The notes under the pieces were generated by a model. It did no database searches. It was not told the origin of the DNA and saw nothing but the letters and a program-made list of their open reading frames with translations. From Nocardia carnea (lineage in GTDB: Bacteria; Actinomycetota; Actinomycetes; Mycobacteriales; Mycobacteriaceae): a stretch of DNA of 64,000 bases. Shown piece after piece: positions 1-64,000 of this stretch; positions within the stretch are counted from its first letter, which is position 1; every line of letters starts with the position of its first letter. Position numbers and translations under genes: made by a program. The DNA lies in assembly GCF_029869215.1 (NCBI RefSeq), contig NZ_JARWPM010000198.1:1-64000 (forward strand). Reading direction: 5' to 3'.

Positions 1-125
1 CGTGGGCCGGGCGCCGGGGGGGGGGGGGGGTGGGGTGGGGCGGGTGCCCCCCCCCGGGGGGGGGGGGGGCCCCGCGGGCCCCCGGGGCCGCCGGGGGGGG
101 GGGGGGGGCGCCCCCCCCCACCCGC
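1..125. repeat. G/C homopolymer-rich low-complexity edge
   Basis: The first ~125 bases are almost only runs of G and C (several runs of 8 or more G or C). No ordinary coding pattern is visible. A similar stretch occurs at about 29672-29765. This could be a real G-rich repeat or an assembly or sequencing artefact at a contig edge; the sequence alone cannot decide. Confidence 0.7.
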
Positions 126-1389
126 GGGGATGGCCCTACAGGGTGGCGGTGCTCATTCCAGCCCGCGTGGCTCACCGCGGACCACTGACCCGAACAGGAC
201 TCTCATGGGCGGGCGGCCCCGGCAAGTCATACGGCGTGCGTGTCCAAATCCGGCCCAGCGCCGCGACTCGGTGGGCTGCGGGGGCCAAGCCGGATACTCT
301 GCGGTGGTGAGGTTTGGTCCGGGTACAACGGCATCCAGCCCTTGCTGCGCCCCCACTTGGCAAAGTGCGCATCGAGGCCCCCTGATCTTTCCACCTCGCT
401 ACTTCACCATCTCGGCGGCGGTCGTATACAGGCACCGGGGCCAGGACTGCTCGTCGGTACAAGTCGACAGGGTCGAAGCCATAAGGAAGGAGTACCCGCA
501 CGATCGTGTACTGTGACGGCATGCACCCCGAAAGTGTGCACACCTGCTGCAAAGCCAGTGTTCTGATCCCCCTCCGGACACCACGAAAACGTCTCTACCT
601 GCGATTATACCCAGATTGCATGAGCCGTTTTTCTGCATATTCCCAGGTCAGACCACTATATAAGTGTTCATGCCCGCATTGGACACCCAACTCAGGCAAA
701 TCTGCCCCATGGAGCGTCGCCCTCTTTCATCTGCAGTTCAACACTGCACATCGCGGACAACGGCAGTTCGAGAGCCGTCGTCGACCAGTCCGCGATCACC
801 TAGAACCTGGCATATCAGCGACCCCACGCCCCGCAACCCCCATCCGTCCCTGTCACTCACCCTGCAGTGCCCATCGTGTGGGGGTTCATGTCGGGAGGGG
901 GAACCGACCCAAAACCCCACGTTGGTACACCGTGCGGAACTCCGGCTACCGGAGCTGGACGGGAAGGCATGAACACGCCAATCGATCACTATGGGGCTCG
1001 CACCAGCCCCAGGTTCGGGACCAACGATGACCGGTCCGCCGCACTCGATCGATCCGCCTATCGCGAGTCCAGCCTGTCGGCCAGGCGGTGATCGCGATGG
1101 CGGTGGTGGCGATGCGGGCAGAGCGCATCCTATTTGGTGCTATCGGCGGGTGACCCGCGGTGCCGCGTGCAATACTCGCGCCGAGGAATTCCGAGCCCAG
1201 AAGGTGCCCGTGGCCGCTCTCGACGATCAACCGGTAGTCGAGCTGATCCGCGACACCTGCCCGGTTGTTCTACTCGCACCGAGCTCCGCGCTCGGTCGAC
1301 GCCGCGGCGCAGCGGAGCACGGCTGCAATCCGGATCAACGCGAGGAACCCGATGCCAGCGATGAGTCCTTGGCGGAACAGGGCGACAGG
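126..1389. other. No convincing gene
   Basis: I see no open frame with a ribosome binding site or recognisable protein here. The patch around 500-700 is clearly poorer in GC than the rest of the window. A short hydrophobic minus-strand stretch near 1290-1385 could be a remnant of a membrane protein, but it has no start signal and no family resemblance I can name. Confidence 0.5.
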
Positions 1390-3414
1390 TCACCTGGTCA
1401 CCCCTTCAGAAATACGGCGAATATGCGAAACGACCTCAATGAACTCTGAAATCTCCGCTTCCTGCATCCACAGTGTGACGAGGGCATGAGTGAGTACTTC
1501 CGGTGGGCGCGCCAGCTGCTCGGCAACTCGACCGATCCAGTACTGATGATCGAGACGGGTCAACGAATCCAGCGCTACTTCGATATCCCAGGTCGAGCAC
1601 CCCAGCTTCTGTGCCAATTTGCTGGGTGCGCGCGATGCCAGATGACGCAGTTCGTGCTCCGGGGACCGCATCCCGGGTAGGAAGAAGAGTCGGCCCGCGG
1701 CGAAGGGCGGGGTTGGGTTTGATCGCAGGTCGCCGTCGAGAACCCCTACGTATATGATTCTGCCGGACGATGACATCACCCGCAGACCAGCGACGACCTC
1801 ATTCGGCCCGCCGGTCGCCACCACCTCGACTTCCCGGGCCAACGACGGATCGGTCTGTTCGCACAGCAGCGTGAATACCGTCGCTGCGAGTGCATCCTCG
1901 ACCAGCACCACCACACGAACAGCGACTTCGACGCCGATAGCGTCGCGTACCTGGGCCAGGCTGGTCGGCTCGGCAACCCGGATTCCGTTCGATGTCCGCG
2001 TGCACATCCGCAGATTCGATACGGGGAATCGGGACAGGACTTGCGGAGAATGCGTCGATAGAATCAGCTGACGGCGATGGCGCACGGTCTGTCGAATCAG
2101 TTCGTCGACGATGAGCCCGTGGCCCCGTGGCGCGAGGAAGGATTCGGGTTCGTCAATAAGACGCGGCTCGTGGGCGTCCGTGACGAGATTCTCGTGGCCG
2201 AGTAGATAGTGGGTCCATATCTCACCGAGGCTCATCATCGAAGTGCCAATCTCGTTCCCGTCCACATCTATGGCTGCGAAGCTGAAGGCCGATCCTTCGG
2301 GGTCGCGGCTGTGCCAGTAGCTGTGTGCTGTGATCGATGCGTAGTCTCGGCCGACGATCTCCCGAGCTGCGTGAAGGTCTCGGGTCGTGTAGTCGTATTG
2401 AGCGTGCTGGTCATAGTTATTGGCGCGAAACCTGCGATCGAACTCTTGGTTGTGGTTCTCAAGGAGGTCGAACATCAGTGGGACGCTCAGCAAGTGTGGC
2501 GCGAACTCGGCACCGAGACTGGATTCCCACCCGCGATAGCGAGCGCTCCCCGACTCTCGGTCAGAGCCGTCCGCCGCGGATTCGACTCGGCGGGTGACTG
2601 GCTGGCCAGCGCGTAGCACAGTGACGTCAGCGACGAACTCGATCGGGTTGCCGAGATGTTCGAGGGTGCCTAGATTGGGCTGCGCTAGAAGGTGGGGTGC
2701 CAGTCCGAAGGCATGATCGAGTAACCGCAGCAGGAGCGTCTTGCCAGTCCCATGCCGACCGACGATGCCGGTGAGACGATCGAAGCGAATAACCTGGGCA
2801 GCAAAGATATTAGATTCGAGAATCTCGATCGAAGAGATTTGGATCTCCGTTGGCTTGCGGAGCACATCCTGCAAAGGATCACTACGCGAGTTCGATCGAT
2901 TCGTAGACACAGACATGAGCGGGTCGGCCCTGGAAAACGTTGTCCCAGAATGCGCAATTTTATCCCCAAGTTGCACTGCAGTCGGCGCAGGCACCGCCGG
3001 TTCGCCATGATCGGTTACTCCGACCGCTGGCCCGCTATTGGTAGCGGCGGAGCATGTGGTTACGGAGGCGTCGTTCTGCATATCCTGGAGATCCCGCGCC
3101 ATACGCCACCGTTGCTGCCACATCGCTCGCTCGAACCGCTGAGAATCGATGACGATCCCGTCTTCATAGGCAGCTCTGCGACACGCATCGACGAAGGCTA
3201 ATACCGTCGCAGCCGAGGGTAGCCGCTTGCCCCTCACAGCATCTGAGGCAGTCGTACTCGGCAGCGATGCCGCCTTTCCCACCGCTGAATCCGAGCCCCG
3301 CAACTTCGACAAGCTCTGAATCCGCGCGAAGCTTGGCTTTCCAGCATGAATCCGCAGGTCGGCCAGTGCAGCAGCGAGGTCCTCGATCGACTGCTGCGCC
3401 TCATCGTCTATCAC
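1390..3414 (-). CDS. HTH-fused OLD-type ATPase/TOPRIM nuclease
   Basis: This 674-residue protein joins three parts. Residues ~10-85 resemble the small helix-turn-helix segment found at the front of many actinobacterial signalling ATPases (SDAVRGKRLPSAATVLAF). Residues ~195-460 are an ABC/AAA-type ATPase: Walker A GRHGTGKT (219-226), signature-like MSLGE (~394), Walker B LIDEPES (~419) and H-loop STHS (~453). Residues ~500-565 have a TOPRIM pattern with VLVED (E506) and LDGD (D560, D562). ATPase plus TOPRIM is the OLD nuclease architecture, whose members are often antiphage or DNA-processing enzymes. It lies 37 bp downstream of a 43-aa membrane peptide gene on the same strand, so the two probably form an operon. 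No UvrD/GajB-like partner is adjacent. Family call is solid; antiphage role is inferred. Confidence 0.8.
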   Translation of the reverse strand: MIDDEAQQSIEDLAAALADLRIHAGKPSFARIQSLSKLRGSDSAVGKAASLPSTTASDAVRGKRLPSAATVLAFVDACRRAAYEDGIVIDSQRFERAMWQQRWRMARDLQDMQNDASVTTCSAATNSGPAVGVTDHGEPAVPAPTAVQLGDKIAHSGTTFSRADPLMSVSTNRSNSRSDPLQDVLRKPTEIQISSIEILESNIFAAQVIRFDRLTGIVGRHGTGKTLLLRLLDHAFGLAPHLLAQPNLGTLEHLGNPIEFVADVTVLRAGQPVTRRVESAADGSDRESGSARYRGWESSLGAEFAPHLLSVPLMFDLLENHNQEFDRRFRANNYDQHAQYDYTTRDLHAAREIVGRDYASITAHSYWHSRDPEGSAFSFAAIDVDGNEIGTSMMSLGEIWTHYLLGHENLVTDAHEPRLIDEPESFLAPRGHGLIVDELIRQTVRHRRQLILSTHSPQVLSRFPVSNLRMCTRTSNGIRVAEPTSLAQVRDAIGVEVAVRVVVLVEDALAATVFTLLCEQTDPSLAREVEVVATGGPNEVVAGLRVMSSSGRIIYVGVLDGDLRSNPTPPFAAGRLFFLPGMRSPEHELRHLASRAPSKLAQKLGCSTWDIEVALDSLTRLDHQYWIGRVAEQLARPPEVLTHALVTLWMQEAEISEFIEVVSHIRRISEGVTR

Positions 3415-3451
3415 GAGCAGTATCCTGCCAAATCACTTCCGCTCCAGGTAG

Positions 3452-3583
3452 TCACCGGGCGGACGCGATCCATGTGACGGCAGCAGCAGAGATGGCCAGG
3501 ACAGCAACCAGTACGCACAGCCGCGCGGTGGTGCCCCAATCCTTCATCGCTGCCCGAAACGTCATACCGATTTCTTTCCACAT
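3452..3583 (-). CDS. 43-aa single-span membrane peptide
   Basis: A short gene with a near-perfect ribosome binding site (AAAGGAGG, 5 nt before the ATG at 3583). The product starts MWKEIGMTF, has a charged amphipathic first half, then one hydrophobic helix (LCVLVAVLAISAAAV) and a short RxxA-type tail, so it should insert once into the membrane. It sits directly upstream of the HTH-OLD gene, transcribed the same way. Small membrane peptides next to such ATPases can be toxins or effectors, but no function is shown here. The strong RBS is the main reason to call it real. Confidence 0.65.
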   Translation of the reverse strand: MWKEIGMTFRAAMKDWGTTARLCVLVAVLAISAAAVTWIASAR

Positions 3584-3640
3584 ATCGCCTCCTTTGGTGT
3601 GTTGGACTCCCATTCCAAAGGCAAAATCAATCGCAGTCAC

Positions 3641-3700
3641 CCTCTTCGGCTGCACTCGGCTGCACTCGGCTGTTCTCGGCCGAACCCGGCTGTGCTCAGT
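3641..3700 (-). repeat. 10-bp-period tandem repeat upstream of the small-peptide/OLD operon
   Basis: Five to six successive 10-bp units (consensus tgCACTCGGC / GCCGAGTGCA) follow each other in exact 10-bp register: two are identical and the others diverge by 2-4 bases. The array lies about 60-115 bp upstream of the ATG at 3583. A 10-bp phase puts every unit on the same face of the helix, as in operator arrays or iterons. The HTH on the downstream OLD protein is an obvious candidate binder, by inference only. Confidence 0.6.
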
Positions 3701-3744
3701 GGCAGGCCCGACCGAACGAGACCCGGTGTCAGCGTGAGAAAACC

Positions 3745-3845
3745 AGTGGGCATTCGCACCAGACCGCAAGCGTTTGGAGTCGTGCAACCAGGCGAAGCTG
3801 CGCTCGACCGGCCACCGGAGTTTGTTGAAACCCATGCCGTGATGC
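3745..3845 (-). pseudogene. Transposase C-terminal remnant (IS4/IS5-like)
   Basis: The minus strand encodes a short stretch reading KLRWPVERSFAWLHDSKRLR, which matches the C-terminal catalytic segment common to IS4/IS5-type DDE transposases (W-V-ERxFAWLxxxRRLR). Both flanks lose the resemblance and there is no complete gene. It is best read as the fossil of an insertion sequence, next to the broken IS5-type element at 4049-4938. Confidence 0.45.
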
Positions 3846-4048
3846 CAGGGCTCGCAGCAGACAGATGCCTGCCCCCAGGACCGTACTGGTGCGTTTGTGT
3901 GAGGACTGCTCTTTTCCATATCGCCGATTGAACCGTGTCGAAGGCATTCGGGTATCCCGGTGTCGTACAGCTGGTGTGCCATTCGTCGGCACCCGACGCA
4001 TGAGGTCCCCACCACACCGCGCCGGCATCGCCAGGAGTTGCCAGTCGG

Positions 4049-4938
4049 CTAGGTCGTGTCTCCCAATGATCTGAGCCATTCGACGATCAGGGCCATAGTG
4101 AACCCCGCACGGTAAGTCACGGCCATCTTGTCGTAGCGAGTCGCGACCCCACGCCAGTGTTTGGCCTTGTTGAATGCGCGTTCGACCACGTTGCGGCGCT
4201 TGTAGGCGACAGTGTCGAAGTCCGGTGCGCGCCCGCCGGCGCGCCCTCGGCGTTTACGGTTGGCGATCTGATCGGCACGCTCCGGGATCACTGCCCGGAT
4301 ACGTTTGCGCCGCAGCAAGGCCCGATTCGACGCTGCTGAGTACGCCTTGTCCGCGACGACCGTGTCGGGGTTGCGTCGGGGCGGTCCCCCGTCGAGTCGG
4401 GGCACCGACACCTGCGTCGAACATCGGCGAGTCACCAGCTTGTCCGGGCGTCATCAGCACGACCAGGCCCCGCCCATCGCCGTCGGTGGCGACATGAACC
4501 TTGGTCGGCGGCCCGCCTCGCGAGCGGTCCAGCCCGTGGTCGGCCGGTTCATAACCCACACTCCGGGTCGGCGGCCCGGGCCCCGGCGGCGTGCTGGTGC
4601 GCGCGCACGATCGTCGAATCGATCGACACCACCCAGTCCAGGTCACCGGAGGTACCGGCCAACGCCAGCAACGCGGTCAGCACCCGATCCCAGGTGCCAT
4701 CGGCAGCGTATCGGCGGCGCCGTTTCCACACCGTCTGCCACGGCCCGTACACCTCCGGCAGGTCTCGCCACGGCACACCCGTGCGCAGCCGGTACAACAT
4801 CCCCTCGACCACCACACGATTGTTGGAGAAGTTACGGCCCACGCGCCCTTCGGATTTCGGCAACAATAGCTTGAGCAGTTCCCACTGCTTGTCCGTCAGA
4901 ACCTGATACCGATCACCAACTACCGTACCAAGGCACAC
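4049..4938 (-). pseudogene. Frameshifted IS5-family transposase
   Basis: Three reading frames have to be joined to obtain one DDE transposase. The N-terminal part (4938 to about 4558) starts near LTDKQWELLKLLLPK and contains WRDLPEVYGPW and the first catalytic region DWVVSIDSTIVRAHQHAAG. The middle (to about 4405) contains HGLDRSRGGPPTKVHVATDG. The last part contains VVADKAYS and the C-terminal NVVERAFNKAKHWR-type block with the catalytic E. The first switch is at a GGG run near 4557. At the second, near 4400, several codons expected in the family also appear to be missing, which argues for decay rather than programmed frameshifting. No clear terminal inverted repeats were found. Confidence 0.75.
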
Positions 4939-4992
4939 ATGATGGACGATCAGCCACCATGAACCGTCACGGGTAAGGGACCGGCTTCGGTT

Positions 4993-5946
4993 TCAGACCA
5001 GCGCCGGTCGGCGTGGCGGATTTTGAGCGTAGTACGCGGACTCGAACTCTGATGGGCTGAGGTAGTCCAGCCGGGAATGCAGACGCGTGTTGTTGTACCA
5101 GTCGCACCACTCCATGAGTGCGAATTCGACCTCGGTGAGCGTCTTGAACGGGCCGTGCCGATTGACGACCTCGGTTTTGAACAGGCCGATGATCGACTCG
5201 GCCAAGGCGTTGTCGTAGGCATCGCCAACCGATCCGATGGATGGCGAGAGGCCCTGCACAGCAAGTGATTCGGTGAATATCACCGACGTATATTGCGATC
5301 CTGCATCCGTGTGAAATCTCAGGCCGGGCTCGACCGGATGACCGTAATGATCACGCCGCCAGACCGCCATATTGAGCGCCTTGGTGACCAGGGCGGTCGT
5401 CTTCGAACTCGCCGCGGTCCAGCCGACGATCGCGCGGGAGTAGGCGTCGAACACGAACGCCACATACGCCCATCCGGTCCAGGTCGAGACATAGGTGAAA
5501 TCGGCGACCCACACCTGGTTCGGGGCAGCAGCGGTGAAGTCTCGGTTGAGCTTGTCACCAGCACGTATACAGTCCTTTGCTGGGATCGTGGTCCGGTGTT
5601 TGCGGCCCCTGACCATGCCATTGAGATGCAGCTTCCGCATCAACCGGTCGACTGTGCAAAATGCCACCTCGTGGCCCTGGCGCCGCAGGTAGCGGGTCAT
5701 TTTCCGGCGGCCGTACATCGCTTCGGGTGTGTCCTGCAGATCCCGCAGGGCGTTCTCGACCTGGGCGTCGGTGATGTCACGCTCCGAGGCCGGCCGATGC
5801 CGGGCCTTGCGGTAGGTCCTGGGCGCGATCTGCACGCCGTGCGCTGATAGTGCGCGGCAGATCGACTCGACGCCGTAGACCTGGCGGTATTCGTCGATGA
5901 ACCCGACGATCAGCGGTGTCGCGGGTCGAGTTCCCGCGCGAAAAAA
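4993..5946 (-). CDS. IS3-family transposase OrfB (as OrfAB by -1 frameshift)
   Basis: Carries the rve integrase core with a full DDE set: D in VWVADFTYVS, D in FHTDAGSQYTS and E in YDNALAESIIGLFK. An upstream HTH_21-type segment (PLIVGFIDEYRQVYGVESICR) precedes it. That segment is encoded upstream of the first ATG (5835), so translation must enter from OrfA. The frame is open without a stop from the slippery site at 5941-5947 down to 4993, and the register change is exactly -1. The tail NNTRLHSRLDYLSPSEFE is the usual C-terminus. Intact, so the element may still be active. Confidence 0.9.
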   Translation of the reverse strand, partial: FFRAGTRPATPLIVGFIDEYRQVYGVESICRALSAHGVQIAPRTYRKARHRPASERDITDAQVENALRDLQDTPEAMYGRRKMTRYLRRQGHEVAFCTVDRLMRKLHLNGMVRGRKHRTTIPAKDCIRAGDKLNRDFTAAAPNQVWVADFTYVSTWTGWAYVAFVFDAYSRAIVGWTAASSKTTALVTKALNMAVWRRDHYGHPVEPGLRFHTDAGSQYTSVIFTESLAVQGLSPSIGSVGDAYDNALAESIIGLFKTEVVNRHGPFKTLTEVEFALMEWCDWYNNTRLHSRLDYLSPSEFESAYYAQNPPRRPALV

Positions 5947-6248
5947 CTCGAAGCCAGCTTCAGGATCTCATTGGTCTGCATGAGTTCCCGGTTCTCTTTC
6001 CGCAGCCGCGCCAACTCGTCCCGCTCGGCCGACGCCAAGCCCGTCGCTGCTGGTGCCCCGGAGCGAGATCCCGTCTCGAGGGCCTTCTTGATCCACAACC
6101 TCAAAGTCTCGTGAGGCACATCGACCAGCGGGCCGATCGCACGGGCAGCGGCATAGGCAGATCCGTACTCATCGAGCCTTTCCAGAGCCAGACGCACGGC
6201 CTTTTCACGAACCTCGGGCGGGTAACGCTTCGACATGATGGTGACCAT
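5910..6248 (-). CDS. IS3-family transposase OrfA
   Basis: 112 residues. The N-terminal half (MSKRYPPEVREKAVRLALE) is the HTH typical of IS3 OrfA, which recognises the element ends. The second half (ELARLRKENRELMQTNEILK) is a leucine-zipper coiled coil used for dimerisation. The ATG at 6248 is preceded by AGAGGA; the internal ATG at 6236 is also possible. Near its end the frame runs over T_TTT_TTC (5941-5947), where -1 slippage would give the OrfAB fusion. Intact. Confidence 0.9.
   Translation of the reverse strand: MVTIMSKRYPPEVREKAVRLALERLDEYGSAYAAARAIGPLVDVPHETLRLWIKKALETGSRSGAPAATGLASAERDELARLRKENRELMQTNEILKLASSFFARELDPRHR
5941..5947 (-). promoter_or_regulatory. Programmed -1 frameshift site (T TTT TTC)
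   Basis: In the OrfA frame the codons read AGT TTT TTC, giving the canonical X_XXY_YYZ heptamer T_TTT_TTC. A -1 slip here leads directly into the OrfB frame. IS3 elements are well known to make the OrfAB transposase by -1 frameshifting, more often at an A-rich heptamer. Confidence 0.75.
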
Positions 6249-6293
6249 CGTCCTCTACGAAGGAAGCGGCCCCCAACCCGTGACGGTTCAAGC

Positions 6294-6325
6294 TAAGGGG
6301 ACTCGAACCCCTGACCCCCACATAG
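6294..6325 (-). other. tRNA 3'-end-like sequence (possible att-site remnant)
   Basis: On the minus strand the bases next to the IS3 end form a T-arm: AGGGG stem, TTCGAGT loop, CCCCT stem, followed by a short acceptor-like TAGCT. No D-arm or anticodon arm can be found upstream, so this is not a complete tRNA. tRNA 3' ends are the usual attachment sites of actinomycete integrative elements; this fragment could be one side of such a site, later hit by the IS3 element. Confidence 0.35.
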
Positions 6326-6758
6326 ACCGTCATGAGCCCACCGGCCCGGACAGGATCGGTGTGCGGAGCCCAACACCAACGACCACCCCGGCGCGGCGAC
6401 CACCGTAACCGGTAGTGCAGGTCTCTGGCTTCACGAATAACGCTGGGCTGCAACGGAATTGCAATGCATTGATCACAGCTTCCGCAGAGGCCCAACCCGC
6501 GCGGCGCCTCTTCGCGGCTTGCCCCGAGACCAGCAGCACGAACCCGGCCCGCACTGATCGTTGGTCAAAGCGTCAAATCCCCCGACGCACGACAGGAAAG
6601 CGGCCCGGTTCACCTCGCCGAGATGGCCAGGAGCACGAAAAGAGAGCTGACCAGCACAAAGGGCGGAACCCGCCGATGGTGCCCGCCTTCAGTTCTCGAA
6701 CAGTCTCCTCTCGACAAAAGCCTGATGCCGATGCCACCTCGACGACGAAAGCGCGGGG
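6326..6758. other. No convincing gene
   Basis: Short frames exist on both strands, but none has a start signal, consistent codon bias or recognisable motif. Confidence 0.4.
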
Positions 6759-7136
6759 TTACCGGTGGGCCCGCTCGAGTCTTGCATCTACCGGCTTCTT
6801 CCCGACATGGCACGGCGGCCGACGCTGTGTGATCAGAGCTTCTCGATCGCGCTGTGGCGTCCGACCACGTCTACGGGCTACAGCCCCTTTGCTCACAGAG
6901 AGGTCACTCGCAGCATCCGCATCGGTGGCGGTCGTACGGTCGAAGCCGTCGGCGAGGCCCACCGCCTCGATGTCCTGGGCGACGTCGAGCCGGTCTTCGT
7001 TCGAGGTAACTCGGAAGATGGTGCCGCCGTGAGCGCCGGCACACTCGAGTAACTGAGTGAGCTGCTCGTCAACAGGACACCCAGATGTTTCCGGATCGAC
7101 AACTCCGGCCCGGTCGCCGGTCGACGACTCACTCAC
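6759..7136 (-). CDS. Weak hypothetical protein, 125 aa
   Basis: I do not recognise this product. The first ~95 codons from a GTG start have the strong GC third-position bias of real genes in this window (for example the stretch encoding DRLDVAQDIEAVGLADGF), while the last ~30 residues are arginine-rich and look non-coding. No clear ribosome binding site is seen. It may be a degraded or truncated gene. It lies just downstream of the TerD-like gene on the same strand. Confidence 0.25.
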   Translation of the reverse strand: MSESSTGDRAGVVDPETSGCPVDEQLTQLLECAGAHGGTIFRVTSNEDRLDVAQDIEAVGLADGFDRTTATDADAASDLSVSKGAVARRRGRTPQRDREALITQRRPPCHVGKKPVDARLERAHR

Positions 7137-7181
7137 CGAAACAACAACTGCGGCACCACCGAGGACGGAGGGTGACAGCGA

Positions 7182-7724
7182 TCAGACCAGGTACCTCTGA
7201 ACCTGGGGCACTGCCTCCACTGGATGCTGGGCGTTGACTTTGTCCGCTATTTCACGTAGCCGCCATCCGTGCTCGCCACGAACCAGCACCGCCGGAACGA
7301 AACCGCTGGCGGGGTAGAGACTCAGGTCGTGCCGCAGCAGTTCGACCCCGTTTCGCGCATCCACCAACCGGCAGAACGGGTTCTCGACCTCGGCAAAGGT
7401 CTGGCCTGTGTAACAGGTGACCAGCAGGACGATCCGGTCGACCACGGCCGGAACCCGGGTGAAATCGATCGAGATGACCTCGTTGTCGCCTTCGCCGTCA
7501 CCGGTCACGCTGTCACCCAAATGCCGCACGGAGCCGTCCTGGGAGGTCAACTGCTCGTGATAGACAGCATCGACCAGTTGCTGCCCACCGAAAAGCAGTG
7601 CTGTCGCGTTCAGATCGATCTCCCGATGCCGGAACAGCCTCCGCTGCGCAGGGTCCCAGCCGAGACCCATCATCAGGAAGTCGATCCGCTCGCCGCGGTC
7701 GGTGACCAATGGCAGAAAATCCAC
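7182..7724 (-). CDS. TerD-family (tellurium-resistance/stress) protein
   Basis: A single TerD domain of ~180 residues. Family features visible are EIDLNATALLF, the calcium-binding loop GDSVTGDGEGDNE, and the strand pattern IVLLVTCYTGQTFAEVENPFCRLVD written across the core, followed by RHDLS. TerD proteins are cytoplasmic calcium-binding stress proteins, often in operons with other Ter genes; here the gene is alone. The frame extends to an ATG at 7775 (adding a CxxC), but GAAAGGGGG directly before the GTG at 7724 makes that the better start. The exact role in this strain is unknown. Confidence 0.8.
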   Translation of the reverse strand: MDFLPLVTDRGERIDFLMMGLGWDPAQRRLFRHREIDLNATALLFGGQQLVDAVYHEQLTSQDGSVRHLGDSVTGDGEGDNEVISIDFTRVPAVVDRIVLLVTCYTGQTFAEVENPFCRLVDARNGVELLRHDLSLYPASGFVPAVLVRGEHGWRLREIADKVNAQHPVEAVPQVQRYLV

Positions 7725-7993
7725 CGCGTCCCCCTTTCGCTCCGGCAACCGGGCGCGCTGGCACCGGTTGCACACGTACTCTCTCGACCCACCACTCTAT
7801 GCGGGCATCGAGGTCAATAACGGCGTACCCCGTCCGGGGAGAAGGGCTTTCGGCGAGCACCGGACTGGATCGTCACTGCGGTGTCGCGAAGCCGATGCGC
7901 GCGTCACGAATATTTCTTCGAGATCTATCGAAAAGATTCCGCTTCGGCTAGTTTGTATTCGACAGGTGTAGAAGAGATTCTCCAGGAGGTGTG

Positions 7994-8329
7994 GTGCCCC
8001 TCGGACGGTGGAAGTCCGCCGATCACCCATCGATCGACGAGGTGTCGATAGACGATGTCCTGCACGCCCTCGCCGACCCGACTCGACGGCGGATAGTACG
8101 GATGCTCATCGAGGAGGGCGACCGGCCGTGCGGCACATTCGGTCTCGGCGTCGCACCATCCACCCTCAGCCACCATTTCAAGGCTCTGCGCAACGCCGGG
8201 CTGATCCGCCAGTTCGACAGCGGGCGACAGCGAATGAACACCCTGCGCATCGCTGAACTCGAGACCAGATTCCCCGGCTTGGTCGACTCGATCCTCACCG
8301 TGGCCGGACCGGAGCAGCCCCGTCACTGA
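7994..8329 (+). CDS. ArsR-family HTH regulator
   Basis: About 110 residues with one winged helix: VLHALADPTRRRIVRMLIEEG, then the recognition helix PSTLSHHFKALRNAGLI and the wing QFDSGRQRMNTLR. This is the ArsR/SmtB-type fold used by small repressors. No cysteine-rich metal box is evident, so it is probably not a simple metal sensor. AGGAGG at 7984-7989 suggests the GTG at 7994 as start. It is followed 20 bp later by a small membrane protein gene, which it may control. Confidence 0.85.
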   Translation: MPLGRWKSADHPSIDEVSIDDVLHALADPTRRRIVRMLIEEGDRPCGTFGLGVAPSTLSHHFKALRNAGLIRQFDSGRQRMNTLRIAELETRFPGLVDSILTVAGPEQPRH

Positions 8330-8349
8330 ACAACACGCCAGGAGTGGAC

Positions 8350-8703
8350 ATGTCGCTGATCACCGTCGCCAGAATCGCTGCCGTACCGGTCAGCTCATGG
8401 TTGATCATCATGCTGACCATCGACGCCGACTACCGGGCGGACAACATGTTCGCCGTTCCCGATGCCGCGTTCTCATTACTGCTGTTGGTGGGCGCGGCAC
8501 TCCCTGTTCGCATCGCTGCGCCCGCTCTGACGGTCGGTTACCTCTTCGGTTCCGGCGTGATCACCATTGCCGCACTCGACCGTTTCGAGCAGAGCCAGAC
8601 CAGCCAAGGTGTCCTCAACCTCGCAATTGCCGGAGCATACCTGGTACTGGCCCTACTGCTGATTCTGCGGAGCGCGCCGGCGCCCAGGCCGCACGGCGCC
8701 TGA
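8350..8703 (+). CDS. Small integral membrane protein, ~117 aa
   Basis: About four hydrophobic segments cover most of the chain (around VARIAAVPVSSWLIIMLTI, FSLLLLVGAALPV, ALTVGYLFGSGVITIAAL and LAIAGAYLVLALLLIL), ending in a short polar tail. No family is recognised. The ATG at 8350 has AGGAG five bases upstream. Its closeness to the ArsR gene (20 bp) suggests a two-gene unit. Confidence 0.7.
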   Translation: MSLITVARIAAVPVSSWLIIMLTIDADYRADNMFAVPDAAFSLLLLVGAALPVRIAAPALTVGYLFGSGVITIAALDRFEQSQTSQGVLNLAIAGAYLVLALLLILRSAPAPRPHGA

Positions 8704-8780
8704 CTCATCACTACATTGCTCGTCCTCGGCGCGTCGAACCGGCCGATATCGGCCTCTTCCGGTTTTCGGTACCGAATCGT

Positions 8781-9515
8781 TCAGTACTTCTGGTGTCCGA
8801 GTCGCCGGAGGAACCACCAGCACAGCAGGCCGCAATAGCCGGCGCCGATCAGGATGTACGGCCACATGGTGCCGCCGTCGGCGGCCTCCCAGTAAGCCTT
8901 GGCCGGCCAGTAGGTCGGCAACAGCCCGAACAGGAGCATGAAGGGGTTGTCGTCGAAGAAGTACGGGATCAGGGGCAGTCCGACGAGAACACCGCCGAGC
9001 CCGCGCACAAGGGCCATTCCCTCTACTTTGTTCCGGGCGAGGGCAGCCAGCATCAGGCCGATGAGGGTCGCGTTCATTCCGCAGAGGAGGGTGACGGGGA
9101 TTGCGGCGATGATCAGATCGGCGGGTACCAGGAAGGTGAGCCACAGCGCGACGGTGAGAGATACCGCCGTGGCGAGGGTAGTCGTCACGGCCCGGTAGAG
9201 CGGATAGCTCATGGGCGGCGCCGGGGTCACTCGCAGGGCGGCCAGTGTGCGCTGGTCCTTTTCCTCGATGAGGATCATGGCGCAGATGAAGCCGAGTACC
9301 GCGCAGGGAGCGATCAGGACGAATCCGGAGATGATGATGGTGTGGTAGGGCAACAGATCGAAGTTGTGCTGCTGATCGAGGTAGCGGGTGAGAGCCGGGA
9401 CGAACCACATGGCCAGTGCGTAGCCGAGCGGGCCGAGGGAAACGCCGATGAGCAGGGTGTCGCGGCGGATGTTGCGCAGATCGTTGCGGCCGTAGGCGGC
9501 CATTACTGCGGCCAT
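8781..9515 (-). CDS. ABC exporter permease (module 1, second permease)
   Basis: 244 residues with about six membrane segments, for example LIGVSLGPLGYALAMWFVPAL, IIISGFVLIAPCAVLGFICAM and MWPYILIGAGYCGLLCWWF. EEKDQRTLAALRVTPAP is the cytosolic loop typical of ABC-2 type drug export permeases. The start at 9515 was chosen because the preceding permease gene ends at 9517; an upstream extension lies inside that gene. It is the last gene of a regulator-ATPase-permease-permease set resembling the mycobacterial Rv2688c-Rv2686c drug-export group. Substrate unknown. Confidence 0.8.
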   Translation of the reverse strand: MAAVMAAYGRNDLRNIRRDTLLIGVSLGPLGYALAMWFVPALTRYLDQQHNFDLLPYHTIIISGFVLIAPCAVLGFICAMILIEEKDQRTLAALRVTPAPPMSYPLYRAVTTTLATAVSLTVALWLTFLVPADLIIAAIPVTLLCGMNATLIGLMLAALARNKVEGMALVRGLGGVLVGLPLIPYFFDDNPFMLLFGLLPTYWPAKAYWEAADGGTMWPYILIGAGYCGLLCWWFLRRLGHQKY

Positions 9516-9516
9516 G

Positions 9517-10236
9517 TCATTCCTTTCCCTGCGAGGCGACGATGTGCCGGTCGAACATGCGGCGCGAGACCACACCGAGCACAGCGATCGACACGAGTGG
9601 GTAGAGCGTGGCGTAGGCCAGCTGCCACGGTTCCAGCGTGGTCTGGTCGAAAGCGGTGCCGAGCAGCATGAGTGGCCCTTGGGTGGGCACGAGGTAGGTC
9701 AGGTAGCTGTTCCACAGTCCCGAGTAGTTCAACAGCGGCACCGACAGGACGGTGAGAACCACCGTGGAGGGCATGATCCATTCGGAGACGTTCTCGAACG
9801 GAGTGGCCGAAATGAAGCTGCCCATCAAGAACAGCACCGTGCACAGGACGACTCCGACGGTCAACGCCACCGGATCGAAGTCCGCGCCGACGCCCGAAAT
9901 CGCGATGACCAGGGAGAGCAGCAGGCTCAACAGGGTCAGGACGGCCAGTTTGGCGGTGTAGTAGTCGCGGAACCGCATCGGTGTCACCAGCAGGGCGAAC
10001 AAGGTGCGCTCACCGCGTTCGAAATACACCGCCGCGGCGATGAAGAAGAATCCCACGATGGCGAGGTCACCGAAGACGACATACGGAAGCACCACCGGAT
10101 GAAGATCGGCGGGTACGAGATACAGGAAGACCTCCCATACCAGAGCGGAGAACACCGCCGCATAGACGAAGCCGTATTTGACCTGCAGCCGGAGGTCGAG
10201 GACGAAGGCCTGCCGCAATGTGGTGGACGCGCTCAT
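9517..10236 (-). CDS. ABC exporter permease (module 1, first permease)
   Basis: 239 residues with six predicted membrane spans and the cytosolic motif FERGERTLFALLVTPMRFRDY, typical of ABC-2 permeases. Its ATG overlaps the stop of the ATPase gene (ATGA at 10233-10236), so the two are translationally coupled. The product should pair with the other half permease encoded at 8781-9515 to form a heterodimeric channel. Export substrate cannot be told from sequence. Confidence 0.85.
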   Translation of the reverse strand: MSASTTLRQAFVLDLRLQVKYGFVYAAVFSALVWEVFLYLVPADLHPVVLPYVVFGDLAIVGFFFIAAAVYFERGERTLFALLVTPMRFRDYYTAKLAVLTLLSLLLSLVIAISGVGADFDPVALTVGVVLCTVLFLMGSFISATPFENVSEWIMPSTVVLTVLSVPLLNYSGLWNSYLTYLVPTQGPLMLLGTAFDQTTLEPWQLAYATLYPLVSIAVLGVVSRRMFDRHIVASQGKE

Positions 10237-11096
10237 TTCAGGCCCCTGCCGGTGACGTCGATGAACACATCGTCGAGGCTGGCTTCCTGACTGTGCATCG
10301 ATTCGATGTGCTGCTCGCGCAGCAGTGCGAGGAAGGCGGGGTCGTCACCCAGCCCGTCCAGTGGAAAGTCTTTGTGTTCCAGCGCAGAGCCCGAACGGTA
10401 GGTGACGGTGACCTGCCGGCGGTGGCGGGACAGTTTGTGTTCGGTGGGTGAGGCCAGTGCGGCGATCCTGCCGTCCACGACGAAAGCCACCCGATCGCAC
10501 AGCTGGTCGGCGGTGGACATGTCATGGGTGGTCAGGAAGACGGTGCGACCGTCGGCCCGCAGTTCGGTGATGATGTCCTTGACGATCCGGGCGTTCGCCG
10601 GGTCCAGCCCGGAGGTCGGTTCGTCCAGGAACAGCAATTGCGGGCGGTGCAGCAGCGCCCGGACGAATACCAGGCGCATCTGCATTCCTTTGGAGTACTT
10701 GGCAACCCGGGTATCGGCGGCCTCGGCGAGCCCGACCCGCTCCAGCAACCGCATCGGGTCTTCGGTGGGTCCGTCGTACAGCGAAGCGAAGAACTCCAGA
10801 TTCTCTCGCCCGGTGAGTTTGAGGTAGTGGTTCGGTAGCTCGAACGAGACCCCGATCCGCTGGTAGTACTCGGATTTCCACGCGGCGGGCTCTTTGCCCC
10901 ACACCGACACCCGGCCGCCGTGACCGGTCAGCAGTCCGGTGAGGATCTTCTGCGTCGTGGACTTCCCGGCACCCGACGGACCGAGAAAACCGAAGATCTC
11001 CCCGGATTCGACGGTGACATCGATACCGCAGACTGCCGGCTCGGCAGATTTGGGATAGGTGAAGGTGAGGCCGTCGATTTCGATGACGTGACTCAT
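10233..11096 (-). CDS. ABC exporter ATP-binding protein (module 1)
   Basis: 287 residues with all ABC motifs: Walker A GPSGAGKS, Q-loop region near GVSFELPNHYLKL, signature YSKGMQMRL (variant of LSGGQ), Walker B LLFLDEPTSGLDP and H-loop TTHDM. The variant signature SKGMQ recurs as SKGNRQ in the ATPases of modules 2 and 3. The C-terminal ~80 residues form the substrate or regulatory tail ending in SLDDVFIDVTG. The start MSHVIEIDGLTF at 11096 is preferred over upstream starts, which would run into the regulator gene. Confidence 0.92.
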   Translation of the reverse strand: MSHVIEIDGLTFTYPKSAEPAVCGIDVTVESGEIFGFLGPSGAGKSTTQKILTGLLTGHGGRVSVWGKEPAAWKSEYYQRIGVSFELPNHYLKLTGRENLEFFASLYDGPTEDPMRLLERVGLAEAADTRVAKYSKGMQMRLVFVRALLHRPQLLFLDEPTSGLDPANARIVKDIITELRADGRTVFLTTHDMSTADQLCDRVAFVVDGRIAALASPTEHKLSRHRRQVTVTYRSGSALEHKDFPLDGLGDDPAFLALLREQHIESMHSQEASLDDVFIDVTGRGLK

Positions 11097-11119
11097 GACT
11101 GGCGTTGTTCCGATCTCGA

Positions 11120-11608
11120 TCAGGGACGGTCCGATGCGTTCGCCTGGCGTTCGTGCCACAAGACTTCGATCCGGGCGTACTGCTCGGCAAGGAAGGAATA
11201 CATCTCGCGGGCTTCGTGCAGGCGGCGCCGTGATTCGGGCGGGGAATCGGCGAGCAGATCGAGACCGCGCTCGGCGACCTTGACCCATTCGGCGGCTTGG
11301 CGGGCCTTCTGGCTCGCTTCCTCCAGCCAGAAGCCGGGGCGCAGCCGGTAGTAGGTGCGCCGATCACCGGGAAAGGCGACGATCTCGATGACCTCGTTGG
11401 CGCGGAGCAGTTTCATGGACATGCTGACGGAGCCCCGGCTCACACCGAGTTCAGCAGCTAGTTGGTCGGCGGATTGCTGGGGTGGCTCGCAGACCAGTAG
11501 CCATCCCAGGATGCGTCCTGCGATGCGCGGCAGACCCCGTTCCTCGTAATACAAGCCGATCTCGTCGGCGTACTCATGCCGTGCGGTGCGCTGCGGAGAG
11601 CTGGCCAT
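11120..11608 (-). CDS. GbsR/MarR-like regulator of ABC module 1
   Basis: About 162 residues. A winged helix (QSADQLAAELGVSRGSVSMSMKLLRANEVIEIV, recognition helix around SRGSVSM) is followed by a wing (PGDRRTYYRLRPG) and a long helical dimerisation tail ending in YSFLAEQYARIEVLWHERQ. The regulators of the other two ABC modules share this tail pattern (xYxF....l...W). Start at 11608 (MASSPQRT) chosen; longer versions run through the operator. It lies upstream of and co-oriented with its ABC genes, with the palindrome at 11653-11682 in front. Confidence 0.8.
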   Translation of the reverse strand: MASSPQRTARHEYADEIGLYYEERGLPRIAGRILGWLLVCEPPQQSADQLAAELGVSRGSVSMSMKLLRANEVIEIVAFPGDRRTYYRLRPGFWLEEASQKARQAAEWVKVAERGLDLLADSPPESRRRLHEAREMYSFLAEQYARIEVLWHERQANASDRP

Positions 11609-11652
11609 ACCACTCGTTTCTGTGATCGAACCTATTGCCCAACAGATGGTAT

Positions 11653-11682
11653 CAAAAGTTTCAATAGTTTTTGAAACTTTTG
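11653..11682. promoter_or_regulatory. Inverted repeat operator upstream of regulator 1
   Basis: A perfect 11-bp inverted repeat, CAAAAGTTTCA and TGAAACTTTTG, separated by 8 bp, lies 45 bp upstream of the regulator start. It sits in a short AT-rich island in otherwise GC-rich DNA. The most likely ligand is the regulator encoded at 11120-11608, giving autoregulation of the whole module. Confidence 0.65.
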
Positions 11683-11982
11683 ACAGGTGGGGTCGCACGA
11701 CGGTTTTCCGGCTGTACAACTCCGTCCTCGGCGCCGAATGCCCTCGGTATGGATGCCGTAAAAACGGGCGCGGGGGCGTTCGATCGCCTCACGACGAGGT
11801 TTCGCCGCGATGTATTCGCCGCACCGACCGCGTCGGCTTTCCCGGGACCGTTCCGGCTTCGACGCGGCAGAGATCGTCGACGATGTGGTCGCGGAGGGTT
11901 CGGGCCGCGTCGGTAGAATCGGAACAATAGGGCCGGTACCGGCACCCCGCTCACAGGCTACGCAGCCACGGAAGTGTGGGTT

Positions 11983-14898
11983 ATGAGCGAAACCGATGGT
12001 TTGAGCCTGCCGCAGTTGCCCCGCAACGCGCGACTGCTGCTGATCGGCGCTGCGTGCCTGCTCATGTTACTGCTCGTTATCGCGCGACTGGTCGGTGCCT
12101 ACACCAGCTGGTTGTGGTTCGGCGAAGTCGGCTTCCGCAGTGTCTGGAGCACCGTACTCATCACCCGCCTATCACTGTTCACCGTAATCGCGGTCCTCGT
12201 CAGCGCGGTTGTTCTCACGGCGATGTGGGCGGCGTTGCGCTATCGCCCGCTGGTGGCCGCAACCCCCGGCGAGGTGGATTATCTGCAGCCCTACCGGGCC
12301 ACAGTGTTGCGGCGGCGCCGGTTGTTCGGGCTGGGGATCGCCGGTGGGATCGGGTTGGTCTGCGGGCTCATCGGCCAGTCGCGATGGATGACAGTCCAGC
12401 TGTTTCTGCAAGGCGGATCCTTCGATATCCGCGATCCCGAGTTCGGGCACGATATCGGTTTCTACGTCTTCGACCTGCCGTTCTACCGGCTCGTGGTGAC
12501 CTGGCTGCTCGTGGTGATCTTCCTCGGTTTCCTCGCCGGTCTGGCAGCGCATTATCTGTTCGGTGGCCTGCGGTTCTCCGGTGGTCGCCCGGGTCTGAGC
12601 CATCCCGCCCGCGTCCAGCTGGTGTTGTTCGCCGGGCTCTTCGTCCTGGTGAAAGCCATCGCCTACTGGCTCGACCGATACACGCTGCTCGCCGGGGACA
12701 GCCAGGAACCGACGTTCACCGGCGCCGGGTACACCGATATCAACGCCGTGCTGCCGGCCAAGCTCATCCTGTTCGCGATCGCGGTGATCTGCGCCGCGGC
12801 GTTCTTCTCCGCCGTCGTGGTCCGGGATCTACGCATCCCCGCGCTGGCCGCCGCGATGCTGTTGTTGTCATCGATCCTGGTGGGCGGGATCTGGCCGCTG
12901 GCGGTGGAGCAACTCTCGGTCCGTCCGAACGCCGCCGATAAGCAACGTGTCTACATCGAGCGAAATATCGCCGCGACCCGGCAGGCATACGGGATCGGTG
13001 GCGACCGCGTCGAGTACCAGCCGTACCCAGGTATCGGGACCCGCCCGCCGCCGGAGGTCCCGGCGGACGCGACGACCCTCGCGAATGTCCGCCTGCTGGA
13101 TCCGAATGTGCTGTCGCGAACCTTCACCCAGCAACAGCAGCTGAAGAATTTCTACAGTTTTCCGGAGAATCTGGATCTGGACCGCTACCGCATCGACGAG
13201 CAATTGCGTGACTACGTGGTCGCGGCGCGGGAGCTGACCCCGGAGGCGCTGAGCGGCAATCAGCGGCATTGGGTCAATCGGCATACCGTCTACACCCACG
13301 GCAACGGGTTCGTCGCCGCCCCGGCCAACCGCGTCAATGCCGCGGTCCGCGACGCCGCCGGCGATACCGGCAGCAGCAACAGCGGCTATCCGATCTACAC
13401 GGTCAGCGATATCGCCACCGGCGCGACCGGTAACCAGCTGATTCCCGTCGATCAGCCCCGGATCTACTTCGGTGAGGTGATCGCCGCGGCCGACCCCGAT
13501 TACGCCATTGTCGGCGGCGGCACCGAACCACGCGAATACGACACCGACAGCACGAAATACACCTACACCGGCGCCGGTGGTGTCCCGATCGGGAACTGGT
13601 TCAACCGCCTGGCCTTCGCCACCGCCTACGCCGAACGCAACATCATCTTCTCCGGCGCGATCGGCCCCGATTCGAAGATCATCTTCAACCGGGACCCGCG
13701 GCATCGCGTGGAGCTGGTCGCCCCCTGGCTGACCACCGACAACAACCCGTACCCGGCGGTGGTCGACGGCCGGATCGTCTGGATCGTCGATGCGTACACC
13801 ACGATCGACGGCTACCCCTATGCGAAAACCGGTTCGCTGGAGGCCCTCGCCAACCCGGGCGATCCCGCCGCCGGCCCGTTCGAGGAGATCTCCTACGCAC
13901 GCAACTCGATCAAAGCCACCGTCGACGCCTACGACGGCACGGTGACCCTCTATCAGGTCGATCACGACGATCCCGTCCTCGATGCGTGGATGAGTGTTTT
14001 CCCGGGAACCGTCGAACCCGAGGAATCGATCAGCGACGAGCTGCGGGCCCATTTCCGTTATCCGGAGGATCTGTTCAGCGTCCAGCGCGAGATGCTGGCC
14101 AAATACCATGTGAACGAACCGCGAGAGTTCTTCACCACCAACGCGTTCTGGTCGGTACCCAGCGATCCGACCGTCGATACCAACCCCCATCAGCCCCCGT
14201 TCTATGTCCTGATGGGGGATCCGCAGGATGCGGAGCCGTCATTCCGGCTGGCCAGCGCGATGGTCGGGTTCAACCGGGAGTTCCTGTCCGCCTATATTTC
14301 GGTCGGTTCGGACCCCGGCGACTACGGCCGTTTCACCATCCTGCAACTCCCCACCGACACCCTCACCCAGGGGCCGCAGCAGATCCAGAACTCGATGATC
14401 TCCGATACCCGCGTGGCGTCCGAACGCACCCTGCTGGAACGGTCGAACCGCATCCAGTACGGCAACCTGCTCACTCTGCCGATCGCCGAGGGCGGCATAC
14501 TTTACGTCGAACCACTGTTCACCGAGCGGATTTCGACCACACCGAACACCTCGACCTTCCCTCAGCTCGCCCGAATTCTGGTGAGCTACCGCGATCCCGC
14601 CACGGCCGGCGTCAGGGTCGGTTACGCCCCCACTCTCGCTGAGGCACTGGACCAGGTATTCGGCGCCGACACCGGAAACCTCGCCACCGCGCCCGGCGGC
14701 AGCCCCGCGGCACCACCTTCACCCGGCAGGCCACCGCCGGCACTCGCACCACCGCCGGGAGCCGTACCGCCCGAGCAGGCCCCGCCCTCGCTGGACGAGG
14801 CGACGATCGCCGAGCTCAACGCTCAGATCGAAGCGATCCGCGACGCGCTCGACCGGATCCAGCAACAACTGAACGGTGCCGAGGACCCCGGTGGCTGA
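11983..14898 (+). CDS. UPF0182 family membrane protein
   Basis: 971 residues. The N-terminal ~320 residues hold about seven hydrophobic spans (LLLIGAACLLMLLLVIARLV onward), with the family motif YTSWLWFGEVGFRSVW. A large extracytoplasmic domain follows (residues ~330-900), and the tail is rich in proline and alanine with a short C-terminal coiled coil (LNAQIEAIRDALDRIQQQL). Length and layout match the large actinobacterial UPF0182 family, whose function is not established. Start at 11983 chosen: GGAAG lies 8 bp upstream. Monocistronic; its 3' end abuts a broken K+ channel gene on the other strand. Confidence 0.92.
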   Translation: MSETDGLSLPQLPRNARLLLIGAACLLMLLLVIARLVGAYTSWLWFGEVGFRSVWSTVLITRLSLFTVIAVLVSAVVLTAMWAALRYRPLVAATPGEVDYLQPYRATVLRRRRLFGLGIAGGIGLVCGLIGQSRWMTVQLFLQGGSFDIRDPEFGHDIGFYVFDLPFYRLVVTWLLVVIFLGFLAGLAAHYLFGGLRFSGGRPGLSHPARVQLVLFAGLFVLVKAIAYWLDRYTLLAGDSQEPTFTGAGYTDINAVLPAKLILFAIAVICAAAFFSAVVVRDLRIPALAAAMLLLSSILVGGIWPLAVEQLSVRPNAADKQRVYIERNIAATRQAYGIGGDRVEYQPYPGIGTRPPPEVPADATTLANVRLLDPNVLSRTFTQQQQLKNFYSFPENLDLDRYRIDEQLRDYVVAARELTPEALSGNQRHWVNRHTVYTHGNGFVAAPANRVNAAVRDAAGDTGSSNSGYPIYTVSDIATGATGNQLIPVDQPRIYFGEVIAAADPDYAIVGGGTEPREYDTDSTKYTYTGAGGVPIGNWFNRLAFATAYAERNIIFSGAIGPDSKIIFNRDPRHRVELVAPWLTTDNNPYPAVVDGRIVWIVDAYTTIDGYPYAKTGSLEALANPGDPAAGPFEEISYARNSIKATVDAYDGTVTLYQVDHDDPVLDAWMSVFPGTVEPEESISDELRAHFRYPEDLFSVQREMLAKYHVNEPREFFTTNAFWSVPSDPTVDTNPHQPPFYVLMGDPQDAEPSFRLASAMVGFNREFLSAYISVGSDPGDYGRFTILQLPTDTLTQGPQQIQNSMISDTRVASERTLLERSNRIQYGNLLTLPIAEGGILYVEPLFTERISTTPNTSTFPQLARILVSYRDPATAGVRVGYAPTLAEALDQVFGADTGNLATAPGGSPAAPPSPGRPPPALAPPPGAVPPEQAPPSLDEATIAELNAQIEAIRDALDRIQQQLNGAEDPGG

Positions 14899-15537
14899 TG
14901 GGTGGCCGAGCCCAGGAGTCGTCCGGCGGTTTCGGAGGAGATGAGCACGCTGTTGGCTCCTGCTTGGTGCAGGAGGTGGGTGTTTTCGCTTCCACGGGCG
15001 GCGACGGTGATGGTTGCGCGGGGTGCCAGGCGGCGGGCGGTGAGGGTGGCCAGGACCGTGGTGTCGTCGCGGTCGGGTCGATTGCCACGATGGAGGTGGG
15101 GTGGATGTCGGCGGCAAGCAGGACTTGGGCGGCGGCGCGGCCTTTGGTGCCGTAGCCGATGATCACAGTGTGGTCGTGCACACGGTGGCGCCAGCGTTGG
15201 ATGCGCAAGTTTTGCCGGGAGCTCTCGGTGAGCGCCGAGAGGGTGGTGCCGACGAGCACGATGAGGAAGAACACGCGCAGTGGTGTGACGACGAAGGTGT
15301 TGACCAGCCGCGCCTGGTCGGTGATCGGCGAATGTCTCCGTACCCGGTGGTGGACAGGGACACGGTCGCGTAATAGGCGCAGTCGGTAAGCGAAACTTTG
15401 CCGTCGGCGGCGTCGTTGTAGCCGTCTCGTCCGAGGTAGACGACGAGTACAGCGGCGGCCAGGGCGGCGAGCGCGTATCCGATACGCAGGCCGATGGCAC
15501 GGATGGGGCTGGGTGTGTGTTCGGGGATGCGTACCAT
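14899..15537 (-). pseudogene. Broken TrkA_N potassium channel
   Basis: Three frames join into one two-helix K+ channel. Frame 1, from MVRIPEHTPS at 15537, gives a membrane helix, pore helix and the selectivity filter STTGYGD. A missing base near 15325 moves to frame 2 (FFLIVLVGTTLSALTESSRQN, then the Rossmann start HTVIIGYGTKGRA). A second shift near 15080 leads to frame 3 (TTVLATLTARRLAPRATITVAAR, then LHQAGANSVLISS). The sequence stops resembling the family at the end of the UPF0182 gene, so roughly the C-terminal third is missing. Two shifts plus truncation argue for true decay. The intact Ktr system next door may have made it dispensable. Confidence 0.8.
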
Positions 15538-15895
15538 CCCGACCAGCCTGAATGCCGCCCGGGCAGCGCGGGAGCGGGCCGGCGCCCGTGCCGGGAAAAT
15601 CACCGCCGCGCCGATTCGTTTGCCGTCCGGCCTGGCGGGGTCGAATTGTATCGGCGGGCTGTACAGCAGCAGTTCACGATTTCTCCCTGGTCGCAGCACG
15701 ATAATGCTCGCCGACCAGGCTTCCCGGCACACCGCCGAACACGGTAGCAGCTCGGCACCACCGCCCCGGTGGGATGTGCGGCGCGTCCGGCACGGTGGGC
15801 CCACAGTCTTGCGATCGCCCCGGGATGGCAGTAGCTTCCGGCGGGTCCACCCGTCAGCGGCGGCGGCCACGGTGTCGCGCGGCCCGGCCCGAGGA
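15538..15895. other. Divergent intergenic region, K+ channel/ktrB
   Basis: About 360 bp with no supported gene. The plus-strand frame extending ktrB upstream is arginine/proline-rich, has no family resemblance and overlaps hairpin copy A on the other strand, so it is taken as a non-coding leader. Confidence 0.5.
15709..15728 (-). ncRNA. Conserved hairpin motif, copy A (leader of K+ channel)
   Basis: Minus-strand GCCGGGAAGCCTGGTCGGCG, which can fold as GCCG/CGGC around an 11-nt loop GGAAGCCTGGT. It lies about 170 bp upstream of the broken K+ channel start. Two other copies occur at 20421 and 29376. The shared loop and location before a cation channel suggest a cis-regulatory RNA. No known Rfam class is claimed. 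Confidence 0.4.
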
Positions 15896-17329
15896 ATGCC
15901 CCTGAGTACTCCACGCACACCCCCTGGTGCTGCTCGCCCGCTTCCCGGCAGCACAACGGCGCGCCGGCTCGGCAGCTGGTTGCGGCAACCGCGGCATCCC
16001 GCGCGGTTTGTGGTGTTCGGCTTCGGTGCGGCCACCGTGGTGGGCACTCTACTGTTGATACTGCCGATCTCGTCGGAGTCGAGAACTTTCACGGATCCGG
16101 TCACGGCGTTGTTCACGGCGGTATCGGCTGTGTGTGTCACCGGGCTGGTAGTCGTGGACACCGAAAGTCATTGGTCGTTGTTCGGTGAACTGGTGATTCT
16201 CGGGCTGATCCAGATCGGTGGACTGGGGATCATGACCCTGGCCTCACTACTGGGGTTGCTGGTGGCGCGCCGAATGGGCCTGCGCATGCAGCTCATCGCA
16301 CAGACGGAAACCAAAACGGTGCGGTTGGGAGAAAGCAGGCGGGTGGTCATCGGGGTCATCCGGATGAGCCTGCTGGTCGAGGCACTGGTGGCGGTCGCGC
16401 TCACGGCCCGGTTCATGATCGGATACGGCGAGCGCGGGTGGCATGGCGTGTATTCGGGGGTTTTCCATGCGGTGTCGGCCTACAACAACGCCGGATTCGC
16501 GCTGTATTCGGACAGTCTGATGGGGTTCGCCACCGACCCGTGGATCATCGTGCCGATCTCACTGGCACTGGTCATCGGAGGCTTGGGGTTTCCGGTGATC
16601 TTCGAGGTCACCCGGACACTGCGCCGGCAACGGATACCGGGCAAAAAATGGCGGCGGTGGTCGCTGCACACTCGGATCACGCTGGTCACCTACGCCCTGC
16701 TGAGTGCGGTGGGGGTGGTTGCGGTGATCGCGTTCGAGTGGACCAACCCGGGCACCTTGGGGCCGCTGGGTACTGCGCACAAGTTGCTGGTCGGTGGCTT
16801 TCACGGGCTCACGCCTCGCACCGCGGGCTTCAATTCGCTCGATGTGGGGGCGATGCATTCGGCTACGTTGCTGATCAACGATGTGCTGATGTTCATCGGT
16901 GGTGGCAGCGCGGGCACTGCCGGCGGGATCAAGGTGACCACGTTCGCGTTGCTGGCGTTCGTGATCGCAGCCGAGGTGCGGGGCGAGCCGACAGTCCATG
17001 TGATGGGGCGGCGGCTGGCCGCACCCGTGCAACGTCAGGCGATCACGGTGGCCCTGCTCGGTGTCGGCGCCGTGGCGCTCGGCACGCTCACGCTGCTGGT
17101 GATCACCGGGATGGACCTGGATGCGGTGCTGTTCGAGGCGGTGTCGGCGTTCGGAACGGTAGGTCTGTCGACCGGTATCACCGCCGATATCCCCGATCCG
17201 GGGCTTATCGTGTTGATCGTGTTGATGTTCATCGGGCGGCTGGGCCCGATCACCCTGGCCACCGCGCTGGCGCTGCGCGACCGCAGCCGCCGCTACGAAC
17301 TGCCCGAGGAGCGTCCCATTGTCGGCTAG
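15896..17329 (+). CDS. ktrB: TrkH/KtrB-type potassium transporter subunit
   Basis: About 477 residues and eight membrane spans arranged as four membrane-pore-membrane repeats. Each repeat keeps its filter glycine: AVCVTGLVVVD, YNNAGFALYSD, TPRTAGFNSLD and FGTVGLSTGIT. This is the ion-conducting subunit of a K+ (or K+/Na+) uptake system. The long upstream extension of the frame is non-membrane, proline/arginine-rich and unlike the family, so the ATG at 15896 was chosen, though GAGG is very close to it. The 3' end overlaps ktrA by 11 bp, so both subunits are made together. Confidence 0.88.
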   Translation: MPLSTPRTPPGAARPLPGSTTARRLGSWLRQPRHPARFVVFGFGAATVVGTLLLILPISSESRTFTDPVTALFTAVSAVCVTGLVVVDTESHWSLFGELVILGLIQIGGLGIMTLASLLGLLVARRMGLRMQLIAQTETKTVRLGESRRVVIGVIRMSLLVEALVAVALTARFMIGYGERGWHGVYSGVFHAVSAYNNAGFALYSDSLMGFATDPWIIVPISLALVIGGLGFPVIFEVTRTLRRQRIPGKKWRRWSLHTRITLVTYALLSAVGVVAVIAFEWTNPGTLGPLGTAHKLLVGGFHGLTPRTAGFNSLDVGAMHSATLLINDVLMFIGGGSAGTAGGIKVTTFALLAFVIAAEVRGEPTVHVMGRRLAAPVQRQAITVALLGVGAVALGTLTLLVITGMDLDAVLFEAVSAFGTVGLSTGITADIPDPGLIVLIVLMFIGRLGPITLATALALRDRSRRYELPEERPIVG

Positions 17330-17993
17330 AACTCCGCGTAAACAGGGCACCCGGGTCGTGGTGGTCGGACTCGGACGGTTCGGCAGCGCGCTGGCCCGGG
17401 AACTGGTCACCCACGGCTCGGAAGTGCTGGCGATCGATTCCAATCAGACTCTGGTCCAGCAGTATTCCGACGAACTGACCCATGTCGCGGTCGCCGACAC
17501 CACCGATATGGAGGCCTTGGAACAGCTGGGGGTACCGGACTTCCCGCACGCGGTGGTCGGAATCGGCTCCAATATGGAGGCCAGCATCCTGACCACCTCG
17601 CTACTGGCCGATTTCCGGATCCCGAAGATTTGGGCAAAGGCCACCAGCCGCCGCCACGGCCAGATCCTCGAACGCGTCGGCGCCCATCACGTGGTGCTGC
17701 CCGAGCACGATATGGGCGAGCGGGTCGCCCATCTGGTCACCGGACGGATGATCGACTACATCGAGTTCGACGCCGACTATGCGATGGCCAAAACCAGCGC
17801 ACCCAGGACCAGCATCGGCAAGACGCTCACCACCAGCGACCTACGCCAGCATTTCGATATCACCGTGGTCGCGATCAAGCACCGCGGCGGCGAATTCACC
17901 TACGCCACCGCCGATACCGTGGTCGCCGCCGGTGATGTGCTCATCGTGTCCGGCCGCATCGAAGAAGCGGAAGGCTTCGCCGATCTCACCTGA
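17319..17993 (+). CDS. ktrA: TrkA/KtrA-type regulatory subunit (RCK)
   Basis: 224 residues: a TrkA_N Rossmann domain with VVVVGLGRFGSALA (GxGxxG) and acidic residue in LAIDSN, then a TrkA_C domain ending VVAAGDVLIVSGR. This cytosolic ring gates KtrB in response to nucleotides. Length fits a single-RCK KtrA rather than the double-length TrkA. The start is a TTG at 17319, with GAGGAG upstream, overlapping the end of ktrB. Confidence 0.9.
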   Translation: MSARTPRKQGTRVVVVGLGRFGSALARELVTHGSEVLAIDSNQTLVQQYSDELTHVAVADTTDMEALEQLGVPDFPHAVVGIGSNMEASILTTSLLADFRIPKIWAKATSRRHGQILERVGAHHVVLPEHDMGERVAHLVTGRMIDYIEFDADYAMAKTSAPRTSIGKTLTTSDLRQHFDITVVAIKHRGGEFTYATADTVVAAGDVLIVSGRIEEAEGFADLT

Positions 17994-18014
17994 ACACATT
18001 GCGGCACGCGGGCA

Positions 18015-18043
18015 AGCCCCGCGGCTTACGTAACCGCGGGGCT
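18015..18043. terminator. Bidirectional hairpin terminator
   Basis: A perfect 10-bp stem AGCCCCGCGG / CCGCGGGGCT with a 9-nt loop lies between the convergent ends of ktrA (17993) and the ABC permease (18058). There is no T-tract, which is common for actinomycete terminators. Confidence 0.75.
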
Positions 18044-18057
18044 CGGGCGGATGGAAT

Positions 18058-18852
18058 TCAGGAACGCAGGTCCCGCTGGTTGAACCGGAGAAACCCGAGA
18101 GCCACCAGGGCAATACTCACCGTGAGCAGAATCGCCGCGTCGGCCCATGGCATTCCGTTGCGCAGCGGTTCGCTGCCGATGTAGTAGTGGAACGGCGAGA
18201 GATACTTCAACCACTCCGCGCCGATCACTCCGGCGAGGTTGCCGGCAATATAGGTGAGCACACCAATGGCCACGGAGATACCCAGCACCGGACCGCGTTT
18301 GCCGAGCGCGGCCCCCAACCCGAGGGCCAGTGCACCGAAGGTGATGCCGAGCAGCGCCAATTGCACGCACTGCGCGGCGAACTCGGCGATACCGATCGAT
18401 TCGAGTTCCGCACCGGACCGGATGGCCAGCATCCCGGCGAACACCAGGACCGCGATCGCGACCGCGCCGGTGACCAGCCCGGCGAACCGCTCCACCGCGA
18501 GCCGGGTGCGGCCGACCGGATGGGCCAGCAGCAGGTCCAGGTAGCCGGTTTCCTCGTCCCCCGCGACGGCGCGGGCACCGAAAGTGACCCCGAAGGCCAT
18601 GACCAATAGCGGAAGCAGCAGCCCGAACACCGTTGACCCCAGATAACCTGCGGCCGAGCCGATATCCTGCATGCGCAGTGCTTCGCGCATGGCCTCGGGG
18701 TAGTTCTGGACGGTTTCGGCCATCCCGCCACTCCCCCCGATCTGCGGGTAGAACGCGGCATACATCAACCCGACCGCCGCGGTGCCGATCGTCCAGGCCG
18801 CCAGCGCGCGGCGGTTGTCGGTGAGGGTCCGGGTGTAGATATCAGGCAGCAT
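18058..18852 (-). CDS. ABC exporter permease (module 2)
   Basis: 264 residues, about six membrane spans (for example GLLLPLLVMAFGVTFGARA, VTGAVAIAVLVFAGMLAI, LALLGITFGALALGLGAAL). The loop GDEETGYLDLLLAHPVGRTRLA is characteristic of ABC-2 permeases that carry both halves in one chain or act as homodimers. The ATG at 18852 overlaps the end of the ATPase gene by 11 bp. Longer forms extend into the ATPase gene and are rejected. Confidence 0.85.
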   Translation of the reverse strand: MLPDIYTRTLTDNRRALAAWTIGTAAVGLMYAAFYPQIGGSGGMAETVQNYPEAMREALRMQDIGSAAGYLGSTVFGLLLPLLVMAFGVTFGARAVAGDEETGYLDLLLAHPVGRTRLAVERFAGLVTGAVAIAVLVFAGMLAIRSGAELESIGIAEFAAQCVQLALLGITFGALALGLGAALGKRGPVLGISVAIGVLTYIAGNLAGVIGAEWLKYLSPFHYYIGSEPLRNGMPWADAAILLTVSIALVALGFLRFNQRDLRS

Positions 18853-19741
18853 CGGATTCTCCGGTGTAGTAGCTGTGGAACAGGTCCTCGAGGGCGGGTT
18901 CGGTGACCAGCAGTCCTGCGACGTGATGCCCGGCGAGGGCACGCAGCAGGGCGTCAGGGCTGCCGGTCACCTGGCAGCGCAGCGTCGAACCGTCGAACCG
19001 CACCTCGGCGACGCCCGTCAAGCCGGTGAAGGCAGCGGTGTCGACGGGCCCCGTGAAGGTGACCTCGACATCACGGACGGCGCCGGCGCGCAAGCCGGCG
19101 ACGGTGTCGAGAGCGACCAGCCGGCCTTCGCGGATGATGGCCACGCGGTCGGCGACCGCTTCGACCTCGCTCATGATGTGACTGGACATGAACACCGTCT
19201 GCCCGGCCCCGGCGGCCTCCGTCACCATGTCGAGGAAGATCTGCTGGGCCAAAGGGTCCAGACCCGAGGTGGGTTCGTCGAGGATGAGCAGTTCGGGTTC
19301 GTGCATGAATGCCTGCACGAGCCCGACCTTCTGCCGGTTGCCCTTCGACAGCGCCGAGATCTGCTCGGTCTGATCCAGTTCCAGCCGCTCACACAACGCG
19401 TCGATACGATCGGCGCCTGCTCCGCCGCGCAGGGCGGCGAGGAAACGCAGCGCCGCCCCGACCTTCTGGCGCCCGGGCGCGACGAAATCCCCGGCGAGGT
19501 AGCCGATCCGCTCGTGCAACGCCACCGCGTCGGCCCGGGGATCCAGGCCGAGGACACGGGCGGTCCCGGATGTGGGGCGGATGAGGTCCAGCAGCAGGCG
19601 GATGGTCGTGGATTTCCCGGCACCGTTGGGACCCAGATAGCCGAAGACCTCGCCTCGTTCGACCGACAGGGACAGTTCGACCAGACCTCGGGACGAGCCG
19701 TAGGTCTTCGTGAGCCCGTTCAGCTCGATTGCTTTCACCAT
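18842..19741 (-). CDS. ABC exporter ATP-binding protein (module 2)
   Basis: 299 residues with Walker A GPNGAGKS, signature LSKGNRQKV, Walker B LLILDEPTSGLDP and H-loop SSHIM. The C-terminal domain (residues ~215-299) resembles the accessory tail of drug-export ATPases. The product should drive the permease encoded at 18058-18852. The gene is divergent from its regulator at 19814, sharing a 72-bp control region. Confidence 0.92.
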   Translation of the reverse strand: MVKAIELNGLTKTYGSSRGLVELSLSVERGEVFGYLGPNGAGKSTTIRLLLDLIRPTSGTARVLGLDPRADAVALHERIGYLAGDFVAPGRQKVGAALRFLAALRGGAGADRIDALCERLELDQTEQISALSKGNRQKVGLVQAFMHEPELLILDEPTSGLDPLAQQIFLDMVTEAAGAGQTVFMSSHIMSEVEAVADRVAIIREGRLVALDTVAGLRAGAVRDVEVTFTGPVDTAAFTGLTGVAEVRFDGSTLRCQVTGSPDALLRALAGHHVAGLLVTEPALEDLFHSYYTGESDAA

Positions 19742-19775
19742 GAGACAGAAGGTATCGAGATTTCAAAGATTTGTA

Positions 19776-19799
19776 AATACTCAGAATTTTCGCAGTACT
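19776..19799. promoter_or_regulatory. Possible operator between ABC module 2 and its regulator
   Basis: An imperfect inverted repeat (AATACT ... AGTACT, 12-bp spacer) lies in the AT-rich 72-bp gap between divergent genes. It is weaker than the palindromes of modules 1 and 3 but occupies the equivalent position. Confidence 0.35.
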
Positions 19800-19813
19800 G
19801 ATACGTTGGAGGC

Positions 19814-20296
19814 ATGGGAACCAATGAGCGATTGCGGGAAGCCGCGGAGAAACTGGCCCTGACACTCTCGGCCGGCGGCGGGATGCAACGGTCGACAGCG
19901 CGGGTGCTGACAGCGCTGCTGTACACCGAACAGGACACGATGACCGCCGCCGATCTCTGCACAGAATTGTCGATCAGCTCCGGCGCGGTATCGACCGCGA
20001 TCAAACATCTGATGCCGGTCGGGCTGATCGAACGGGTCCCCGCGCCGGGCAGCCGCCGCGACCACTACCGGTTCCGCGCCGGCGCCTGGGCCGCGCTGAT
20101 GTCACAGCAGAACACGATGCTGGCCACCATGCGCGACTCGGCGCAAGAAGGCATCGACGCCACCGGCCCGGACACCGTCACCGCGCGCCGCCTGCACGAA
20201 ATGCAAGACTTCTACACCTTCATGCTCAACGAACTCGTACCGTTGATCGAGCGCTGGCGCCAGCAGTACAGCGTCGATCACCCCACATCGACCTGA
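19814..20296 (+). CDS. GbsR/MarR-like regulator of ABC module 2
   Basis: 160 residues. The winged helix is at MTAADLCTELSISSGAVSTAIKHL, with the wing at PGSRRDHYRFRAG. The helical tail HEMQDFYTFMLNELVPLIERW matches the tails of the module 1 and 3 regulators. GGAGG lies 2-6 bp before the ATG region (19808-19812). Divergent from the module 2 ATPase, which it probably represses. Confidence 0.82.
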   Translation: MGTNERLREAAEKLALTLSAGGGMQRSTARVLTALLYTEQDTMTAADLCTELSISSGAVSTAIKHLMPVGLIERVPAPGSRRDHYRFRAGAWAALMSQQNTMLATMRDSAQEGIDATGPDTVTARRLHEMQDFYTFMLNELVPLIERWRQQYSVDHPTST

Positions 20297-20420
20297 GCCG
20301 TAACGCCCGGGCACGAGAACGCTGCGGGCAGTCAACCGGCAAGCAGCCTCGAAGTATGGCTGGTCACGCAGTCGTGGTTTGCGTTCACCGTGGTCTATAC
20401 GGCATCTTTACAGCAGGAGA

Positions 20421-20440
20421 GCCGGGAAGTCTGGTCGGCA
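20421..20440 (+). ncRNA. Conserved hairpin motif, copy B (nhaA leader)
   Basis: GCCGGGAAGTCTGGTCGGCA, able to pair GCCG with CGGC around an 11-nt loop GGAAGTCTGGT. It lies in the 198-bp leader of nhaA, 54 bp before the start codon. It differs from copy C by no base over these 20 positions and from copy A by two. Position before a Na+/H+ antiporter suggests cation-linked control. Lithium-sensing riboswitches are known before nhaA in other phyla, but identity with them is not claimed. Confidence 0.45.
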
Positions 20441-20494
20441 CACCTGGCCCAGATACGGGCCGGGGTCGCCGACGACGAAAGACGACCCTCGCTG

Positions 20495-21805
20495 ATGAGT
20501 TCTCCCCGCCCCCGCCCTACCCTGTTCGCTCGCGGTTCCTGGCCCGAAGCCCGGCGGATCACCACGATTCTGCGCACCGAGACCGCCGGTGGCATGCTGT
20601 TGATCGTCGCCGCGGCCATCGGCTTGATCTGGGCCAACACCCCCTGGTCGAGCGCCTACGAGGCACTGCGCGACTTCCAGCTCGGACCATCGGCCCTGCA
20701 TCTGAACCTATCGCTGGAGACCTGGGCCGCCGACGGGTTACTGGCAGTGTTCTTCTTCGTCGTCGGCCTCGAGCTCAAACGCGAATTTGTCGCCGGCGAC
20801 CTCCGCGATCCGCGCCGGGCGGCGCTGCCGGTGGTGGCCGCGGTCGGCGGCATGATCGGACCGGCGGCGATCTTTCTGGCCTTCAACCTCGGCAACGGTG
20901 ACGCCGTGCAGGGATGGGCGATTCCCACGGCCACCGATATCGCGTTCGCACTGGCGGTGCTCGCCGTGGTGAGCTCGCATCTGCCCACCGCGTTGCGTAC
21001 CTTCCTGCTCACACTGGCGGTGGTCGACGACCTGCTCGCGGTGACGATCATCGCGATCTTCTACACCGACGAACTCCAGCTGCCCTACCTCGGGTTGGCG
21101 CTACTCCCGTTGGCCGCCTTCGCCGTCGCGGTCCAGCGTGGGGTCCGGTCGGTATGGATACTGGCACCGCTGGCGTTGCTCACATGGTGGCTGGTGCACG
21201 AATCCGGCGTGCACGCGACAGTCGCGGGTGTTCTGCTGGGCTTCACCGTGCCCGTTCTCACCACACGCTCCGGTAAAGGCGATCCCTCGGCGCAGGACCC
21301 AGGCCTCGCCGAATGGTTCGAACACCGGATCCGGCCGCTGTCCGCCGGCGTCGCGGTGCCAATTTTCGCGTTCTTCGCCGCCGGCGTCACCATCGGCGGG
21401 CTCGACGGGATGGTCGATTCGCTCACCGATCGGGTCACCCTCGGCATCATCGTCGGTCTGGTGGCCGGTAAGGCACTGGGAATTCTGGTCACCACCTTCG
21501 CCACCGCCAAGCTGACTCGAGCCGAGTTGGACGCCGACCTGAGCTGGGTGGATGTCGTCGGAGTTGCCCTGCTCGGCGGTATCGGATTCACAGTCTCGCT
21601 GCTGATCGGGGAACTGGCCTTCGCCGGCCAACCACGATGGGAAGACCACGTCCGCATCGGTGTACTTGTCGGCACTCTCACCGCGGCGTTCCTGGCGACG
21701 GTGCTGTTGCGGCTGCGTAACCGTGTCTACCGCCGCATCGCCGAAGAAGAGACCCGCGATGGCGACAACGACGGCGTTCCCGACATCTACCAGCAGGGGT
21801 CCTGA
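20495..21805 (+). CDS. nhaA: Na+/H+ antiporter NhaA
   Basis: About 436 residues with eleven to twelve hydrophobic spans. Family hallmarks include [13 protein letters not shown] near the N-terminus, [15 protein letters not shown], the ion-binding aspartate pair in [15 protein letters not shown], and [18 protein letters not shown]. NhaA exchanges cytoplasmic Na+ (or Li+) for H+ at the inner membrane, giving salt and alkali tolerance. The open frame begins at 20390, but those residues overlap the leader hairpin and are unlike NhaA, so the ATG at 20495 (MSSPRPRP) was chosen. Confidence 0.93.
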
Positions 21806-21807
21806 TC

Positions 21808-22722
21808 ATGCCGTCAGCGTTCGATGCCCGTCCCGCATCGGAAAAGGAAGGCCGGCCGATGGTTTCGGCGTATGTCAACACACCCAGCGGTGAAGTGATC
21901 GGCCTGTGGTGCACCGAGCAACTACAGGAATGGAACACTGCCCATCGGTGCTGGACCATCACGACATCGGCCGGAGCCACCCGCGTCGTGGCGCTGGGCC
22001 ATGAACACGAGTCGGGGCCCACCGTTGTGGTAGTCCCGGGAACGAATATGAACACCGCTGCCGCACTCCCCTTCCTGGCCGAACTGGCGGCACGCTACCG
22101 GGTCATCGCGCTGGATGTACCGGGACAGCCCGGGCTGAGCACGTCACGGCGGCCGCGCCGGGACCGGATGGCATGGTACGGGCGGTGGCTCGGCGAGGTG
22201 CTGGAACAGACCGTGCCCGAAACGGCCGTACTGCTCGGGCATTCACTGGGCGGCGCGATCGCCCTGGTCTGCCCACCCGAACAAGTCGCCGGCCGTGTAC
22301 TCGTAGCGCCGGCCGGGCTCGTGCGCCTGAAGGTACCGCCACGGCTGCTCGCGGCAACCCTGGCCTGGCTCGCCGCGCCCTCACCCGACCGCACCCAGCG
22401 CCTCCTGCGTCTGATGACAGGCCCGGAACAGCCCGTGTCAGCGCATCTCGTGGAGTGGATGACCTTGGTCGCCCGCTACTGCCGGACCACCCTGGCACCG
22501 GTGCCGCTGGCGCCCGAACTGCTCGACCACTGCCGGTCGACCCCCTGTGTGGTGGCCACCGGATCCCACGACATCTTCCTGCCACCCGACCGACTCGCGC
22601 CCGCCGTCCGCGACCTGCTCGGAACCGAACTTCGCGTACTCAGAGGCTTTGGGCACCTGGCGCTCGACGACGACCCGGCCGGTGTCGTGGCATTGGTGGA
22701 CGACCTCACCGAACGCCTGTGA
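21808..22722 (+). CDS. Alpha/beta hydrolase
   Basis: Up to 304 residues. A classic alpha/beta hydrolase with the oxyanion region VVVPGTNMNT, nucleophile elbow GHSLGG, acid in TGSHDIFLP and histidine in GFGHLALDD, so the catalytic triad is complete. Substrate is unknown. Two starts are possible: the ATG at 21808, two bases after nhaA, with AGGGG upstream, and an internal ATG at 21859 with AAGGAAGG upstream. It is closely coupled to nhaA on one side and to a membrane protein gene (GTGA overlap) on the other. Confidence 0.85.
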   Translation: MPSAFDARPASEKEGRPMVSAYVNTPSGEVIGLWCTEQLQEWNTAHRCWTITTSAGATRVVALGHEHESGPTVVVVPGTNMNTAAALPFLAELAARYRVIALDVPGQPGLSTSRRPRRDRMAWYGRWLGEVLEQTVPETAVLLGHSLGGAIALVCPPEQVAGRVLVAPAGLVRLKVPPRLLAATLAWLAAPSPDRTQRLLRLMTGPEQPVSAHLVEWMTLVARYCRTTLAPVPLAPELLDHCRSTPCVVATGSHDIFLPPDRLAPAVRDLLGTELRVLRGFGHLALDDDPAGVVALVDDLTERL

Positions 22723-23657
22723 GACCGGTTCGGCCGGCCGGCGTGCAGCGGGAGCAGGGGCGGTCGAATTGGATCGCCTCGGCAGTGCTGGTCGCGATCC
22801 TCACGGCAAACACTGCATACGCGATATCGGTGATCTACGACTTCGCCCGAGGCCGGCCGGTCGTGGCCGAGGTCGACCACTGCACCAGCGTGCGGCCGGC
22901 CGGTTGCTCGGGCGAGTGGACCTTTCCGGACGGTACCGGGGGCGATGGCAGAATCGCTGGGGCGAGCGGTGTCGACGAGGGACACCGGCTCGACGTCGTG
23001 GTCGGGCCGATCTGGGGCGCATACGTGGATACCCCGTCGACGCTCGCGTGGCAGCTCGCACCGGTACCGACCGTGTATGCAATGGTGCTGACGGGGTGGG
23101 TGATCGCACGGTGGCGCCGTGCCCGCGCGCGCCGGATGACCCACGACTTCACCACCAGTCTGCGGCCGGGTCAGGAGTTGTATCACCTCCGTGATGCGGA
23201 GGTCACCGACGCCGACGGATATTCGCGCTGGACCGGGCGCCGTATCGGCTATCGACTCGCCGTCCTGGAGGAGCCGGGCACAGCCGCGTTGCATATCCGG
23301 CACAGCACTGCCGCCCGCTACTTCTATTACGCGAACGGGATATACGCGGGGGCAATCCTGCGCGATCGGCGCATGTACCCGCGTCTCGGTTTCGCACTCT
23401 GTGACGCACGCGGTGCCGCATTCGCCTTCGCCACCGCCCTCGACCAACCGTTGTCGTGGCAGGTCACCAGCGCCGACGGCTACTTCCAGTACGCCCGGAT
23501 CCTGATCACCACAGCAGGCCACACCGTGGCAGTCGAACCCAACGCTCCGCCGTTGCTACGACCGCTGATATTCGGCTTCCTCATCGAATACGACCGGATC
23601 GTCTTCGAGGCAGGCGACGGTCTCGGCCTCGAGCACCGGCGCCATATCGCCCGCTGA
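22719..23657 (+). CDS. Membrane protein of unknown function, 312 aa
   Basis: I do not recognise a family. One hydrophobic helix lies near residues 18-40 (ASAVLVAILTANTAYAISVIY) and a second near 110-125 (VPTVYAMVLTGWVIA), enclosing an extracytoplasmic segment with a CxxxxPAGC pair. About 185 residues of cytosolic domain follow. The GTG start overlaps the hydrolase stop (GTGA at 22719-22722), indicating translational coupling; upstream extension of this frame lies wholly inside the hydrolase gene. Confidence 0.75.
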   Translation: MRPVRPAGVQREQGRSNWIASAVLVAILTANTAYAISVIYDFARGRPVVAEVDHCTSVRPAGCSGEWTFPDGTGGDGRIAGASGVDEGHRLDVVVGPIWGAYVDTPSTLAWQLAPVPTVYAMVLTGWVIARWRRARARRMTHDFTTSLRPGQELYHLRDAEVTDADGYSRWTGRRIGYRLAVLEEPGTAALHIRHSTAARYFYYANGIYAGAILRDRRMYPRLGFALCDARGAAFAFATALDQPLSWQVTSADGYFQYARILITTAGHTVAVEPNAPPLLRPLIFGFLIEYDRIVFEAGDGLGLEHRRHIAR

Positions 23658-23685
23658 GGACTCGACGAGCGTAGCTGGGTGCAGA

Positions 23686-24177
23686 TCAATCGTCGGCGAA
23701 CATTTCACGGCGGCGCTTCTGCCAGCGGCTCATCAATTCGGGAAGTTCGGCGCGCATGAACCGGTAGTACTCCAGCGTCTCGCGGACCCGGCGGCCACCG
23801 GGACGGGCGGCGTCCAGGAGTTCGACACCATCACTGAGGAACCGCAACGCCCGGTCGAGCGCTTCCTGACGCTGGCTGGTGATCGCGTACCAGACATCGT
23901 CGTCGTAGACCCGATAGGTGTCGGCGCGCGCCCCGGGTTCGCGTTCCCGGCCGAGCAACCCGGCTTGGACGAGGTAGCGGACGGCGCCCGAGATCGCGGC
24001 GGGGCTGACCTGGAGCCCGGCCGAGAGTTCTTGGGCGGTGTAGCGCTCGGCATCGTCTGCGAGGACGTAGGCGAAGACCCGGGCCGCCATCCGCGGTGTG
24101 CCGGAGTCGGCGAGCAACAGCGCGAATTGCTCGACGAACCGCAGGACCGCCTGTTCCTGCTGGTCCTGCTCGTCCAC
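23686..24177 (-). CDS. GbsR/MarR-like regulator of ABC module 3
   Basis: 163 residues with HTH YTAQELSAGLQVSPAAISGAVRYL, wing PGARADTYRVYDD and the tail LEYYRFMRAELPELMSRW. It is clearly paralogous to the regulators at 11120 and 19814. GAGGAGG five bases before the GTG at 24177 fixes the start better than the ATG at 24204. Divergent from the module 3 ATPase, with a palindrome between them. Confidence 0.85.
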   Translation of the reverse strand: MDEQDQQEQAVLRFVEQFALLLADSGTPRMAARVFAYVLADDAERYTAQELSAGLQVSPAAISGAVRYLVQAGLLGREREPGARADTYRVYDDDVWYAITSQRQEALDRALRFLSDGVELLDAARPGGRRVRETLEYYRFMRAELPELMSRWQKRRREMFADD

Positions 24178-24232
24178 ACAGACCTCCTCTACCCCTGCCG
24201 ACACATGCAGTTACATCATAGCCTTCAAACTA

Positions 24233-24248
24233 TTCACACATTTGTGAA
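24233..24248. promoter_or_regulatory. Palindromic operator between regulator 3 and ABC module 3
   Basis: TTCACACATTTGTGAA: a perfect 6-bp inverted repeat (TTCACA/TGTGAA) with a 4-bp spacer, in the AT-rich gap between divergent genes, 21 bp before the ATPase start at 24269. The expected ligand is the regulator encoded at 23686-24177. Confidence 0.65.
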
Positions 24249-24268
24249 AGAAATGTACGCTGATAGGC

Positions 24269-25183
24269 ATGAACACAGCCGTCGCAATCTCCGGGTTGCG
24301 CAAGACTTTTGGCCGCACCACCGCGCTCGACGATCTGAACCTCGACGTTCAGCGAGGTGAGGTCCACGGCTTCCTCGGCCCGAACGGTGCCGGGAAGACC
24401 ACGACCATCCGGGTCCTACTCGGACTCCTACGCCCCGACAGTGGCTCGGTCGAACTACTGGGTGGCAATCCCTGGCGGGACGCGGTCGCGTTGCACCGGC
24501 GCCTGGCCTACGTCCCCGGCGATGTGGAACTGTGGCCGAATCTCACCGGCGGGGAGGCGATCGACGTATTCGCCCGGCTGCGCGGCGCGGTGAACACGAC
24601 CCGTCGCGAAGAGCTGATCGAACGGTTCGATCTGGATCCGACGAAGAAGGCCCGCACCTACTCGAAGGGCAACCGGCAGAAGGTCGCCCTGATCGCGGCA
24701 CTGGCCTCGGACGCGGATCTGTTCCTGCTCGACGAACCCACTGCCGGGCTCGACCCCCTGATGGAGGTGGTGTTCCAGGATGTGGTCGCCGAGGTGAAGA
24801 GCCGGGGCGGCACGGTCCTGCTGTCCAGCCACATCCTGGCGCAGGTCGAGAAACTCGCCGACCGGGTGAGCATCATCCGCAGCGGGCGGGTCGTGCAGAC
24901 GGGCACCCTCACCGAGCTCCGGCATCTGACCCGCACCACGGTCGAAGCCGTGACCGAACGCCCGATCGGGGACCTGAGCGCGCTGGCCGGCGTCCACAAT
25001 GTGATCACCGAGGACGGCCGGGTCCGTTTCGACGTCGACACCGACGCGCTCGACGCCGCGATCGCCGCCGTCAGTCACGCCGGGGTGCGCGCGCTCACCA
25101 GCCACCCGCCCACACTCGAAGAGCTCATGCTGCGTCATTACGGCGACGAACTCGCCGCCGCGGGTAACGGAGCAGGCGAATGA
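24269..25183 (+). CDS. ABC exporter ATP-binding protein (module 3)
   Basis: 304 residues: Walker A GPNGAGKT, signature YSKGNRQKV, Walker [15 protein letters not shown]-loop SSHIL, then a ~90-residue accessory tail ending in [15 protein letters not shown]. This family powers export of antibiotics or other lipophilic compounds. The stop overlaps the permease start (ATGA at 25180-25183). Confidence 0.92.
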
Positions 25184-26850
25184 CGAGCACGACACTACAT
25201 TCCGGCACACCCGCCGCGACCCCGATCGACGCGCAGCAGACCACCTGGCGCGATACCCTCGCCGGTACCGGCGCGCTGGTTCGGCTCGATCTGCGGCGGG
25301 ACCGGATCAAGCTCCCCGCATGGGTCCTCGGTATCACGCTGATGAGCGTCTACTACGCCTCGGCACTGCAGCAGGTGTACACCACTCCCGAAGACCTGCG
25401 GGCGGTCAGCCAGTTCAGCGAGGGCGTCGTCGGCGCGCTGATCTCGGGCCCCGGATACGGCCTGACCGACCCCACCGTCGAATCGGTGATCGTCGCCGTC
25501 TACGGCCTGTACTACCTGCTGCTCGCCGCGCTGATGAATATCCTGCTCATCTCCCGGCACACCCGCGTCGAAGAACAGACCGGGCGTGCCGAACTCGTCC
25601 GCGCCAATGCTGTCGGGCGCCATGCCCAGCTCACCGCCGCACTCGTCCTCGCGGTCATCGCGAACCTCGCGGTGACACTGCTGATCGCCGGTTCGTTCGC
25701 CGCGGCCGGGCTCGATACCTCCGACGCCCTGCTGTTCGGTGCCAGTGTCGGTGCGGCGGGCCTGGCCTTCGCCGCGATCACCGCGGTCACGGTGCAGATC
25801 ACCGAATACTCCCGCGCCGCATCCGGGCTCGCGGGTCTGGCACTGGGCATCGCCTATGTCATCCGCGCCGCCGGCGATGCCGTCCGGGAAGGTGGCAGCG
25901 CGCTGTCGTGGCTGTCCCCGCTGGCCTGGTCACAGCAGACCCGCGCGTACGCCGAGGGGCGCTGGTGGCCGCTGCTGCTTTCGGTCGCGCTGGTTCTGGT
26001 GGTCACCGCGGTGGCCTATTTCCTCTCCTCGCGCCGCGACCTCGGTGCCGGGCTGGTACCGCCACGGCCCGGCCACCGGGAGGCCCCGGCCTGGCTGTCC
26101 ACACCGGTGGCGTTGGCGGCACGCCTGCAACGGGCCGGGCTCATCGGCTGGACTTGCGCCCTGGTGGCCAGTGGCGCGCTCTACGGCGGGATCGGCAACA
26201 CCATCGTCGATTCCTTCGATGACCTGCCCGACCAGGTCGTCGACGTCATGGGCGGCGACGCGAGCCGAATGCTCGACGGCTACCTCGGCACCATGGCCTT
26301 CTTCGACGCGCTGCTGGTTACGGTTTTCGCGATCCTCGCCGTGCAATCCCTGCGCACCGAGGAAACCACCGGCCGCACCGAACCGGTACTCGCCACCGCG
26401 ACCGGCCGGGTCGTCTGGTTCGCCGGATATATCGGTGTCGCGGCGCTCGGCGTCCTCGCCCTGCTCGCCGCGACGGGCCTGGCCCTCGGGATTGCGCTGG
26501 CCCTGTCGGTCGGCGACGCCGGCTACGTCGTGGACGGTCTCGTATCCCACCTCGTATTCGGGCCGGCGGTGCTGCTGGTACTCGCGATTGCCGCCTTGCT
26601 CTACGGTGTCCTTCCGCAGGCGATCGGCGCCACTTGGGCGCTGTTTGGGTTCGCCCTGATTGTCGGGTTCTTCGGCCCGATCATGGACTTGCCGCAGTGG
26701 ATCCATGATCTGTCCCCGTTCCAGCACATCGCCCGTATCCCGATGGAAGAGCTGCGCTGGCCGGCGTTGATCGTGCTGGCCGTCCTGGCGGCACTATCCG
26801 CTGCCGTCGGCGCCTACCGCTTCCGGGAGCGCGATCTGGACGCCACATAA
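25180..26850 (+). CDS. ABC exporter permease, two-half type (module 3)
   Basis: 556 residues, roughly twelve membrane spans in two similar halves (about 30-290 and 310-556). Each half has a loop with an ExTGRxE/T motif: [20 protein letters not shown] and [19 protein letters not shown]. This is the architecture of the polyketide-antibiotic exporter permeases of actinomycetes. It works with the ATPase encoded immediately upstream. Substrate unknown. Confidence 0.9.
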
Positions 26851-26868
26851 CGCACACCGGCTGCCTGA

Positions 26869-27417
26869 TCAGCGGGTCCTGCGGAACCTGTCGTACAGGT
26901 TCCGCAGGATCATGATCGGAAAAAGAACGGCACACACGATCGGTACTCCCCCGACGATCAGCAGAAAAGCTCCCATGAACACGCCGACGAACAACGCAGA
27001 ACCCCATCCGGCACCGGCATAGGCCTGATCCTGGTCCGCTCCATCGATCCAGTTGGACGGGTCGGCCCGTACCAGCCGGGCCGGGAACACACGACCTGCC
27101 TCGCAGGAACCGTCCACGTGGGTTCGGATATCGCGAAGCGGCAGGGATTCGCCCGTGGGCGTGAAATCACCAAAGCAGTAGACGGTTCGGTGCCCGCCGC
27201 CCCGACCGCCCCCTTCGTATACCCGCTGGGCACGGGCGACCGTGATGGTGCCCCGCTCACCGGCCCAGTCGAGACCCGCGGCCACCACCACAGCATTCCG
27301 GATCGGTATGTCTTTGATGAGATGCCCGAAAAACCAAGCAAAGGGCAGGCATATCACCCACATCACGAGCAGGGCACCGGCGTCGCTCCGCCCGGGGTAG
27401 GACTTTCGCCGGTACAC
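26869..27417 (-). CDS. Small membrane protein, 182 aa, unknown
   Basis: One hydrophobic span near the N-terminus (ALLVMWVICLPFAWFFG) and a longer one near the C-terminus (ALFVGVFMGAFLLIVGGVPIVCAVLF) enclose about 100 polar residues with two cysteines (YCFGDF, GSCEAG), likely outside the cell. No family is recognised. The start is a GTG with only a weak AATAGG upstream. Its last codons also form a strong DNA hairpin. Confidence 0.6.
   Translation of the reverse strand: MYRRKSYPGRSDAGALLVMWVICLPFAWFFGHLIKDIPIRNAVVVAAGLDWAGERGTITVARAQRVYEGGGRGGGHRTVYCFGDFTPTGESLPLRDIRTHVDGSCEAGRVFPARLVRADPSNWIDGADQDQAYAGAGWGSALFVGVFMGAFLLIVGGVPIVCAVLFPIMILRNLYDRFRRTR
26877..26909. terminator. Strong hairpin within the 3' end of a convergent gene
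   Basis: TCCTGCGGAACCTG and CAGGTTCCGCAGGA form a perfect 14-bp stem with a 5-nt loop (TCGTA). It lies just after the ABC permease stop (26850) and inside the last codons of the opposing gene (RNLYDRFRR). A terminator for the permease operon is the simplest role; no T-tract. Confidence 0.6.
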
Positions 27418-27592
27418 GAAACCTATTGTCGGTCATCGAAAAAATCCCTGTCACGGCTAGGCATCCGATTGCGTTCGGTCTCACGAGGACTGGAAATCCG
27501 ATTGCACCGACTATCTCTCCCCTCCTCTGCCCCGGAAACCGCCCGCCCCGGCGCGAATCCCGCGCCGGGGCAGGTCAGGTCCCGTCCATCGA

Positions 27593-29036
27593 TCAGGGTG
27601 CGACAGGTGCCGGTTCCGCGGCAGCAGCGGCGACGGGGCGCCGACCGAAGTACAACAGTCCGGCGGCAAGGGCGCCGACGAACAGGGCGAGCATGCCGGC
27701 GAGCAGCCAGCCGACACCGAAGTTGGCGATGATGGGAATCGCGCCGGCCGTGACGAGACCGCCGCCGAAGAACGGTTCCATGATCAGCTGTTTGTACCCG
27801 AATGCCTGGTATGCCGGGGTTTTCAGATCAGGGTCGACAACCCGCAGCAGGATCAGCCCGGTGGAGGTCACACCCATGGCCTGACCGACATCGGCGATTC
27901 CCCGCTCGAACCAGAAATCCGGCAACATCCGACGCGCCAGGAAAATGAAGGCACCGGCCGTCCACACCAGCCCGGTCACGGCCAACAGGATGAACGGCCC
28001 CATATTCGCCGCGATCGCCGTCAGCGACAAGGTGCCCAAGGCAGCGATCACCAGCACATCGAGGCTGAAACCCTGCAAGCGCTCGATCATCTGCACATCC
28101 ACGATCTCTTCGCGATCGAATGCCTGGATCAAGCCTTGCACGATGATGCCGCCGATCATGGCAATCGGGAACAGCGGCACGTGCGCGAAGAGTTCGAAAC
28201 TGTCGGCCCACAGCTTCGATTCCACCCACTGCAGCCCGGTCAGCATCAGCCACCCGATCAGAACTGCCACCGCCAGCAACCCGAAGTGCAGGGTCAGCGG
28301 CTCGATCGACGAGGGATTCACCGTCAATGTGCCCGCGGAACGACGCCGCTCCTTCTCCACCAGTCCCGCACGCTCGGCCACCGAAGGCTGCGCGTCCGCG
28401 CGCAGTTCGGTGGTTTTGCCGGTGCGCACACCCCAGTTGATCAACGCGATCCCGCAGATGATGCCGGACAGAACGCCCACCGTGGCCAGCCCCAGTGCCA
28501 GGTCTTGCCCCTCGGGGAAGCCGAATTCCTCGAACGTGCCGGCCATACCCGCGGCGGTGCCGTGTCCGCCTTCGAACCCGATCTCGATCAGCGTGCCGGC
28601 CATCGCCGGCAGCCCGAACACCGGCCCGAGCACCAGAATCGCCAGCAGCAGCCCGAACACGTATTGACCGCTGGCCACCGTCATGCCGAACGTGATCTGC
28701 GGCCCGGCCACCCGGAACGCCTCGCGCGGCGACGGCAGCTTGTGCCCCATCAACAGACCGGCGAACACCAGCGAGATCAACAGGCCCGGGAGGGTCTTCC
28801 ACACTTCGATGATCTCCGGGGTCATCAGCCCCGATTCGGCGAACCGGTCGGTGCCGAACAGTCCGGAGATCCGGCCGAATACATCCGGCCCGATCAGCAG
28901 GGCCCAGTGCCCCGCCGATGATCGAACTGGGAATGAACAACTTCTGCGCCAATCGCCACTTGACCCTGATGATTTTGGCGATCAACATCATCACGCCCAG
29001 CAACAACAGTGCGAAGCCAATTGCGTTGGGAGACAT
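27593..29036 (-). pseudogene. gltS: GltS-type sodium/glutamate symporter, frameshifted
   Basis: The N-terminal frame (from MSPNAIGFALLLLG at 29036 through LFIPSSIIGGAL) and the downstream frame (LLIGPDVFG, then WKTLPGLLISLVFAGLLMG to the C-terminus at 27593) fit together as one ~480-residue GltS-like transporter with about ten spans. Key stretches include FGMTVASGQYVFG, FEGGHGTAAG and DVGQAMGVTSTGL. They are in different frames because of one extra G in CTGGGCCCTG near 28905. A single indel in a G/C run could be a sequencing error; if real, the gene is inactive. Apart from this the frame is open and well conserved. Confidence 0.85.
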
Positions 29037-29115
29037 ACCCACCTACTTCCGTCGTCGCGACACCGACCACATCCCCCCGCAGAACCTGCCGCTGGGTGTG
29101 ATGAGCGGAGTAAAC

Positions 29116-29135
29116 GTACCGTTAGTTGACGGTAC
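29116..29135. promoter_or_regulatory. Inverted repeat upstream of gltS
   Basis: GTACCGT and ACGGTAC form a perfect 7-bp inverted repeat with a 6-bp spacer, about 80 bp upstream of the symporter start, in locally AT-rich DNA. It looks like an operator. The regulator is not encoded next to it. Confidence 0.5.
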
Positions 29136-29606
29136 AATAAAGATTGGTCCGTCGCTTGTGAACCGCTCCCCCTGATGGAGATACCTGTCGAGGCGGCGAT
29201 AGATGAGCCGTTCCGCGAACAATGGACACCAATACAGCCGAGGCCGGCAGTCGATCACTGCCAGCCCGAGTCGGCGAGCACACGGTGCCGCACTACTGCG
29301 GCCACTGCAGCGTTCGGGGGCGGGTTTTTCGGGGTTGCGCCCGGCTGCCCGGTGAGGCAGGCTCGGCGCTGGTGTGCCGGGAAGTCTGGTCGGCACCGGT
29401 CCGGCGTGGATCGGGTATGGTCTGACGATCGGGTGAATTCTGCGAAAATCAGCCCTGGCACGCACCGCGTTTCGCGAGCCCACTGCGCTACAGGCGTTCA
29501 CCCCAGGTCCAGGCCTACTGGCCAGCGGCACATGAACACCGCGATGGCTCGCACCGCCTTGGCGGCCACCACCGCGTACGTGACGGCACTGCCGCTCCGG
29601 GCACGA
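29136..29606. other. Intergenic region without supported gene
   Basis: No frame here has an RBS and family resemblance. A short plus-strand frame begins at an ATG at 29532 (MNTAMARTALAATTAYV), about 135 bp after hairpin copy C, but it runs into the repeat and G/C-rich segment and cannot be followed. Confidence 0.45.
29376..29395 (+). ncRNA. Conserved hairpin motif, copy C (orphan)
   Basis: GCCGGGAAGTCTGGTCGGCA, identical over 20 bases to the nhaA-leader copy. Here the stem extends to 6 bp (GTGCCG/CGGCAC, 29374-29396). No intact transporter gene follows; the sequence downstream enters a disrupted region, so its target gene may have been lost or is misassembled. Confidence 0.4.
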
Positions 29607-29671
29607 ATCCCCGTGTTGCGGCGACTGGTAACCCACAAGCGGTTTCCGCCGTTCCGCGCTTGGCATGCGCG

Positions 29672-29765
29672 GCCCCCCCCCGCCCCGCGCGGGGGTGTTT
29701 AACCCCCGGGGGGGGGCCCGGGGCGAACCGGGGGCCCGGCGGGGGCCGGGCCCCCGGGGCGGGCC
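29672..29765. repeat. G/C homopolymer-rich low-complexity tract
   Basis: Runs of C and G up to 9 bases with almost no A or T, like the first 125 bases of the window. It lies between the two repeat units. Either a genuine G-rich tract or an unreliable assembly join. Confidence 0.6.
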
Positions 29766-29772
29766 GGGCGCC

Positions 29773-29866
29773 GAAACTGGCGGCCTCGGTGACCGCGCCC
29801 ACCGCCGAGGTGGCATCGTCGAGGACGAGGATCCGCGGCCGGGCCAGCAGCGCCCGGGCCACCAAC
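29773..29866 (-). pseudogene. ABC-exporter ATPase fragment
   Basis: The minus strand reads VARALLARPRILVLDDATSAV, the segment after the signature motif through Walker B and D-loop of ABC exporter ATPases. Only ~30 residues remain; both flanks are repeat or G/C tract. It may be a real remnant or a chimeric assembly piece. Confidence 0.55.
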
Positions 29867-29948
29867 CCCCGTGTGGGGGCGACTGTAAACCCACACGCGG
29901 TTCCCGCCGTCCCGCGCTTGGCTTGCGCGGCCGCACCCGGCCGCGCGC

Positions 29949-31109
29949 GTGTCTGTTCACGCAGCGGGGTGGCCTCGTCAGCTACCGGCTGCCGCTGCGG
30001 ATCCGGGCACCGCGACGCTGGTGGTGCACACGGGATACAGTTCCTATCCGCCGCGGGCGCAACGCGTCGATCTGCGGGTATCCCGGCCAAACGTCCCGGT
30101 GGTCTACGTCGATGGGTACCCCGCTTCGTGGGGATGGGGCATCACCCGGATCACGATCACGGCCGGAGAGCACCTCGTCGCAGTGGCCGGCAGCCACTCG
30201 CGCTGCTATCGCCGCCTCCACCTCGTAGAAGACGAGACGGTCACCTTGTACTACTCGAGCGTCCTCGGCTCCGGAGCGCACCGGTTCCGGGAGCCGGACG
30301 CGGACGTGCACGAGGGCGTGTGGCTCGGCACCGTCCCGCCGGCGAAATTCACTGCCGCGGACCGTCGGGTCACCGCGGTGGTGCGGGCGGTCCTGGCCTG
30401 CGTCGCAGCGCTGGCCCTGCTGGGTATCACCGCGGAACTACTGGACTCCCCGCTCGAGGACCTGGTCTCGACCGGTGCGCTATTCACCTACGGTGCGATC
30501 GGATCGGGCGTCTGCGGTGGCCTGATACTCGTCGCCGGTGCGGTTGCCGATGCGCTCCGGTCACCCGCTCCACAACCGCCGGTCGACCCTCCGGACCCAT
30601 CGACCCCGCCGGATGTGCGCGTCATCGACTACGACGAGTCCGCGACTCCCCGTCCCGCACCGGGATGGTCCGCGCTCTGCTTGCACCTCCGCTACGAATT
30701 GACCGCCCACACCCCCGAAGAACTGGCCACCGCAGCCGGACGCGAAGGACGGCGACTGAACCCCCTGCAGCGTTGGCGCGTCATCCGCATCGGCGAAGCC
30801 GAGGTACCCGGCGGACGTCCCTGGATACCGCCGCCGGACGTCGCCATCGACGGCGTTGCCATCCCCGCCGGCTGGACACGGATGTGGATACAACTCGCCC
30901 CCGGCACCCATCACATCTCGATCGCACTCGACGCACCCCGGCCCGAAACCGGGCCGACGACAAAAATCGACCTTACCGACGCCCGGCAACAGCACACCGT
31001 CGTTCTGCGTACCGGCGAAACCCACCACCTCGCCGGCCTGGCGACCATCCACGCCCTACCCAGACCCGAGCATCGAGAAATGGCGAAATACCATGCCCGG
31101 CTCAGCTGA
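29949..31109 (+). CDS. Membrane protein with two PEGA-like domains, unknown
   Basis: Up to 386 residues. Two similar short beta-rich segments (NVPVVYVDGYPASWGWGITRITI and, near the C-terminus, DVAIDGVAIPAGWTRMWIQL followed by GTHHISIAL) resemble PEGA-like surface modules. Between them are two hydrophobic helices (VVRAVLACVAALALLGITA and GAIGSGVCGGLILVAGAVA) and a proline-rich linker. No function is known. The N-terminus is uncertain: the GTG at 29949 is next to the repeat, and the true start may be further in, near TLVVHTGYSSY. Confidence 0.6.
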   Translation: MSVHAAGWPRQLPAAAADPGTATLVVHTGYSSYPPRAQRVDLRVSRPNVPVVYVDGYPASWGWGITRITITAGEHLVAVAGSHSRCYRRLHLVEDETVTLYYSSVLGSGAHRFREPDADVHEGVWLGTVPPAKFTAADRRVTAVVRAVLACVAALALLGITAELLDSPLEDLVSTGALFTYGAIGSGVCGGLILVAGAVADALRSPAPQPPVDPPDPSTPPDVRVIDYDESATPRPAPGWSALCLHLRYELTAHTPEELATAAGREGRRLNPLQRWRVIRIGEAEVPGGRPWIPPPDVAIDGVAIPAGWTRMWIQLAPGTHHISIALDAPRPETGPTTKIDLTDARQQHTVVLRTGETHHLAGLATIHALPRPEHREMAKYHARLS

Positions 31110-31119
31110 AACTCCCGAG

Positions 31120-31540
31120 GCGCTGGGCGAGCGCGATGAAACCGGTGACGTCGGTGATGATGGTGAGTGCTGAAGTCCGCGAGCTCGCTGGTCCGCAGCC
31201 GGCTCACCGCGAGCCGCGGACCCGTGCGCCCGGGCGGCCATGGCGCCGAGAACCTCCATATAGGCGGCAGGACACCGCCCCCAAGGACCCGTCGGTGGTG
31301 GTGAACTCGAAGCTGAAGAACGAGCAGCAACTCGACTCCCAGGCCGCCGGATCCAGGACAACCGGTTCGGCGTCGCCAGTGAGCGGGGTTCCAGCCGCTG
31401 ACGAAGAACCGGGCGAACTCGGCGGTTCGGATCGACTGCTTCGCGGTGAGCAGCGTGCGGACATCCCGCACCCCGTTCGTCGGGCACTGGAGGTTGTCAT
31501 TTTCGACGGTAAGCCTGTACTGCGGTACAGGATGCAATCC
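31120..31540 (-). pseudogene. Frameshifted small regulator-associated protein
   Basis: Three minus-strand frames join into one small protein: RTLLTAKQSIRTAEFARFF in the first, LDPAAWESSCCSFFSFEFTT in the second, and AYMEVLGAMAARA in the third. This order (xxTAExPxRxxEFxxLF, then ESxCCxFFxFxF, then VxVLxALAxRA) recalls small actinobacterial proteins often found beside MerR/ArsR-type regulators. Two frameshifts make it a pseudogene unless the sequence is wrong at both places. Confidence 0.5.
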
Positions 31541-31731
31541 CGCATACCGTCGTCAGACGGTCTGTGTTACTACGGGTAGTCCGGCGAGGCTCCATTCGAG
31601 CAGGCCTGCACGGCCGGAGTGACCTCTGCGAGGCGGTGGGGCGGGGCTGCCGACAGAAACCCCAGCTGGGGAGAGCGCGTTCGGGCGCGGTTTCGACCGT
31701 TCCGAGCCGAGTTCCCAGTTACGCTGGCTTA

Positions 31732-32601
31732 ATGGGGGATAGCGAATTATCCAGCGCCACAGACGCGACGGAGCTCAGGCAACCGCGCGCAGGGGACGAG
31801 ACCGTAAAGGTCATGATCACCGTCAAGACCTACCCGAACCCGAGCGACACATACGGCGAGACCGTCTGCGTGGCGGGAGTCAGGCTCGACCGGGAGCGCC
31901 CCGAGTGGATCCGTCTGTACCCGGTGAAGTTCCGCAACGAAGACTTCGACAAACAGTTCAAGAAGTACGAAATCCTGCTTCTCAACGGCACGTACAGACA
32001 GCCCAATGACAACCGCCCCGAGTCGTTCCGCCCTCGCCAAGAAGAGCTGGAACACATAGAGCTGCTGGACACAAGCAGCAATTGGCAGCGGCGCCGGATG
32101 AATCTCGACGGTCTCATCGGCGCCGCTACCATGTGCGGGCTCCTCGCACAAAACCCGATCGGGGGCATGGGCACCCCGTCACCGTCGCTCGGACTCATCA
32201 AACCGACCGACGTCGAGGTCAGCGTCGTCCCCGGAGAACCCTGGTCCGCAGCGGAACAAGCGAAGATCGACAAGTCGTCGGCGCCGGACCTGTTCGGCAC
32301 CTCACTCAGGCCACTGGAACCCGCACCATTCGCTGTCCGATACAAGTACCGCTGCGAATCGTCGAAGTGCCGCGGCCACAACCAGAAAGTGCTCGACTGG
32401 GAGGCAGGACAGGCCAGCCGACGCTGGCTGAAGTCCTACGGTGCCCTCCGAGCGCAGAAGATGCTCCTCGGGAAGTGGCGCGACACCATGCTCGCACCTG
32501 ACCGCGATGTTCACTTCTACGTCGGCAACCAGAACCAGCACCGCCGATCCTTCTCCGTACTCGGCGTCTGGTACCCAAAAACCGAACTCGCCTTGTTCTA
32601 G
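31732..32601 (+). CDS. Conserved protein paired with DUF488, 289 aa
   Basis: I recognise no named domain. The protein begins with a strand-rich segment (VKVMITVKTYPNPS, then ETVCVAGVRLD and EWIRLYPVKFR), and the C-terminal half contains a CxxxxCxGHNQKVLDWE motif that could bind metal or nucleic acid. The ATG at 31732 lacks an RBS but is preceded by a TACGCT-like -10 box, so the mRNA may be leaderless. It converges on, and shares its TAG stop with, a DUF488 gene (CTAG at 32598-32601). Confidence 0.75.
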   Translation: MGDSELSSATDATELRQPRAGDETVKVMITVKTYPNPSDTYGETVCVAGVRLDRERPEWIRLYPVKFRNEDFDKQFKKYEILLLNGTYRQPNDNRPESFRPRQEELEHIELLDTSSNWQRRRMNLDGLIGAATMCGLLAQNPIGGMGTPSPSLGLIKPTDVEVSVVPGEPWSAAEQAKIDKSSAPDLFGTSLRPLEPAPFAVRYKYRCESSKCRGHNQKVLDWEAGQASRRWLKSYGALRAQKMLLGKWRDTMLAPDRDVHFYVGNQNQHRRSFSVLGVWYPKTELALF

Positions 32602-33071
32602 ACGTGCACCACCGCAGCCTTGGGCCGGGCTTCAAGCAGCCGATGCACCACCATGTCACGATGGCACTCGGCATGATCGTGCTCGAAACACAGCAGCGCC
32701 ACCACACCACCGTCGAGAAGCTCGCACACGTGCGCAAGAGCATCGGCCGCTGCGGCACTATCGAGTACGTCGTGATACCGGGCGCGAGATTCCGGCTCAC
32801 CGGCACGGAAACCATCCCGATTGTTCTTCGGATTGCCGAGCGCACGGTGGTGGACGTAACCGATGCCCACCACATCAAGAGCCTCGGCGAGCTTCGTCTT
32901 CGACAGCCCAGGTTTGCGGCTCAGCGGAGTCAGGCGTACATCGACGAGCACCTGGACGTCTTGCTCGACGAGCTGGGCGACGAGATCGTCGATGGTTTTC
33001 CCTTCGTAGCCGATGCTGACAAGGGTTCCTTCGGCGGCGTCGCCATCGGCGGCAGTGTCAGGGGCTCCCAT
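32598..33071 (-). CDS. DUF488 domain protein
   Basis: 157 residues containing the DUF488 pattern: TLVSIGYEGKTIDDLV, VLVDVRLTPLSRKPG, a YVHHRALGNPK segment and VALLCFEHDHAECHRDMV near the C-terminus (conserved Cys and His). DUF488 function is not established. The stop codon overlaps that of the convergent neighbour, an arrangement that could allow antisense interference between the two transcripts. Confidence 0.88.
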   Translation of the reverse strand: MGAPDTAADGDAAEGTLVSIGYEGKTIDDLVAQLVEQDVQVLVDVRLTPLSRKPGLSKTKLAEALDVVGIGYVHHRALGNPKNNRDGFRAGEPESRARYHDVLDSAAAADALAHVCELLDGGVVALLCFEHDHAECHRDMVVHRLLEARPKAAVVHV

Positions 33072-33463
33072 AAGTTCCTATGGTGCACCAACCACTGCGA
33101 TGTAGCGCGATGGACCCACAGGTGCACGCACGAATCACGACCACAGCTCAGTCCGAGTCCGACCAGCCGTGTGCGCTGAGTCTCGCGGTGACGGCAGAGA
33201 TGCCCGAGCAGACACATTCGACGCGCGCAGCGATATTTCGGACTTGCCTCGTCCCGCCCCATCTCTGGCTGGCCGTCCAAGCCCGGCACGAAGGCGCGCT
33301 ACAGACACTGGCAGACCTACCCGACCTGCCACAATGACTCCCGGTCCCGGACATACACCCGGATCAGGTCACACAGTTTCACAGGCAGGACAACGACAGA
33401 ACCATCGTCAATACCATTTCAGTACCAAAACGGGGGGTAAACGGGGGGTTGGTCAAAATAAAA
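33072..33463. other. No gene seen; low-GC tail
   Basis: No supported coding frame. The last ~70 bases are unusually A-rich and contain a direct repeat AACGGGGGGT (near 33430 and 33440) just before a terminator hairpin. Confidence 0.45.
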
Positions 33464-33505
33464 CAGGTCAGGCCAGGTACTAAACCCGGCCTGACCTGGG
33501 GTTTT
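33464..33505. terminator. Rho-independent terminator
   Basis: An 11-bp perfect stem CAGGTCAGGCC / GGCCTGACCTG around a 13-nt loop is followed by GGGGTTTTAA on the plus strand and preceded by AAAATAAAA, giving T-tracts on both strands. The cleanest intrinsic terminator in the window. Confidence 0.75.
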
Positions 33506-33507
33506 AA

Positions 33508-33969
33508 GTGGACCTTGGGGGACCTTACTACAACCCTAAAAGCGCAGGTAGAAGCCCTGAAACGCAGGCGGAAGCCCTGGAAAACCTGATCCAGAAGCTA
33601 CCCGACCCCACAACATCGGCCCCACCGCCTGTGGTGAGAATCAGACCCCGGCGGGCACGGCAACTCGACGCCGATGAAGTCGCGGAGCTGATCACCGGCT
33701 ACCAGGCCGGAGCAACCGTGTATGAACTGGCTGCCCGATTCGGTATCGAACGGCGCACAGTCAGCAATATCCTCCACCGACACGAGGTACCGATGCGCCG
33801 CCGCGGGCTGTCCCCCGACCAGGTCGACACCGCCATCCATCTCTACAAGCTCGGCTGGTCACTCGCCCGGGTCGGCAACCATCTCGACGTCAACCACACC
33901 ACCGTCCTGACGGCACTTCGTCGGCGCGGAATACCCACGCGGGATCCTCATGGGAGAGCGCGAGTGTAA
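33508..33969 (+). CDS. Tandem HTH protein (recombinase-associated type)
   Basis: 153 residues with two successive helix-turn-helix units: [21 protein letters not shown] and [21 protein letters not shown], the latter followed by [11 protein letters not shown]. This tandem-HTH type is common in actinomycete accessory DNA and resembles the DNA-binding tails of resolvases. The N-terminal ~40 residues are encoded by an imperfect 20-21 bp tandem repeat (33543-33583) and may not be translated; a GTG near 33631 is an alternative start. Confidence 0.65.
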
Positions 33970-34370
33970 TCGGTGGCTACGCTATCGCCTCGTAAGGAGA
34001 GGTGTTCCGAGACTGCGGCCCGGATGACCGGTCGGTGGCGGATCGTGGCGATGAGCCCCTGGGGTAGAGATGCCATCGGCCGATGGAGCCGGGCTTTATC
34101 GAATGAGACGCGGACGGCCCGGCCAGCTCCGATTCATCGCCGTCCGCGGCTGGTTCGACGGCCGCCGGGCCCCGCCGGAGCACGGCGACCGCCGACGAGA
34201 AACCAGAACAGGCGGCTGGCCGAACCACCACCAGGCCGACCCGCTACACCGGGCGCTGTCATCGAAACAGATGTAGCGCCGGACTGCCGTGGCGGGAGAG
34301 ACTTTCGGCGTGACCGGCACTGAGGGGCTGGTACTGCCCCACGACGCGCCGGAGCATCGCTTCATGAGGT
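33970..34370. other. Intergenic, no supported gene
   Basis: About 400 bp. A short minus-strand stretch near 33990-34060 reads ATIRHRPVIRAAVSEHLSL but has no start signal or complete frame. Otherwise nothing recognised. Confidence 0.4.
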
Positions 34371-35846
34371 ATGTCCGTGCACCACATGGCGAGCATCGGC
34401 CGTTGTATCCACTCGTCCCGGCGACGCGGCCCGCTGCGAGTCGGCCTGGATCTGTCGACCCTGGGGGCCGAGCCGCCCGATATCGCCGACTTCGTATCGG
34501 TGCTGCGACGGCGCCCGGAAATCGAGCCCGCGTTCCTCGTATTCGGCGAGCAACACGACGATCTGACCGAACCGTGGAGGCAGCGCCTCGATTGCGCGAT
34601 CGTGCATGTCGTGGACTATCACAGCTTCGGCGAACTGGAAAAGATCGCCGACGCGTCGCAGGTCTGGGTGACCACCTACACCGCAGGCGAGCAGACCTTC
34701 GGCGGCTGGTGCCCGTTCTTCGGCGTCTACGCCAACCTCGACGCCCTACAGTCGGCAGAATCCGACCTCACCGAGGAAGACCGCTACCGCGCCGCAGCGC
34801 TGGCGGCCGTGGCCCTCAAACTCGGGCTAGACGTTGTGGTGACCGAGGCGCCGACCGCGGGCCGACCCGAAGTCGCCGACAACGATATCGCCGCCATGAT
34901 CACCCCTCCCGACCTGCTACCGATATTCGGTCACTATCTGCGCATGACGGGAAACCTGAGCCTGCGGTACAACCGAACGGGCGTCATCGTCTACGACGAT
35001 CTGCGCGCCGGATCGGTCAGCGGGGTCTACCACATCGGGATCGAGAGCCACATCCCGCATCTTCGCCACCTGATGGTGGCCGCCCTGATGGGCAGGCACA
35101 CCGATGTCGTCTCCGACCTCGGCTCGATCTCGGCACGGGCCCAGCGCGCGCTGCGCGCGCTCGACGAGTTGCTGGCCGCACTGTCGACCCACAACGGGCC
35201 GCACACACCTACCGCCGATACCACCGAGCGGGTCAGCGAGGCATTCGACCGCGAACTGCTCTACCTGACCGCAGTATTCGACACATTCGGCCGACTGTTC
35301 AGACGGCTGCACGACGGCCGGGGACCGAAGAGGAACGAACCCAAGAGCCTGCACTCTCTGCCCCTAATCACCAGCCACATCGTCGAGAAATACGCCGCCG
35401 GTGAGATCGTGGACCGGATCGTCGAATACAGAACCTACGCCTACATCACCTCGACACTGCGCAACTACATCCATGAGGCCGTACTGCCGACTGGGCCGGT
35501 ACCGAGCCGTGGATACGGCAGCGCTACCACCATCGCCGTAAACCTCGACCTGCTCGACGACGTGAAACTCACCCAGCAACAGGTCGCCAAACTCGGCGTC
35601 TGGAAGGCCAGCACCACGGTCCTGTCGGCCGAACCGACGACCGTCGGCGACTTGGCCACCTTCGCGGTCACCTTGATGACCACGGCGCTCGCCTACGTCG
35701 ACACAGTGATCGAATTGATCCTGTTCCACCACCCCACCGACCCCACCGCAGACGCCCACCCACTCCTCGGATGCGCGCCAAAAGACCTCCATATACCCGA
35801 GCCACGCCCGGACGAATTGCTCATCCGCAGCTACTTCGGCTGGTAA
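34371..35846 (+). CDS. Unknown protein, ~490 aa
   Basis: No recognised family. The chain begins with a Rossmann-like alternation (PLRVGLDLSTLGAEPPDIADFVSVL, AFLVFGEQHDDL) and has a long acidic/helical middle (ERVSEAFDRELLYLTAVFDTFGRLFRRL) and no clear membrane span or signal peptide. Codon bias is strong throughout, so it is a real gene. Several starts are possible: ATG 34371, GTG 34377 (GAGG at a better distance) and ATG 34386. Confidence 0.7.
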   Translation: MSVHHMASIGRCIHSSRRRGPLRVGLDLSTLGAEPPDIADFVSVLRRRPEIEPAFLVFGEQHDDLTEPWRQRLDCAIVHVVDYHSFGELEKIADASQVWVTTYTAGEQTFGGWCPFFGVYANLDALQSAESDLTEEDRYRAAALAAVALKLGLDVVVTEAPTAGRPEVADNDIAAMITPPDLLPIFGHYLRMTGNLSLRYNRTGVIVYDDLRAGSVSGVYHIGIESHIPHLRHLMVAALMGRHTDVVSDLGSISARAQRALRALDELLAALSTHNGPHTPTADTTERVSEAFDRELLYLTAVFDTFGRLFRRLHDGRGPKRNEPKSLHSLPLITSHIVEKYAAGEIVDRIVEYRTYAYITSTLRNYIHEAVLPTGPVPSRGYGSATTIAVNLDLLDDVKLTQQQVAKLGVWKASTTVLSAEPTTVGDLATFAVTLMTTALAYVDTVIELILFHHPTDPTADAHPLLGCAPKDLHIPEPRPDELLIRSYFGW

Positions 35847-35972
35847 TCGGAGCAGCGAAACGGCCGGCGCCTGCCGCACGAAGGCCCACCGCTGGAACTC
35901 CTTGCGGGTACCCCTGGGCACTGTGACCCCGGTCCGCGAGAGTTGTCAGTGGCGCGGAATATCCTGTCGCGC

Positions 35973-37475
35973 ATGCGGATCCTGCACACGTCCGACTGGC
36001 ATATCGGGTTCCGGATGCGTGGCATGCCCTTGCTGGCCGCTCAGCGGGTCATACTCGTCGGGGAGATCCCAGCACTCGTAGAGGAGTGGGAAGTCGATCT
36101 CGTGGTCGTCGCTGGCGATATATACGACAGAACCGATCCATCTGAGGCCGAGGTTGCTGTGTGTCAGGACGCGTTCGCCGCGATCCGAGCTGCTGGCGCG
36201 CAGCTGCTGATAATAGCAGGTAACCATGACTCACCGATCCGTCTGGGAGCCGGAGCAGTGTTCTCTGCCGCAGGCGGGTTGCACTTGGTGACCAGCGTGG
36301 CCGGCATCGGCAGGCCGGTGTTGTTCGACGACGAGCACGGGTCTGTCGCGGTGTACGGGGTTCCATGTCTGCAGTTCACTGGATCCGCGCTCGGTTGTGG
36401 TGCGGGCCGGTCGCACGCCGATCGCTGGCTTACCGCGATGACGCGAGTGCGTGCGGACCTGGCGGGCCGTCCGGAAGCGCGTTCGGTGGTGGTCGGTCAT
36501 GTTCCAGTGGCCGACCCCACCGAACGCGGTCCGGAACGGTTGCGGGTCGGTAGCCGTCACACGGTCCCGGTCGAGGTGTTCGCCGGAATCGACTATGTCG
36601 CGCTCGGTGACCTACACTGGCCGCACGCGGTCTCCCGCGCGGTCCGCTACTCGGGCTCGCCTCTGCCCTATGTCTACGACTTCGGCCCGCGGCCCATCGA
36701 TTTCGACCCGCCGAAATCGGTCTGCATGATCGACCTCGGCGCAGACGGGCTGACCTCGACCACCGAAGTCCCTCTACTCATGCCGTCTGGACTGGTCCGG
36801 GTCGAAGGCACCCTCACCGAGCTCACGGCCGCCACGCGGTCGCTGGACTACGTGCACGCAACGCTGACAGACGCCTTTCGGCCATCCGGGGCATGGAAGC
36901 AGCTACGCAGGCGGTTCCCGTTCCTGGTTCGCGCGGAATGGGTCGATCCCGTCACCGCGAGCGTGACTCCACTTCATCCTGATGAAGCCGAACCACACGC
37001 GTCCCTCGCCACAAGCATGCCTGTGACCGGCGAGCTTTGGCGCGGGTTCTACGGCGAAATGGACCAGCCGTGCCTACGCTGCGGCGCGCACCCTGGACGC
37101 CCCTGCTTCCAGATTCGCAGCGCCATCGGCGCCTCGACCATCAACACCTTCCATCGCGAACGCGGACTCGACGCCGCCGAACTGGCTCGGCTCGGCTATC
37201 AACCCTACGAGGTCGACGACCACGGCACCCACCGCCAGCTGTGGCGCACCGAAAGCCAGTGGCCAGTACACCGGGACGGCTGCCACACCCTACCGCCGAC
37301 GCCGGCCGAACGGCCCGGCCTTGCCGAAGGTCGCCCGAACCGTCTTGGGATCTGCGCCGCACCGGGGTGCGCGGCACCACTGAAACAGCGCCGCGGTGGC
37401 AGACCAGCACTGTACTGCTCCGGCAAATGCCGTGTTCGCGCCCACCGCGCACGCACACCGGTTCCCGCAACGTGA
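35973..37475 (+). CDS. SbcD/Mre11-like nuclease with C-terminal zinc-finger-like motifs
   Basis: 500 residues. The N-terminal ~330 residues are a calcineurin-type metallophosphoesterase of the SbcD/Mre11 type: motif I RILHTSDWHIG, motif II VVAGDIYDR, motif III AGNHDS, VVVGHVPV, and YVALGDLHWP in place of the usual GHxH. The C-terminal part is unlike SbcD: CLRCGAHPGRPCF with a following HRERG, and CAAPGCAAPLKQRRG...LYCSGKC, two candidate zinc-binding modules. No sbcC-type ATPase gene lies next to it, whereas SbcD normally works with SbcC. Start at 35973 gives the canonical SbcD N-terminus. Confidence 0.82.
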   Translation: MRILHTSDWHIGFRMRGMPLLAAQRVILVGEIPALVEEWEVDLVVVAGDIYDRTDPSEAEVAVCQDAFAAIRAAGAQLLIIAGNHDSPIRLGAGAVFSAAGGLHLVTSVAGIGRPVLFDDEHGSVAVYGVPCLQFTGSALGCGAGRSHADRWLTAMTRVRADLAGRPEARSVVVGHVPVADPTERGPERLRVGSRHTVPVEVFAGIDYVALGDLHWPHAVSRAVRYSGSPLPYVYDFGPRPIDFDPPKSVCMIDLGADGLTSTTEVPLLMPSGLVRVEGTLTELTAATRSLDYVHATLTDAFRPSGAWKQLRRRFPFLVRAEWVDPVTASVTPLHPDEAEPHASLATSMPVTGELWRGFYGEMDQPCLRCGAHPGRPCFQIRSAIGASTINTFHRERGLDAAELARLGYQPYEVDDHGTHRQLWRTESQWPVHRDGCHTLPPTPAERPGLAEGRPNRLGICAAPGCAAPLKQRRGGRPALYCSGKCRVRAHRARTPVPAT

Positions 37476-37527
37476 CCAGCACGCGGCTTGAATTCGCCAG
37501 CGCAAGCAAGTGTGATGGAGTCCATCG

Positions 37528-38142
37528 GTGATGAAAGAACAGCAGTCGACGTCCCTGGCCGCCCTGGTCTGCGAGCAGCTCGACCAGGCGGCGGCACCGA
37601 TCCGGAGCACTGGTGCGATGGTGATTTGCGGATTCCCCGCATCAGGCAAGTCCTCGGCCGCGCGGTGGCTCGCCGCGGGGATGGGCGCGGTCGTGTTGGA
37701 CAAGGACACACTCGCACCGGCGTTGGAGGAGTCGGTAATGACGCGGCTGACCGGCGATCCGTTCGATCGCGATTCCGACACCTACCGCGAGGTCGTTGCG
37801 CCGGGCATCTACGACAGCCTCATCCGTACCGGCCTGACCGTGGCCACCCACCACCCGGTGGTGCTGGACGCACCGTTCCTGTCGACCATGCGTGCGGCAG
37901 GCGCCGCAGGACTTCCGTTGGGAGTTTTCATGCGACAGCACACCGAAGCTGAGGCGGACCTGCCGGTCGTGACCGTGTGGATAGACTCGCCCACCGAACA
38001 GGTTCGACAGCGGATGATCGCACGGGGTTCTGCCCGCGACGCACCCAAGTTGGCGGACTGGACTGGGTATCGGTCCGGTGTTCTCGATTCCGGAGTTCGG
38101 GAACTGGCCCGCACAGTGTGCGATCTCGTGATCGAAAACTGA
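37528..38142 (+). CDS. P-loop kinase-like ATPase
   Basis: About 204 residues. Walker A GFPASGKSS follows MVICGF, then the lid-type region with TVWIDSPTEQVRQRMIARG, where arginines could contact phosphates, as in zeta-toxin/AAA_33-type kinases that phosphorylate small molecules. VVLDAPFL occupies the usual Walker B position. Start GTG 37528 or ATG 37531. The gene follows the SbcD-like gene by ~50 bp on the same strand. Substrate unknown. Confidence 0.8.
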   Translation: MMKEQQSTSLAALVCEQLDQAAAPIRSTGAMVICGFPASGKSSAARWLAAGMGAVVLDKDTLAPALEESVMTRLTGDPFDRDSDTYREVVAPGIYDSLIRTGLTVATHHPVVLDAPFLSTMRAAGAAGLPLGVFMRQHTEAEADLPVVTVWIDSPTEQVRQRMIARGSARDAPKLADWTGYRSGVLDSGVRELARTVCDLVIEN

Positions 38143-38154
38143 ACCGGATTCTGA

Positions 38155-39066
38155 TCAGTACGCCGGGTTGTCACGGTGGAGTAGCGGAAGTATCGATCTC
38201 ATGACCGTGTGGATCTCTCGCGCATGTTCGGGTGATGCTGAGGTCAGCGGTGGCCGGACTAGGGTCGGGAACCCGGGCAGCCGGGTCGACACCGCGGCTT
38301 TGGCGAAGGCGACATCGCTGATGGGTAGTCGTTTACGGGCGTCGGTGTAGCGGTCGAATTCGTGTTGCCGGGCCTGGGCACGCTCGATGTCACCGGCCGC
38401 CACCGCCGCTGCGACCGCTACCGGCAGCTCCGCGACCGGCCCTCCGGCGCCGGTGACCACCCCGGCCGCCCCGATCTCCGCGATCCGGGCCCCGATCCGG
38501 TCGTCACCGAGATACACCCGGAAGTCGGGGCCGATCTGCTGATACTCGTAGGTCAATGAGCGGTCCTTCCCGGAGTCTTTGATCCCGGTCAGCTGCGGAA
38601 ACTCTCCGGCCAGCTGCGCGGCGAGCCGCGGTGGGATTGGTGCCTGGGTGTGGCGTGGGAAGTTGTACAGCAGTGTCGGGCGCAGGCAGTGCGGCAACAC
38701 TGCGCGGAAGTAGGCCCCGATCCCGGTTTCGGCAGCCTCGGCGAAGAAGAACGGGTTCATCACCGCCAGCGCATCGGCGAAGTCGCTGGCGTGGCGCGCC
38801 AATTCCACGGCATCACCGACCGCGCATGCACCCACGTGCACGACCAGGACACCGCTCCACCTGCTTCGGCAGTGCTCGGCGACCTGGATCCGCTCGCGCA
38901 CCGTCAGACTGGCGAATTCCCCGGTGGTTCCGTTGACCAGGACCGTCTCGACACCCGCAGCCCCAATCAGATCCAGATAGTCGCTCAACGCCGAAAGATC
39001 CAGGTGACCGCCACGTTGGTACGGCGTTACCGTAGCGACAATCGGACAGGAGAAGGATTCGGTCAC
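38155..39066 (-). CDS. DapA-family (DHDPS/NAL) aldolase
   Basis: About 303 residues, a TIM-barrel class I aldolase: NGTTGEF (substrate carboxylate binding), LLYNFPRHT with the catalytic tyrosine, and GIKDSGKD with the Schiff-base lysine. Family members condense or cleave pyruvate with aldehydes. It lacks an operon with lysine-pathway genes, so a catabolic or specialised role is more likely than lysine synthesis. GTG at 39066 is preferred (GGGAGG upstream); the ATG at 39099 has no RBS. Confidence 0.88.
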   Translation of the reverse strand: MTESFSCPIVATVTPYQRGGHLDLSALSDYLDLIGAAGVETVLVNGTTGEFASLTVRERIQVAEHCRSRWSGVLVVHVGACAVGDAVELARHASDFADALAVMNPFFFAEAAETGIGAYFRAVLPHCLRPTLLYNFPRHTQAPIPPRLAAQLAGEFPQLTGIKDSGKDRSLTYEYQQIGPDFRVYLGDDRIGARIAEIGAAGVVTGAGGPVAELPVAVAAAVAAGDIERAQARQHEFDRYTDARKRLPISDVAFAKAAVSTRLPGFPTLVRPPLTSASPEHAREIHTVMRSILPLLHRDNPAY

Positions 39067-39152
39067 GGCCCCCAGCCTCCCACGCTCTCCGCAGCGCATC
39101 GTGCGGACGAGAGGCTCGGCGAACGCCTCGGGACGTACGCCGTGCGGAGCAT

Positions 39153-39926
39153 CTACTGTGCGCGGGCTGCGATGAGGTGGAAGAACCGTGCGGTATGGGT
39201 GTACGGAGCGCGGTGGGACAAGGTGAGTTCCAGCCGCTCGAGCTTGCTGTAGAAATCCGGGTCGGACTTGCGGGAGTCGTCGACGATGAGGTCGCAGACA
39301 CAGCGGATGCCGTACCTCCCGATAACGCTCAGCTCCGCCGTGCGCAGGTCCGCCGCGACCCGGTCGGCATAGCAGGCGTGAGTTCTGGTGTCGTACGCGC
39401 CGCTGTACCGGGTGGGGCTATCCAGCAGCCACAGTGCTTCGTCCAGATCCAGGCCACGCACCGCACTCAGCAGTGGGTCGGTGTCAGCGTTGGGTGCTAT
39501 CAGCGACAGCACCCCAGCCGGCCGAAGCTGGTCCGCCAGCATGGTTGCGGTGCGTTCCCTCTCCGGAAGGTACTGAAGCACGTTATGCAGTAGCACGACA
39601 TCGAAGCCGTCGGTGCCCAGCGTGGCGCCGAGGGAGTCGATATCGGCCGGGTATGTGGTGATGTGGTCGCGGACGCCACGCTCGGAGGCGATCGTGTTCG
39701 CTTCGGCGAGGGACTGGGGTGAGGGGTCGGCGATGGTGACGTGGTGTCCGCGTCGAGCGAGTTCAACCGCTTCCACACCATTGCCACCACCGACATCGAG
39801 GATCTCCAGTCCTCGCTCGGCGGGCAGGTGCCGGACAAGGTTCGCCATCGCCACCGTGTACCGCAGCCTGCCCCATGGGCTGGCCTGCCATTGCTGGAAC
39901 TCGCCCAACTTGTCGTCGAACATCAT
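39153..39926 (-). CDS. SAM-dependent methyltransferase
   Basis: 257 residues. Class I fold with motif I LEILDVGGGNGVEAVELAR, acidic motif II VTIADPS and motif IV DVVLLHNVLQYL, then SLIAPNAD. The sequence order and the YSGAYDTRTHACYAD stretch recall CmoA/SmtA-like enzymes acting on small molecules or tRNA. It lies upstream of and co-oriented with the aldolase gene (gap ~86 bp). Confidence 0.85.
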   Translation of the reverse strand: MMFDDKLGEFQQWQASPWGRLRYTVAMANLVRHLPAERGLEILDVGGGNGVEAVELARRGHHVTIADPSPQSLAEANTIASERGVRDHITTYPADIDSLGATLGTDGFDVVLLHNVLQYLPERERTATMLADQLRPAGVLSLIAPNADTDPLLSAVRGLDLDEALWLLDSPTRYSGAYDTRTHACYADRVAADLRTAELSVIGRYGIRCVCDLIVDDSRKSDPDFYSKLERLELTLSHRAPYTHTARFFHLIAARAQ

Positions 39927-40038
39927 TGATTCAGCTCCTTCTGCTCACCGCGACCACCCCGATCAGGCGGCACCGCGCCGCGTAATTATCGTGCCGTTCC
40001 GGCGCCTTCGTGAGCAGGATCGGCGCAGAATCGTTGTC

Positions 40039-40542
40039 ATGGAACGCATCTCGTTCGACATCGACGACTATGAACGGCGGGTTCGCTCGAAACCGTGCTT
40101 CATCTGCGCCATCGTCGCGGGACAGCACGACTCGAAGCTTGAGCAGATCGTTGCTGAGGACGATGAGAACATCGCGTTCCTGTCCCGGTATCCGACCCTG
40201 CCCGGCTACGTGCTCGTTTCGCCGAAACATCACCATGAGCATGTGGTTGACGACCTGGACGAAGACGAATATCTGCGACTGATGAGAATGGTTCGCCGCG
40301 TTGGGAGAGCACTGCAAACGGTGGTCCCCACCGAACGGCTATATATCGCCAGTCTCGGCAGCCAACAGGGCAACGCTCACCTCCACTGGCACGTTGCCGC
40401 CCTACCACCTGGAGTGCCCTACCGCGAACAGCAATTCCATGCCCTGATGGCGGAAAACGGAATACTGTCCTGGTCTCTGGAGCAGGCAGTCGAACTCGCC
40501 GGCCTCATCCGCGCCGCCTTGGCTGCCGACGGCACGAACTGA
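40039..40542 (+). CDS. HIT-family hydrolase
   Basis: 167 residues. The N-terminus contains a CFICAI zinc-type pair, followed by VLVSPKHHHEHVVDD and the histidine triad HLHWHVAALPPG (HxHxH). HIT proteins hydrolyse nucleotidyl conjugates. The start ATG at 40039 is the first with family-like sequence; a longer in-frame extension has no resemblance. Confidence 0.88.
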   Translation: MERISFDIDDYERRVRSKPCFICAIVAGQHDSKLEQIVAEDDENIAFLSRYPTLPGYVLVSPKHHHEHVVDDLDEDEYLRLMRMVRRVGRALQTVVPTERLYIASLGSQQGNAHLHWHVAALPPGVPYREQQFHALMAENGILSWSLEQAVELAGLIRAALAADGTN

Positions 40543-40779
40543 ACCACCATGCGTCGAAGAATTCATATCCGCAGGTAGCTGAGTAACCGCCAAGTGTAGG
40601 ACCAATCCCTAAATTGTTTTCCGATGGACTCGCGAAAAATATTGCTGTGGAAATCTTTTCGCTGAATTACCTATTGATGGTCTCCGGGCGCACATATAGC
40701 GTCGTATCCGCCAGAATTGAGACGCCCCGGCTGGTGGGCCAACACCAGACCGGGGCAGGTACGGAGAAAGGGCTCCGCA

Positions 40780-41139
40780 ATGCAAAGTGTAATCATCTCG
40801 GTCGGGTCCGAGGTCGAAGTCGAGGCACCATACGACCGCCGTTTCCACGACGCGGCGGACGAACTCGGTGGCACACCCACCTCGGATGGTGAAGCGTGGC
40901 GCTTCTCCCGCAACGACGAAGAACGTGTCCGCCAACTATGCAGCACAATCTTCGGAGAAGACCAGGGCACGACCCCGGCGACGGACCAGCCGCTCGACCG
41001 CTCCGAAGTCGGCACCAGCGAGGCTTCGGAACTGCCTGTTGTGAGCACCCATCAACGGCGGGCGGACCTGCTCGACCGTCTCGACATGCTGCTCGACGAG
41101 GTCGCTGAGGTACATACCGCCCTGCAAGCGCTGAAGTAG
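40780..41139 (+). CDS. Hypothetical protein, 119 aa
   Basis: No family recognised. An N-terminal beta-type segment (VIISVGSEVEVEAPYDRRFHDAADEL) is followed by an acidic linker and a C-terminal coiled coil (RRADLLDRLDMLLDEVAEVHTAL). The RBS GGAGAAAGG lies in the loop of a small hairpin CGGAG/CTCCG directly before the ATG, which could dampen translation. Confidence 0.6.
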   Translation: MQSVIISVGSEVEVEAPYDRRFHDAADELGGTPTSDGEAWRFSRNDEERVRQLCSTIFGEDQGTTPATDQPLDRSEVGTSEASELPVVSTHQRRADLLDRLDMLLDEVAEVHTALQALK

Positions 41140-41295
41140 GGGCTGGCCTGCCACACAGAAATCAGAGGGCTTCGACCGGTGGCCGATCAATCCACCGGCC
41201 ATCGGTCGTCGGCTCTCTTCTGATGCTTCGTGTTCTTGCTGCTGCTCGGTTGAACGCTCCGGTTTGCATTTGGCAGCAGGTCTACGGTGGCTCGT

Positions 41296-41997
41296 TCAGG
41301 CGGACAGCTCTTCCAGCCGATATCGGGTCCATTCGATGGCGGCACCGCCGCATCGTTCGAATGCCGCGCAGTTGTCGGCGCGGTCGTCGATCAGAAGCGC
41401 CTCGCCGAAGGAGAGCCCTGCGGTGGTCAGCCAGGAGCCGAAGAAGGCTTCAGGGTCTTCGGATTTCAGTACGCCGGTGTCGCTCGAGCTGATGATGTCG
41501 TCGAATACGGCGGCAGCCTCTTTCAGCGTCTCCGTGCCTGATGGTTGTTCGTTATGACTGGACGTGACGGCGTGAAAGGTGCTGGTGAACGCGTCGATAT
41601 TGTCGGTCGCCAGGACAACGGTCGAGTGGTACCGGGCGTCACGCAGTGCTCGGAGAAGCGACTGGTTTACGGGCATGTGGGCGATGTCGTGTGCGAGTTG
41701 CGTCAGGAGCTGGTCAACATCGAGGCCCGAGTGCGTGGCAGCGAGGTTGGTGAGGATGTCGCGGGAGCTGCGCTTTCCGCACATCCATTCGCGGCCCTCC
41801 CGATTGCCTGTCGTGAACAGCCGGTCCAGTTCTCGATTCAGAACAGCGTAAAGGGAGTGATCCGGATCGTCGGTAATGCTGTGCCAGAACGGTTTCCGGC
41901 ACAGCACTCCGTGCCAATCGCAGAAGACGACGCGAGGAGGGTCCGCACTTCGCATAACGTCTGCGATGGTCTTGATCGCCGGGTGGGCGAGGGTCAC
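41296..41997 (-). CDS. HAD-superfamily hydrolase with variant motif I
   Basis: 233 residues, last gene of the heptose-type operon. HAD motif I is VVFCDWHGVL, so the usual DxD is DxH. Motif II would be VVLATDN, motif III the lysine in VLKSEDP, motif IV LLIDDRADNC. The insert after motif I suggests a C1 cap. In bacterial ADP-heptose synthesis a HAD phosphatase (GmhB) is needed between kinase and adenylyltransferase steps, but this protein does not look like GmhB, and changing the second Asp usually alters phosphatase chemistry. GTG start overlaps the upstream stop (GTGA at 41994-41997). Confidence 0.8.
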   Translation of the reverse strand: MTLAHPAIKTIADVMRSADPPRVVFCDWHGVLCRKPFWHSITDDPDHSLYAVLNRELDRLFTTGNREGREWMCGKRSSRDILTNLAATHSGLDVDQLLTQLAHDIAHMPVNQSLLRALRDARYHSTVVLATDNIDAFTSTFHAVTSSHNEQPSGTETLKEAAAVFDDIISSSDTGVLKSEDPEAFFGSWLTTAGLSFGEALLIDDRADNCAAFERCGGAAIEWTRYRLEELSA

Positions 41998-43364
41998 TGG
42001 GCGTATTCCCGAGCCGCGGTCGCGCGGTCGAGCCTGTCGAGGGTGAGCAGGCCATCGAGGACTCGGTGGGCGGTGATGGCTTGGTCGGTGATGTGTCGAA
42101 CGGTTTCGTCGCCTTGTTCGGAGAGGTGCACTCCGTCGGCCCACACGCTGGGTGCTTCGGCGGCTGGGGCCGTGGGGGTGGCGGGTGACCATCCGAAGCA
42201 GGTGGCGACATAGGTGATGTCGTCCCAGATGTCGACGAAGACCGCGTCGTGGTCGGCGGCGGCGCGGCGGGCGCGCTGGTTGTATTCGGTCAGATCGCCG
42301 TTGGCGGCGGCGACGTCGATGGTGGGGTCCCAGCCGATCGGGGGTTCACCGATCACGACGATCCGGCGGGCGCAGGCGCTGAGGAGCCCGAGGGCGGTGC
42401 GGATGTTGGTGTCGTATTCGCCGATGCCGACTGCTTCGCTCATCCGGCCTTGGTGGTGTCGCCAGACGTCGTTGAGGCCGACTCCGAGGACGGCGAGGTC
42501 CCATCGGCCGCCGGCGTCGACTGCGGCTCGGAGGTTGGTCAGGACGTCGCGGCTGGTTGCTCCTCCTTCGCCGTGGTTGTCGGTGGTGAAGGTGATCCAT
42601 GGGTAGCGGGTGGACCATCCGGTGGTCAGGACATGGACGTAGCCGCGTTTGCGCCATTCGGTGACCGTGATCTGTTCGCCGATCTCGGGGAGATCGGCTT
42701 GGACTGCGAGGCGGGGGTTGTGGGCTTCGTAGTGTTCCATCAGGGATGTTCCGAACCAGCCGATCCGCAGTTGGGGTCGGGGGTGTTCGGGGTCGAGGGG
42801 TCCGGGGTGGCGGGCGGTGACGCGGGCGGGCGCGCCGACGGCGGTGGTGTTCGGCGGCACGGATGCGGTGACGACGGCGTTGGCGCCGATGCGGGCGTTT
42901 TGGCCGATGGTGACGCCGGCGGTGATCGAGACTTTGTTCGCGACGATCGCGCCGGGCTCGATGGTGACTGGAGCGGTGTCGAATCCGCTGGCCCACGGGG
43001 TGATGGGCTCACCCGGGGTGAGGGTGTCGGGGGTGCGGGCGCGGTGGTTGTGGTCGTGGATGTCGACCATGTTGGAGATTCCTGCGCCGCGTCCGATGTG
43101 GATGCGGGTCATGGCGGACAGGACGACGTTCTCGCCGAGGGCGGTGTCGTCGCCGATGGTGATGTGTCCGCCGGTGTTGGCTTGCAGGGTCGTGCCGCGG
43201 CGAATGCTGACACGGTCACCGATGGTGATGGTGGCGTCGGTGTCGACGACGAAGTCGACGTCGTCGGCGATGTCGCAGTCGGCGCCGATGTGTACCGCGT
43301 CGCCGTAGCGGGCGCGGACTCGGTCTGTGAGGGCAATCGAGTCGGTGTCGGTCACGCTGGTCAT
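41994..43364 (-). CDS. Left-handed beta-helix acyltransferase-like + SGNH hydrolase fusion
   Basis: 456 residues. Residues ~20-200 are hexapeptide repeats (ITIGDRVSI, ITIGDDTAL, VTIEPGAIVANKVSI, VTIGQNARIGANAVV, ending NTTAVGAPARVT), a left-handed beta helix of the acetyltransferase type. Residues ~210-450 are a GDSL/SGNH hydrolase: block I WFGTSLME, block III VLGVGLNDVW, block V WADGVHLSEQG (DxxH). One chain could thus add and/or remove acyl groups. It lies between carbamoyltransferase and HAD genes, overlapping both by 4 bp. Confidence 0.85.
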   Translation of the reverse strand: MTSVTDTDSIALTDRVRARYGDAVHIGADCDIADDVDFVVDTDATITIGDRVSIRRGTTLQANTGGHITIGDDTALGENVVLSAMTRIHIGRGAGISNMVDIHDHNHRARTPDTLTPGEPITPWASGFDTAPVTIEPGAIVANKVSITAGVTIGQNARIGANAVVTASVPPNTTAVGAPARVTARHPGPLDPEHPRPQLRIGWFGTSLMEHYEAHNPRLAVQADLPEIGEQITVTEWRKRGYVHVLTTGWSTRYPWITFTTDNHGEGGATSRDVLTNLRAAVDAGGRWDLAVLGVGLNDVWRHHQGRMSEAVGIGEYDTNIRTALGLLSACARRIVVIGEPPIGWDPTIDVAAANGDLTEYNQRARRAAADHDAVFVDIWDDITYVATCFGWSPATPTAPAAEAPSVWADGVHLSEQGDETVRHITDQAITAHRVLDGLLTLDRLDRATAAREYAQ

Positions 43365-45085
43365 GATCCTTTTCTCGGTGGTCGGTGCTGTTGATGGGTG
43401 GGTGCCGATGGTGGTGTGGTGACGAGGTAGTCGCCGATCACGAGGGCGTCCAGGCCGAGTCGGGCGCCGCTGGCGAGTGCGTCGGCTGGGGTGTCGACGA
43501 TCGGTTCGCCGGGGCCGTTGTAGCTGGTGTTCAATACGACGCCGATCCCGGTCTCGGCTTCGAGGGCGTGCAGGAGTCGGGCGTATTCCGGTTGGTGTGC
43601 GGGGTCGACGTGTTGTGGGCGCAGTGTGCCGTCGGCGTGGACGACGCCGGGGATCTGTTGGCGTGCTCGGGGTGTGGCCTCGTGGGCGACGATCATGAAT
43701 TCTGCCGGGCCGTCGGGTGTGGTGGTCCAGCCGGTCGGGTCGAGCATGCTCGGTGCGAGGGGCCGCCAGAGTTCGCGGTGTTTGATGTCGCGGTTGATGC
43801 GGTCGCGCAGTCTGGTGGTGCGGGGGTCGGCGAGGATGCTGCGGGCACCGAGTGCCCGTGGACCGGCTTCGGCGCGGCCCTGGTGCCAGCCGATGACCTT
43901 GCCCTCGGCTATCAGGCGGGCGGCGGTCGCGGCGATATCGGGTGGGGTGGTGAAGTTCGCGCCGGCATCGTGCAGGGCGGTCTCGATGGCGTGGTTGTCG
44001 TAGGCCGGACCCAAGAAGGCGTGTGCTTGGCGAGGACCGGGCACTGTGTGGTCACCGCGGCGGTGCGCGACTTCCAGGGCTGCGCCGAGAGCGCATCCGG
44101 CATCACCGGCGGCCGGTTGCACGAACAAGGTGTCGGTGTCGGGGGTGCGGGCGAGGATGCCGTTGGTGGTGCAGTTGAGCCCAACACCGCCGGCCAGACA
44201 CAGCGCGGTCGCGCCGGTTTCCTCCAGAGCGGTGGAGACGACGCTGATCAGGCAGCGTTGCAGCAGGAATTGGGCCGATGCTGCGAGGTCGGCGGCGAGG
44301 CTTTGGTGGGCGTCGTCCGATCTTGGTGCTTGGCGCGGGATTCCGGCGTCGGTGAATGCCTTGCGGTAGGCGTGGCGCAGGGCTCGGTAGTAGGTGAGGT
44401 CGGTGTAGCCGGCGGTGTGGTCGGCCTCGGGTGCGAGGCCGTAGGGGGTGAGGTCGAGGTGGTAGCCGTCGCGGGTGGGGTGCAGGAAGTTCAGGTCGAT
44501 GGTCGGTTTTCCGTAGGCGGCCAGGCCCATCAGTTTGCCTGCGTGGGTCCAGTCGCCGAGCCCGGCGTGTTCGGTGGCGAATTGGTAGAACCAGCCCAGT
44601 GATTGTGTGAACGGGAAGGTTCGCAGGCATCGCAGACCGGCTCGGGTTCCGTGATGGATGCTGGTGGAGACACCGTCGCCGGAGCCGTCGACCACGATGA
44701 CCGCGGCGTCGGCGACACCTGCGGGGTAGAAGGCGCTGGCGGCATGGGCGAGGTGGTGGCCGACGATGGTCAGTCGACGTGGTCTTTCCGGGCCGGTGCC
44801 GAGCGGTCCGAGGAGTTCAGCGATTAGGTCTGGGTCGGTGATCTCATCGGCGGGGTTCGGCCAGTACGGGTTCCAGGCCACCGCGATCTCGTCGATATCA
44901 CCGCACCGGATTCCGGCCTGGGCCAGGCACCATGCGGCCGAGGAGGCGGCCGAGCGGGAATCGCGGTGATGCTTGATTCGGGAGAACCGTTCCTCTTCGG
45001 CGAACGCGACGGGTTGGCCGTCGGCGACGAGGCAGGCGGAGGCGTCGTGATGGTAGGGGCCGCCGAGCCCGAGCACGTATCCCAC
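43361..45085 (-). CDS. O-carbamoyltransferase (NodU/TobZ family)
   Basis: 574 residues with both family domains: N-terminal YrdC/Kae1-like part with GLGGPYHHDASACLV, metal ligands in VGHHLAHAASAFY, VVDGSGDG, LAGGVGLNCTTNG and PAAGDAGCALGAA; C-terminal part with GRAEAGPRALGARSIL and NTSYNGPGEPIVD. Such enzymes transfer carbamoyl from carbamoyl phosphate (via carbamoyl-AMP) to a sugar or other hydroxyl in natural products and Nod factors. GTG 45085, with GGGAGGG 8 bp upstream, is 4 bp after the GT9 stop. A target sugar made by this operon is the natural inference. Confidence 0.92.
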   Translation of the reverse strand: MGYVLGLGGPYHHDASACLVADGQPVAFAEEERFSRIKHHRDSRSAASSAAWCLAQAGIRCGDIDEIAVAWNPYWPNPADEITDPDLIAELLGPLGTGPERPRRLTIVGHHLAHAASAFYPAGVADAAVIVVDGSGDGVSTSIHHGTRAGLRCLRTFPFTQSLGWFYQFATEHAGLGDWTHAGKLMGLAAYGKPTIDLNFLHPTRDGYHLDLTPYGLAPEADHTAGYTDLTYYRALRHAYRKAFTDAGIPRQAPRSDDAHQSLAADLAASAQFLLQRCLISVVSTALEETGATALCLAGGVGLNCTTNGILARTPDTDTLFVQPAAGDAGCALGAALEVAHRRGDHTVPGPRQAHAFLGPAYDNHAIETALHDAGANFTTPPDIAATAARLIAEGKVIGWHQGRAEAGPRALGARSILADPRTTRLRDRINRDIKHRELWRPLAPSMLDPTGWTTTPDGPAEFMIVAHEATPRARQQIPGVVHADGTLRPQHVDPAHQPEYARLLHALEAETGIGVVLNTSYNGPGEPIVDTPADALASGARLGLDALVIGDYLVTTPPSAPTHQQHRPPRKGS

Positions 45086-45089
45086 GCGG

Positions 45090-46241
45090 TCAGCCCTCCC
45101 GCACGGCGGCTGTGGACAGTGAGTTGCGGACCGCGCCATGGACGTCGGCGACCGTGATGGTGTCCATGCAGCCGCCGATCCCGCCGCAGGTGACCCGGTG
45201 TGCGCACGGGGAGCACGGCAGAGTCGACCGCAGCGCGGTGACATTGTCGGCGTGTTTGGGGATGACTTCGGCGCCGTTGCTCGGGCCCAGGAGCAGCACC
45301 ACCGGCAGGTCGTAGGCGAGGGCGAGGTGGAATCCGAGGCTGTCGCCGGTCACCATCGCGTCGCAGAAGTCCGGGACCGCGGCGAATTCCTGCAGGGTCA
45401 TGGCGTCGTGACGCACTCGGCCCACTCCGGTGTCCAGTTCTCGTAACAGCTGGTGGCAGGTGCGGGCGTCGGCGGGGCCGCCGGTGATGACCAGCCGGTG
45501 CCCGTCGCCGAGCAGTCGCCGCCCGAGGTCGGCCCAGTGACCGGTGGGCCACAGCTTGGTCGTCTTGGAGCCGCCGACGTTAAGGCAGACCCAGCCGCCG
45601 CTGGTACCTAGCCGCGCGGCGACGCGGGCTTTGGCCGCGTCCGGCACCGACAGCTGGTAGGGCTCGCCGGTGTAGATGTAGCCGGCGACCTCGAAGTACA
45701 GCTCGGTCCACGTCTTACTGTTTCCGCTGGTGCGGAAGTCGTTCCAGGTGTTCATGGCGAAGAAGTGCCGGGCCGCTGTGCCGATCGGATAGAGGCTGTT
45801 GTTCTCGCCGCCGTAGGCGAGGCCGGCGTGGTGCTCGGCGCTGATCCGGGGCACGAGCCCGGCCACGGCGGGGTGGCGTTCGAAGCTGTAGACGGCGTCG
45901 TAGTGTTCGGCGAGCACTGTGTGGGCGGTCTCGGTCTCCCAGGTCAGGACGCGGTCGACGTGCGGGATCATCTCCACGATGGGGGCGGATTCGGCGCCGA
46001 CGAGCCAGGTGATGTGTGCGCCGGGGTGTTCGGCTTTGATGCGGGCCGGTAGTGGGGAGGCGATGAGCATGTCGCCCATCCGTTTGAGCATCACGATCAG
46101 GATGCGGTGGGTCACCGGGTCATACAGTGTGCACCCTGGGCAAGGACGCCAGTGCTTGCACGGCAGGCCGCCGATGAAATGACGACAGTCGGGTCGCCAG
46201 AAGAAGTCGCTGGTGGTCAGTGGCAGATCAGTGGCGTTCAT
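45090..46241 (-). CDS. GT9-family (heptosyltransferase-like) glycosyltransferase
   Basis: 383 residues. A cysteine-rich N-terminal stretch (CRHFIGGLPCKHWRPCPGC) precedes the two-domain GT-B fold: MLKRMGDMLIASPLPARIKAEHP, VCLNVGGSKTTKLWPTGHW and VTGDSLGFHLALAYDLPVV, the last being the nucleotide-sugar site. Later cysteines (LPCSPCAHRVTCGG) recall GT9 proteins. GT9 enzymes use ADP-heptose to build LPS cores in Gram-negatives. In an actinomycete, next to heptose-making genes, it probably transfers heptose to a small acceptor. Start ATG 46241 (MNATDLP) with GAGAGGA upstream; ATGA overlap. Confidence 0.88.
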   Translation of the reverse strand: MNATDLPLTTSDFFWRPDCRHFIGGLPCKHWRPCPGCTLYDPVTHRILIVMLKRMGDMLIASPLPARIKAEHPGAHITWLVGAESAPIVEMIPHVDRVLTWETETAHTVLAEHYDAVYSFERHPAVAGLVPRISAEHHAGLAYGGENNSLYPIGTAARHFFAMNTWNDFRTSGNSKTWTELYFEVAGYIYTGEPYQLSVPDAAKARVAARLGTSGGWVCLNVGGSKTTKLWPTGHWADLGRRLLGDGHRLVITGGPADARTCHQLLRELDTGVGRVRHDAMTLQEFAAVPDFCDAMVTGDSLGFHLALAYDLPVVLLLGPSNGAEVIPKHADNVTALRSTLPCSPCAHRVTCGGIGGCMDTITVADVHGAVRNSLSTAAVREG

Positions 46242-47512
46242 GAAGTCCTCTCTTCCTGCCGCCACGCTCGGCGCAGCACCTCCTGCGCCGTATGGTCGGC
46301 CGCAGCGGCGTCGCCGATGCCGTAGCGGATGCGCAGGTCTGCGACGTTGCGGGCGACCTGTTCAGGGTGATCGCGGTGGATGAGTACGCGCGCCATGAGC
46401 GCGGCGAGTTCGTCGAAACCCGCGGCGTCGAGACCGGCGAAGGTCAGTTCCTGTGCTCCCAGCCGCAGGCCGGGCTCGGGCAGGTAGGGCAACGGGATGG
46501 CGTTGACGACGATCCTGGCCTCATACAGCAGCCGTGAGGCAGTATCAGCCGGGCACGTGGGAGCGATGTCGATCCACACCTGGTGTGATCGGGTGTATCC
46601 GTGGTCGGCCGCGCACACGGTGAACCCCTCTGCAGCGAGGGCGTAAGCCAGGCGGCGGGCGTGGGTGACGGTCGCGGTCGCGTAGTGGGTGGCATGGGCG
46701 GTCATCCATGCCGTCGAGATCGCCAGCGCGGCGACGTCGGCGGGGTGATGGTGCGATATCCATCCGGCGGCGTGGGTGTCGATCTGGTGGGCGAGGTTCG
46801 GATCGTTGGTGGCCACGATGCCCTTGCCGACCGGACCGGGCCAGGTCTTGTGGACGCTGCCACCGAGGCTGTCGGCGCCTTCGGTTAGGGGGTTCTGGAA
46901 CGCGCCGCCCGCGATCAGGCCGAGGGTGTGCGAGCCGTCGTAATGGATCACCGCGTCCTCGCCGACCGCGGCCCGGATGCCGGCGATGTCATGGGGGAAC
47001 AACGCCATGAACGAGTCGAGGTACACCAGCACGGGCCCGCTGGTCCGGCGGGCCTGGGAGGCCAGCAGCTCGAGGTCGACGCCCATAGTGGCTGGGTCGA
47101 CGGGCAGGGGCTGCCAGTTCAACCCGAACCTGTGTGCGACGAACTGTGTCGAGCCGTGACCGCCATCGGCTTCGGCGAGGCTGAGCACGGTGTGTGCCGG
47201 CCCGGCCAGCGCCGAGAGCGCCACCGTCATCGCCGACAATCCCGAGACGGGTTTGGTGTTCACATGCTGGGCGCCGAGGAGTTCTCCGATGGCGTGGGCC
47301 GCTACCGATTCCAGCTCGGCGAGTTCGTCGCGTCCAGGCCACGCCCAGTGCGTGTCCTCGGCGCTGCCGAAGCAGTAGCGGACGGCGGCAGCGCTCACAT
47401 ACGGCAGCCGGGCGTCGGCGGGCATCTGGTTCTCGCTGGCGATCAGATGAAGCCGGGCTGCTGTCGCGGTTTCGAACCGGGCGAGCCGGTCGACGATGTC
47501 GTCGATGTTCAC
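46238..47512 (-). CDS. SHMT-like PLP enzyme
   Basis: 424 residues, fold type I. The N-terminus (LHLIASENQMPADARLP) matches the LIASEN motif of serine hydroxymethyltransferase; the PLP lysine is in GGSVHKTWPGPVGKG (SHMT has THKTLRGPRGG). VIHYDGSHTLGLIAGG has the PLP-binding Asp/His. Several surrounding residues differ from housekeeping GlyA and the gene is inside a specialised operon, so a dedicated aldol-type or retro-aldol reaction on glycine or a related amino acid is more likely than one-carbon metabolism. GTG 47512 overlaps the P450 stop. Confidence 0.85.
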   Translation of the reverse strand: MNIDDIVDRLARFETATAARLHLIASENQMPADARLPYVSAAAVRYCFGSAEDTHWAWPGRDELAELESVAAHAIGELLGAQHVNTKPVSGLSAMTVALSALAGPAHTVLSLAEADGGHGSTQFVAHRFGLNWQPLPVDPATMGVDLELLASQARRTSGPVLVYLDSFMALFPHDIAGIRAAVGEDAVIHYDGSHTLGLIAGGAFQNPLTEGADSLGGSVHKTWPGPVGKGIVATNDPNLAHQIDTHAAGWISHHHPADVAALAISTAWMTAHATHYATATVTHARRLAYALAAEGFTVCAADHGYTRSHQVWIDIAPTCPADTASRLLYEARIVVNAIPLPYLPEPGLRLGAQELTFAGLDAAGFDELAALMARVLIHRDHPEQVARNVADLRIRYGIGDAAAADHTAQEVLRRAWRQEERTS

Positions 47513-48789
47513 CGGCCAGCCACCTCCCTTGTGCGTATGCGGGCTTCGACCGGCCCCGCTGGCGCCCGGACCGGCTGGAATCGGCCGACCTCTGGTCGTC
47601 GGGCCGGCAGGTCGATCCAGTGTTCGGCCAGCACAGCCGCCGCCAGCAACAGTGTCGTGGCCTCGGCGAACCCGCGACCTGCACAGGCGTGCGGGCCGCG
47701 TCCGAACGCGAGCAGCCCCGCGGCGCGGCGCCTGCCCTCGGCACTGCGAAAGCGTTGCGGGCAAAACGCTTCCGGGTCCGGATATTCCTGCGGTAGAAGG
47801 TGGGTGACGGGAGCGCTGTAGGCGACGTGCCAGCCTGCTGGGACCAGATAGCCGCCGAGCGTCACCGGCGTAGTGGCCCGCCGGGTCGCGATCGTGTTGG
47901 GTGTATGGACTCGGGTGCACTCGGTCAGCACGTGCCGCAACTGCGGGATAGCGCCGTGCTGGAGCACCTGCAACGGGTTCTCGACCAGACTGCGGGCTTC
48001 AGCGGTGAGCGCGGTGGCGAGCTGGTCGTCGAGCGCGCACTCGACCAGCAACCAGGTAACCAGGCTGGCGGTGGTTTCTCGCGCGGCGATCAGCAGGGCC
48101 AGCAGATGATCAGCCAAGCTTCCGCCCGGGGCGTGACCGGCGGCGACCAGCTTCGAGGTCACCGACTCGGCCCTGCCCTCTATGCGCACTGCGGGCGATT
48201 CGAGCAGGGCGCGCAGTTCCTCGGCGGCGGCGAGTGCGGCGGCGTATGCCGGGTCGCTGCCGGTCGTGCGGGTCGGTGGGAGTTCGGTTCCGGCGACGAA
48301 TCGGTCGAACAGGTCCGGCACCCGCTGTGCGATGGGGTCGTCGACGGCCAGGCCGATGATCGCGGCCAGGCACACTGCCATCGTGTAGTCGCGCGCCGCC
48401 TGATAGAGCTCGATGGTCGGCAGGGTGGCCCATTGGGCGACATGGCGGTGCGCAATAGCGCCGATTGTCGGCAGGTAGGCGGTGACCGCACCGTGGCGCA
48501 ACCCGGTCGACAGGAAACTGCGCGCCCGCAGGTGTTCGGCACCGTGGAGGGTGAACACCGCTCTGCGGAACAGCGCCTGCACCGCCGCAGTGTTGTACAC
48601 CCTCAGCGTGCCTGCGCGTTCCTGGTCGAACATCTCCCGCACCGAGTCCGGCCCGATGCAGAACACCGTCGGCGGCCCCGTCGTTGAGCCGACACCAAAG
48701 ACGGGGCCATGCCGAGCGTGCGCAGCAGCCAGAATCTGCGGCAGGTGCGACCCTGGTGGTGGTTCGGCGATGGTAGGTGGCGGTTTCAC
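47509..48789 (-). CDS. Cytochrome P450
   Basis: 426 residues. The I-helix LIAARETTAS keeps the ETT triad; ExxR is in LTECTRVH; the PERF-like region reads FCPQRFRSAEG; the haem loop is FGRGPHACAGRGFAE with the axial cysteine. An oxidative tailoring step (hydroxylation or similar) for the product of the operon is inferred. No ferredoxin gene is adjacent. ATG 48789 overlaps the stop of the radical SAM gene. Confidence 0.93.
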   Translation of the reverse strand: MKPPPTIAEPPPGSHLPQILAAAHARHGPVFGVGSTTGPPTVFCIGPDSVREMFDQERAGTLRVYNTAAVQALFRRAVFTLHGAEHLRARSFLSTGLRHGAVTAYLPTIGAIAHRHVAQWATLPTIELYQAARDYTMAVCLAAIIGLAVDDPIAQRVPDLFDRFVAGTELPPTRTTGSDPAYAAALAAAEELRALLESPAVRIEGRAESVTSKLVAAGHAPGGSLADHLLALLIAARETTASLVTWLLVECALDDQLATALTAEARSLVENPLQVLQHGAIPQLRHVLTECTRVHTPNTIATRRATTPVTLGGYLVPAGWHVAYSAPVTHLLPQEYPDPEAFCPQRFRSAEGRRRAAGLLAFGRGPHACAGRGFAEATTLLLAAAVLAEHWIDLPARRPEVGRFQPVRAPAGPVEARIRTREVAGR

Positions 48790-49895
48790 GGGGTGGCCTC
48801 GCCGACGTCGAGGGATGCCGCGGTGCGGGCAAGGATCGCGTCATGGTCGAGGTCGACCGCTCGTATGTCAGGCCGGCAGTCGCAGGTGACGGGCAAATCG
48901 GCGAGGTCACCGGTGACGCTGTAGGACACCAGCCCGTCGACGATGCCGTTCGCGCAGCGCTCGCAGGAGTCCGGGTACACCGAGTCGAAGTCTGTGCCGC
49001 GCATGTTGATACAGGCCACCCGCACCGCCGCTTTGGCGTGCGCGCCGCGCACGGCGTCGACGACGGTCCACAGGTTCGGCGCCTGGTAGTGCCCGCGTTG
49101 GTAGAGCCACCACGCCACGGTGTTCGGTGCCAGCCTCGTCGGGCACACGGTGACTCCGCCGATGCCGAGCGAGGCCACGTACTCGGTGGAGGAGATCACG
49201 TCGGTGATGGCCTCGCCGTCGGTGAGGAACGGGGGCTTGATCATCAGGTACACCTTGGGAATTACGTGGTGTGCCTGCATCAACGCCACCGCGTCTTCGA
49301 ACGACTCACGGGTGATTCGGGTGTTGACCAGGGTTTCGCGGACCAGCCGGTCGGCCGATTGCAACCCGATTCCCACCTCGAGCTCGACATCGCCGAGGGC
49401 CTCGACGAAAGGTGCCAGGGTCTCGGGCGTGAGGAATTGGGGCAGGCTTTCGACGACCAGGCGGCGCACACCAGTGACCGCGACGCGGCGGGCGATATCG
49501 AGCTGGACCTCGGCCGGTACCTCGCGGCGGGCGAAGAACGACCCGTCGTTGTAGAGGGCGAGCATGTCGTAGTCCGGCTCGTCATCGGTGCGTGCCAGCA
49601 GCGTGGCGACCTGCTCGCGCAAGCCCCGGGGGTTCGCGCCGTGCAGGCCGAAGTTGTTGTAGTTGGTGAACGGACACATGGTGCAGGTCGGCACCGAACA
49701 GCCGCCCGACATCAGGATCGCCTTCTTGCGGCCGTAGGTGGTGCCGTCGGCATCGCGGACGGTGTCGTAGCTGATGTACCGCGGCTCTTGGAGGTGCTCG
49801 ACCGCGGTCACCTCGCGCAGCGACCGCGACAAGGCCGTGAGCCGGTGGCGTAGCGCCTTCTCGCCAGCGAGCACGCCGGTTGTGCTGGTAGACAT
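48786..49895 (-). CDS. Radical SAM enzyme (Elp3/RaSEA-like), CX4CX2C
   Basis: 369 residues. The cluster motif is GGCSVPTCTMCPF, i.e. CX4CX2C, not the common CX3CX2C, recalling Elp3 and archaeosine-synthase beta-type proteins. VEVGIGLQSADR and VKVYLMIKPPF in the middle fit the radical SAM barrel. Near the C-terminus CERC and CDC cysteines may bind another metal. A radical C-C or C-S step in the pathway is possible. Start ATG 49895 follows CGGAGGAAA; upstream extension overlaps the epimerase gene. Confidence 0.87.
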   Translation of the reverse strand: MSTSTTGVLAGEKALRHRLTALSRSLREVTAVEHLQEPRYISYDTVRDADGTTYGRKKAILMSGGCSVPTCTMCPFTNYNNFGLHGANPRGLREQVATLLARTDDEPDYDMLALYNDGSFFARREVPAEVQLDIARRVAVTGVRRLVVESLPQFLTPETLAPFVEALGDVELEVGIGLQSADRLVRETLVNTRITRESFEDAVALMQAHHVIPKVYLMIKPPFLTDGEAITDVISSTEYVASLGIGGVTVCPTRLAPNTVAWWLYQRGHYQAPNLWTVVDAVRGAHAKAAVRVACINMRGTDFDSVYPDSCERCANGIVDGLVSYSVTGDLADLPVTCDCRPDIRAVDLDHDAILARTAASLDVGEATP

Positions 49896-49909
49896 TGCGT
49901 TTCCTCCGA

Positions 49910-50887
49910 TCACAGGGACTTCACAAGCTCGCCGACGCCGAAGGTTTCGGCGCGGGCGTGGTCGAACAGGTCGCGGGCGTACCGGTGGATCACCTCGGTG
50001 TCCACCGGCTCCAGGCCAGGCAACGCGGCGCGCAGTCGCCGCATATCGGCGCACGTCCAGTACTGGTAGCGGTCACGGATCGGGTTCGGCACCCCCACCA
50101 GCGGCACCGGTGCGCCCGCCCACTCCGTACACCAGCCCAGCAAGGTCTCGAACCGGATCGCGGTCCCGGAACCGAGGTTGTAGACGCCTGCGACCTGCGG
50201 GGTATCGAGCAGCCGCACCAGCGTCGACACCAGCACCTGCACCGGCAGGTAGTCCCGCGCGGCGGTCAAGGTGTCGTCGAACAACCGGACCGGCCGCCGC
50301 GCCGCCACGGCCGTGACGATCTGCCACAGAATCGAGGCCATCGAGCTTTTGGATTCCTCGCCGGGACCGAAGACGTTCGTGTAGCGCAACCCCACGCAAT
50401 CCAGGCCGAACACCGCCGCGCGGCGCAGCATCGACTGATCCAGGACGAGTTTGGATTTCGCGTAACAATTCAGGGGGCCCGAGCAGCGCCCACGATCCTC
50501 GGTGTCGGATTCGCGGGACGACGCCCCGTGCGGCACCACGCCGTACACGCTGCCCGAGGAGGCATACACCAGTCGTGTCCCGGAGTCGGTGCATGCGCGA
50601 GCCAGCCGCAGCGGCACCGTGGCGTTGGCCCACCGCAACCGCTCGTCATCTGCGGCGAGGGTGTCGCTGACCGCTGCCTGGTGCACGACCACCGCGAACT
50701 CCCCTCCAGCGATCCGAGCCAGCACAGCTGGGTCGGCAGCGTCCACGGTGATCGATTCCCACGGCCACGCCGTAGCCGCGGGATTCTGGTCGACTCCGGT
50801 CACCGTCCACCCGGCCGCATGCAGACCGGTGGCAACATGCCCGCCGATGAACCCGGCCGTCCCGGTGACCAGCACGGAGCGGGTCAT
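49910..50887 (-). CDS. HldD-like nucleotide-sugar epimerase (SDR)
   Basis: 325 residues, extended SDR: GTAGFIGGHVA (GxxGxxG), VVHQAAVSD, the catalytic YAKSK preceded by the serine in VYASSGSVYG, then LRYTNVFGPGE. In context with GmhA-HldE it is most simply the enzyme that changes the C6 configuration of ADP-heptose (HldD step), although UDP-glucose 4-epimerase-like activity cannot be excluded. ATGA overlap with the upstream fusion gene. Confidence 0.85.
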   Translation of the reverse strand: MTRSVLVTGTAGFIGGHVATGLHAAGWTVTGVDQNPAATAWPWESITVDAADPAVLARIAGGEFAVVVHQAAVSDTLAADDERLRWANATVPLRLARACTDSGTRLVYASSGSVYGVVPHGASSRESDTEDRGRCSGPLNCYAKSKLVLDQSMLRRAAVFGLDCVGLRYTNVFGPGEESKSSMASILWQIVTAVAARRPVRLFDDTLTAARDYLPVQVLVSTLVRLLDTPQVAGVYNLGSGTAIRFETLLGWCTEWAGAPVPLVGVPNPIRDRYQYWTCADMRRLRAALPGLEPVDTEVIHRYARDLFDHARAETFGVGELVKSL

Positions 50888-52887
50888 GGCTGCATCACCC
50901 GCCCGGCGACAGCGCGTTCGATCAGCTCGCTCGTCGACACCCCTTCCAGGTACGGGCCGACGACAACTTGGCCGCCATGACGTTGCACCACGGCCGTTTC
51001 GGGTAGTTCGGTCGCTCCGTAGTCGCCGCCTTTGACCCACACATGCGGACGCAACCTTTCCAACAGCGCAGCCGGGGTGTCCTCGTCGAACACCAGCACC
51101 GCGTCGACGAAGGAGAATGCTGTCAGCATCGCCGCCCGCTGCGCTTGCGGTACCAGCGGCCGGTTCGGTCCCTTCAAATTGGCCACCGACGCGTCGCTGT
51201 TGAGCAGCACGATCAAGCAGTCGCCCATGGCGCGAGCGGCCTCCAGCAGCTGTCGGTGCCCGTCGTGCAGCACATCGAAACAGCCGCCGGTGGCCACCAC
51301 CCGGCCACCGGCTGCGTGCACCCGATCGGCCACAGCGAACCCGTCACCCGCGCCATCCGGTCGCGGGTGGTTGCCCGCCGTAGCGCGTTGCCCGGCGACG
51401 TAGTCGGCCGCCGCTGTGACGGCGCGTTGCACAGCTGTCGACATTGTGCGATTACCGATCAGTTCACCGAGCAGCCTCACGGCGAACCGATCACCCGCCC
51501 CGCAGGTATCGCCTTGCTCCCGGCGTGGGGCCGGGAATACGTGCGCGGGATCGGTGTCGGCGCCGACCAGGACAGCGCCATCGGCGCCTCGGGTGACCAC
51601 CGCGTACTGGCATCGCCATCGTGATCGAAGGCTGCGCGCCCGGCGGACATCGCTGTCGAGGTCGCCGGCCGCTCCGTCCTCGGCGGTGAGCAGATCGGCT
51701 TCCTCCGCATTCGGGACGATGACGCTCACCCCGTCGGTCGGTGCCGGGCCGTGACGATGGGGATCCCACACCACCGGCACACGCCGCGCCACGGTGGCCA
51801 GCAGTACTCGCAGTCGTGGTTGGGCGGCTACCCCGCGCCCGTAGTCGGCGACGAGTACGCCTTGTGCCTCGACAAGGGCGTGCGCGACCTCTGGGGGCGG
51901 ATCGCCCACCGGCACCGCCGGATCGGAGTCGTCGACCATGACCAGGGTCTGTCCGCGTGCCCGCATCCGGATCTTCACCGGGGTCGGCGCCTCGATGCCC
52001 AGATCGATCACCGACACCCCCGCCTCGGTGAGGTCGCTGAGAATCCGCAGGCCGGGCTCGTCGGCGCCGATCGCGGTCACCAGCGTGACCTCGCAGCCAT
52101 CGTGGGCGGCAAGGATCGCGGCCAAGCCTGCCCCGCCTGGTCGCCACTGCCGTGACACCGCGCTGAGCACCGGCACTGGCGCTTCCGGCGATACCCGCGT
52201 GACCTCACCGCACCAGTCACAGTCGGCCAGCACGTCACCGACAATCACCAGGCGCCGAGCGTGCTCAACCGTCGGCGGCGGGACGGACTCGGCGGTCTCT
52301 GCTTCGGTCGGCTGCGACGTCGACGGGGCGGATGCCAAAGCCGCATCGACCGCCGCACACAGTTCGTGCGCGATCAGAAGGTGGCATTCTTGAATGGTTG
52401 AGGTCGCCGACGAATCGACTGACACCACCTCGTCGCATACTCGCGCCAATACGCTGTCAGCGGGACCGGTCAAGGCGAAGGTGAGCATCCCTAGCTCGTT
52501 CGCCTCTGTGGCGGCAGCGATCACGTTCGTGCTGCACCCGGAAGTGGAAATCGCGATCAACACATCGCCCTCCCGACCGTGTGCACGGACCTGCCGGGCA
52601 TACAACTGGTCGAAGCCGTAGTCGTTGCCGATCGCAGTCACCACCGCGGAGTCAGTGGTGAGCGCGAGCGCAGCGAGTGGGTTGCGCTCCGTCTCGAACC
52701 GGCCCACCAACTCAGCAACCAGGTGCTGCGCCTGCGCGGCGCTTCCACCATTTCCGACGGCTAGCACTCGCCCGCCGCGCCGTAGTCGGCTGGCTACCAT
52801 CTGGCCCCACGACCGGACCTTGTCCAGATCGGTGCGTTCCAGGGCTTCGGACAACTTCGCGACGCGATCCGCGCCGGATTCGTTCAT
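50884..52887 (-). CDS. hldE: GmhA-HldE trifunctional heptose synthesis fusion
   Basis: About 667 residues with three catalytic parts. Residues ~15-195: SIS-domain sedoheptulose-7-phosphate isomerase (GmhA) with VGNGGSAAQAQHLVAEL and AISTSGCSTNV. Residues ~215-520: PfkB-type heptose-7-phosphate kinase with VIVGDVLADCDWCG, WRPGGAGLAA and DTCGAGDRF. Residues ~540-667: adenylyltransferase with VVATGGCFDVLHDGH (HxGH) and VWVKGGDYGATELPE. Together these give ADP-heptose except for the GmhB phosphatase and HldD steps. Isomerase-kinase-transferase fusion in one chain is unusual. Frame opens at 52908, but GGGGAGA before the ATG at 52887 favours that start. Confidence 0.93.
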   Translation of the reverse strand: MNESGADRVAKLSEALERTDLDKVRSWGQMVASRLRRGGRVLAVGNGGSAAQAQHLVAELVGRFETERNPLAALALTTDSAVVTAIGNDYGFDQLYARQVRAHGREGDVLIAISTSGCSTNVIAAATEANELGMLTFALTGPADSVLARVCDEVVSVDSSATSTIQECHLLIAHELCAAVDAALASAPSTSQPTEAETAESVPPPTVEHARRLVIVGDVLADCDWCGEVTRVSPEAPVPVLSAVSRQWRPGGAGLAAILAAHDGCEVTLVTAIGADEPGLRILSDLTEAGVSVIDLGIEAPTPVKIRMRARGQTLVMVDDSDPAVPVGDPPPEVAHALVEAQGVLVADYGRGVAAQPRLRVLLATVARRVPVVWDPHRHGPAPTDGVSVIVPNAEEADLLTAEDGAAGDLDSDVRRARSLRSRWRCQYAVVTRGADGAVLVGADTDPAHVFPAPRREQGDTCGAGDRFAVRLLGELIGNRTMSTAVQRAVTAAADYVAGQRATAGNHPRPDGAGDGFAVADRVHAAGGRVVATGGCFDVLHDGHRQLLEAARAMGDCLIVLLNSDASVANLKGPNRPLVPQAQRAAMLTAFSFVDAVLVFDEDTPAALLERLRPHVWVKGGDYGATELPETAVVQRHGGQVVVGPYLEGVSTSELIERAVAGRVMQP

Positions 52888-52979
52888 CTGTCTCCCCGCC
52901 TCGATCATGGTTACGGATCTCCTTGTCCATCAGCACATTTGATGCTCATTTGGGTTGGCGTTCGCCGGGGCTCACCTCG

Positions 52980-53810
52980 TCATCGCAGTCGCCCGACGGC
53001 GGCGCGGCAACACAGGTCGTCGGCCTGCGGCGGCTCCCAGCCGAGGTTGCGGGCACGACGCTGGTCGACGTCGTGGGGTGACCACCAACGGTGTGGCGCA
53101 ACCAGCCCAGGTTCGACGAGGTCATAGCCGGCCAGCAGTGCCGCGACCTCGTCGCGACTGCGAGAACGGAATTCGATGCCGAATCCGGTGTAGATATCGG
53201 CCGCGCGGTCGACGGGGCCGGGATCAGCGTCACGTGTGATATGGCTGAGTGCCAGGAACGAGCCGCTCGGCAGCATGGTCGTGACCGCGTCCACGACCAT
53301 GCCCGGGTCGGGCAGGAATTCGGCGACGAACGACAGACACACCGCGATCGGCTCGCTCGGATCCATGGCAGCGGTGATCTCGGTGACGAGGGCGTCGGTG
53401 TCGCTCAGATCGGCGTGGACGAATTCAGTTTGTTCGTCGGCGAGAAATACTCGGCCGTGGGCGGCGACCACCGGGTCGTGATCGACGTAGACCATGCGTG
53501 CGGTCGGCGCGCAGTTGCGGGCTACCTCGTGCAGGTTCGGCGAGCATGGGTAGCCGCTGCCGAGTTCGACGAACTGCCGTACCAGCTGTTCACTTGCCAG
53601 GTACCGCACGGCCCGCAGCAGCCACAAACGTGTCGCGCGGGCCGCGACCAGAAAGGCGCGGGAGTGGGTGATCAGCTTGTGACCGGCCTCGAGGTCCACC
53701 AGATAGGCGTCTTTGCCCGCACCCAACAGGACGTCGTGAATGCGTCCGCTGTGTGCCTGAGACGGATCGAGCACGATCGCCTCATTGTCTGCGCGACGGG
53801 GACTAGTCAT
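52980..53810 (-). CDS. SAV2177/DUF574-family SAM methyltransferase-like protein
   Basis: 276 residues. FVELGSGYPCSPNLHEVAR and VYVDHDPVVAAHGRVFL are the SAM-site signature of the actinobacterial SAV2177 family, with HSGRIHDVLLGAGKDAYLVD at the N-terminus and EFLPDPGMVV later. Biochemical role of the family is poorly defined; many members sit in secondary-metabolite clusters. Its ATG lies inside the last codons of the upstream 75-aa gene (8-bp overlap), and a 92-bp gap separates it from hldE. Confidence 0.88.
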   Translation of the reverse strand: MTSPRRADNEAIVLDPSQAHSGRIHDVLLGAGKDAYLVDLEAGHKLITHSRAFLVAARATRLWLLRAVRYLASEQLVRQFVELGSGYPCSPNLHEVARNCAPTARMVYVDHDPVVAAHGRVFLADEQTEFVHADLSDTDALVTEITAAMDPSEPIAVCLSFVAEFLPDPGMVVDAVTTMLPSGSFLALSHITRDADPGPVDRAADIYTGFGIEFRSRSRDEVAALLAGYDLVEPGLVAPHRWWSPHDVDQRRARNLGWEPPQADDLCCRAAVGRLR

Positions 53811-54030
53811 CTGAGCTCGCCTCTCCGATTTCACTGGCCGCAGTCCCGAGCTGTTCATCGATTCGGTTGCGGACACCGCAGCTCGGTGAGCAGTACTGGT
53901 GCAGCGTCTGGGCATGCAGGGCCTGGCCGTAGGTCAGTGCGCCGGGGTCGGCGAAGCAGTCGCCGATATTGGATTGGGTGTGTGTCAAGGTGGCCGGGTT
54001 CAGGTGCCCTCGCACCAGGCTGTCGGCCAT
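53803..54030 (-). CDS. Small operon protein, 75 aa
   Basis: No family recognised. The chain contains CFADP and YCSPSCGVRNRIDEQL, so three cysteines and a histidine (LHQYCSPSC) could bind a metal ion. Its ATG overlaps the stop of the nucleoside hydrolase gene (TAATG at 54028-54032), and its own end overlaps the methyltransferase start. Both couplings support it being a true gene despite its size. Confidence 0.65.
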   Translation of the reverse strand: MADSLVRGHLNPATLTHTQSNIGDCFADPGALTYGQALHAQTLHQYCSPSCGVRNRIDEQLGTAASEIGEASSDD

Positions 54031-55049
54031 TACCGGGTACCGATCGGCATGGCGTGCCCGGTGGCCACGGGTCGGGTGTTCCCCGGCTTATGCCCGATCA
54101 AGGCGGGGTCGTATCGCATCCCGACCTCGAGAGCATGCTGCACCACCGTGGTGACCCACGCCCGAAACGCCGCATAGTCCGCCGCCACCGACATGGACAG
54201 GGCCACACCGTCGGGGTTGTCGTACATGCGCGCGTCCGGCGCCACCGTCACGTGATGGGTGGCGAACTCGACGAAGCCCATCCCGGCCGCAGCGGTCACG
54301 GTCAGCGGGTCGGCCGCCATCGACGCGGAACGTTCCCCGGCGAACCATCGGTCGTAGCCCGCAGCGACGAGTTTCGCCCACTTCGGCGCGTTGGCCGCCG
54401 CGAGCAGCTGATACACCTCGCTGTCCGCGTCGATCGCGGTCTCGGGGGTGAAGGTGACATCGGAGGTCACCAAGGCTACGTCCAGATCGGGCGCGGTCAG
54501 CACCGTCCGGGCGCTTGCGGGGTCCATGCGCAGGTTGTGCGAGGCACGATCGGGCCGTCTGTACAGATGGGCGAAGCCGCCGCCCATCTGCATGATCGTC
54601 AGCCGCCGCGCCAACCCCGGTGCGTCGGCGTAGAGGTGGGCCAGGTTGCTCATCGGTCCCTGACCGATCCACGCCGCACGCCCGGTCTCGCCCAGCACCG
54701 CGCGCACGGCGTCGATTACCGACCCGGTCACCGGCGCCGAGACTGGCGGGAATCCGGCGGGCACCAGACCGTCGCACACCCATCGCGCTTGCGCGCCCTC
54801 GATTTCCGCGCCGGCGACCACCACGACCCCGGTTCGCCCGCACAAGTTCAGCAGGAACCGCGCCAGCCTTGCGCGTTGACCGCCGCCGAATTCGTCACTG
54901 GTCACCACCAGCCGCAGCGGCAGCGCCGCCGCAGCGAGGATGAGCGCCAGCAAATCGTCCGGGTCGTGCCCGACATCAGTGCAGATAATGGCGGGCATGC
55001 GGTCCATCGGCCGCATGCCAGGCCGCATCGGTGCTCGTATCGAGTCCAT
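54030..55049 (-). CDS. Inosine-uridine-type nucleoside hydrolase
   Basis: Up to 339 residues. The calcium and ribose site appears as IICTDVGHDPDDLLALI, a variant of the DxDxGxDD motif, followed by LRLVVTSDEF; LDVALVTSDVTF and the C-terminal half are consistent with the fold. Family members split the N-glycosidic bond of nucleosides. In this cluster it may release or recycle a base, or act on a nucleoside intermediate. Starts at 55049 or 54998 are possible; both overlap the upstream gene. Confidence 0.82.
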   Translation of the reverse strand: MDSIRAPMRPGMRPMDRMPAIICTDVGHDPDDLLALILAAAALPLRLVVTSDEFGGGQRARLARFLLNLCGRTGVVVVAGAEIEGAQARWVCDGLVPAGFPPVSAPVTGSVIDAVRAVLGETGRAAWIGQGPMSNLAHLYADAPGLARRLTIMQMGGGFAHLYRRPDRASHNLRMDPASARTVLTAPDLDVALVTSDVTFTPETAIDADSEVYQLLAAANAPKWAKLVAAGYDRWFAGERSASMAADPLTVTAAAGMGFVEFATHHVTVAPDARMYDNPDGVALSMSVAADYAAFRAWVTTVVQHALEVGMRYDPALIGHKPGNTRPVATGHAMPIGTR

Positions 55050-55257
55050 CAGTGTGGTCGTCCCTTCTGCTGGGTAGGAAAAGCCGCTGGTACGGAAGTT
55101 GTTTCATCTCGTCGGTCGCCAGATCGTCGACCGTCACACGCGCCAGTCCCTGTCGTGTTGCTTCGGCGGCGAATGCCTCTGCGGCACACCGCTCTGCTCG
55201 GTAGTGCTGTACCGGCACTCCCGGGATGTCGAAGTCAACGACCAGGCGGCGCTCCAT
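54976..55257 (-). CDS. Hypothetical operon protein, 93 aa
   Basis: Unrecognised. The first ~60 residues (MERRLVVDFDIPGVPVQHY, AAEAFAAEATRQGLARVTVDDL) look folded with normal codon bias, while the last ~30 overlap the nucleoside hydrolase frame and are less convincing. It starts 6 bp after the end of the 67-aa gene. Confidence 0.5.
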   Translation of the reverse strand: MERRLVVDFDIPGVPVQHYRAERCAAEAFAAEATRQGLARVTVDDLATDEMKQLPYQRLFLPSRRDDHTDGLDTSTDAAWHAADGPHARHYLH

Positions 55258-55263
55258 GGCGGA

Positions 55264-55467
55264 TCAATCGGCCGCAGGGTCGCCGGTCCATAGCGGTAAT
55301 TGCTCAGCGACCCGTCGCATCGTCGCCTCGTCGCACGAGAACGACCGCGCTAGCGGGCCGCCGGACTCGTCTCGGGCGACGATGACCGTTGCCAGCGCCT
55401 CGCCCAGCCGCTCGAAATGCGTGGGCAACGTCGCTCCTGGATTACGCTGCGGCAGATCGTCGGTCAT
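55264..55467 (-). CDS. Hypothetical first gene of the operon, 67 aa
   Basis: Unrecognised small protein (MTDDLPQRNPGATLPTHF, then EALATVIVARDESGGPLARSF). The ATG at 55467 has AGGGG seven to eight bases upstream, which decides the start over longer versions. As the first gene after the divergent promoter region it may be the operon's leading cistron. Confidence 0.5.
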   Translation of the reverse strand: MTDDLPQRNPGATLPTHFERLGEALATVIVARDESGGPLARSFSCDEATMRRVAEQLPLWTGDPAAD

Positions 55468-55598
55468 CACTGAACCCCTTGCGCATGTATCGAGCGGCCT
55501 GGCCGGGCACCGAACCCGGCCCTGCCCTCGGTGGTTTCCATGAACCTCAGAATCGGTGTGCGGGCGCTTGGCCGGAACTGTCGCTTCACGGCGTTGCA

Positions 55599-55617
55599 CT
55601 GACGTTTCGCTGACGTT
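55599..55617. promoter_or_regulatory. Direct repeat CTGACGTT x2 in the divergent promoter region
   Basis: Two exact CTGACGTT copies, 11 bp apart start to start, lie between the minus-strand operon (start 55467) and the plus-strand aminotransferase (55668). Spacing near one helical turn fits two protomers of an activator. The XRE-FGE protein encoded at 56514 is a candidate binder. Confidence 0.5.
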
Positions 55618-55667
55618 GAGCACCCAGCGCTGCTTCCAGGCAGGCCGGTCGATGACAGACTGGCCCC

Positions 55668-56447
55668 ATGGAACTCAACGGGTCGCCGATCACCGAGTCC
55701 GATCTCGCTGCATTGGGTTTGGTCGGGTACGGGCACTTCACGTCCATGCGGGTCGAGAACCACGCTGTTCGCGGACTCAGCCAGCACATGGACCGACTCA
55801 TCCGCGACTGCCGCACCGTGTTCGACACCGAGCTCGACCCCGACCGGGTACGCGAACTCATCCGTCACGCGCTGCCGGACACGGCGTCTCCGGTGGTTGT
55901 TCGCGTCACTGTGTTCGACCCGCACCTCGGGCTCGGCAAACCTGGAGCCGACGCCGACCCGCAGATCCTCGTCACCTCGCGGGAGGCTCCCGCCGTCCCG
56001 CAGGCCCCGCTGACTTTGCGGTCGGCCGTCTACACCCGCGACCTGCCCAAAACCAAGCATGTCGGGTTGTTCGGCAGTCTCTACCAGCGTCGCCTCGCGC
56101 AACGCGATGGCGCTGATGACGTCCTGTTCACCCTGGCCGATGGGACCATCACCGAGATCGCGACCTCCAATATCGGTGTGATCTCCGATGGCCAGCTGAT
56201 CTGGCCGCAGGCCGAGGTACTTCCCGGCATCACGATGCGCCTGCTCAGCCAGACCCTCGATGAGGACGTCGTCGTCAAACCCATCACGCTGGCCGAACTG
56301 CCGCATGTCGACGGCGCGGTCGCGACCAACGCAGCGGTCGGCGTTCGCGCCATCGCCCGCATCGACAACGTCGACCTGCCCGTCGACCATGAGATGATCG
56401 CCAGGCTCCGGACAGAGTACGAATCCATTCCCCCGCAACGCATCTGA
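55668..56447 (+). CDS. Class IV aminotransferase/aminodeoxychorismate lyase-like
   Basis: 259 residues, fold type IV PLP enzyme. The N-terminal strand GHFTSMRVENHAVRGLSQHMDRL, the lysine in LPKTKHVGLFGSLYQRR, DDVLFTLADGTITEIATSNIGVI (cofactor phosphate and E), and LPGITMRLL match the BCAT/DAAT/ADC lyase family. Divergent from the heptose operon and presumably part of the same pathway, perhaps aminating a keto sugar or amino acid precursor. ATG at 55668. Confidence 0.88.
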   Translation: MELNGSPITESDLAALGLVGYGHFTSMRVENHAVRGLSQHMDRLIRDCRTVFDTELDPDRVRELIRHALPDTASPVVVRVTVFDPHLGLGKPGADADPQILVTSREAPAVPQAPLTLRSAVYTRDLPKTKHVGLFGSLYQRRLAQRDGADDVLFTLADGTITEIATSNIGVISDGQLIWPQAEVLPGITMRLLSQTLDEDVVVKPITLAELPHVDGAVATNAAVGVRAIARIDNVDLPVDHEMIARLRTEYESIPPQRI

Positions 56448-56513
56448 CCTGCTTTGCGCCACTATTGTGACTAGGCTCGGAACCCACCGCTCGGGGAAGG
56501 GAGCACACAGGCG

Positions 56514-57449
56514 ATGGGCATCGTGGTCCGCAGCTGGACCGGCGCCGAAGCGCGCGCACTGCGAGACGCACGGCGAATGAGTATCACCGAATTCGCCGCA
56601 CACATCGGCGTCAATCCTCGGCTGATCTCCCGCTGGGAGGCCGGCGGCAAGAACATCCGCCCCCGCCCGGTCAACCAAGCAGCACTCGACACCATCCTGG
56701 CGCGGCTGGGCAGCGACGAACTGACCCGGTTCGTCGAAGCGATATCCCCGGCCGTCCTCAGCGACGCCCGCGATACCGACGTACCTGAGCAACGCACCGA
56801 CACCCGCCATCCCGCTGACGGCAAGCTCATGACCTGGATTCCCGAAGGGATCTACCTCGCGGGGCCACAGGACCAACCCGTATGGGTGGCTGGGTACTGG
56901 ATCGATGTCTTCCCGACCACCAACGCGGATTACGCGAGATTTGTGGCGGCCCAAGGGTATTCCGCACCCCACCACTGGGGCGGTCCGGCTCCGGCCCGTG
57001 AGATCGCCGATCACCCGGTGGTCTGGGTGAGCCGGGACGACGCCGCCACCTATGCCCGATGGGCCCAGAAGTCCCTGCCGACCAGCCAGCAGTGGGAGAA
57101 AGCTGCTCGAGGTACCCGCGGCAACGTCTGGCCCTGGGGAAACCAACCGACCCCAGCCAAATGCAATATTCGCGGTTCCGGCCCTGGCACGACAACCCCT
57201 GTCGCGACCTACGCCAGCGGTGTCAGTCCATTCGGTGTATACGACCTCGTCGACAACACCTGGGAATGGACCGCCACCGAAACCACCAGCGGCCGGTACG
57301 AACTCAAAGGCAGTGCCTTCACCAGCCCCTTCGACCGAGGCGAACCGTCGGCATTCAACGACGCCGCGCATTCGATGCTCGACGACGACACCGGATTCCG
57401 ATGTGTCGCAACCGGCCTCGCGAACGAGGCGGACCAAGTCGACCGATAG
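56514..57449 (+). CDS. XRE HTH fused to FGE/SUMF1-like domain
   Basis: 311 residues. Residues ~10-60 are an XRE-type HTH (EARALRDARRMSITEFAAHIGVNPRLISRWE). From ~110 to the end is a formylglycine-generating-enzyme-like fold: IPEGIYLAGP, VAGYWIDVFPTTNADYARFV, HPVVWVSRDDAATYARWA, LPTSQQWEKAARG, WPWGNQPTPAKCN and the closing DTGFRCVATG. Such domains can be catalytic (FGE, EgtB) or ligand-binding only. HTH plus FGE suggests a transcription factor using the fold as a sensor, or a DNA-bound modifying enzyme. Confidence 0.85.
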   Translation: MGIVVRSWTGAEARALRDARRMSITEFAAHIGVNPRLISRWEAGGKNIRPRPVNQAALDTILARLGSDELTRFVEAISPAVLSDARDTDVPEQRTDTRHPADGKLMTWIPEGIYLAGPQDQPVWVAGYWIDVFPTTNADYARFVAAQGYSAPHHWGGPAPAREIADHPVVWVSRDDAATYARWAQKSLPTSQQWEKAARGTRGNVWPWGNQPTPAKCNIRGSGPGTTTPVATYASGVSPFGVYDLVDNTWEWTATETTSGRYELKGSAFTSPFDRGEPSAFNDAAHSMLDDDTGFRCVATGLANEADQVDR

Positions 57450-57478
57450 CGGATACTCCGTGTGGCCCGCGAGAGATG

Positions 57479-57814
57479 TCATCGGATCTCCCGCAGGCGA
57501 TCGGGGCGCGATATCAACCGCGTCCTGCCTTCACCCTGGGGCCAGCACACGCCCCGATCGACCGACCACACCTCAGCTGTGCGCCGGGCGGCGGGAATCC
57601 ACGCGCCCAAGTGGGCTTCCGACGGAATCATCACCAAATCGACCGAGTCGGGCAGATTCGCGAGCAGCCGGACCAAGCCTTCGCTGGAGTCGCGAAACAC
57701 GATCTCGTCCAGCTGGATGCGGTGCACGCGCGCCAGCGCCCTGATCCCCGCAGCCACCGTTTCGGCCGCCACCCCCGCGATATCGCGACGGACGATCCCC
57801 AATGCCCGCCTCAT
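57479..57814 (-). CDS. Resolvase-like domain protein, 111 aa
   Basis: Small protein resembling a serine-recombinase N-terminal domain (RRALGIVRRDIAG, IQLDEIVFRDSSEGLVRLLANL, VDLVMIPSEAHLG, VWSVDRGVCW) but without an obvious catalytic serine in the first strand. It shares the PSEAHL motif with the protein encoded just upstream. The ATG overlaps that gene's stop (ATGA at 57811-57814). Probably a binding or signalling module rather than a recombinase. Confidence 0.65.
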   Translation of the reverse strand: MRRALGIVRRDIAGVAAETVAAGIRALARVHRIQLDEIVFRDSSEGLVRLLANLPDSVDLVMIPSEAHLGAWIPAARRTAEVWSVDRGVCWPQGEGRTRLISRPDRLREIR

Positions 57815-58629
57815 GATGCTCGCCCCGCCGCCAGCGGTGACTGACCAGGCTCGATCGGCAGCCGGATCCAAGAGATTCGGGCGCCCCCGCGTAGCGAGCG
57901 TCGGCCAGCCGCTGCCGGGCCAAGTACGTCGGGACCGATCGGTTCGAGAGAAAGCATCGGCGACCGAAGAACCTGCACCTCCAACGCCGGGCCCCGAAGC
58001 AACAGCCACACCGTCAGAACGATCGACTCGGTCAGATTCGGCAGCGTGGCTGTGAGATCGGCGAAGATCGGCGGATTGCCGCCGCTGTCTGCGGGTATGA
58101 AGTCGGACAGAGCAGATAGCACGAAGTGTTCGACGTCGTCGACCATGTGCCGCAGCCTGGCTCTCGACAGGGTATTGAGGATGTCCATGCGGGCCTCCTC
58201 CACTACAGTCACCGAACCGGTCCGCAGCAGGAGTCGAGCCAACGTGCGCTCACGCGGCAGGACGACGCTGCGGCGAAATCCGCTCAGCACAACCGACCGG
58301 TTGCTCAGGTCCAAACACCACACACGCAAGCCGTCGACGGCATCGAGATCGTGGAGGAACTTCGTCCGCTGCTGACTACGGCCCGCAGTCAAATGCGCTT
58401 CGGACGGAACGGCGACATCGCGGGCACCGGTCGATTCGATGGCCCGCATCAACTGCCACAACGCACCGGTCCCCGCGCCCGTCTCGCAGAAGAGGGCCGC
58501 GATATTGAACCCGTTCAGCCCAGCCAGATCCCGCAGTCGATGTTCGACATCGCTCTGGTGGTCACCGAGCAGTTCCTTGCGCAGGTACCCGTACATCAAC
58601 GACGGTTCTCGGTCCGCGTTCGACAACAC
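57811..58629 (-). CDS. Protein with degenerate resolvase-like N-terminus, 272 aa
   Basis: Residues ~12-75 resemble a serine recombinase catalytic domain (MYGYLRKELLGDHQSDVEHRLRDLAG and VAVPSEAHL), but the nucleophilic serine after YxR is absent. The rest, with LARLLLRTGSVTVVEEARM, HFVLSALSDFIPADS and SIVLTVWLLL, is not assigned; it could be an ATP-binding or dimerisation region. GTG 58629 has GGAGG upstream. It belongs to a three-gene minus-strand unit (58944 to 57479). Confidence 0.65.
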   Translation of the reverse strand: MLSNADREPSLMYGYLRKELLGDHQSDVEHRLRDLAGLNGFNIAALFCETGAGTGALWQLMRAIESTGARDVAVPSEAHLTAGRSQQRTKFLHDLDAVDGLRVWCLDLSNRSVVLSGFRRSVVLPRERTLARLLLRTGSVTVVEEARMDILNTLSRARLRHMVDDVEHFVLSALSDFIPADSGGNPPIFADLTATLPNLTESIVLTVWLLLRGPALEVQVLRSPMLSLEPIGPDVLGPAAAGRRSLRGGARISWIRLPIEPGQSPLAAGRAS

Positions 58630-58635
58630 CCGCGC

Positions 58636-58944
58636 TCACCTCCGCTCGCCCGGTAGCCAGATCCGCGCACGACGCGGTGGGAGATCAGGAATGGTGCAGG
58701 TGACACCCAGTACAACCGCGAGTTCATGGACGGTCAGCCCCAGCGCGTCAGCACCGAAGCGGATATCTCTCCAGCGGGGATCGCCGGGTGGAGGCGCAGC
58801 CTGTAGTGCCTCACCCGCATGAACAGCCGCATTCGCGGCCAGGGTGTCCACCGTCCTGCCCTGCATCCACGGCAACGTCCACGACTGTTGCCCGACATAC
58901 CACGCGGACAGCCGGTCAGTATCGGCTCCAGTTACAAGTTGCAT
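58636..58944 (-). CDS. Hypothetical protein, 102 aa
   Basis: Unrecognised. The N-terminal third contains several Trp (AWYVGQQSWTLPWMQG); the middle is alanine-rich and the C-terminus basic (PRRARIWLPGERR). GALGLTVHELAVVLGV-like helix could be part of an HTH but is not convincing. It lies 6 bp upstream of the resolvase-like gene and divergent from the XRE gene at 59122. Confidence 0.55.
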   Translation of the reverse strand: MQLVTGADTDRLSAWYVGQQSWTLPWMQGRTVDTLAANAAVHAGEALQAAPPPGDPRWRDIRFGADALGLTVHELAVVLGVTCTIPDLPPRRARIWLPGERR

Positions 58945-59030
58945 GGCTGATCACTCCTGAGATCACTCGAACACTCGCTGAGTGCGCGGTATTGATGTGT
59001 TACTCATGCCACGACATTGAGAGTAATGTA

Positions 59031-59048
59031 GCTGGTATATATACCAGC
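59031..59048. promoter_or_regulatory. Perfect 18-bp palindrome (operator)
   Basis: GCTGGTATATATACCAGC is fully self-complementary and lies in the AT-rich gap between divergent genes at 58944 and 59122. The XRE protein encoded at 59122 is the natural candidate to bind it. Confidence 0.7.
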
Positions 59049-59121
59049 CGCAAGGGATGGGGCGATCCACCCTGAGAGGCGGGATAGGGTGCTAACGCAC
59101 GATCGATGAATGGAGGCCGCG

Positions 59122-59991
59122 ATGACGACGCCAGGATGGGACCGGTCAGATCCGAATGCCCTGCGGTTCCTCATCGGCCGGGAGTTACGCGACGCTCGGG
59201 AACGAGCCCGCATGTCACAGCGCCAGGCCAGCGAACACCTCGGCTGCACCCAGACAAAGATCAACTACCTCGAATCGGGCCGTAATCAGCAACAACCTGA
59301 CGAGGTAACTCACCTACTCAAGCTCTATGGCGCCGACGACGTCCACATCACACGCCTCGCCGCGCTCGCGTCCCAGGCCGACCAGACAATCTGGTGGGCG
59401 CCGTTCGGCGACGCCTTCCCGAACTGGTTCCGCACCTTCGTCGGACTCGAAGGGCTCGCGACCTCGGTATTCACCTACGAACAGACACTGCTCCCAGGAC
59501 AGCTCCAGACACCCGAGTACGCAATGGCGCTTCTTCAGGGGAACCTGAGAGTTCCGCCGATCGATGCACCTCAGGTTGTGGAGGCGCGGATGGCACGACA
59601 ACGCCTCACCGCAGCAAACAACCCGCTGCGGTATCGCGCCGTCCTGGAGGAAGTCGTACTCGATCGCCTGGTCGGCGGTTCTACGGTGATGCGGCCGCAA
59701 CTCGAGCGCCTACTCGAACTGCAGGAACTCGACAACGTCGAGCTGCACATCATGCCGCTCAGCGTCACCGTCCACGACGGACTCGACGGCGACTTCATGC
59801 TGCTGAACTTCGACAATGCCCAATCGATCGGATATGTCGAATACCCGGCTGGCGCCCTGTACATGCAGGAACAGGACCAGGTGCAGTTGTATAAAATGGC
59901 AGCTGACCGGCTCTGTGAGGCAGCGCTGTCGGAGTCCGACTCCGCTGAAGTCATCAGAGCCCGAATCAGCACCCTGACAGACAAGGAGTGA
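59122..59991 (+). CDS. XRE regulator with DUF5753
   Basis: 289 residues. Residues ~12-65 form an HTH (LRDARERARMSQRQASEHLGCTQTKINYLESG); residues ~85-285 are the DUF5753 ligand-type domain with TYEQTLLPGQLQTPEYA and VQLYKMAADRLCEAAL. Always paired with DUF397 proteins in actinomycetes, these sets behave as developmental or toxin-antitoxin-like regulators. GGAGG before the ATG at 59122 fixes the start; the ORF opens at 59110. Confidence 0.92.
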   Translation: MTTPGWDRSDPNALRFLIGRELRDARERARMSQRQASEHLGCTQTKINYLESGRNQQQPDEVTHLLKLYGADDVHITRLAALASQADQTIWWAPFGDAFPNWFRTFVGLEGLATSVFTYEQTLLPGQLQTPEYAMALLQGNLRVPPIDAPQVVEARMARQRLTAANNPLRYRAVLEEVVLDRLVGGSTVMRPQLERLLELQELDNVELHIMPLSVTVHDGLDGDFMLLNFDNAQSIGYVEYPAGALYMQEQDQVQLYKMAADRLCEAALSESDSAEVIRARISTLTDKE

Positions 59992-59993
59992 CG

Positions 59994-60404
59994 GTGAACA
60001 CCGGCACCCGCCTCGAATGGCGGACATCCAGCTACAGCAGCAACGGCGAGAACTGCGTCGAGGTCGCCCCCTCCGCCGGCTGGCGGACATCCAGCCACAG
60101 CGGGGCCGGTGAGAACTGCGTGGACGTCGCCCCCCGCGATAGTCGCGTCTACCTGCGGCACAGCAAGCACCCCTCGCACGGCACGATCACCTTCGATCTC
60201 CACGCATGGACCGCGTTTATCGACGAATCGCGCAGCGGCTCGCGCAGCGCCAACGGCATCGTCAATGTCCGCAAGGACGGAGCGGACACCCTCGTCCAGA
60301 CTGCGGATGGCGCGATCAGGCTCCGCTTCGACGATGGCGAATGGACCGCCTTCGTTGCCGGAGCCCGCGACGGCGAATTCGATTTCCTGCCGAACACGAA
60401 TTGA
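59994..60404 (+). CDS. DUF397 protein with duplicated motif
   Basis: 136 residues. The DUF397 signature is duplicated: WRTSSYSSNGENCVEVAP and WRTSSHSGAGENCVDVAP, each normally present once, followed by a second-half LRFDDGEWTAFVAGARDGEF typical of the end of DUF397. Paired with the upstream XRE-DUF5753 regulator. AAGGAG five bases before GTG 59994 sets the start; a GTG at 59988 overlaps the regulator's stop. Confidence 0.9.
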   Translation: MNTGTRLEWRTSSYSSNGENCVEVAPSAGWRTSSHSGAGENCVDVAPRDSRVYLRHSKHPSHGTITFDLHAWTAFIDESRSGSRSANGIVNVRKDGADTLVQTADGAIRLRFDDGEWTAFVAGARDGEFDFLPNTN

Positions 60405-60520
60405 CGGCGGCGGCCCGCGCGGCGGCAGCGGTAACTCATGACGGAAGCTCTGACCGTCTGACAATGACGTCGCGATCCGCCATGGCTCCAGCCGCCTGCG
60501 CGGTGCCGGGTCGACGAGTG

Positions 60521-63500
60521 TCATCCATCCCGCTTCTGCAGCATTTGGTGGACTTCTCGCCAGTCGATTCCGGCTGGAGCTTTCGCCAGGATCGCGGCCA
60601 GTAGACCCAGCCGTGCGGTGCGGTCGGCGGGGTCGTCGGCCATGACCAGGACATCGTCGAAAAACGTGGTCAGTGGCTCGATCAGGGTGTGGCCGTGGGG
60701 GATCCATTCGGTCAACGGCTTGCCATCGGCAACAGGCACCGAACCCATCACGGTCAGGAGCTGCTGCTCGGCGGGGCCGATGAGCCTAGCGGGGTCGTAG
60801 GTGGTGGGCGCGGCGGGAGGCAGGATCCGCATGATCCGTTGCAGTCCTTCCACAAGGTCGGCGAATCGGTTGTCCTCGCTGGCTTCGCTGATCTGGTCGA
60901 TCAACATGTCCGCGCGATGCGGGGCCTCGGCGGAGGGACGGACTGCGGCGATGAGTCCTGGACCGACTGCTTCGTCGCGGAGTCGCTGCTCGTAGCGGGT
61001 GGTGATCAGTTCCTCAGCAGTGGACAGGACCGCGGGGTCGATGGTGAGGCCCTGGCCGCGGAGTTGGTCGGCGGCGGTCCTGAGGCCGATTGGGATGGTG
61101 ACGTCGGCGAGTTCGGGGTGGTCGCGCAGGATTGCCAGGATTCCGGCTGCCGCGCGGCGCAGGCCGTAGGGGTCGGCGTTGCCGGTGAGTTTGGCGCCGA
61201 CGGCGAGCATCGCGACCAGGAGGTCGAAGCGGTCTGCCAATGCAAGGAGCGCGCCGGGTGTGGTGGTGGGGAGGTCGTCTCCGGACGAGCGGGGCAGCTC
61301 CATTTCCCACAGTGCCGTGGCCACTGGTTCGGATTCGCGGGACTTGGTCGCGTATTCGCGCGCCATAGTGCCGGCGAGGGAGGTCATTTCGATCACCATT
61401 TGGGTGGCGAGGTCGAACTTCGCGAGGGCACCAGCGCGGGTCAAGGTGGCCGCGTCAGCAGCAGGGAGGCCACTGCGGGTGCCAAGTATGGAGGCCGCTG
61501 TGGCAATGCGGTCGGCGCGGTCAGCCATGGTGCCGACCTTCTCGTGGAACATGAGTGCCCCGAGCCGGGCCCGGAACTGGTCAGGGGCGATGGTCAGGTC
61601 GACATTCCAGAAGAACGCGGCATCCTCGAAGCGGGCGCGGAGCACGTTTTCGTTGCCGCCGCGGACGACGTCGGCGTCGCAGTCGCCGTTGGCCATCGTC
61701 ACGAAGACCGGCAGCAGGTCACCCGCGCCGGAGCGGACCGGGAGGTAACGCTGATGCTTGCGCATCACAGTGATGAGGATTTGTTCTGGCAGGTCGAGGT
61801 ATTTCGGGTCGAAATGGCCCAGGATACCGGTCGGGGATTCGACGAGGTTGGTGATCTCATCGATCAGGTCGGCGTCGCCGTCGACGTCGATCCGGCCGTT
61901 CGCGGCCTCAGCCAGAGCGGCGGCCGAGGACACGACGCGTGCGCGGCGCTCGACCGGGTCGACGACGATTCCCGCGGCCTCGAGTACTGGGAGATAGTGG
62001 TCGGCGGCAGGGAGATCGAACGTCGGTGTAGCGGACTGGCGGTGGCCTCGGGTGCTGCGGCCCGCTACCAATGTGCCGGCGGTGATCGGGAGGATCTGGT
62101 CGCCGAGTAGCGCGGTGAGCCATCGGATAGGGCGGGAGAAACTCAATTCCGGATCACGCCAGCGCATGTTCTTGTCCGCCCGCAACGACAGGGTGAGCCG
62201 GGACAGGACATCGGTGAGTACCACTGCCGCCGAACGGCCGGCGCGAGTGCTCTCGACCGCGACGTGCTCGGCACCGCCGACTTCGATCCGTTGCAGATCA
62301 TCGGCCGAAACACCCTGCGCACGAAGGAAACCGGCGAGAGCCGGAGTGGATTTACCGTCGGCATCGTAGGCTGCGGCGACCTTCGGGCCCCGGCGCACGT
62401 TCACGCTGTCGGGTTCCCTATCGGCGATGCCCTCGACTCGCACGCCGATCCGGCGTGGGGTCGCCTGCACGGTGATCTCACCATGCGGCAGGGCAGTGGA
62501 ATCAAGGAGTTCGATGAGTGTGGCGCGCACGCTGGAAATGCTCGCGGTCACGACATGCGGCGGTAGTTCCTCGGTGCCGATCTCGAACAGCAGCACCGAT
62601 CCGGGTGCTGAAGTGATCGTGGCGGGATCGACGGGAGAAGTGGCCAGCGGCGGCGGGGCGTGTACTCCGCGCGGATACCCGGCCTCCGCACGTAAGTCGG
62701 TCCACAGGGCGGCGATCTCGCGGGATTGCTTGCGCATCACCGCGAACCACTTCGCGCGCTCGGCTGTACTCACCGCACCGCGCGAATCCAGAATGTTGAA
62801 TGCGTGGCTGGATTTCAGGACATGTACATGCGCAGGGACCGGCAGCCGGGTGGTGATCATCCGGTCGGCTTCGGCCGAGTACGCGGCGAGCAGGCCACGG
62901 GTGGTGTCGATGTCGGCGTCGTCGAGGTAGTAGCGCGACATCTCGTACTCAGACTGGCCGAACACTTCGCCGTAGCTGACGCCGGGCGCGTAGGCGATGT
63001 GCTCGAAGTGTGTGACGCCCTGGATCGCCATCAGGATCCGCTCGAGGCCGTAGGTGATCTCGACCGGGATCGGGTCGAGGTTCTGTCCCGCGACCTGTTG
63101 GAAGTAGGTGAACTGGGTGATCTCCATACCGTCGAGCCAGACTTCCCAGCCCAGACCCCACGCCCCGATCGCCGGCTGAGCCCAGTTGTCCTCCACGAAC
63201 CGCACATCGTGGGCATCGAGGTCGATACCGAGCGCGGCCAGCGAACCCAGGTACAACTCCTGCGGATCACCCGGTTCAGGTTTGAGTATCACCTGGAACT
63301 GGGTGTGGGTCTGCAAGCGGTTCGGGTTCTTACCGTATCGAGAGTCGTCGGGACGTACGGATGGTTCGACGTAGGCGACGTTCCAGATTTCCGGACCCAG
63401 CACACTCAGCAGCGTGGCGGGGTTCATCGTGCCGGCACCGACCTCGGTGTTGAACGGCTGACCCAGCAGGCAACCTCGCTGCGACCAGTACGCCTGCAGA

Positions 63501-63568
63501 CGAAGGATCGCTTCCTGCATCGATACGGGGACGGAGGGGTTGTCGTTGTGGGCAGTTGCCGTGGTCAT
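60521..63568 (-). CDS. glyQS: Single-chain glycyl-tRNA synthetase (alpha-beta fusion)
   Basis: 1015 residues. Residues ~15-300 are the class II catalytic alpha subunit (AILRLQAYWSQRGCLLGQP, EVGAGTMNPATLL, EPSVRPDDSRYG, DNWAQPAIGAWGLGWEVWLDG). After a proline-rich linker the beta subunit begins (LLFEIGTEELPPHVV) and includes DKNMRWRDPELSFSRPIRWL and HEKVGTMADRADRI. The bacterial alpha2beta2 GlyRS usually has separate chains, and mycolic-acid actinomycetes are generally expected to use the shorter unrelated GlyRS. A fused copy here could be an extra synthetase for resistance or for aminoacyl-tRNA-dependent biosynthesis. ATG overlaps the upstream radical SAM stop. Confidence 0.95.
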   Translation of the reverse strand: MTTATAHNDNPSVPVSMQEAILRLQAYWSQRGCLLGQPFNTEVGAGTMNPATLLSVLGPEIWNVAYVEPSVRPDDSRYGKNPNRLQTHTQFQVILKPEPGDPQELYLGSLAALGIDLDAHDVRFVEDNWAQPAIGAWGLGWEVWLDGMEITQFTYFQQVAGQNLDPIPVEITYGLERILMAIQGVTHFEHIAYAPGVSYGEVFGQSEYEMSRYYLDDADIDTTRGLLAAYSAEADRMITTRLPVPAHVHVLKSSHAFNILDSRGAVSTAERAKWFAVMRKQSREIAALWTDLRAEAGYPRGVHAPPPLATSPVDPATITSAPGSVLLFEIGTEELPPHVVTASISSVRATLIELLDSTALPHGEITVQATPRRIGVRVEGIADREPDSVNVRRGPKVAAAYDADGKSTPALAGFLRAQGVSADDLQRIEVGGAEHVAVESTRAGRSAAVVLTDVLSRLTLSLRADKNMRWRDPELSFSRPIRWLTALLGDQILPITAGTLVAGRSTRGHRQSATPTFDLPAADHYLPVLEAAGIVVDPVERRARVVSSAAALAEAANGRIDVDGDADLIDEITNLVESPTGILGHFDPKYLDLPEQILITVMRKHQRYLPVRSGAGDLLPVFVTMANGDCDADVVRGGNENVLRARFEDAAFFWNVDLTIAPDQFRARLGALMFHEKVGTMADRADRIATAASILGTRSGLPAADAATLTRAGALAKFDLATQMVIEMTSLAGTMAREYATKSRESEPVATALWEMELPRSSGDDLPTTTPGALLALADRFDLLVAMLAVGAKLTGNADPYGLRRAAAGILAILRDHPELADVTIPIGLRTAADQLRGQGLTIDPAVLSTAEELITTRYEQRLRDEAVGPGLIAAVRPSAEAPHRADMLIDQISEASEDNRFADLVEGLQRIMRILPPAAPTTYDPARLIGPAEQQLLTVMGSVPVADGKPLTEWIPHGHTLIEPLTTFFDDVLVMADDPADRTARLGLLAAILAKAPAGIDWREVHQMLQKRDG

Positions 63569-64000
63569 CCGGAAATCCTATCGGTGGCGAGAGCGGGCAT
63601 TCCGAGCGCTACTCCGGTCGCTGGAGCGAAGAAGCTGGGCAGGTGGCAGCCGCCGCGGCAGGCGTCGGCGACTGCGCAACCGGTGCAGGTTGGCCTGGTG
63701 GCGACCGCTGCGTGCACGGCGTCGGTCAAGGCGGGCCATGCTCCGGCGAGGGGTTCGGTGTGCAGGGAACCGAAGTAGACGTTGGAGTGCGGACAGTTCC
63801 GCAATCGGCCGTCGTAGGAGACGCTGCCCCACACCATTCCCGATTCGCAGTGCCCGGATATCTGCGACAGCCGCAATCCGAGGGTTGGGTCGTCGGACCG
63901 TAACGGGGTGTCGGTATCGGAGGTGCACACCTTCTGCGCGCAGGGCCACGCCACCGTCATCCCGGGGCATTCGGTGGCAAGGAGGTGGTCGATGCGGGTG
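63565..64000 (-). CDS. Radical SAM/SPASM protein, C-terminal part (runs off window)
   Basis: The frame is open to the window edge, so the N-terminal radical SAM core is not visible. The visible end has the SPASM cysteine pattern: ISGHCESGMVW, LRNCPHSNVYFG, and CTGCAVADACRGGC near the C-terminus, which bind auxiliary iron-sulphur clusters. Such enzymes modify peptides (RiPPs) or other substrates. Its stop overlaps the glycyl-tRNA synthetase start (ATGA at 63565-63568), linking the two functions. Confidence 0.85.
   Translation of the reverse strand, partial: TRIDHLLATECPGMTVAWPCAQKVCTSDTDTPLRSDDPTLGLRLSQISGHCESGMVWGSVSYDGRLRNCPHSNVYFGSLHTEPLAGAWPALTDAVHAAVATRPTCTGCAVADACRGGCHLPSFFAPATGVALGMPALATDRISG

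Follow-up and report, generated by a model that had tools for sequence, protein, structure and literature searches.

A DUF488 gene and a gene for a predicted tandem-OB protein, lying tail to tail in Nocardia carnea, form a unit of two genes whose pairing is nearly exclusive in the loci that we examined, and their products very probably act together. The pair travels across phyla: it is found on plasmids, in phages with repressor and integrase genes, in genomic islands and on other bacterial contigs. With about even confidence, we read it as an accessory cassette of the PDC-M19 type that consists of these two genes, is self-contained and moves horizontally; its most likely role is defence against phages or mobile elements. 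Below we describe the two genes in the window (the whole stretch of 64,000 nucleotides that was analysed), the conservation and movement of the pair, its setting in phages, and the functions that it may have.

The gene pair of the window and its two products

The features of the pair in the window are the following.

31732..32601, + strand: partner gene (PDC-M19B; predicted tandem-OB, DuOB-like), an open reading frame of 289 amino acids with an ATG start and the stop codon TAG at 32599-32601
32598..33071, - strand: DUF488 gene (PDC-M19A), an open reading frame of 157 amino acids with an ATG start and the stop codon TAG, which reads CTA at 32598-32600 on the + strand
32598..32601, no strand: CTAG common to both stop codons, as read from the sequence; the overlap is exactly 4 bases
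31720..31725, + strand: possible -10 element TACGCT, as read from the sequence, 6 bases 5' of the ATG of the partner gene

The sequence-only reading had described a convergent DUF488 pair that shares one CTAG, with TAG as the stop codon of each gene, and the open reading frame coordinates and the sequence confirm this. It had also spoken of two genes of unknown function. This understates the case: both proteins match components of the PADLOC-DB 2.0.0 candidate PDC-M19 (M19A plus M19B), and these components are adjacent in the window, so the pairing is already catalogued as a defence candidate. Judged by E value and not by PADLOC's own thresholds, the DUF488 protein matches PDC-M19A (PDLC04505, E 2e-30; PDLC04504, E 6.2e-19) and the partner matches PDC-M19B (PDLC04508, E 2.1e-42, residues 25-285). 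The M19A models are 234 and 294 positions long with DUF488 in their C-terminal part, whereas the DUF488 protein of the window has no N-terminal extension. No promoter was found at the pair by a strict consensus scan. The sequence TACGCT is conserved in three Nocardia loci (L144, L148 and L149); were it the -10 element of the partner gene, the mRNA would be leaderless. There are no Rfam matches between 29000 and 36000 of the window and no tRNA genes in the window as a whole.

The DUF488 protein belongs to PF04343 (E 7.5e-30, 104.5 bits versus a cut-off of 22.2), a widespread family still without a known function in Pfam. All 54 members of our DUF488 alignment match M19A, with weaker matches to PDC-M45B and M45C. 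For PF22751 (DUF488-N3a, the active DUF488-N3 subclade) the window protein scores 24 bits, just under the cut-off of 27, whereas the relatives from the Gordonia phage Nymphadora and from two Streptomyces pass (29.5, 32.4 and 37.2 bits). Invariant in 54/54 members are G79 and the residues that likely make up the active site (D44, R46, Y72, C128, E130, C136, H137 and R138). The invariance of these residues argues for a working DUF488 enzyme, which by sequence would be cysteine-dependent and of the rhodanese-phosphatase type. We assign DUF488, predicted to be a Rossmannoid enzyme, tentatively to the rhodanese-phosphatase superfamily, partly on the basis of earlier literature. Unlike in the cysteine phosphatases (PTP/DSP), the classical CX5R catalytic loop is not conserved in the DUF488 family: it occurs anywhere in the protein in only 16/54 members, and CxE..CHR is found instead in 54/54. 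The structural model of the DUF488 protein (pLDDT 93.1) has no Foldseek match at E ≤ 0.001. With VIA, PTP-fold structures are matched at Z 8.4-9.2 (laforin, SsoPTP, PRL-1) and the best match is a tetrapyrrole methylase (Z 10.8), tetrapyrrole methylases scoring as high as or higher than the PTP fold; no rhodanese is among the 50 matches listed each by Foldseek and VIA, an absence that counts neither for nor against the assignment. Additional domains occur on some relatives. Two Streptomyces proteins tested carry an N-terminal HTH (HTH_3), and the DUF488 proteins of two Sulfolobales plasmids have ParB_N and HTH_ParB fused in front of them.

Neither Pfam nor NCBIfam gives a match for the partner protein of the window. 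Its AlphaFold model is confident (pLDDT 91.5, pTM 0.88), and the best Foldseek matches in the PDB are multi-OB nucleic-acid binders, namely LEF-3 of baculovirus, HIN-200 and RPA70; these matches are distant (E 5e-5 to 8e-4, TM about 0.2-0.4). HIN-200 domains are parts of cytosolic DNA sensors. By VIA, the N-terminal half aligns with PriB and SSB (Z up to 8.1, for PriB) and the C-terminal half with RMI1 (Z 7.1), values of 7-8 that may reflect merely a common arrangement. Taken together, the predicted model consists of two OB folds in tandem, on weak scores. In its predicted fold the partner resembles the dual OB-containing domain of Pfam (PF22557, DuOB); 11/58 members of the partner-family alignment match that model weakly (E ≤ 0.1, best 9.7e-5), and the Sulfolobales homologues match it at E 0.0019 and 0.00058. 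However, the partner of the window gives no match and stays below the gathering cut-off, and the homologues at loci L007 and L162, with 18.7 and 20.4 bits, are under the cut-off of 27.

Partner residues R61, P64, D93, R95, E97, S98, R121, D222, W223 and E224, together with P35, are invariant in 58/58 relatives; C46, A48 and G49 are invariant as well, though this part of the protein served as the seed of the scans. The sequence-only reading had pointed to a CxxxxCxGHNQK motif (the stretch CESSKCRGHNQK, partner residues 208-219) as a sign of nucleic-acid or metal binding. Nucleic-acid binding is plausible because of the predicted tandem OB fold, whereas the motif does not define the family: both cysteines are present in 39/58 partner relatives and GH in 33/58. 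A zinc ribbon, considered on account of CxxxxCxGH, was dropped given the same count of cysteines. Sequence searches for solved structures of the partner or of the DUF488 protein returned nothing meaningful among PDB sequences.

Conservation, layout and movement of the pair

We searched for loci with an alignment of the partner protein alone, so DUF488 played no part in the choice of loci. A DUF488 gene lies within 300 bp of the partner gene in 79/80 genome loci, all with a partner gene and taken as the best 80 of 457, a choice that favours close, mostly actinobacterial relatives. The same holds for 36 of the 38 viral loci with a recognisable partner gene (39 viral loci in total). One genome locus, L023, departs from this, its partner gene being truncated itself, and so do two viral loci in which the contig ends within the partner gene. 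In the reciprocal test, run on 150 Nocardia genomes, 15/16 DUF488 places at ≥50% identity abut a partner match, and the remaining DUF488 matches listed have an identity of 38% or less. When viral contigs were scanned with the DUF488 protein of the window, six pattern matches and no relative came up, so the reciprocal test is one within Nocardia. Pairwise distances of the partner and of DUF488 are correlated over 65 loci (r = 0.68; 0/2000 permutations as high, maximum 0.16), a correlation to which shared ancestry of the hosts may contribute. We clustered the neighbours of the 65 representatives (ORFs ≥80 aa, ≤5 kb from the pair where the contig allowed) and found no third conserved gene, as no other family occurs in more than four of the 65 loci. 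No natural fusion of the partner with DUF488 was found among the ORFs of 130 loci. The earlier proposal that the two proteins probably work together if their pairing is conserved, which was to fall if neighbours in other genomes proved random, is thus supported by the adjacency in both sets of loci, by the reciprocal test and by the correlated distances.

The orientation of the pair varies. In the 120 loci with a nearly complete partner (counts that include near-identical relatives, the window copy and one phage twice), 56 pairs are convergent and none is divergent; in the other 64 both genes lie on one strand, with DUF488 directly upstream in 62 and downstream in 2. The 3' ends overlap in 49/56 convergent pairs; the overlap is exactly 4 bp in 23 of these (CTAG in 20, TTAG in 3) and as long as 62 bp in others. 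Among the 65 representatives the corresponding numbers are 40 convergent, 23 with DUF488 upstream and 2 with DUF488 downstream. All 12 full-length open Nocardia copies, the window included, are convergent. A small, hand-counted control was made with other convergent neighbours on the examined phage and plasmid loci, and these overlap in 8/23 cases (0/12 on seven bacterial plasmids, on which the pair itself overlaps in 4/5 convergent cases). A lone 4-bp overlap such as CTAG means little, yet the arrangement is conserved and is more than chance. A quick tree needs at least three changes of orientation, although its well-supported branches by themselves require just one. The clades with the convergent layout are a large actinobacterial one to which the window belongs, one with viral contigs and plasmids of proteobacteria, and a small one from Streptomyces. 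Overall, convergence is old and sticky, not obligatory; since orientation is not fixed, function does not depend on it.

The Nocardia unit is a block of ~1.6-1.9 kb with sharp boundaries, patchy in distribution and often decaying. Its extent in the window and the hairpin near its right end are as follows.

31608..33523, no strand: approximate mobile cassette, from blastn against other Nocardia loci (31608-33144 at ~90-92%, 33321-33523 at ~78-80%; flanks differ)
33464..33498, - strand: strong terminator-like hairpin, a 15-pair stem followed by TTTTATTTT

A partner match is present in 23/150 Nocardia genomes, where 12 copies are full-length and open and 11 are fragments, broken or marginal. DNA similarity to the window begins at 31608 in L144, L148 and L149 (~91% into the pair) with unrelated flanks, and in L143 it begins at 31728 and ends at 33252. 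In L144 and L157 it reaches 33144 or 33156 and resumes at 33321-33523. Remoter Nocardia copies match the window DNA over the genes alone (~74%). At three of these loci (L144, L148 and L157) the right end of the cassette is the hairpin directly after a tRNA-Ala(GGC) gene, and only the L144 copy is intact. The window keeps the hairpin without the tRNA-Ala gene and therefore looks as if it had since moved elsewhere. In Mycobacterium avium, a DUF488 gene downstream of a tRNA is listed as a recombination hotspot (PMC12584985), a case linked to this subfamily by the DUF488 name only.

Among 72,556 plasmid records, 23 have a partner match. Ten of these plasmids were inspected, and DUF488 adjoins the partner in nine (ParB-fused in two); the tenth, pSOG2, has a partner gene and no DUF488 in the stretch examined. 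The idea, drawn from pSOG2, that DUF488 was swapped for a nuclease in Sulfolobus proved wrong for the family, as pSOG1 and pBEU9E1 carry the ParB-fused DUF488 upstream. A third archaeal gene, with a motif that looked like PD-(D/E)XK by eye, received no support from Pfam, PADLOC or PDB sequence searches.

The phage slot and the defence context

The partner is found in 7/50,697 phage records, with five named Gordonia phages that have repressor and integrase genes. In Nymphadora the partner is encoded by gene 43. The first base of its start codon is also the final base of the stop codon of the immunity repressor gene 44, and gene 42 is the convergent DUF488 gene, which overlaps gene 43 by 10 bp. 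Part of the 5.2-kb Nymphadora region is matched by 121 phage records, only 7 of which have the pair. In LonelyBoi, Bunnybear and Maridalia the repressor gene is followed within about 60 bp by a metalloprotease gene, with no pair between them. The same slot in the Gordonia phage Bosnia holds gp45/gp44, which are likewise convergent with a 4-bp overlap and likewise PADLOC candidates, but belong to protein families unlike those of the partner/DUF488 pair: gp45 matches PDC-M30A (E 1e-20), and gp44 (DUF5131) matches PDC-M41B (E 7.2e-112) and PDC-M30B (E 5.1e-107).

Two accessory genes near an immunity repressor are also known as CarolAnn gp44/gp43, Sbash gp30/31 and lambda RexAB (PMC6426606). CarolAnn is a Gordonia phage of another cluster than Nymphadora. 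Its genes 44/43 are reported to be cotranscribed with the repressor gene and to defend against several phages, and the authors liken them to lambda rexAB (PMC6426606). Cotranscription with the repressor is described for CarolAnn and lambda and a separate promoter for Sbash, and defence by the prophage was shown for CarolAnn and Sbash (PMC6426606). The CarolAnn proteins differ from ours in being a DUF4747-like protein and a membrane protein, and no similarity to the pair is noted (PMC6426606); in contrast to all three systems, the second gene of Nymphadora lies on the opposite strand. Nymphadora itself appears there as a target phage that is sensitive to CarolAnn's system (PMC6426606). By analogy, the repressor-linked position in phages would support a defence role, as a suggestive observation and not as proof.

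We compared 133/141 called neighbours of 25 loci with 133/155 proteins of 20 random Nocardia regions; proteins of more than 900 aa or beyond a length limit were left out, and gene calling used a plain rule based on composition. On this comparison, the neighbourhoods of the pair are not clearly richer in defence genes than random Nocardia regions. The 25 loci include 13 from Nocardia (the window among them, and three of these being broken copies), whereas the control is all Nocardia. At E ≤ 1e-10, 57 PADLOC models are matched near the pair versus 18 in the control, numbers that count models and not distinct proteins. Most of the first 25 of the 57 models are PD-T4-6, with one member each, and the control matches are mostly Jet (Wadjet) models, again with one member each. 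PD-T4-6 is a kinase family.

PDC systems as a class are 'guilt-by-embedding' defence candidates, most of them without experimental validation (PMC12988326). In the open literature searched, we found no experimental test of the partner/DUF488 pair and no mention of 'PDC-M19' by name. A 2023 paper by Burroughs and Aravind on the rhodanese-phosphatase superfamily (NARGAB, lqad029) may already describe a DUF488-DuOB association. So far as one open library shows, and with no claim to priority, the convergent overlap, the sharp boundaries of the cassette and the repressor-linked phage slot are undescribed.

Possible functions of the pair

If the pair is a defence module, its tandem-OB partner may, to judge from the predicted fold, bind single-stranded nucleic acid that a replicating invader exposes. 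DUF488 would then be the effector, a cysteine-dependent enzyme as its invariant active-site residues suggest. The domain architectures are consistent with the OB protein, or the HTH or ParB domain fused to DUF488 elsewhere, bringing the enzyme to nucleic acid, where it might modify the nucleic acid or a bound nucleotide and so stop replication or trigger arrest. The convergent form leaves no room for a terminator between the genes, and read-through would produce mutually antisense transcripts; speculatively, this may keep both transcripts low. A bolder version of the defence reading, which we consider doubtful, is that the pair represents a new immune chemistry. Here an RPA/HIN-like tandem-OB sensor of single-stranded nucleic acid would license the DUF488 cysteine enzyme, whose C-x-E...C-H-R centre is atypical, to modify a nucleotide pool or the nucleic acid of a phage; the tail-to-tail overlap would be a built-in antisense brake that has arisen more than once, and Bosnia's PDC-M30-like pair, in the same prophage slot, would be another system, unrelated but laid out alike.

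The pair could also serve the element that carries it, either by modifying or protecting the element's nucleic acid or by regulating its replication, partition or lysogeny; we regard this as unlikely, though a serious possibility. Such a function is consistent with carriage by plasmids, phages and islands, with the ParB_N and HTH_ParB fusions of the two Sulfolobales plasmids, with the coupling to the repressor gene in Nymphadora and with the CTP binding reported for an archaeal ParB-fold protein fused to DUF488-HTH (PMC12704722). It would also be suited by the Methanoperedens plasmids, where a DUF488 protein, known there from DUF488 alone, is described amid replication and repair genes (PMC9674854). 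However, neighbour clustering shows no replication gene, partition gene or other family that accompanies the pair in more than four of the 65 loci, related phages do without it, and in Nocardia it decays freely.

Two adjacent small genes that are mobile and patchy might likewise be a toxin-antitoxin or addiction module, in which DUF488 poisons cellular nucleic acid or the nucleotide pool and is neutralised by the OB protein, or in which the two roles are exchanged. The HTH on the two Streptomyces DUF488 proteins is in line with this, being a feature of many self-regulating modules. Yet two Nocardia genomes (G015 and G005) keep an open DUF488 frame with more than half of the partner gene lost, which suggests that DUF488 alone is tolerated, if expressed, and speaks mildly against a simple toxin. 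Convergent genes with separate promoters are, moreover, unusual in toxin-antitoxin modules, and we rate this explanation as rather improbable. We give very little credence to a host function in DNA repair or RNA modification, with the location in mobile regions being incidental. OB folds of the RPA, SSB and PriB type and rhodanese-like enzymes are indeed common in repair and in RNA thio-modification, but a host function is hard to square with any match in only 23/150 Nocardia genomes (12 full-length and open), with the sharp mobile boundaries, and with neighbours among which no family of any kind recurs in more than four of 65 loci.

For the DUF488 family, the result is that, with hardly an exception among the examined loci, one subfamily comes with a single partner of a nucleic-acid-binding type, and this pairing gives the subfamily a concrete, testable role. 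For a mobile module of two genes, such a conserved overlap between convergent genes is an unusual arrangement. Small test material is ready to hand, above all the Gordonia phage copy, whose slot also houses other defence candidates.

Pairs and runs in phages and plasmids

The slot after the immunity repressor gene that holds the DuOB-DUF488 pair in Gordonia phage Nymphadora is occupied in Gordonia phage Bosnia by a different pair of PADLOC candidates (L167:363-2215). These genes are also convergent and overlap by 4 bp:

Bosnia gp45: PADLOC match PDC-M30A
Bosnia gp44: DUF5131; PADLOC matches PDC-M41B and PDC-M30B

In Sulfolobales plasmids, we observed a run of three genes at L163:2430-4852 (Sulfolobus pSOG1) and at L162:3933-6349. 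The products are a ParB-HTH-DUF488 fusion, a DuOB-like protein and a protein of 163-168 aa, whose PD-(D/E)XK-looking motif found no support in databases.

Decaying copies and a second DUF488 gene

Three Nocardia loci (L148, L149 and L157, in genomes G027, G147 and G015, respectively) carry copies of the pair in decay. The partner gene is cut or carries stops in these loci; two of them have lost DUF488, whereas the third retains it intact. Genome G000 has a second DUF488 gene (G000:C113:4139-4474, locus L002), with no DuOB partner in the 3.3 kb inspected.

Cassette ends and other stretches of the window

Two stretches distant from the pair (6291-6839 and 40692-41134) match DNA close to DuOB-DUF488 loci or their remnants in other Nocardia genomes (79-86% identity for L144 and L159, 73% for L145-L147). 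The two encoded proteins that were searched have no Pfam match. Close to the pair, a metallophosphoesterase gene (35943-37475) with a weak SbcD_C match and a phage-type zinc-finger match is possibly a mobile-region gene.

At the right end of the cassette lies the following feature:

33464-33498: terminator hairpin

The same hairpin directly follows a tRNA-Ala gene in three Nocardia loci; the window lacks that tRNA, and its hairpin is perhaps a relic of an earlier location beside it. At the left end, the match between the window and L143 (Nocardia G100) begins only at 31728, just ahead of the ATG, and the sequences upstream differ. This point may mark an insertion boundary.
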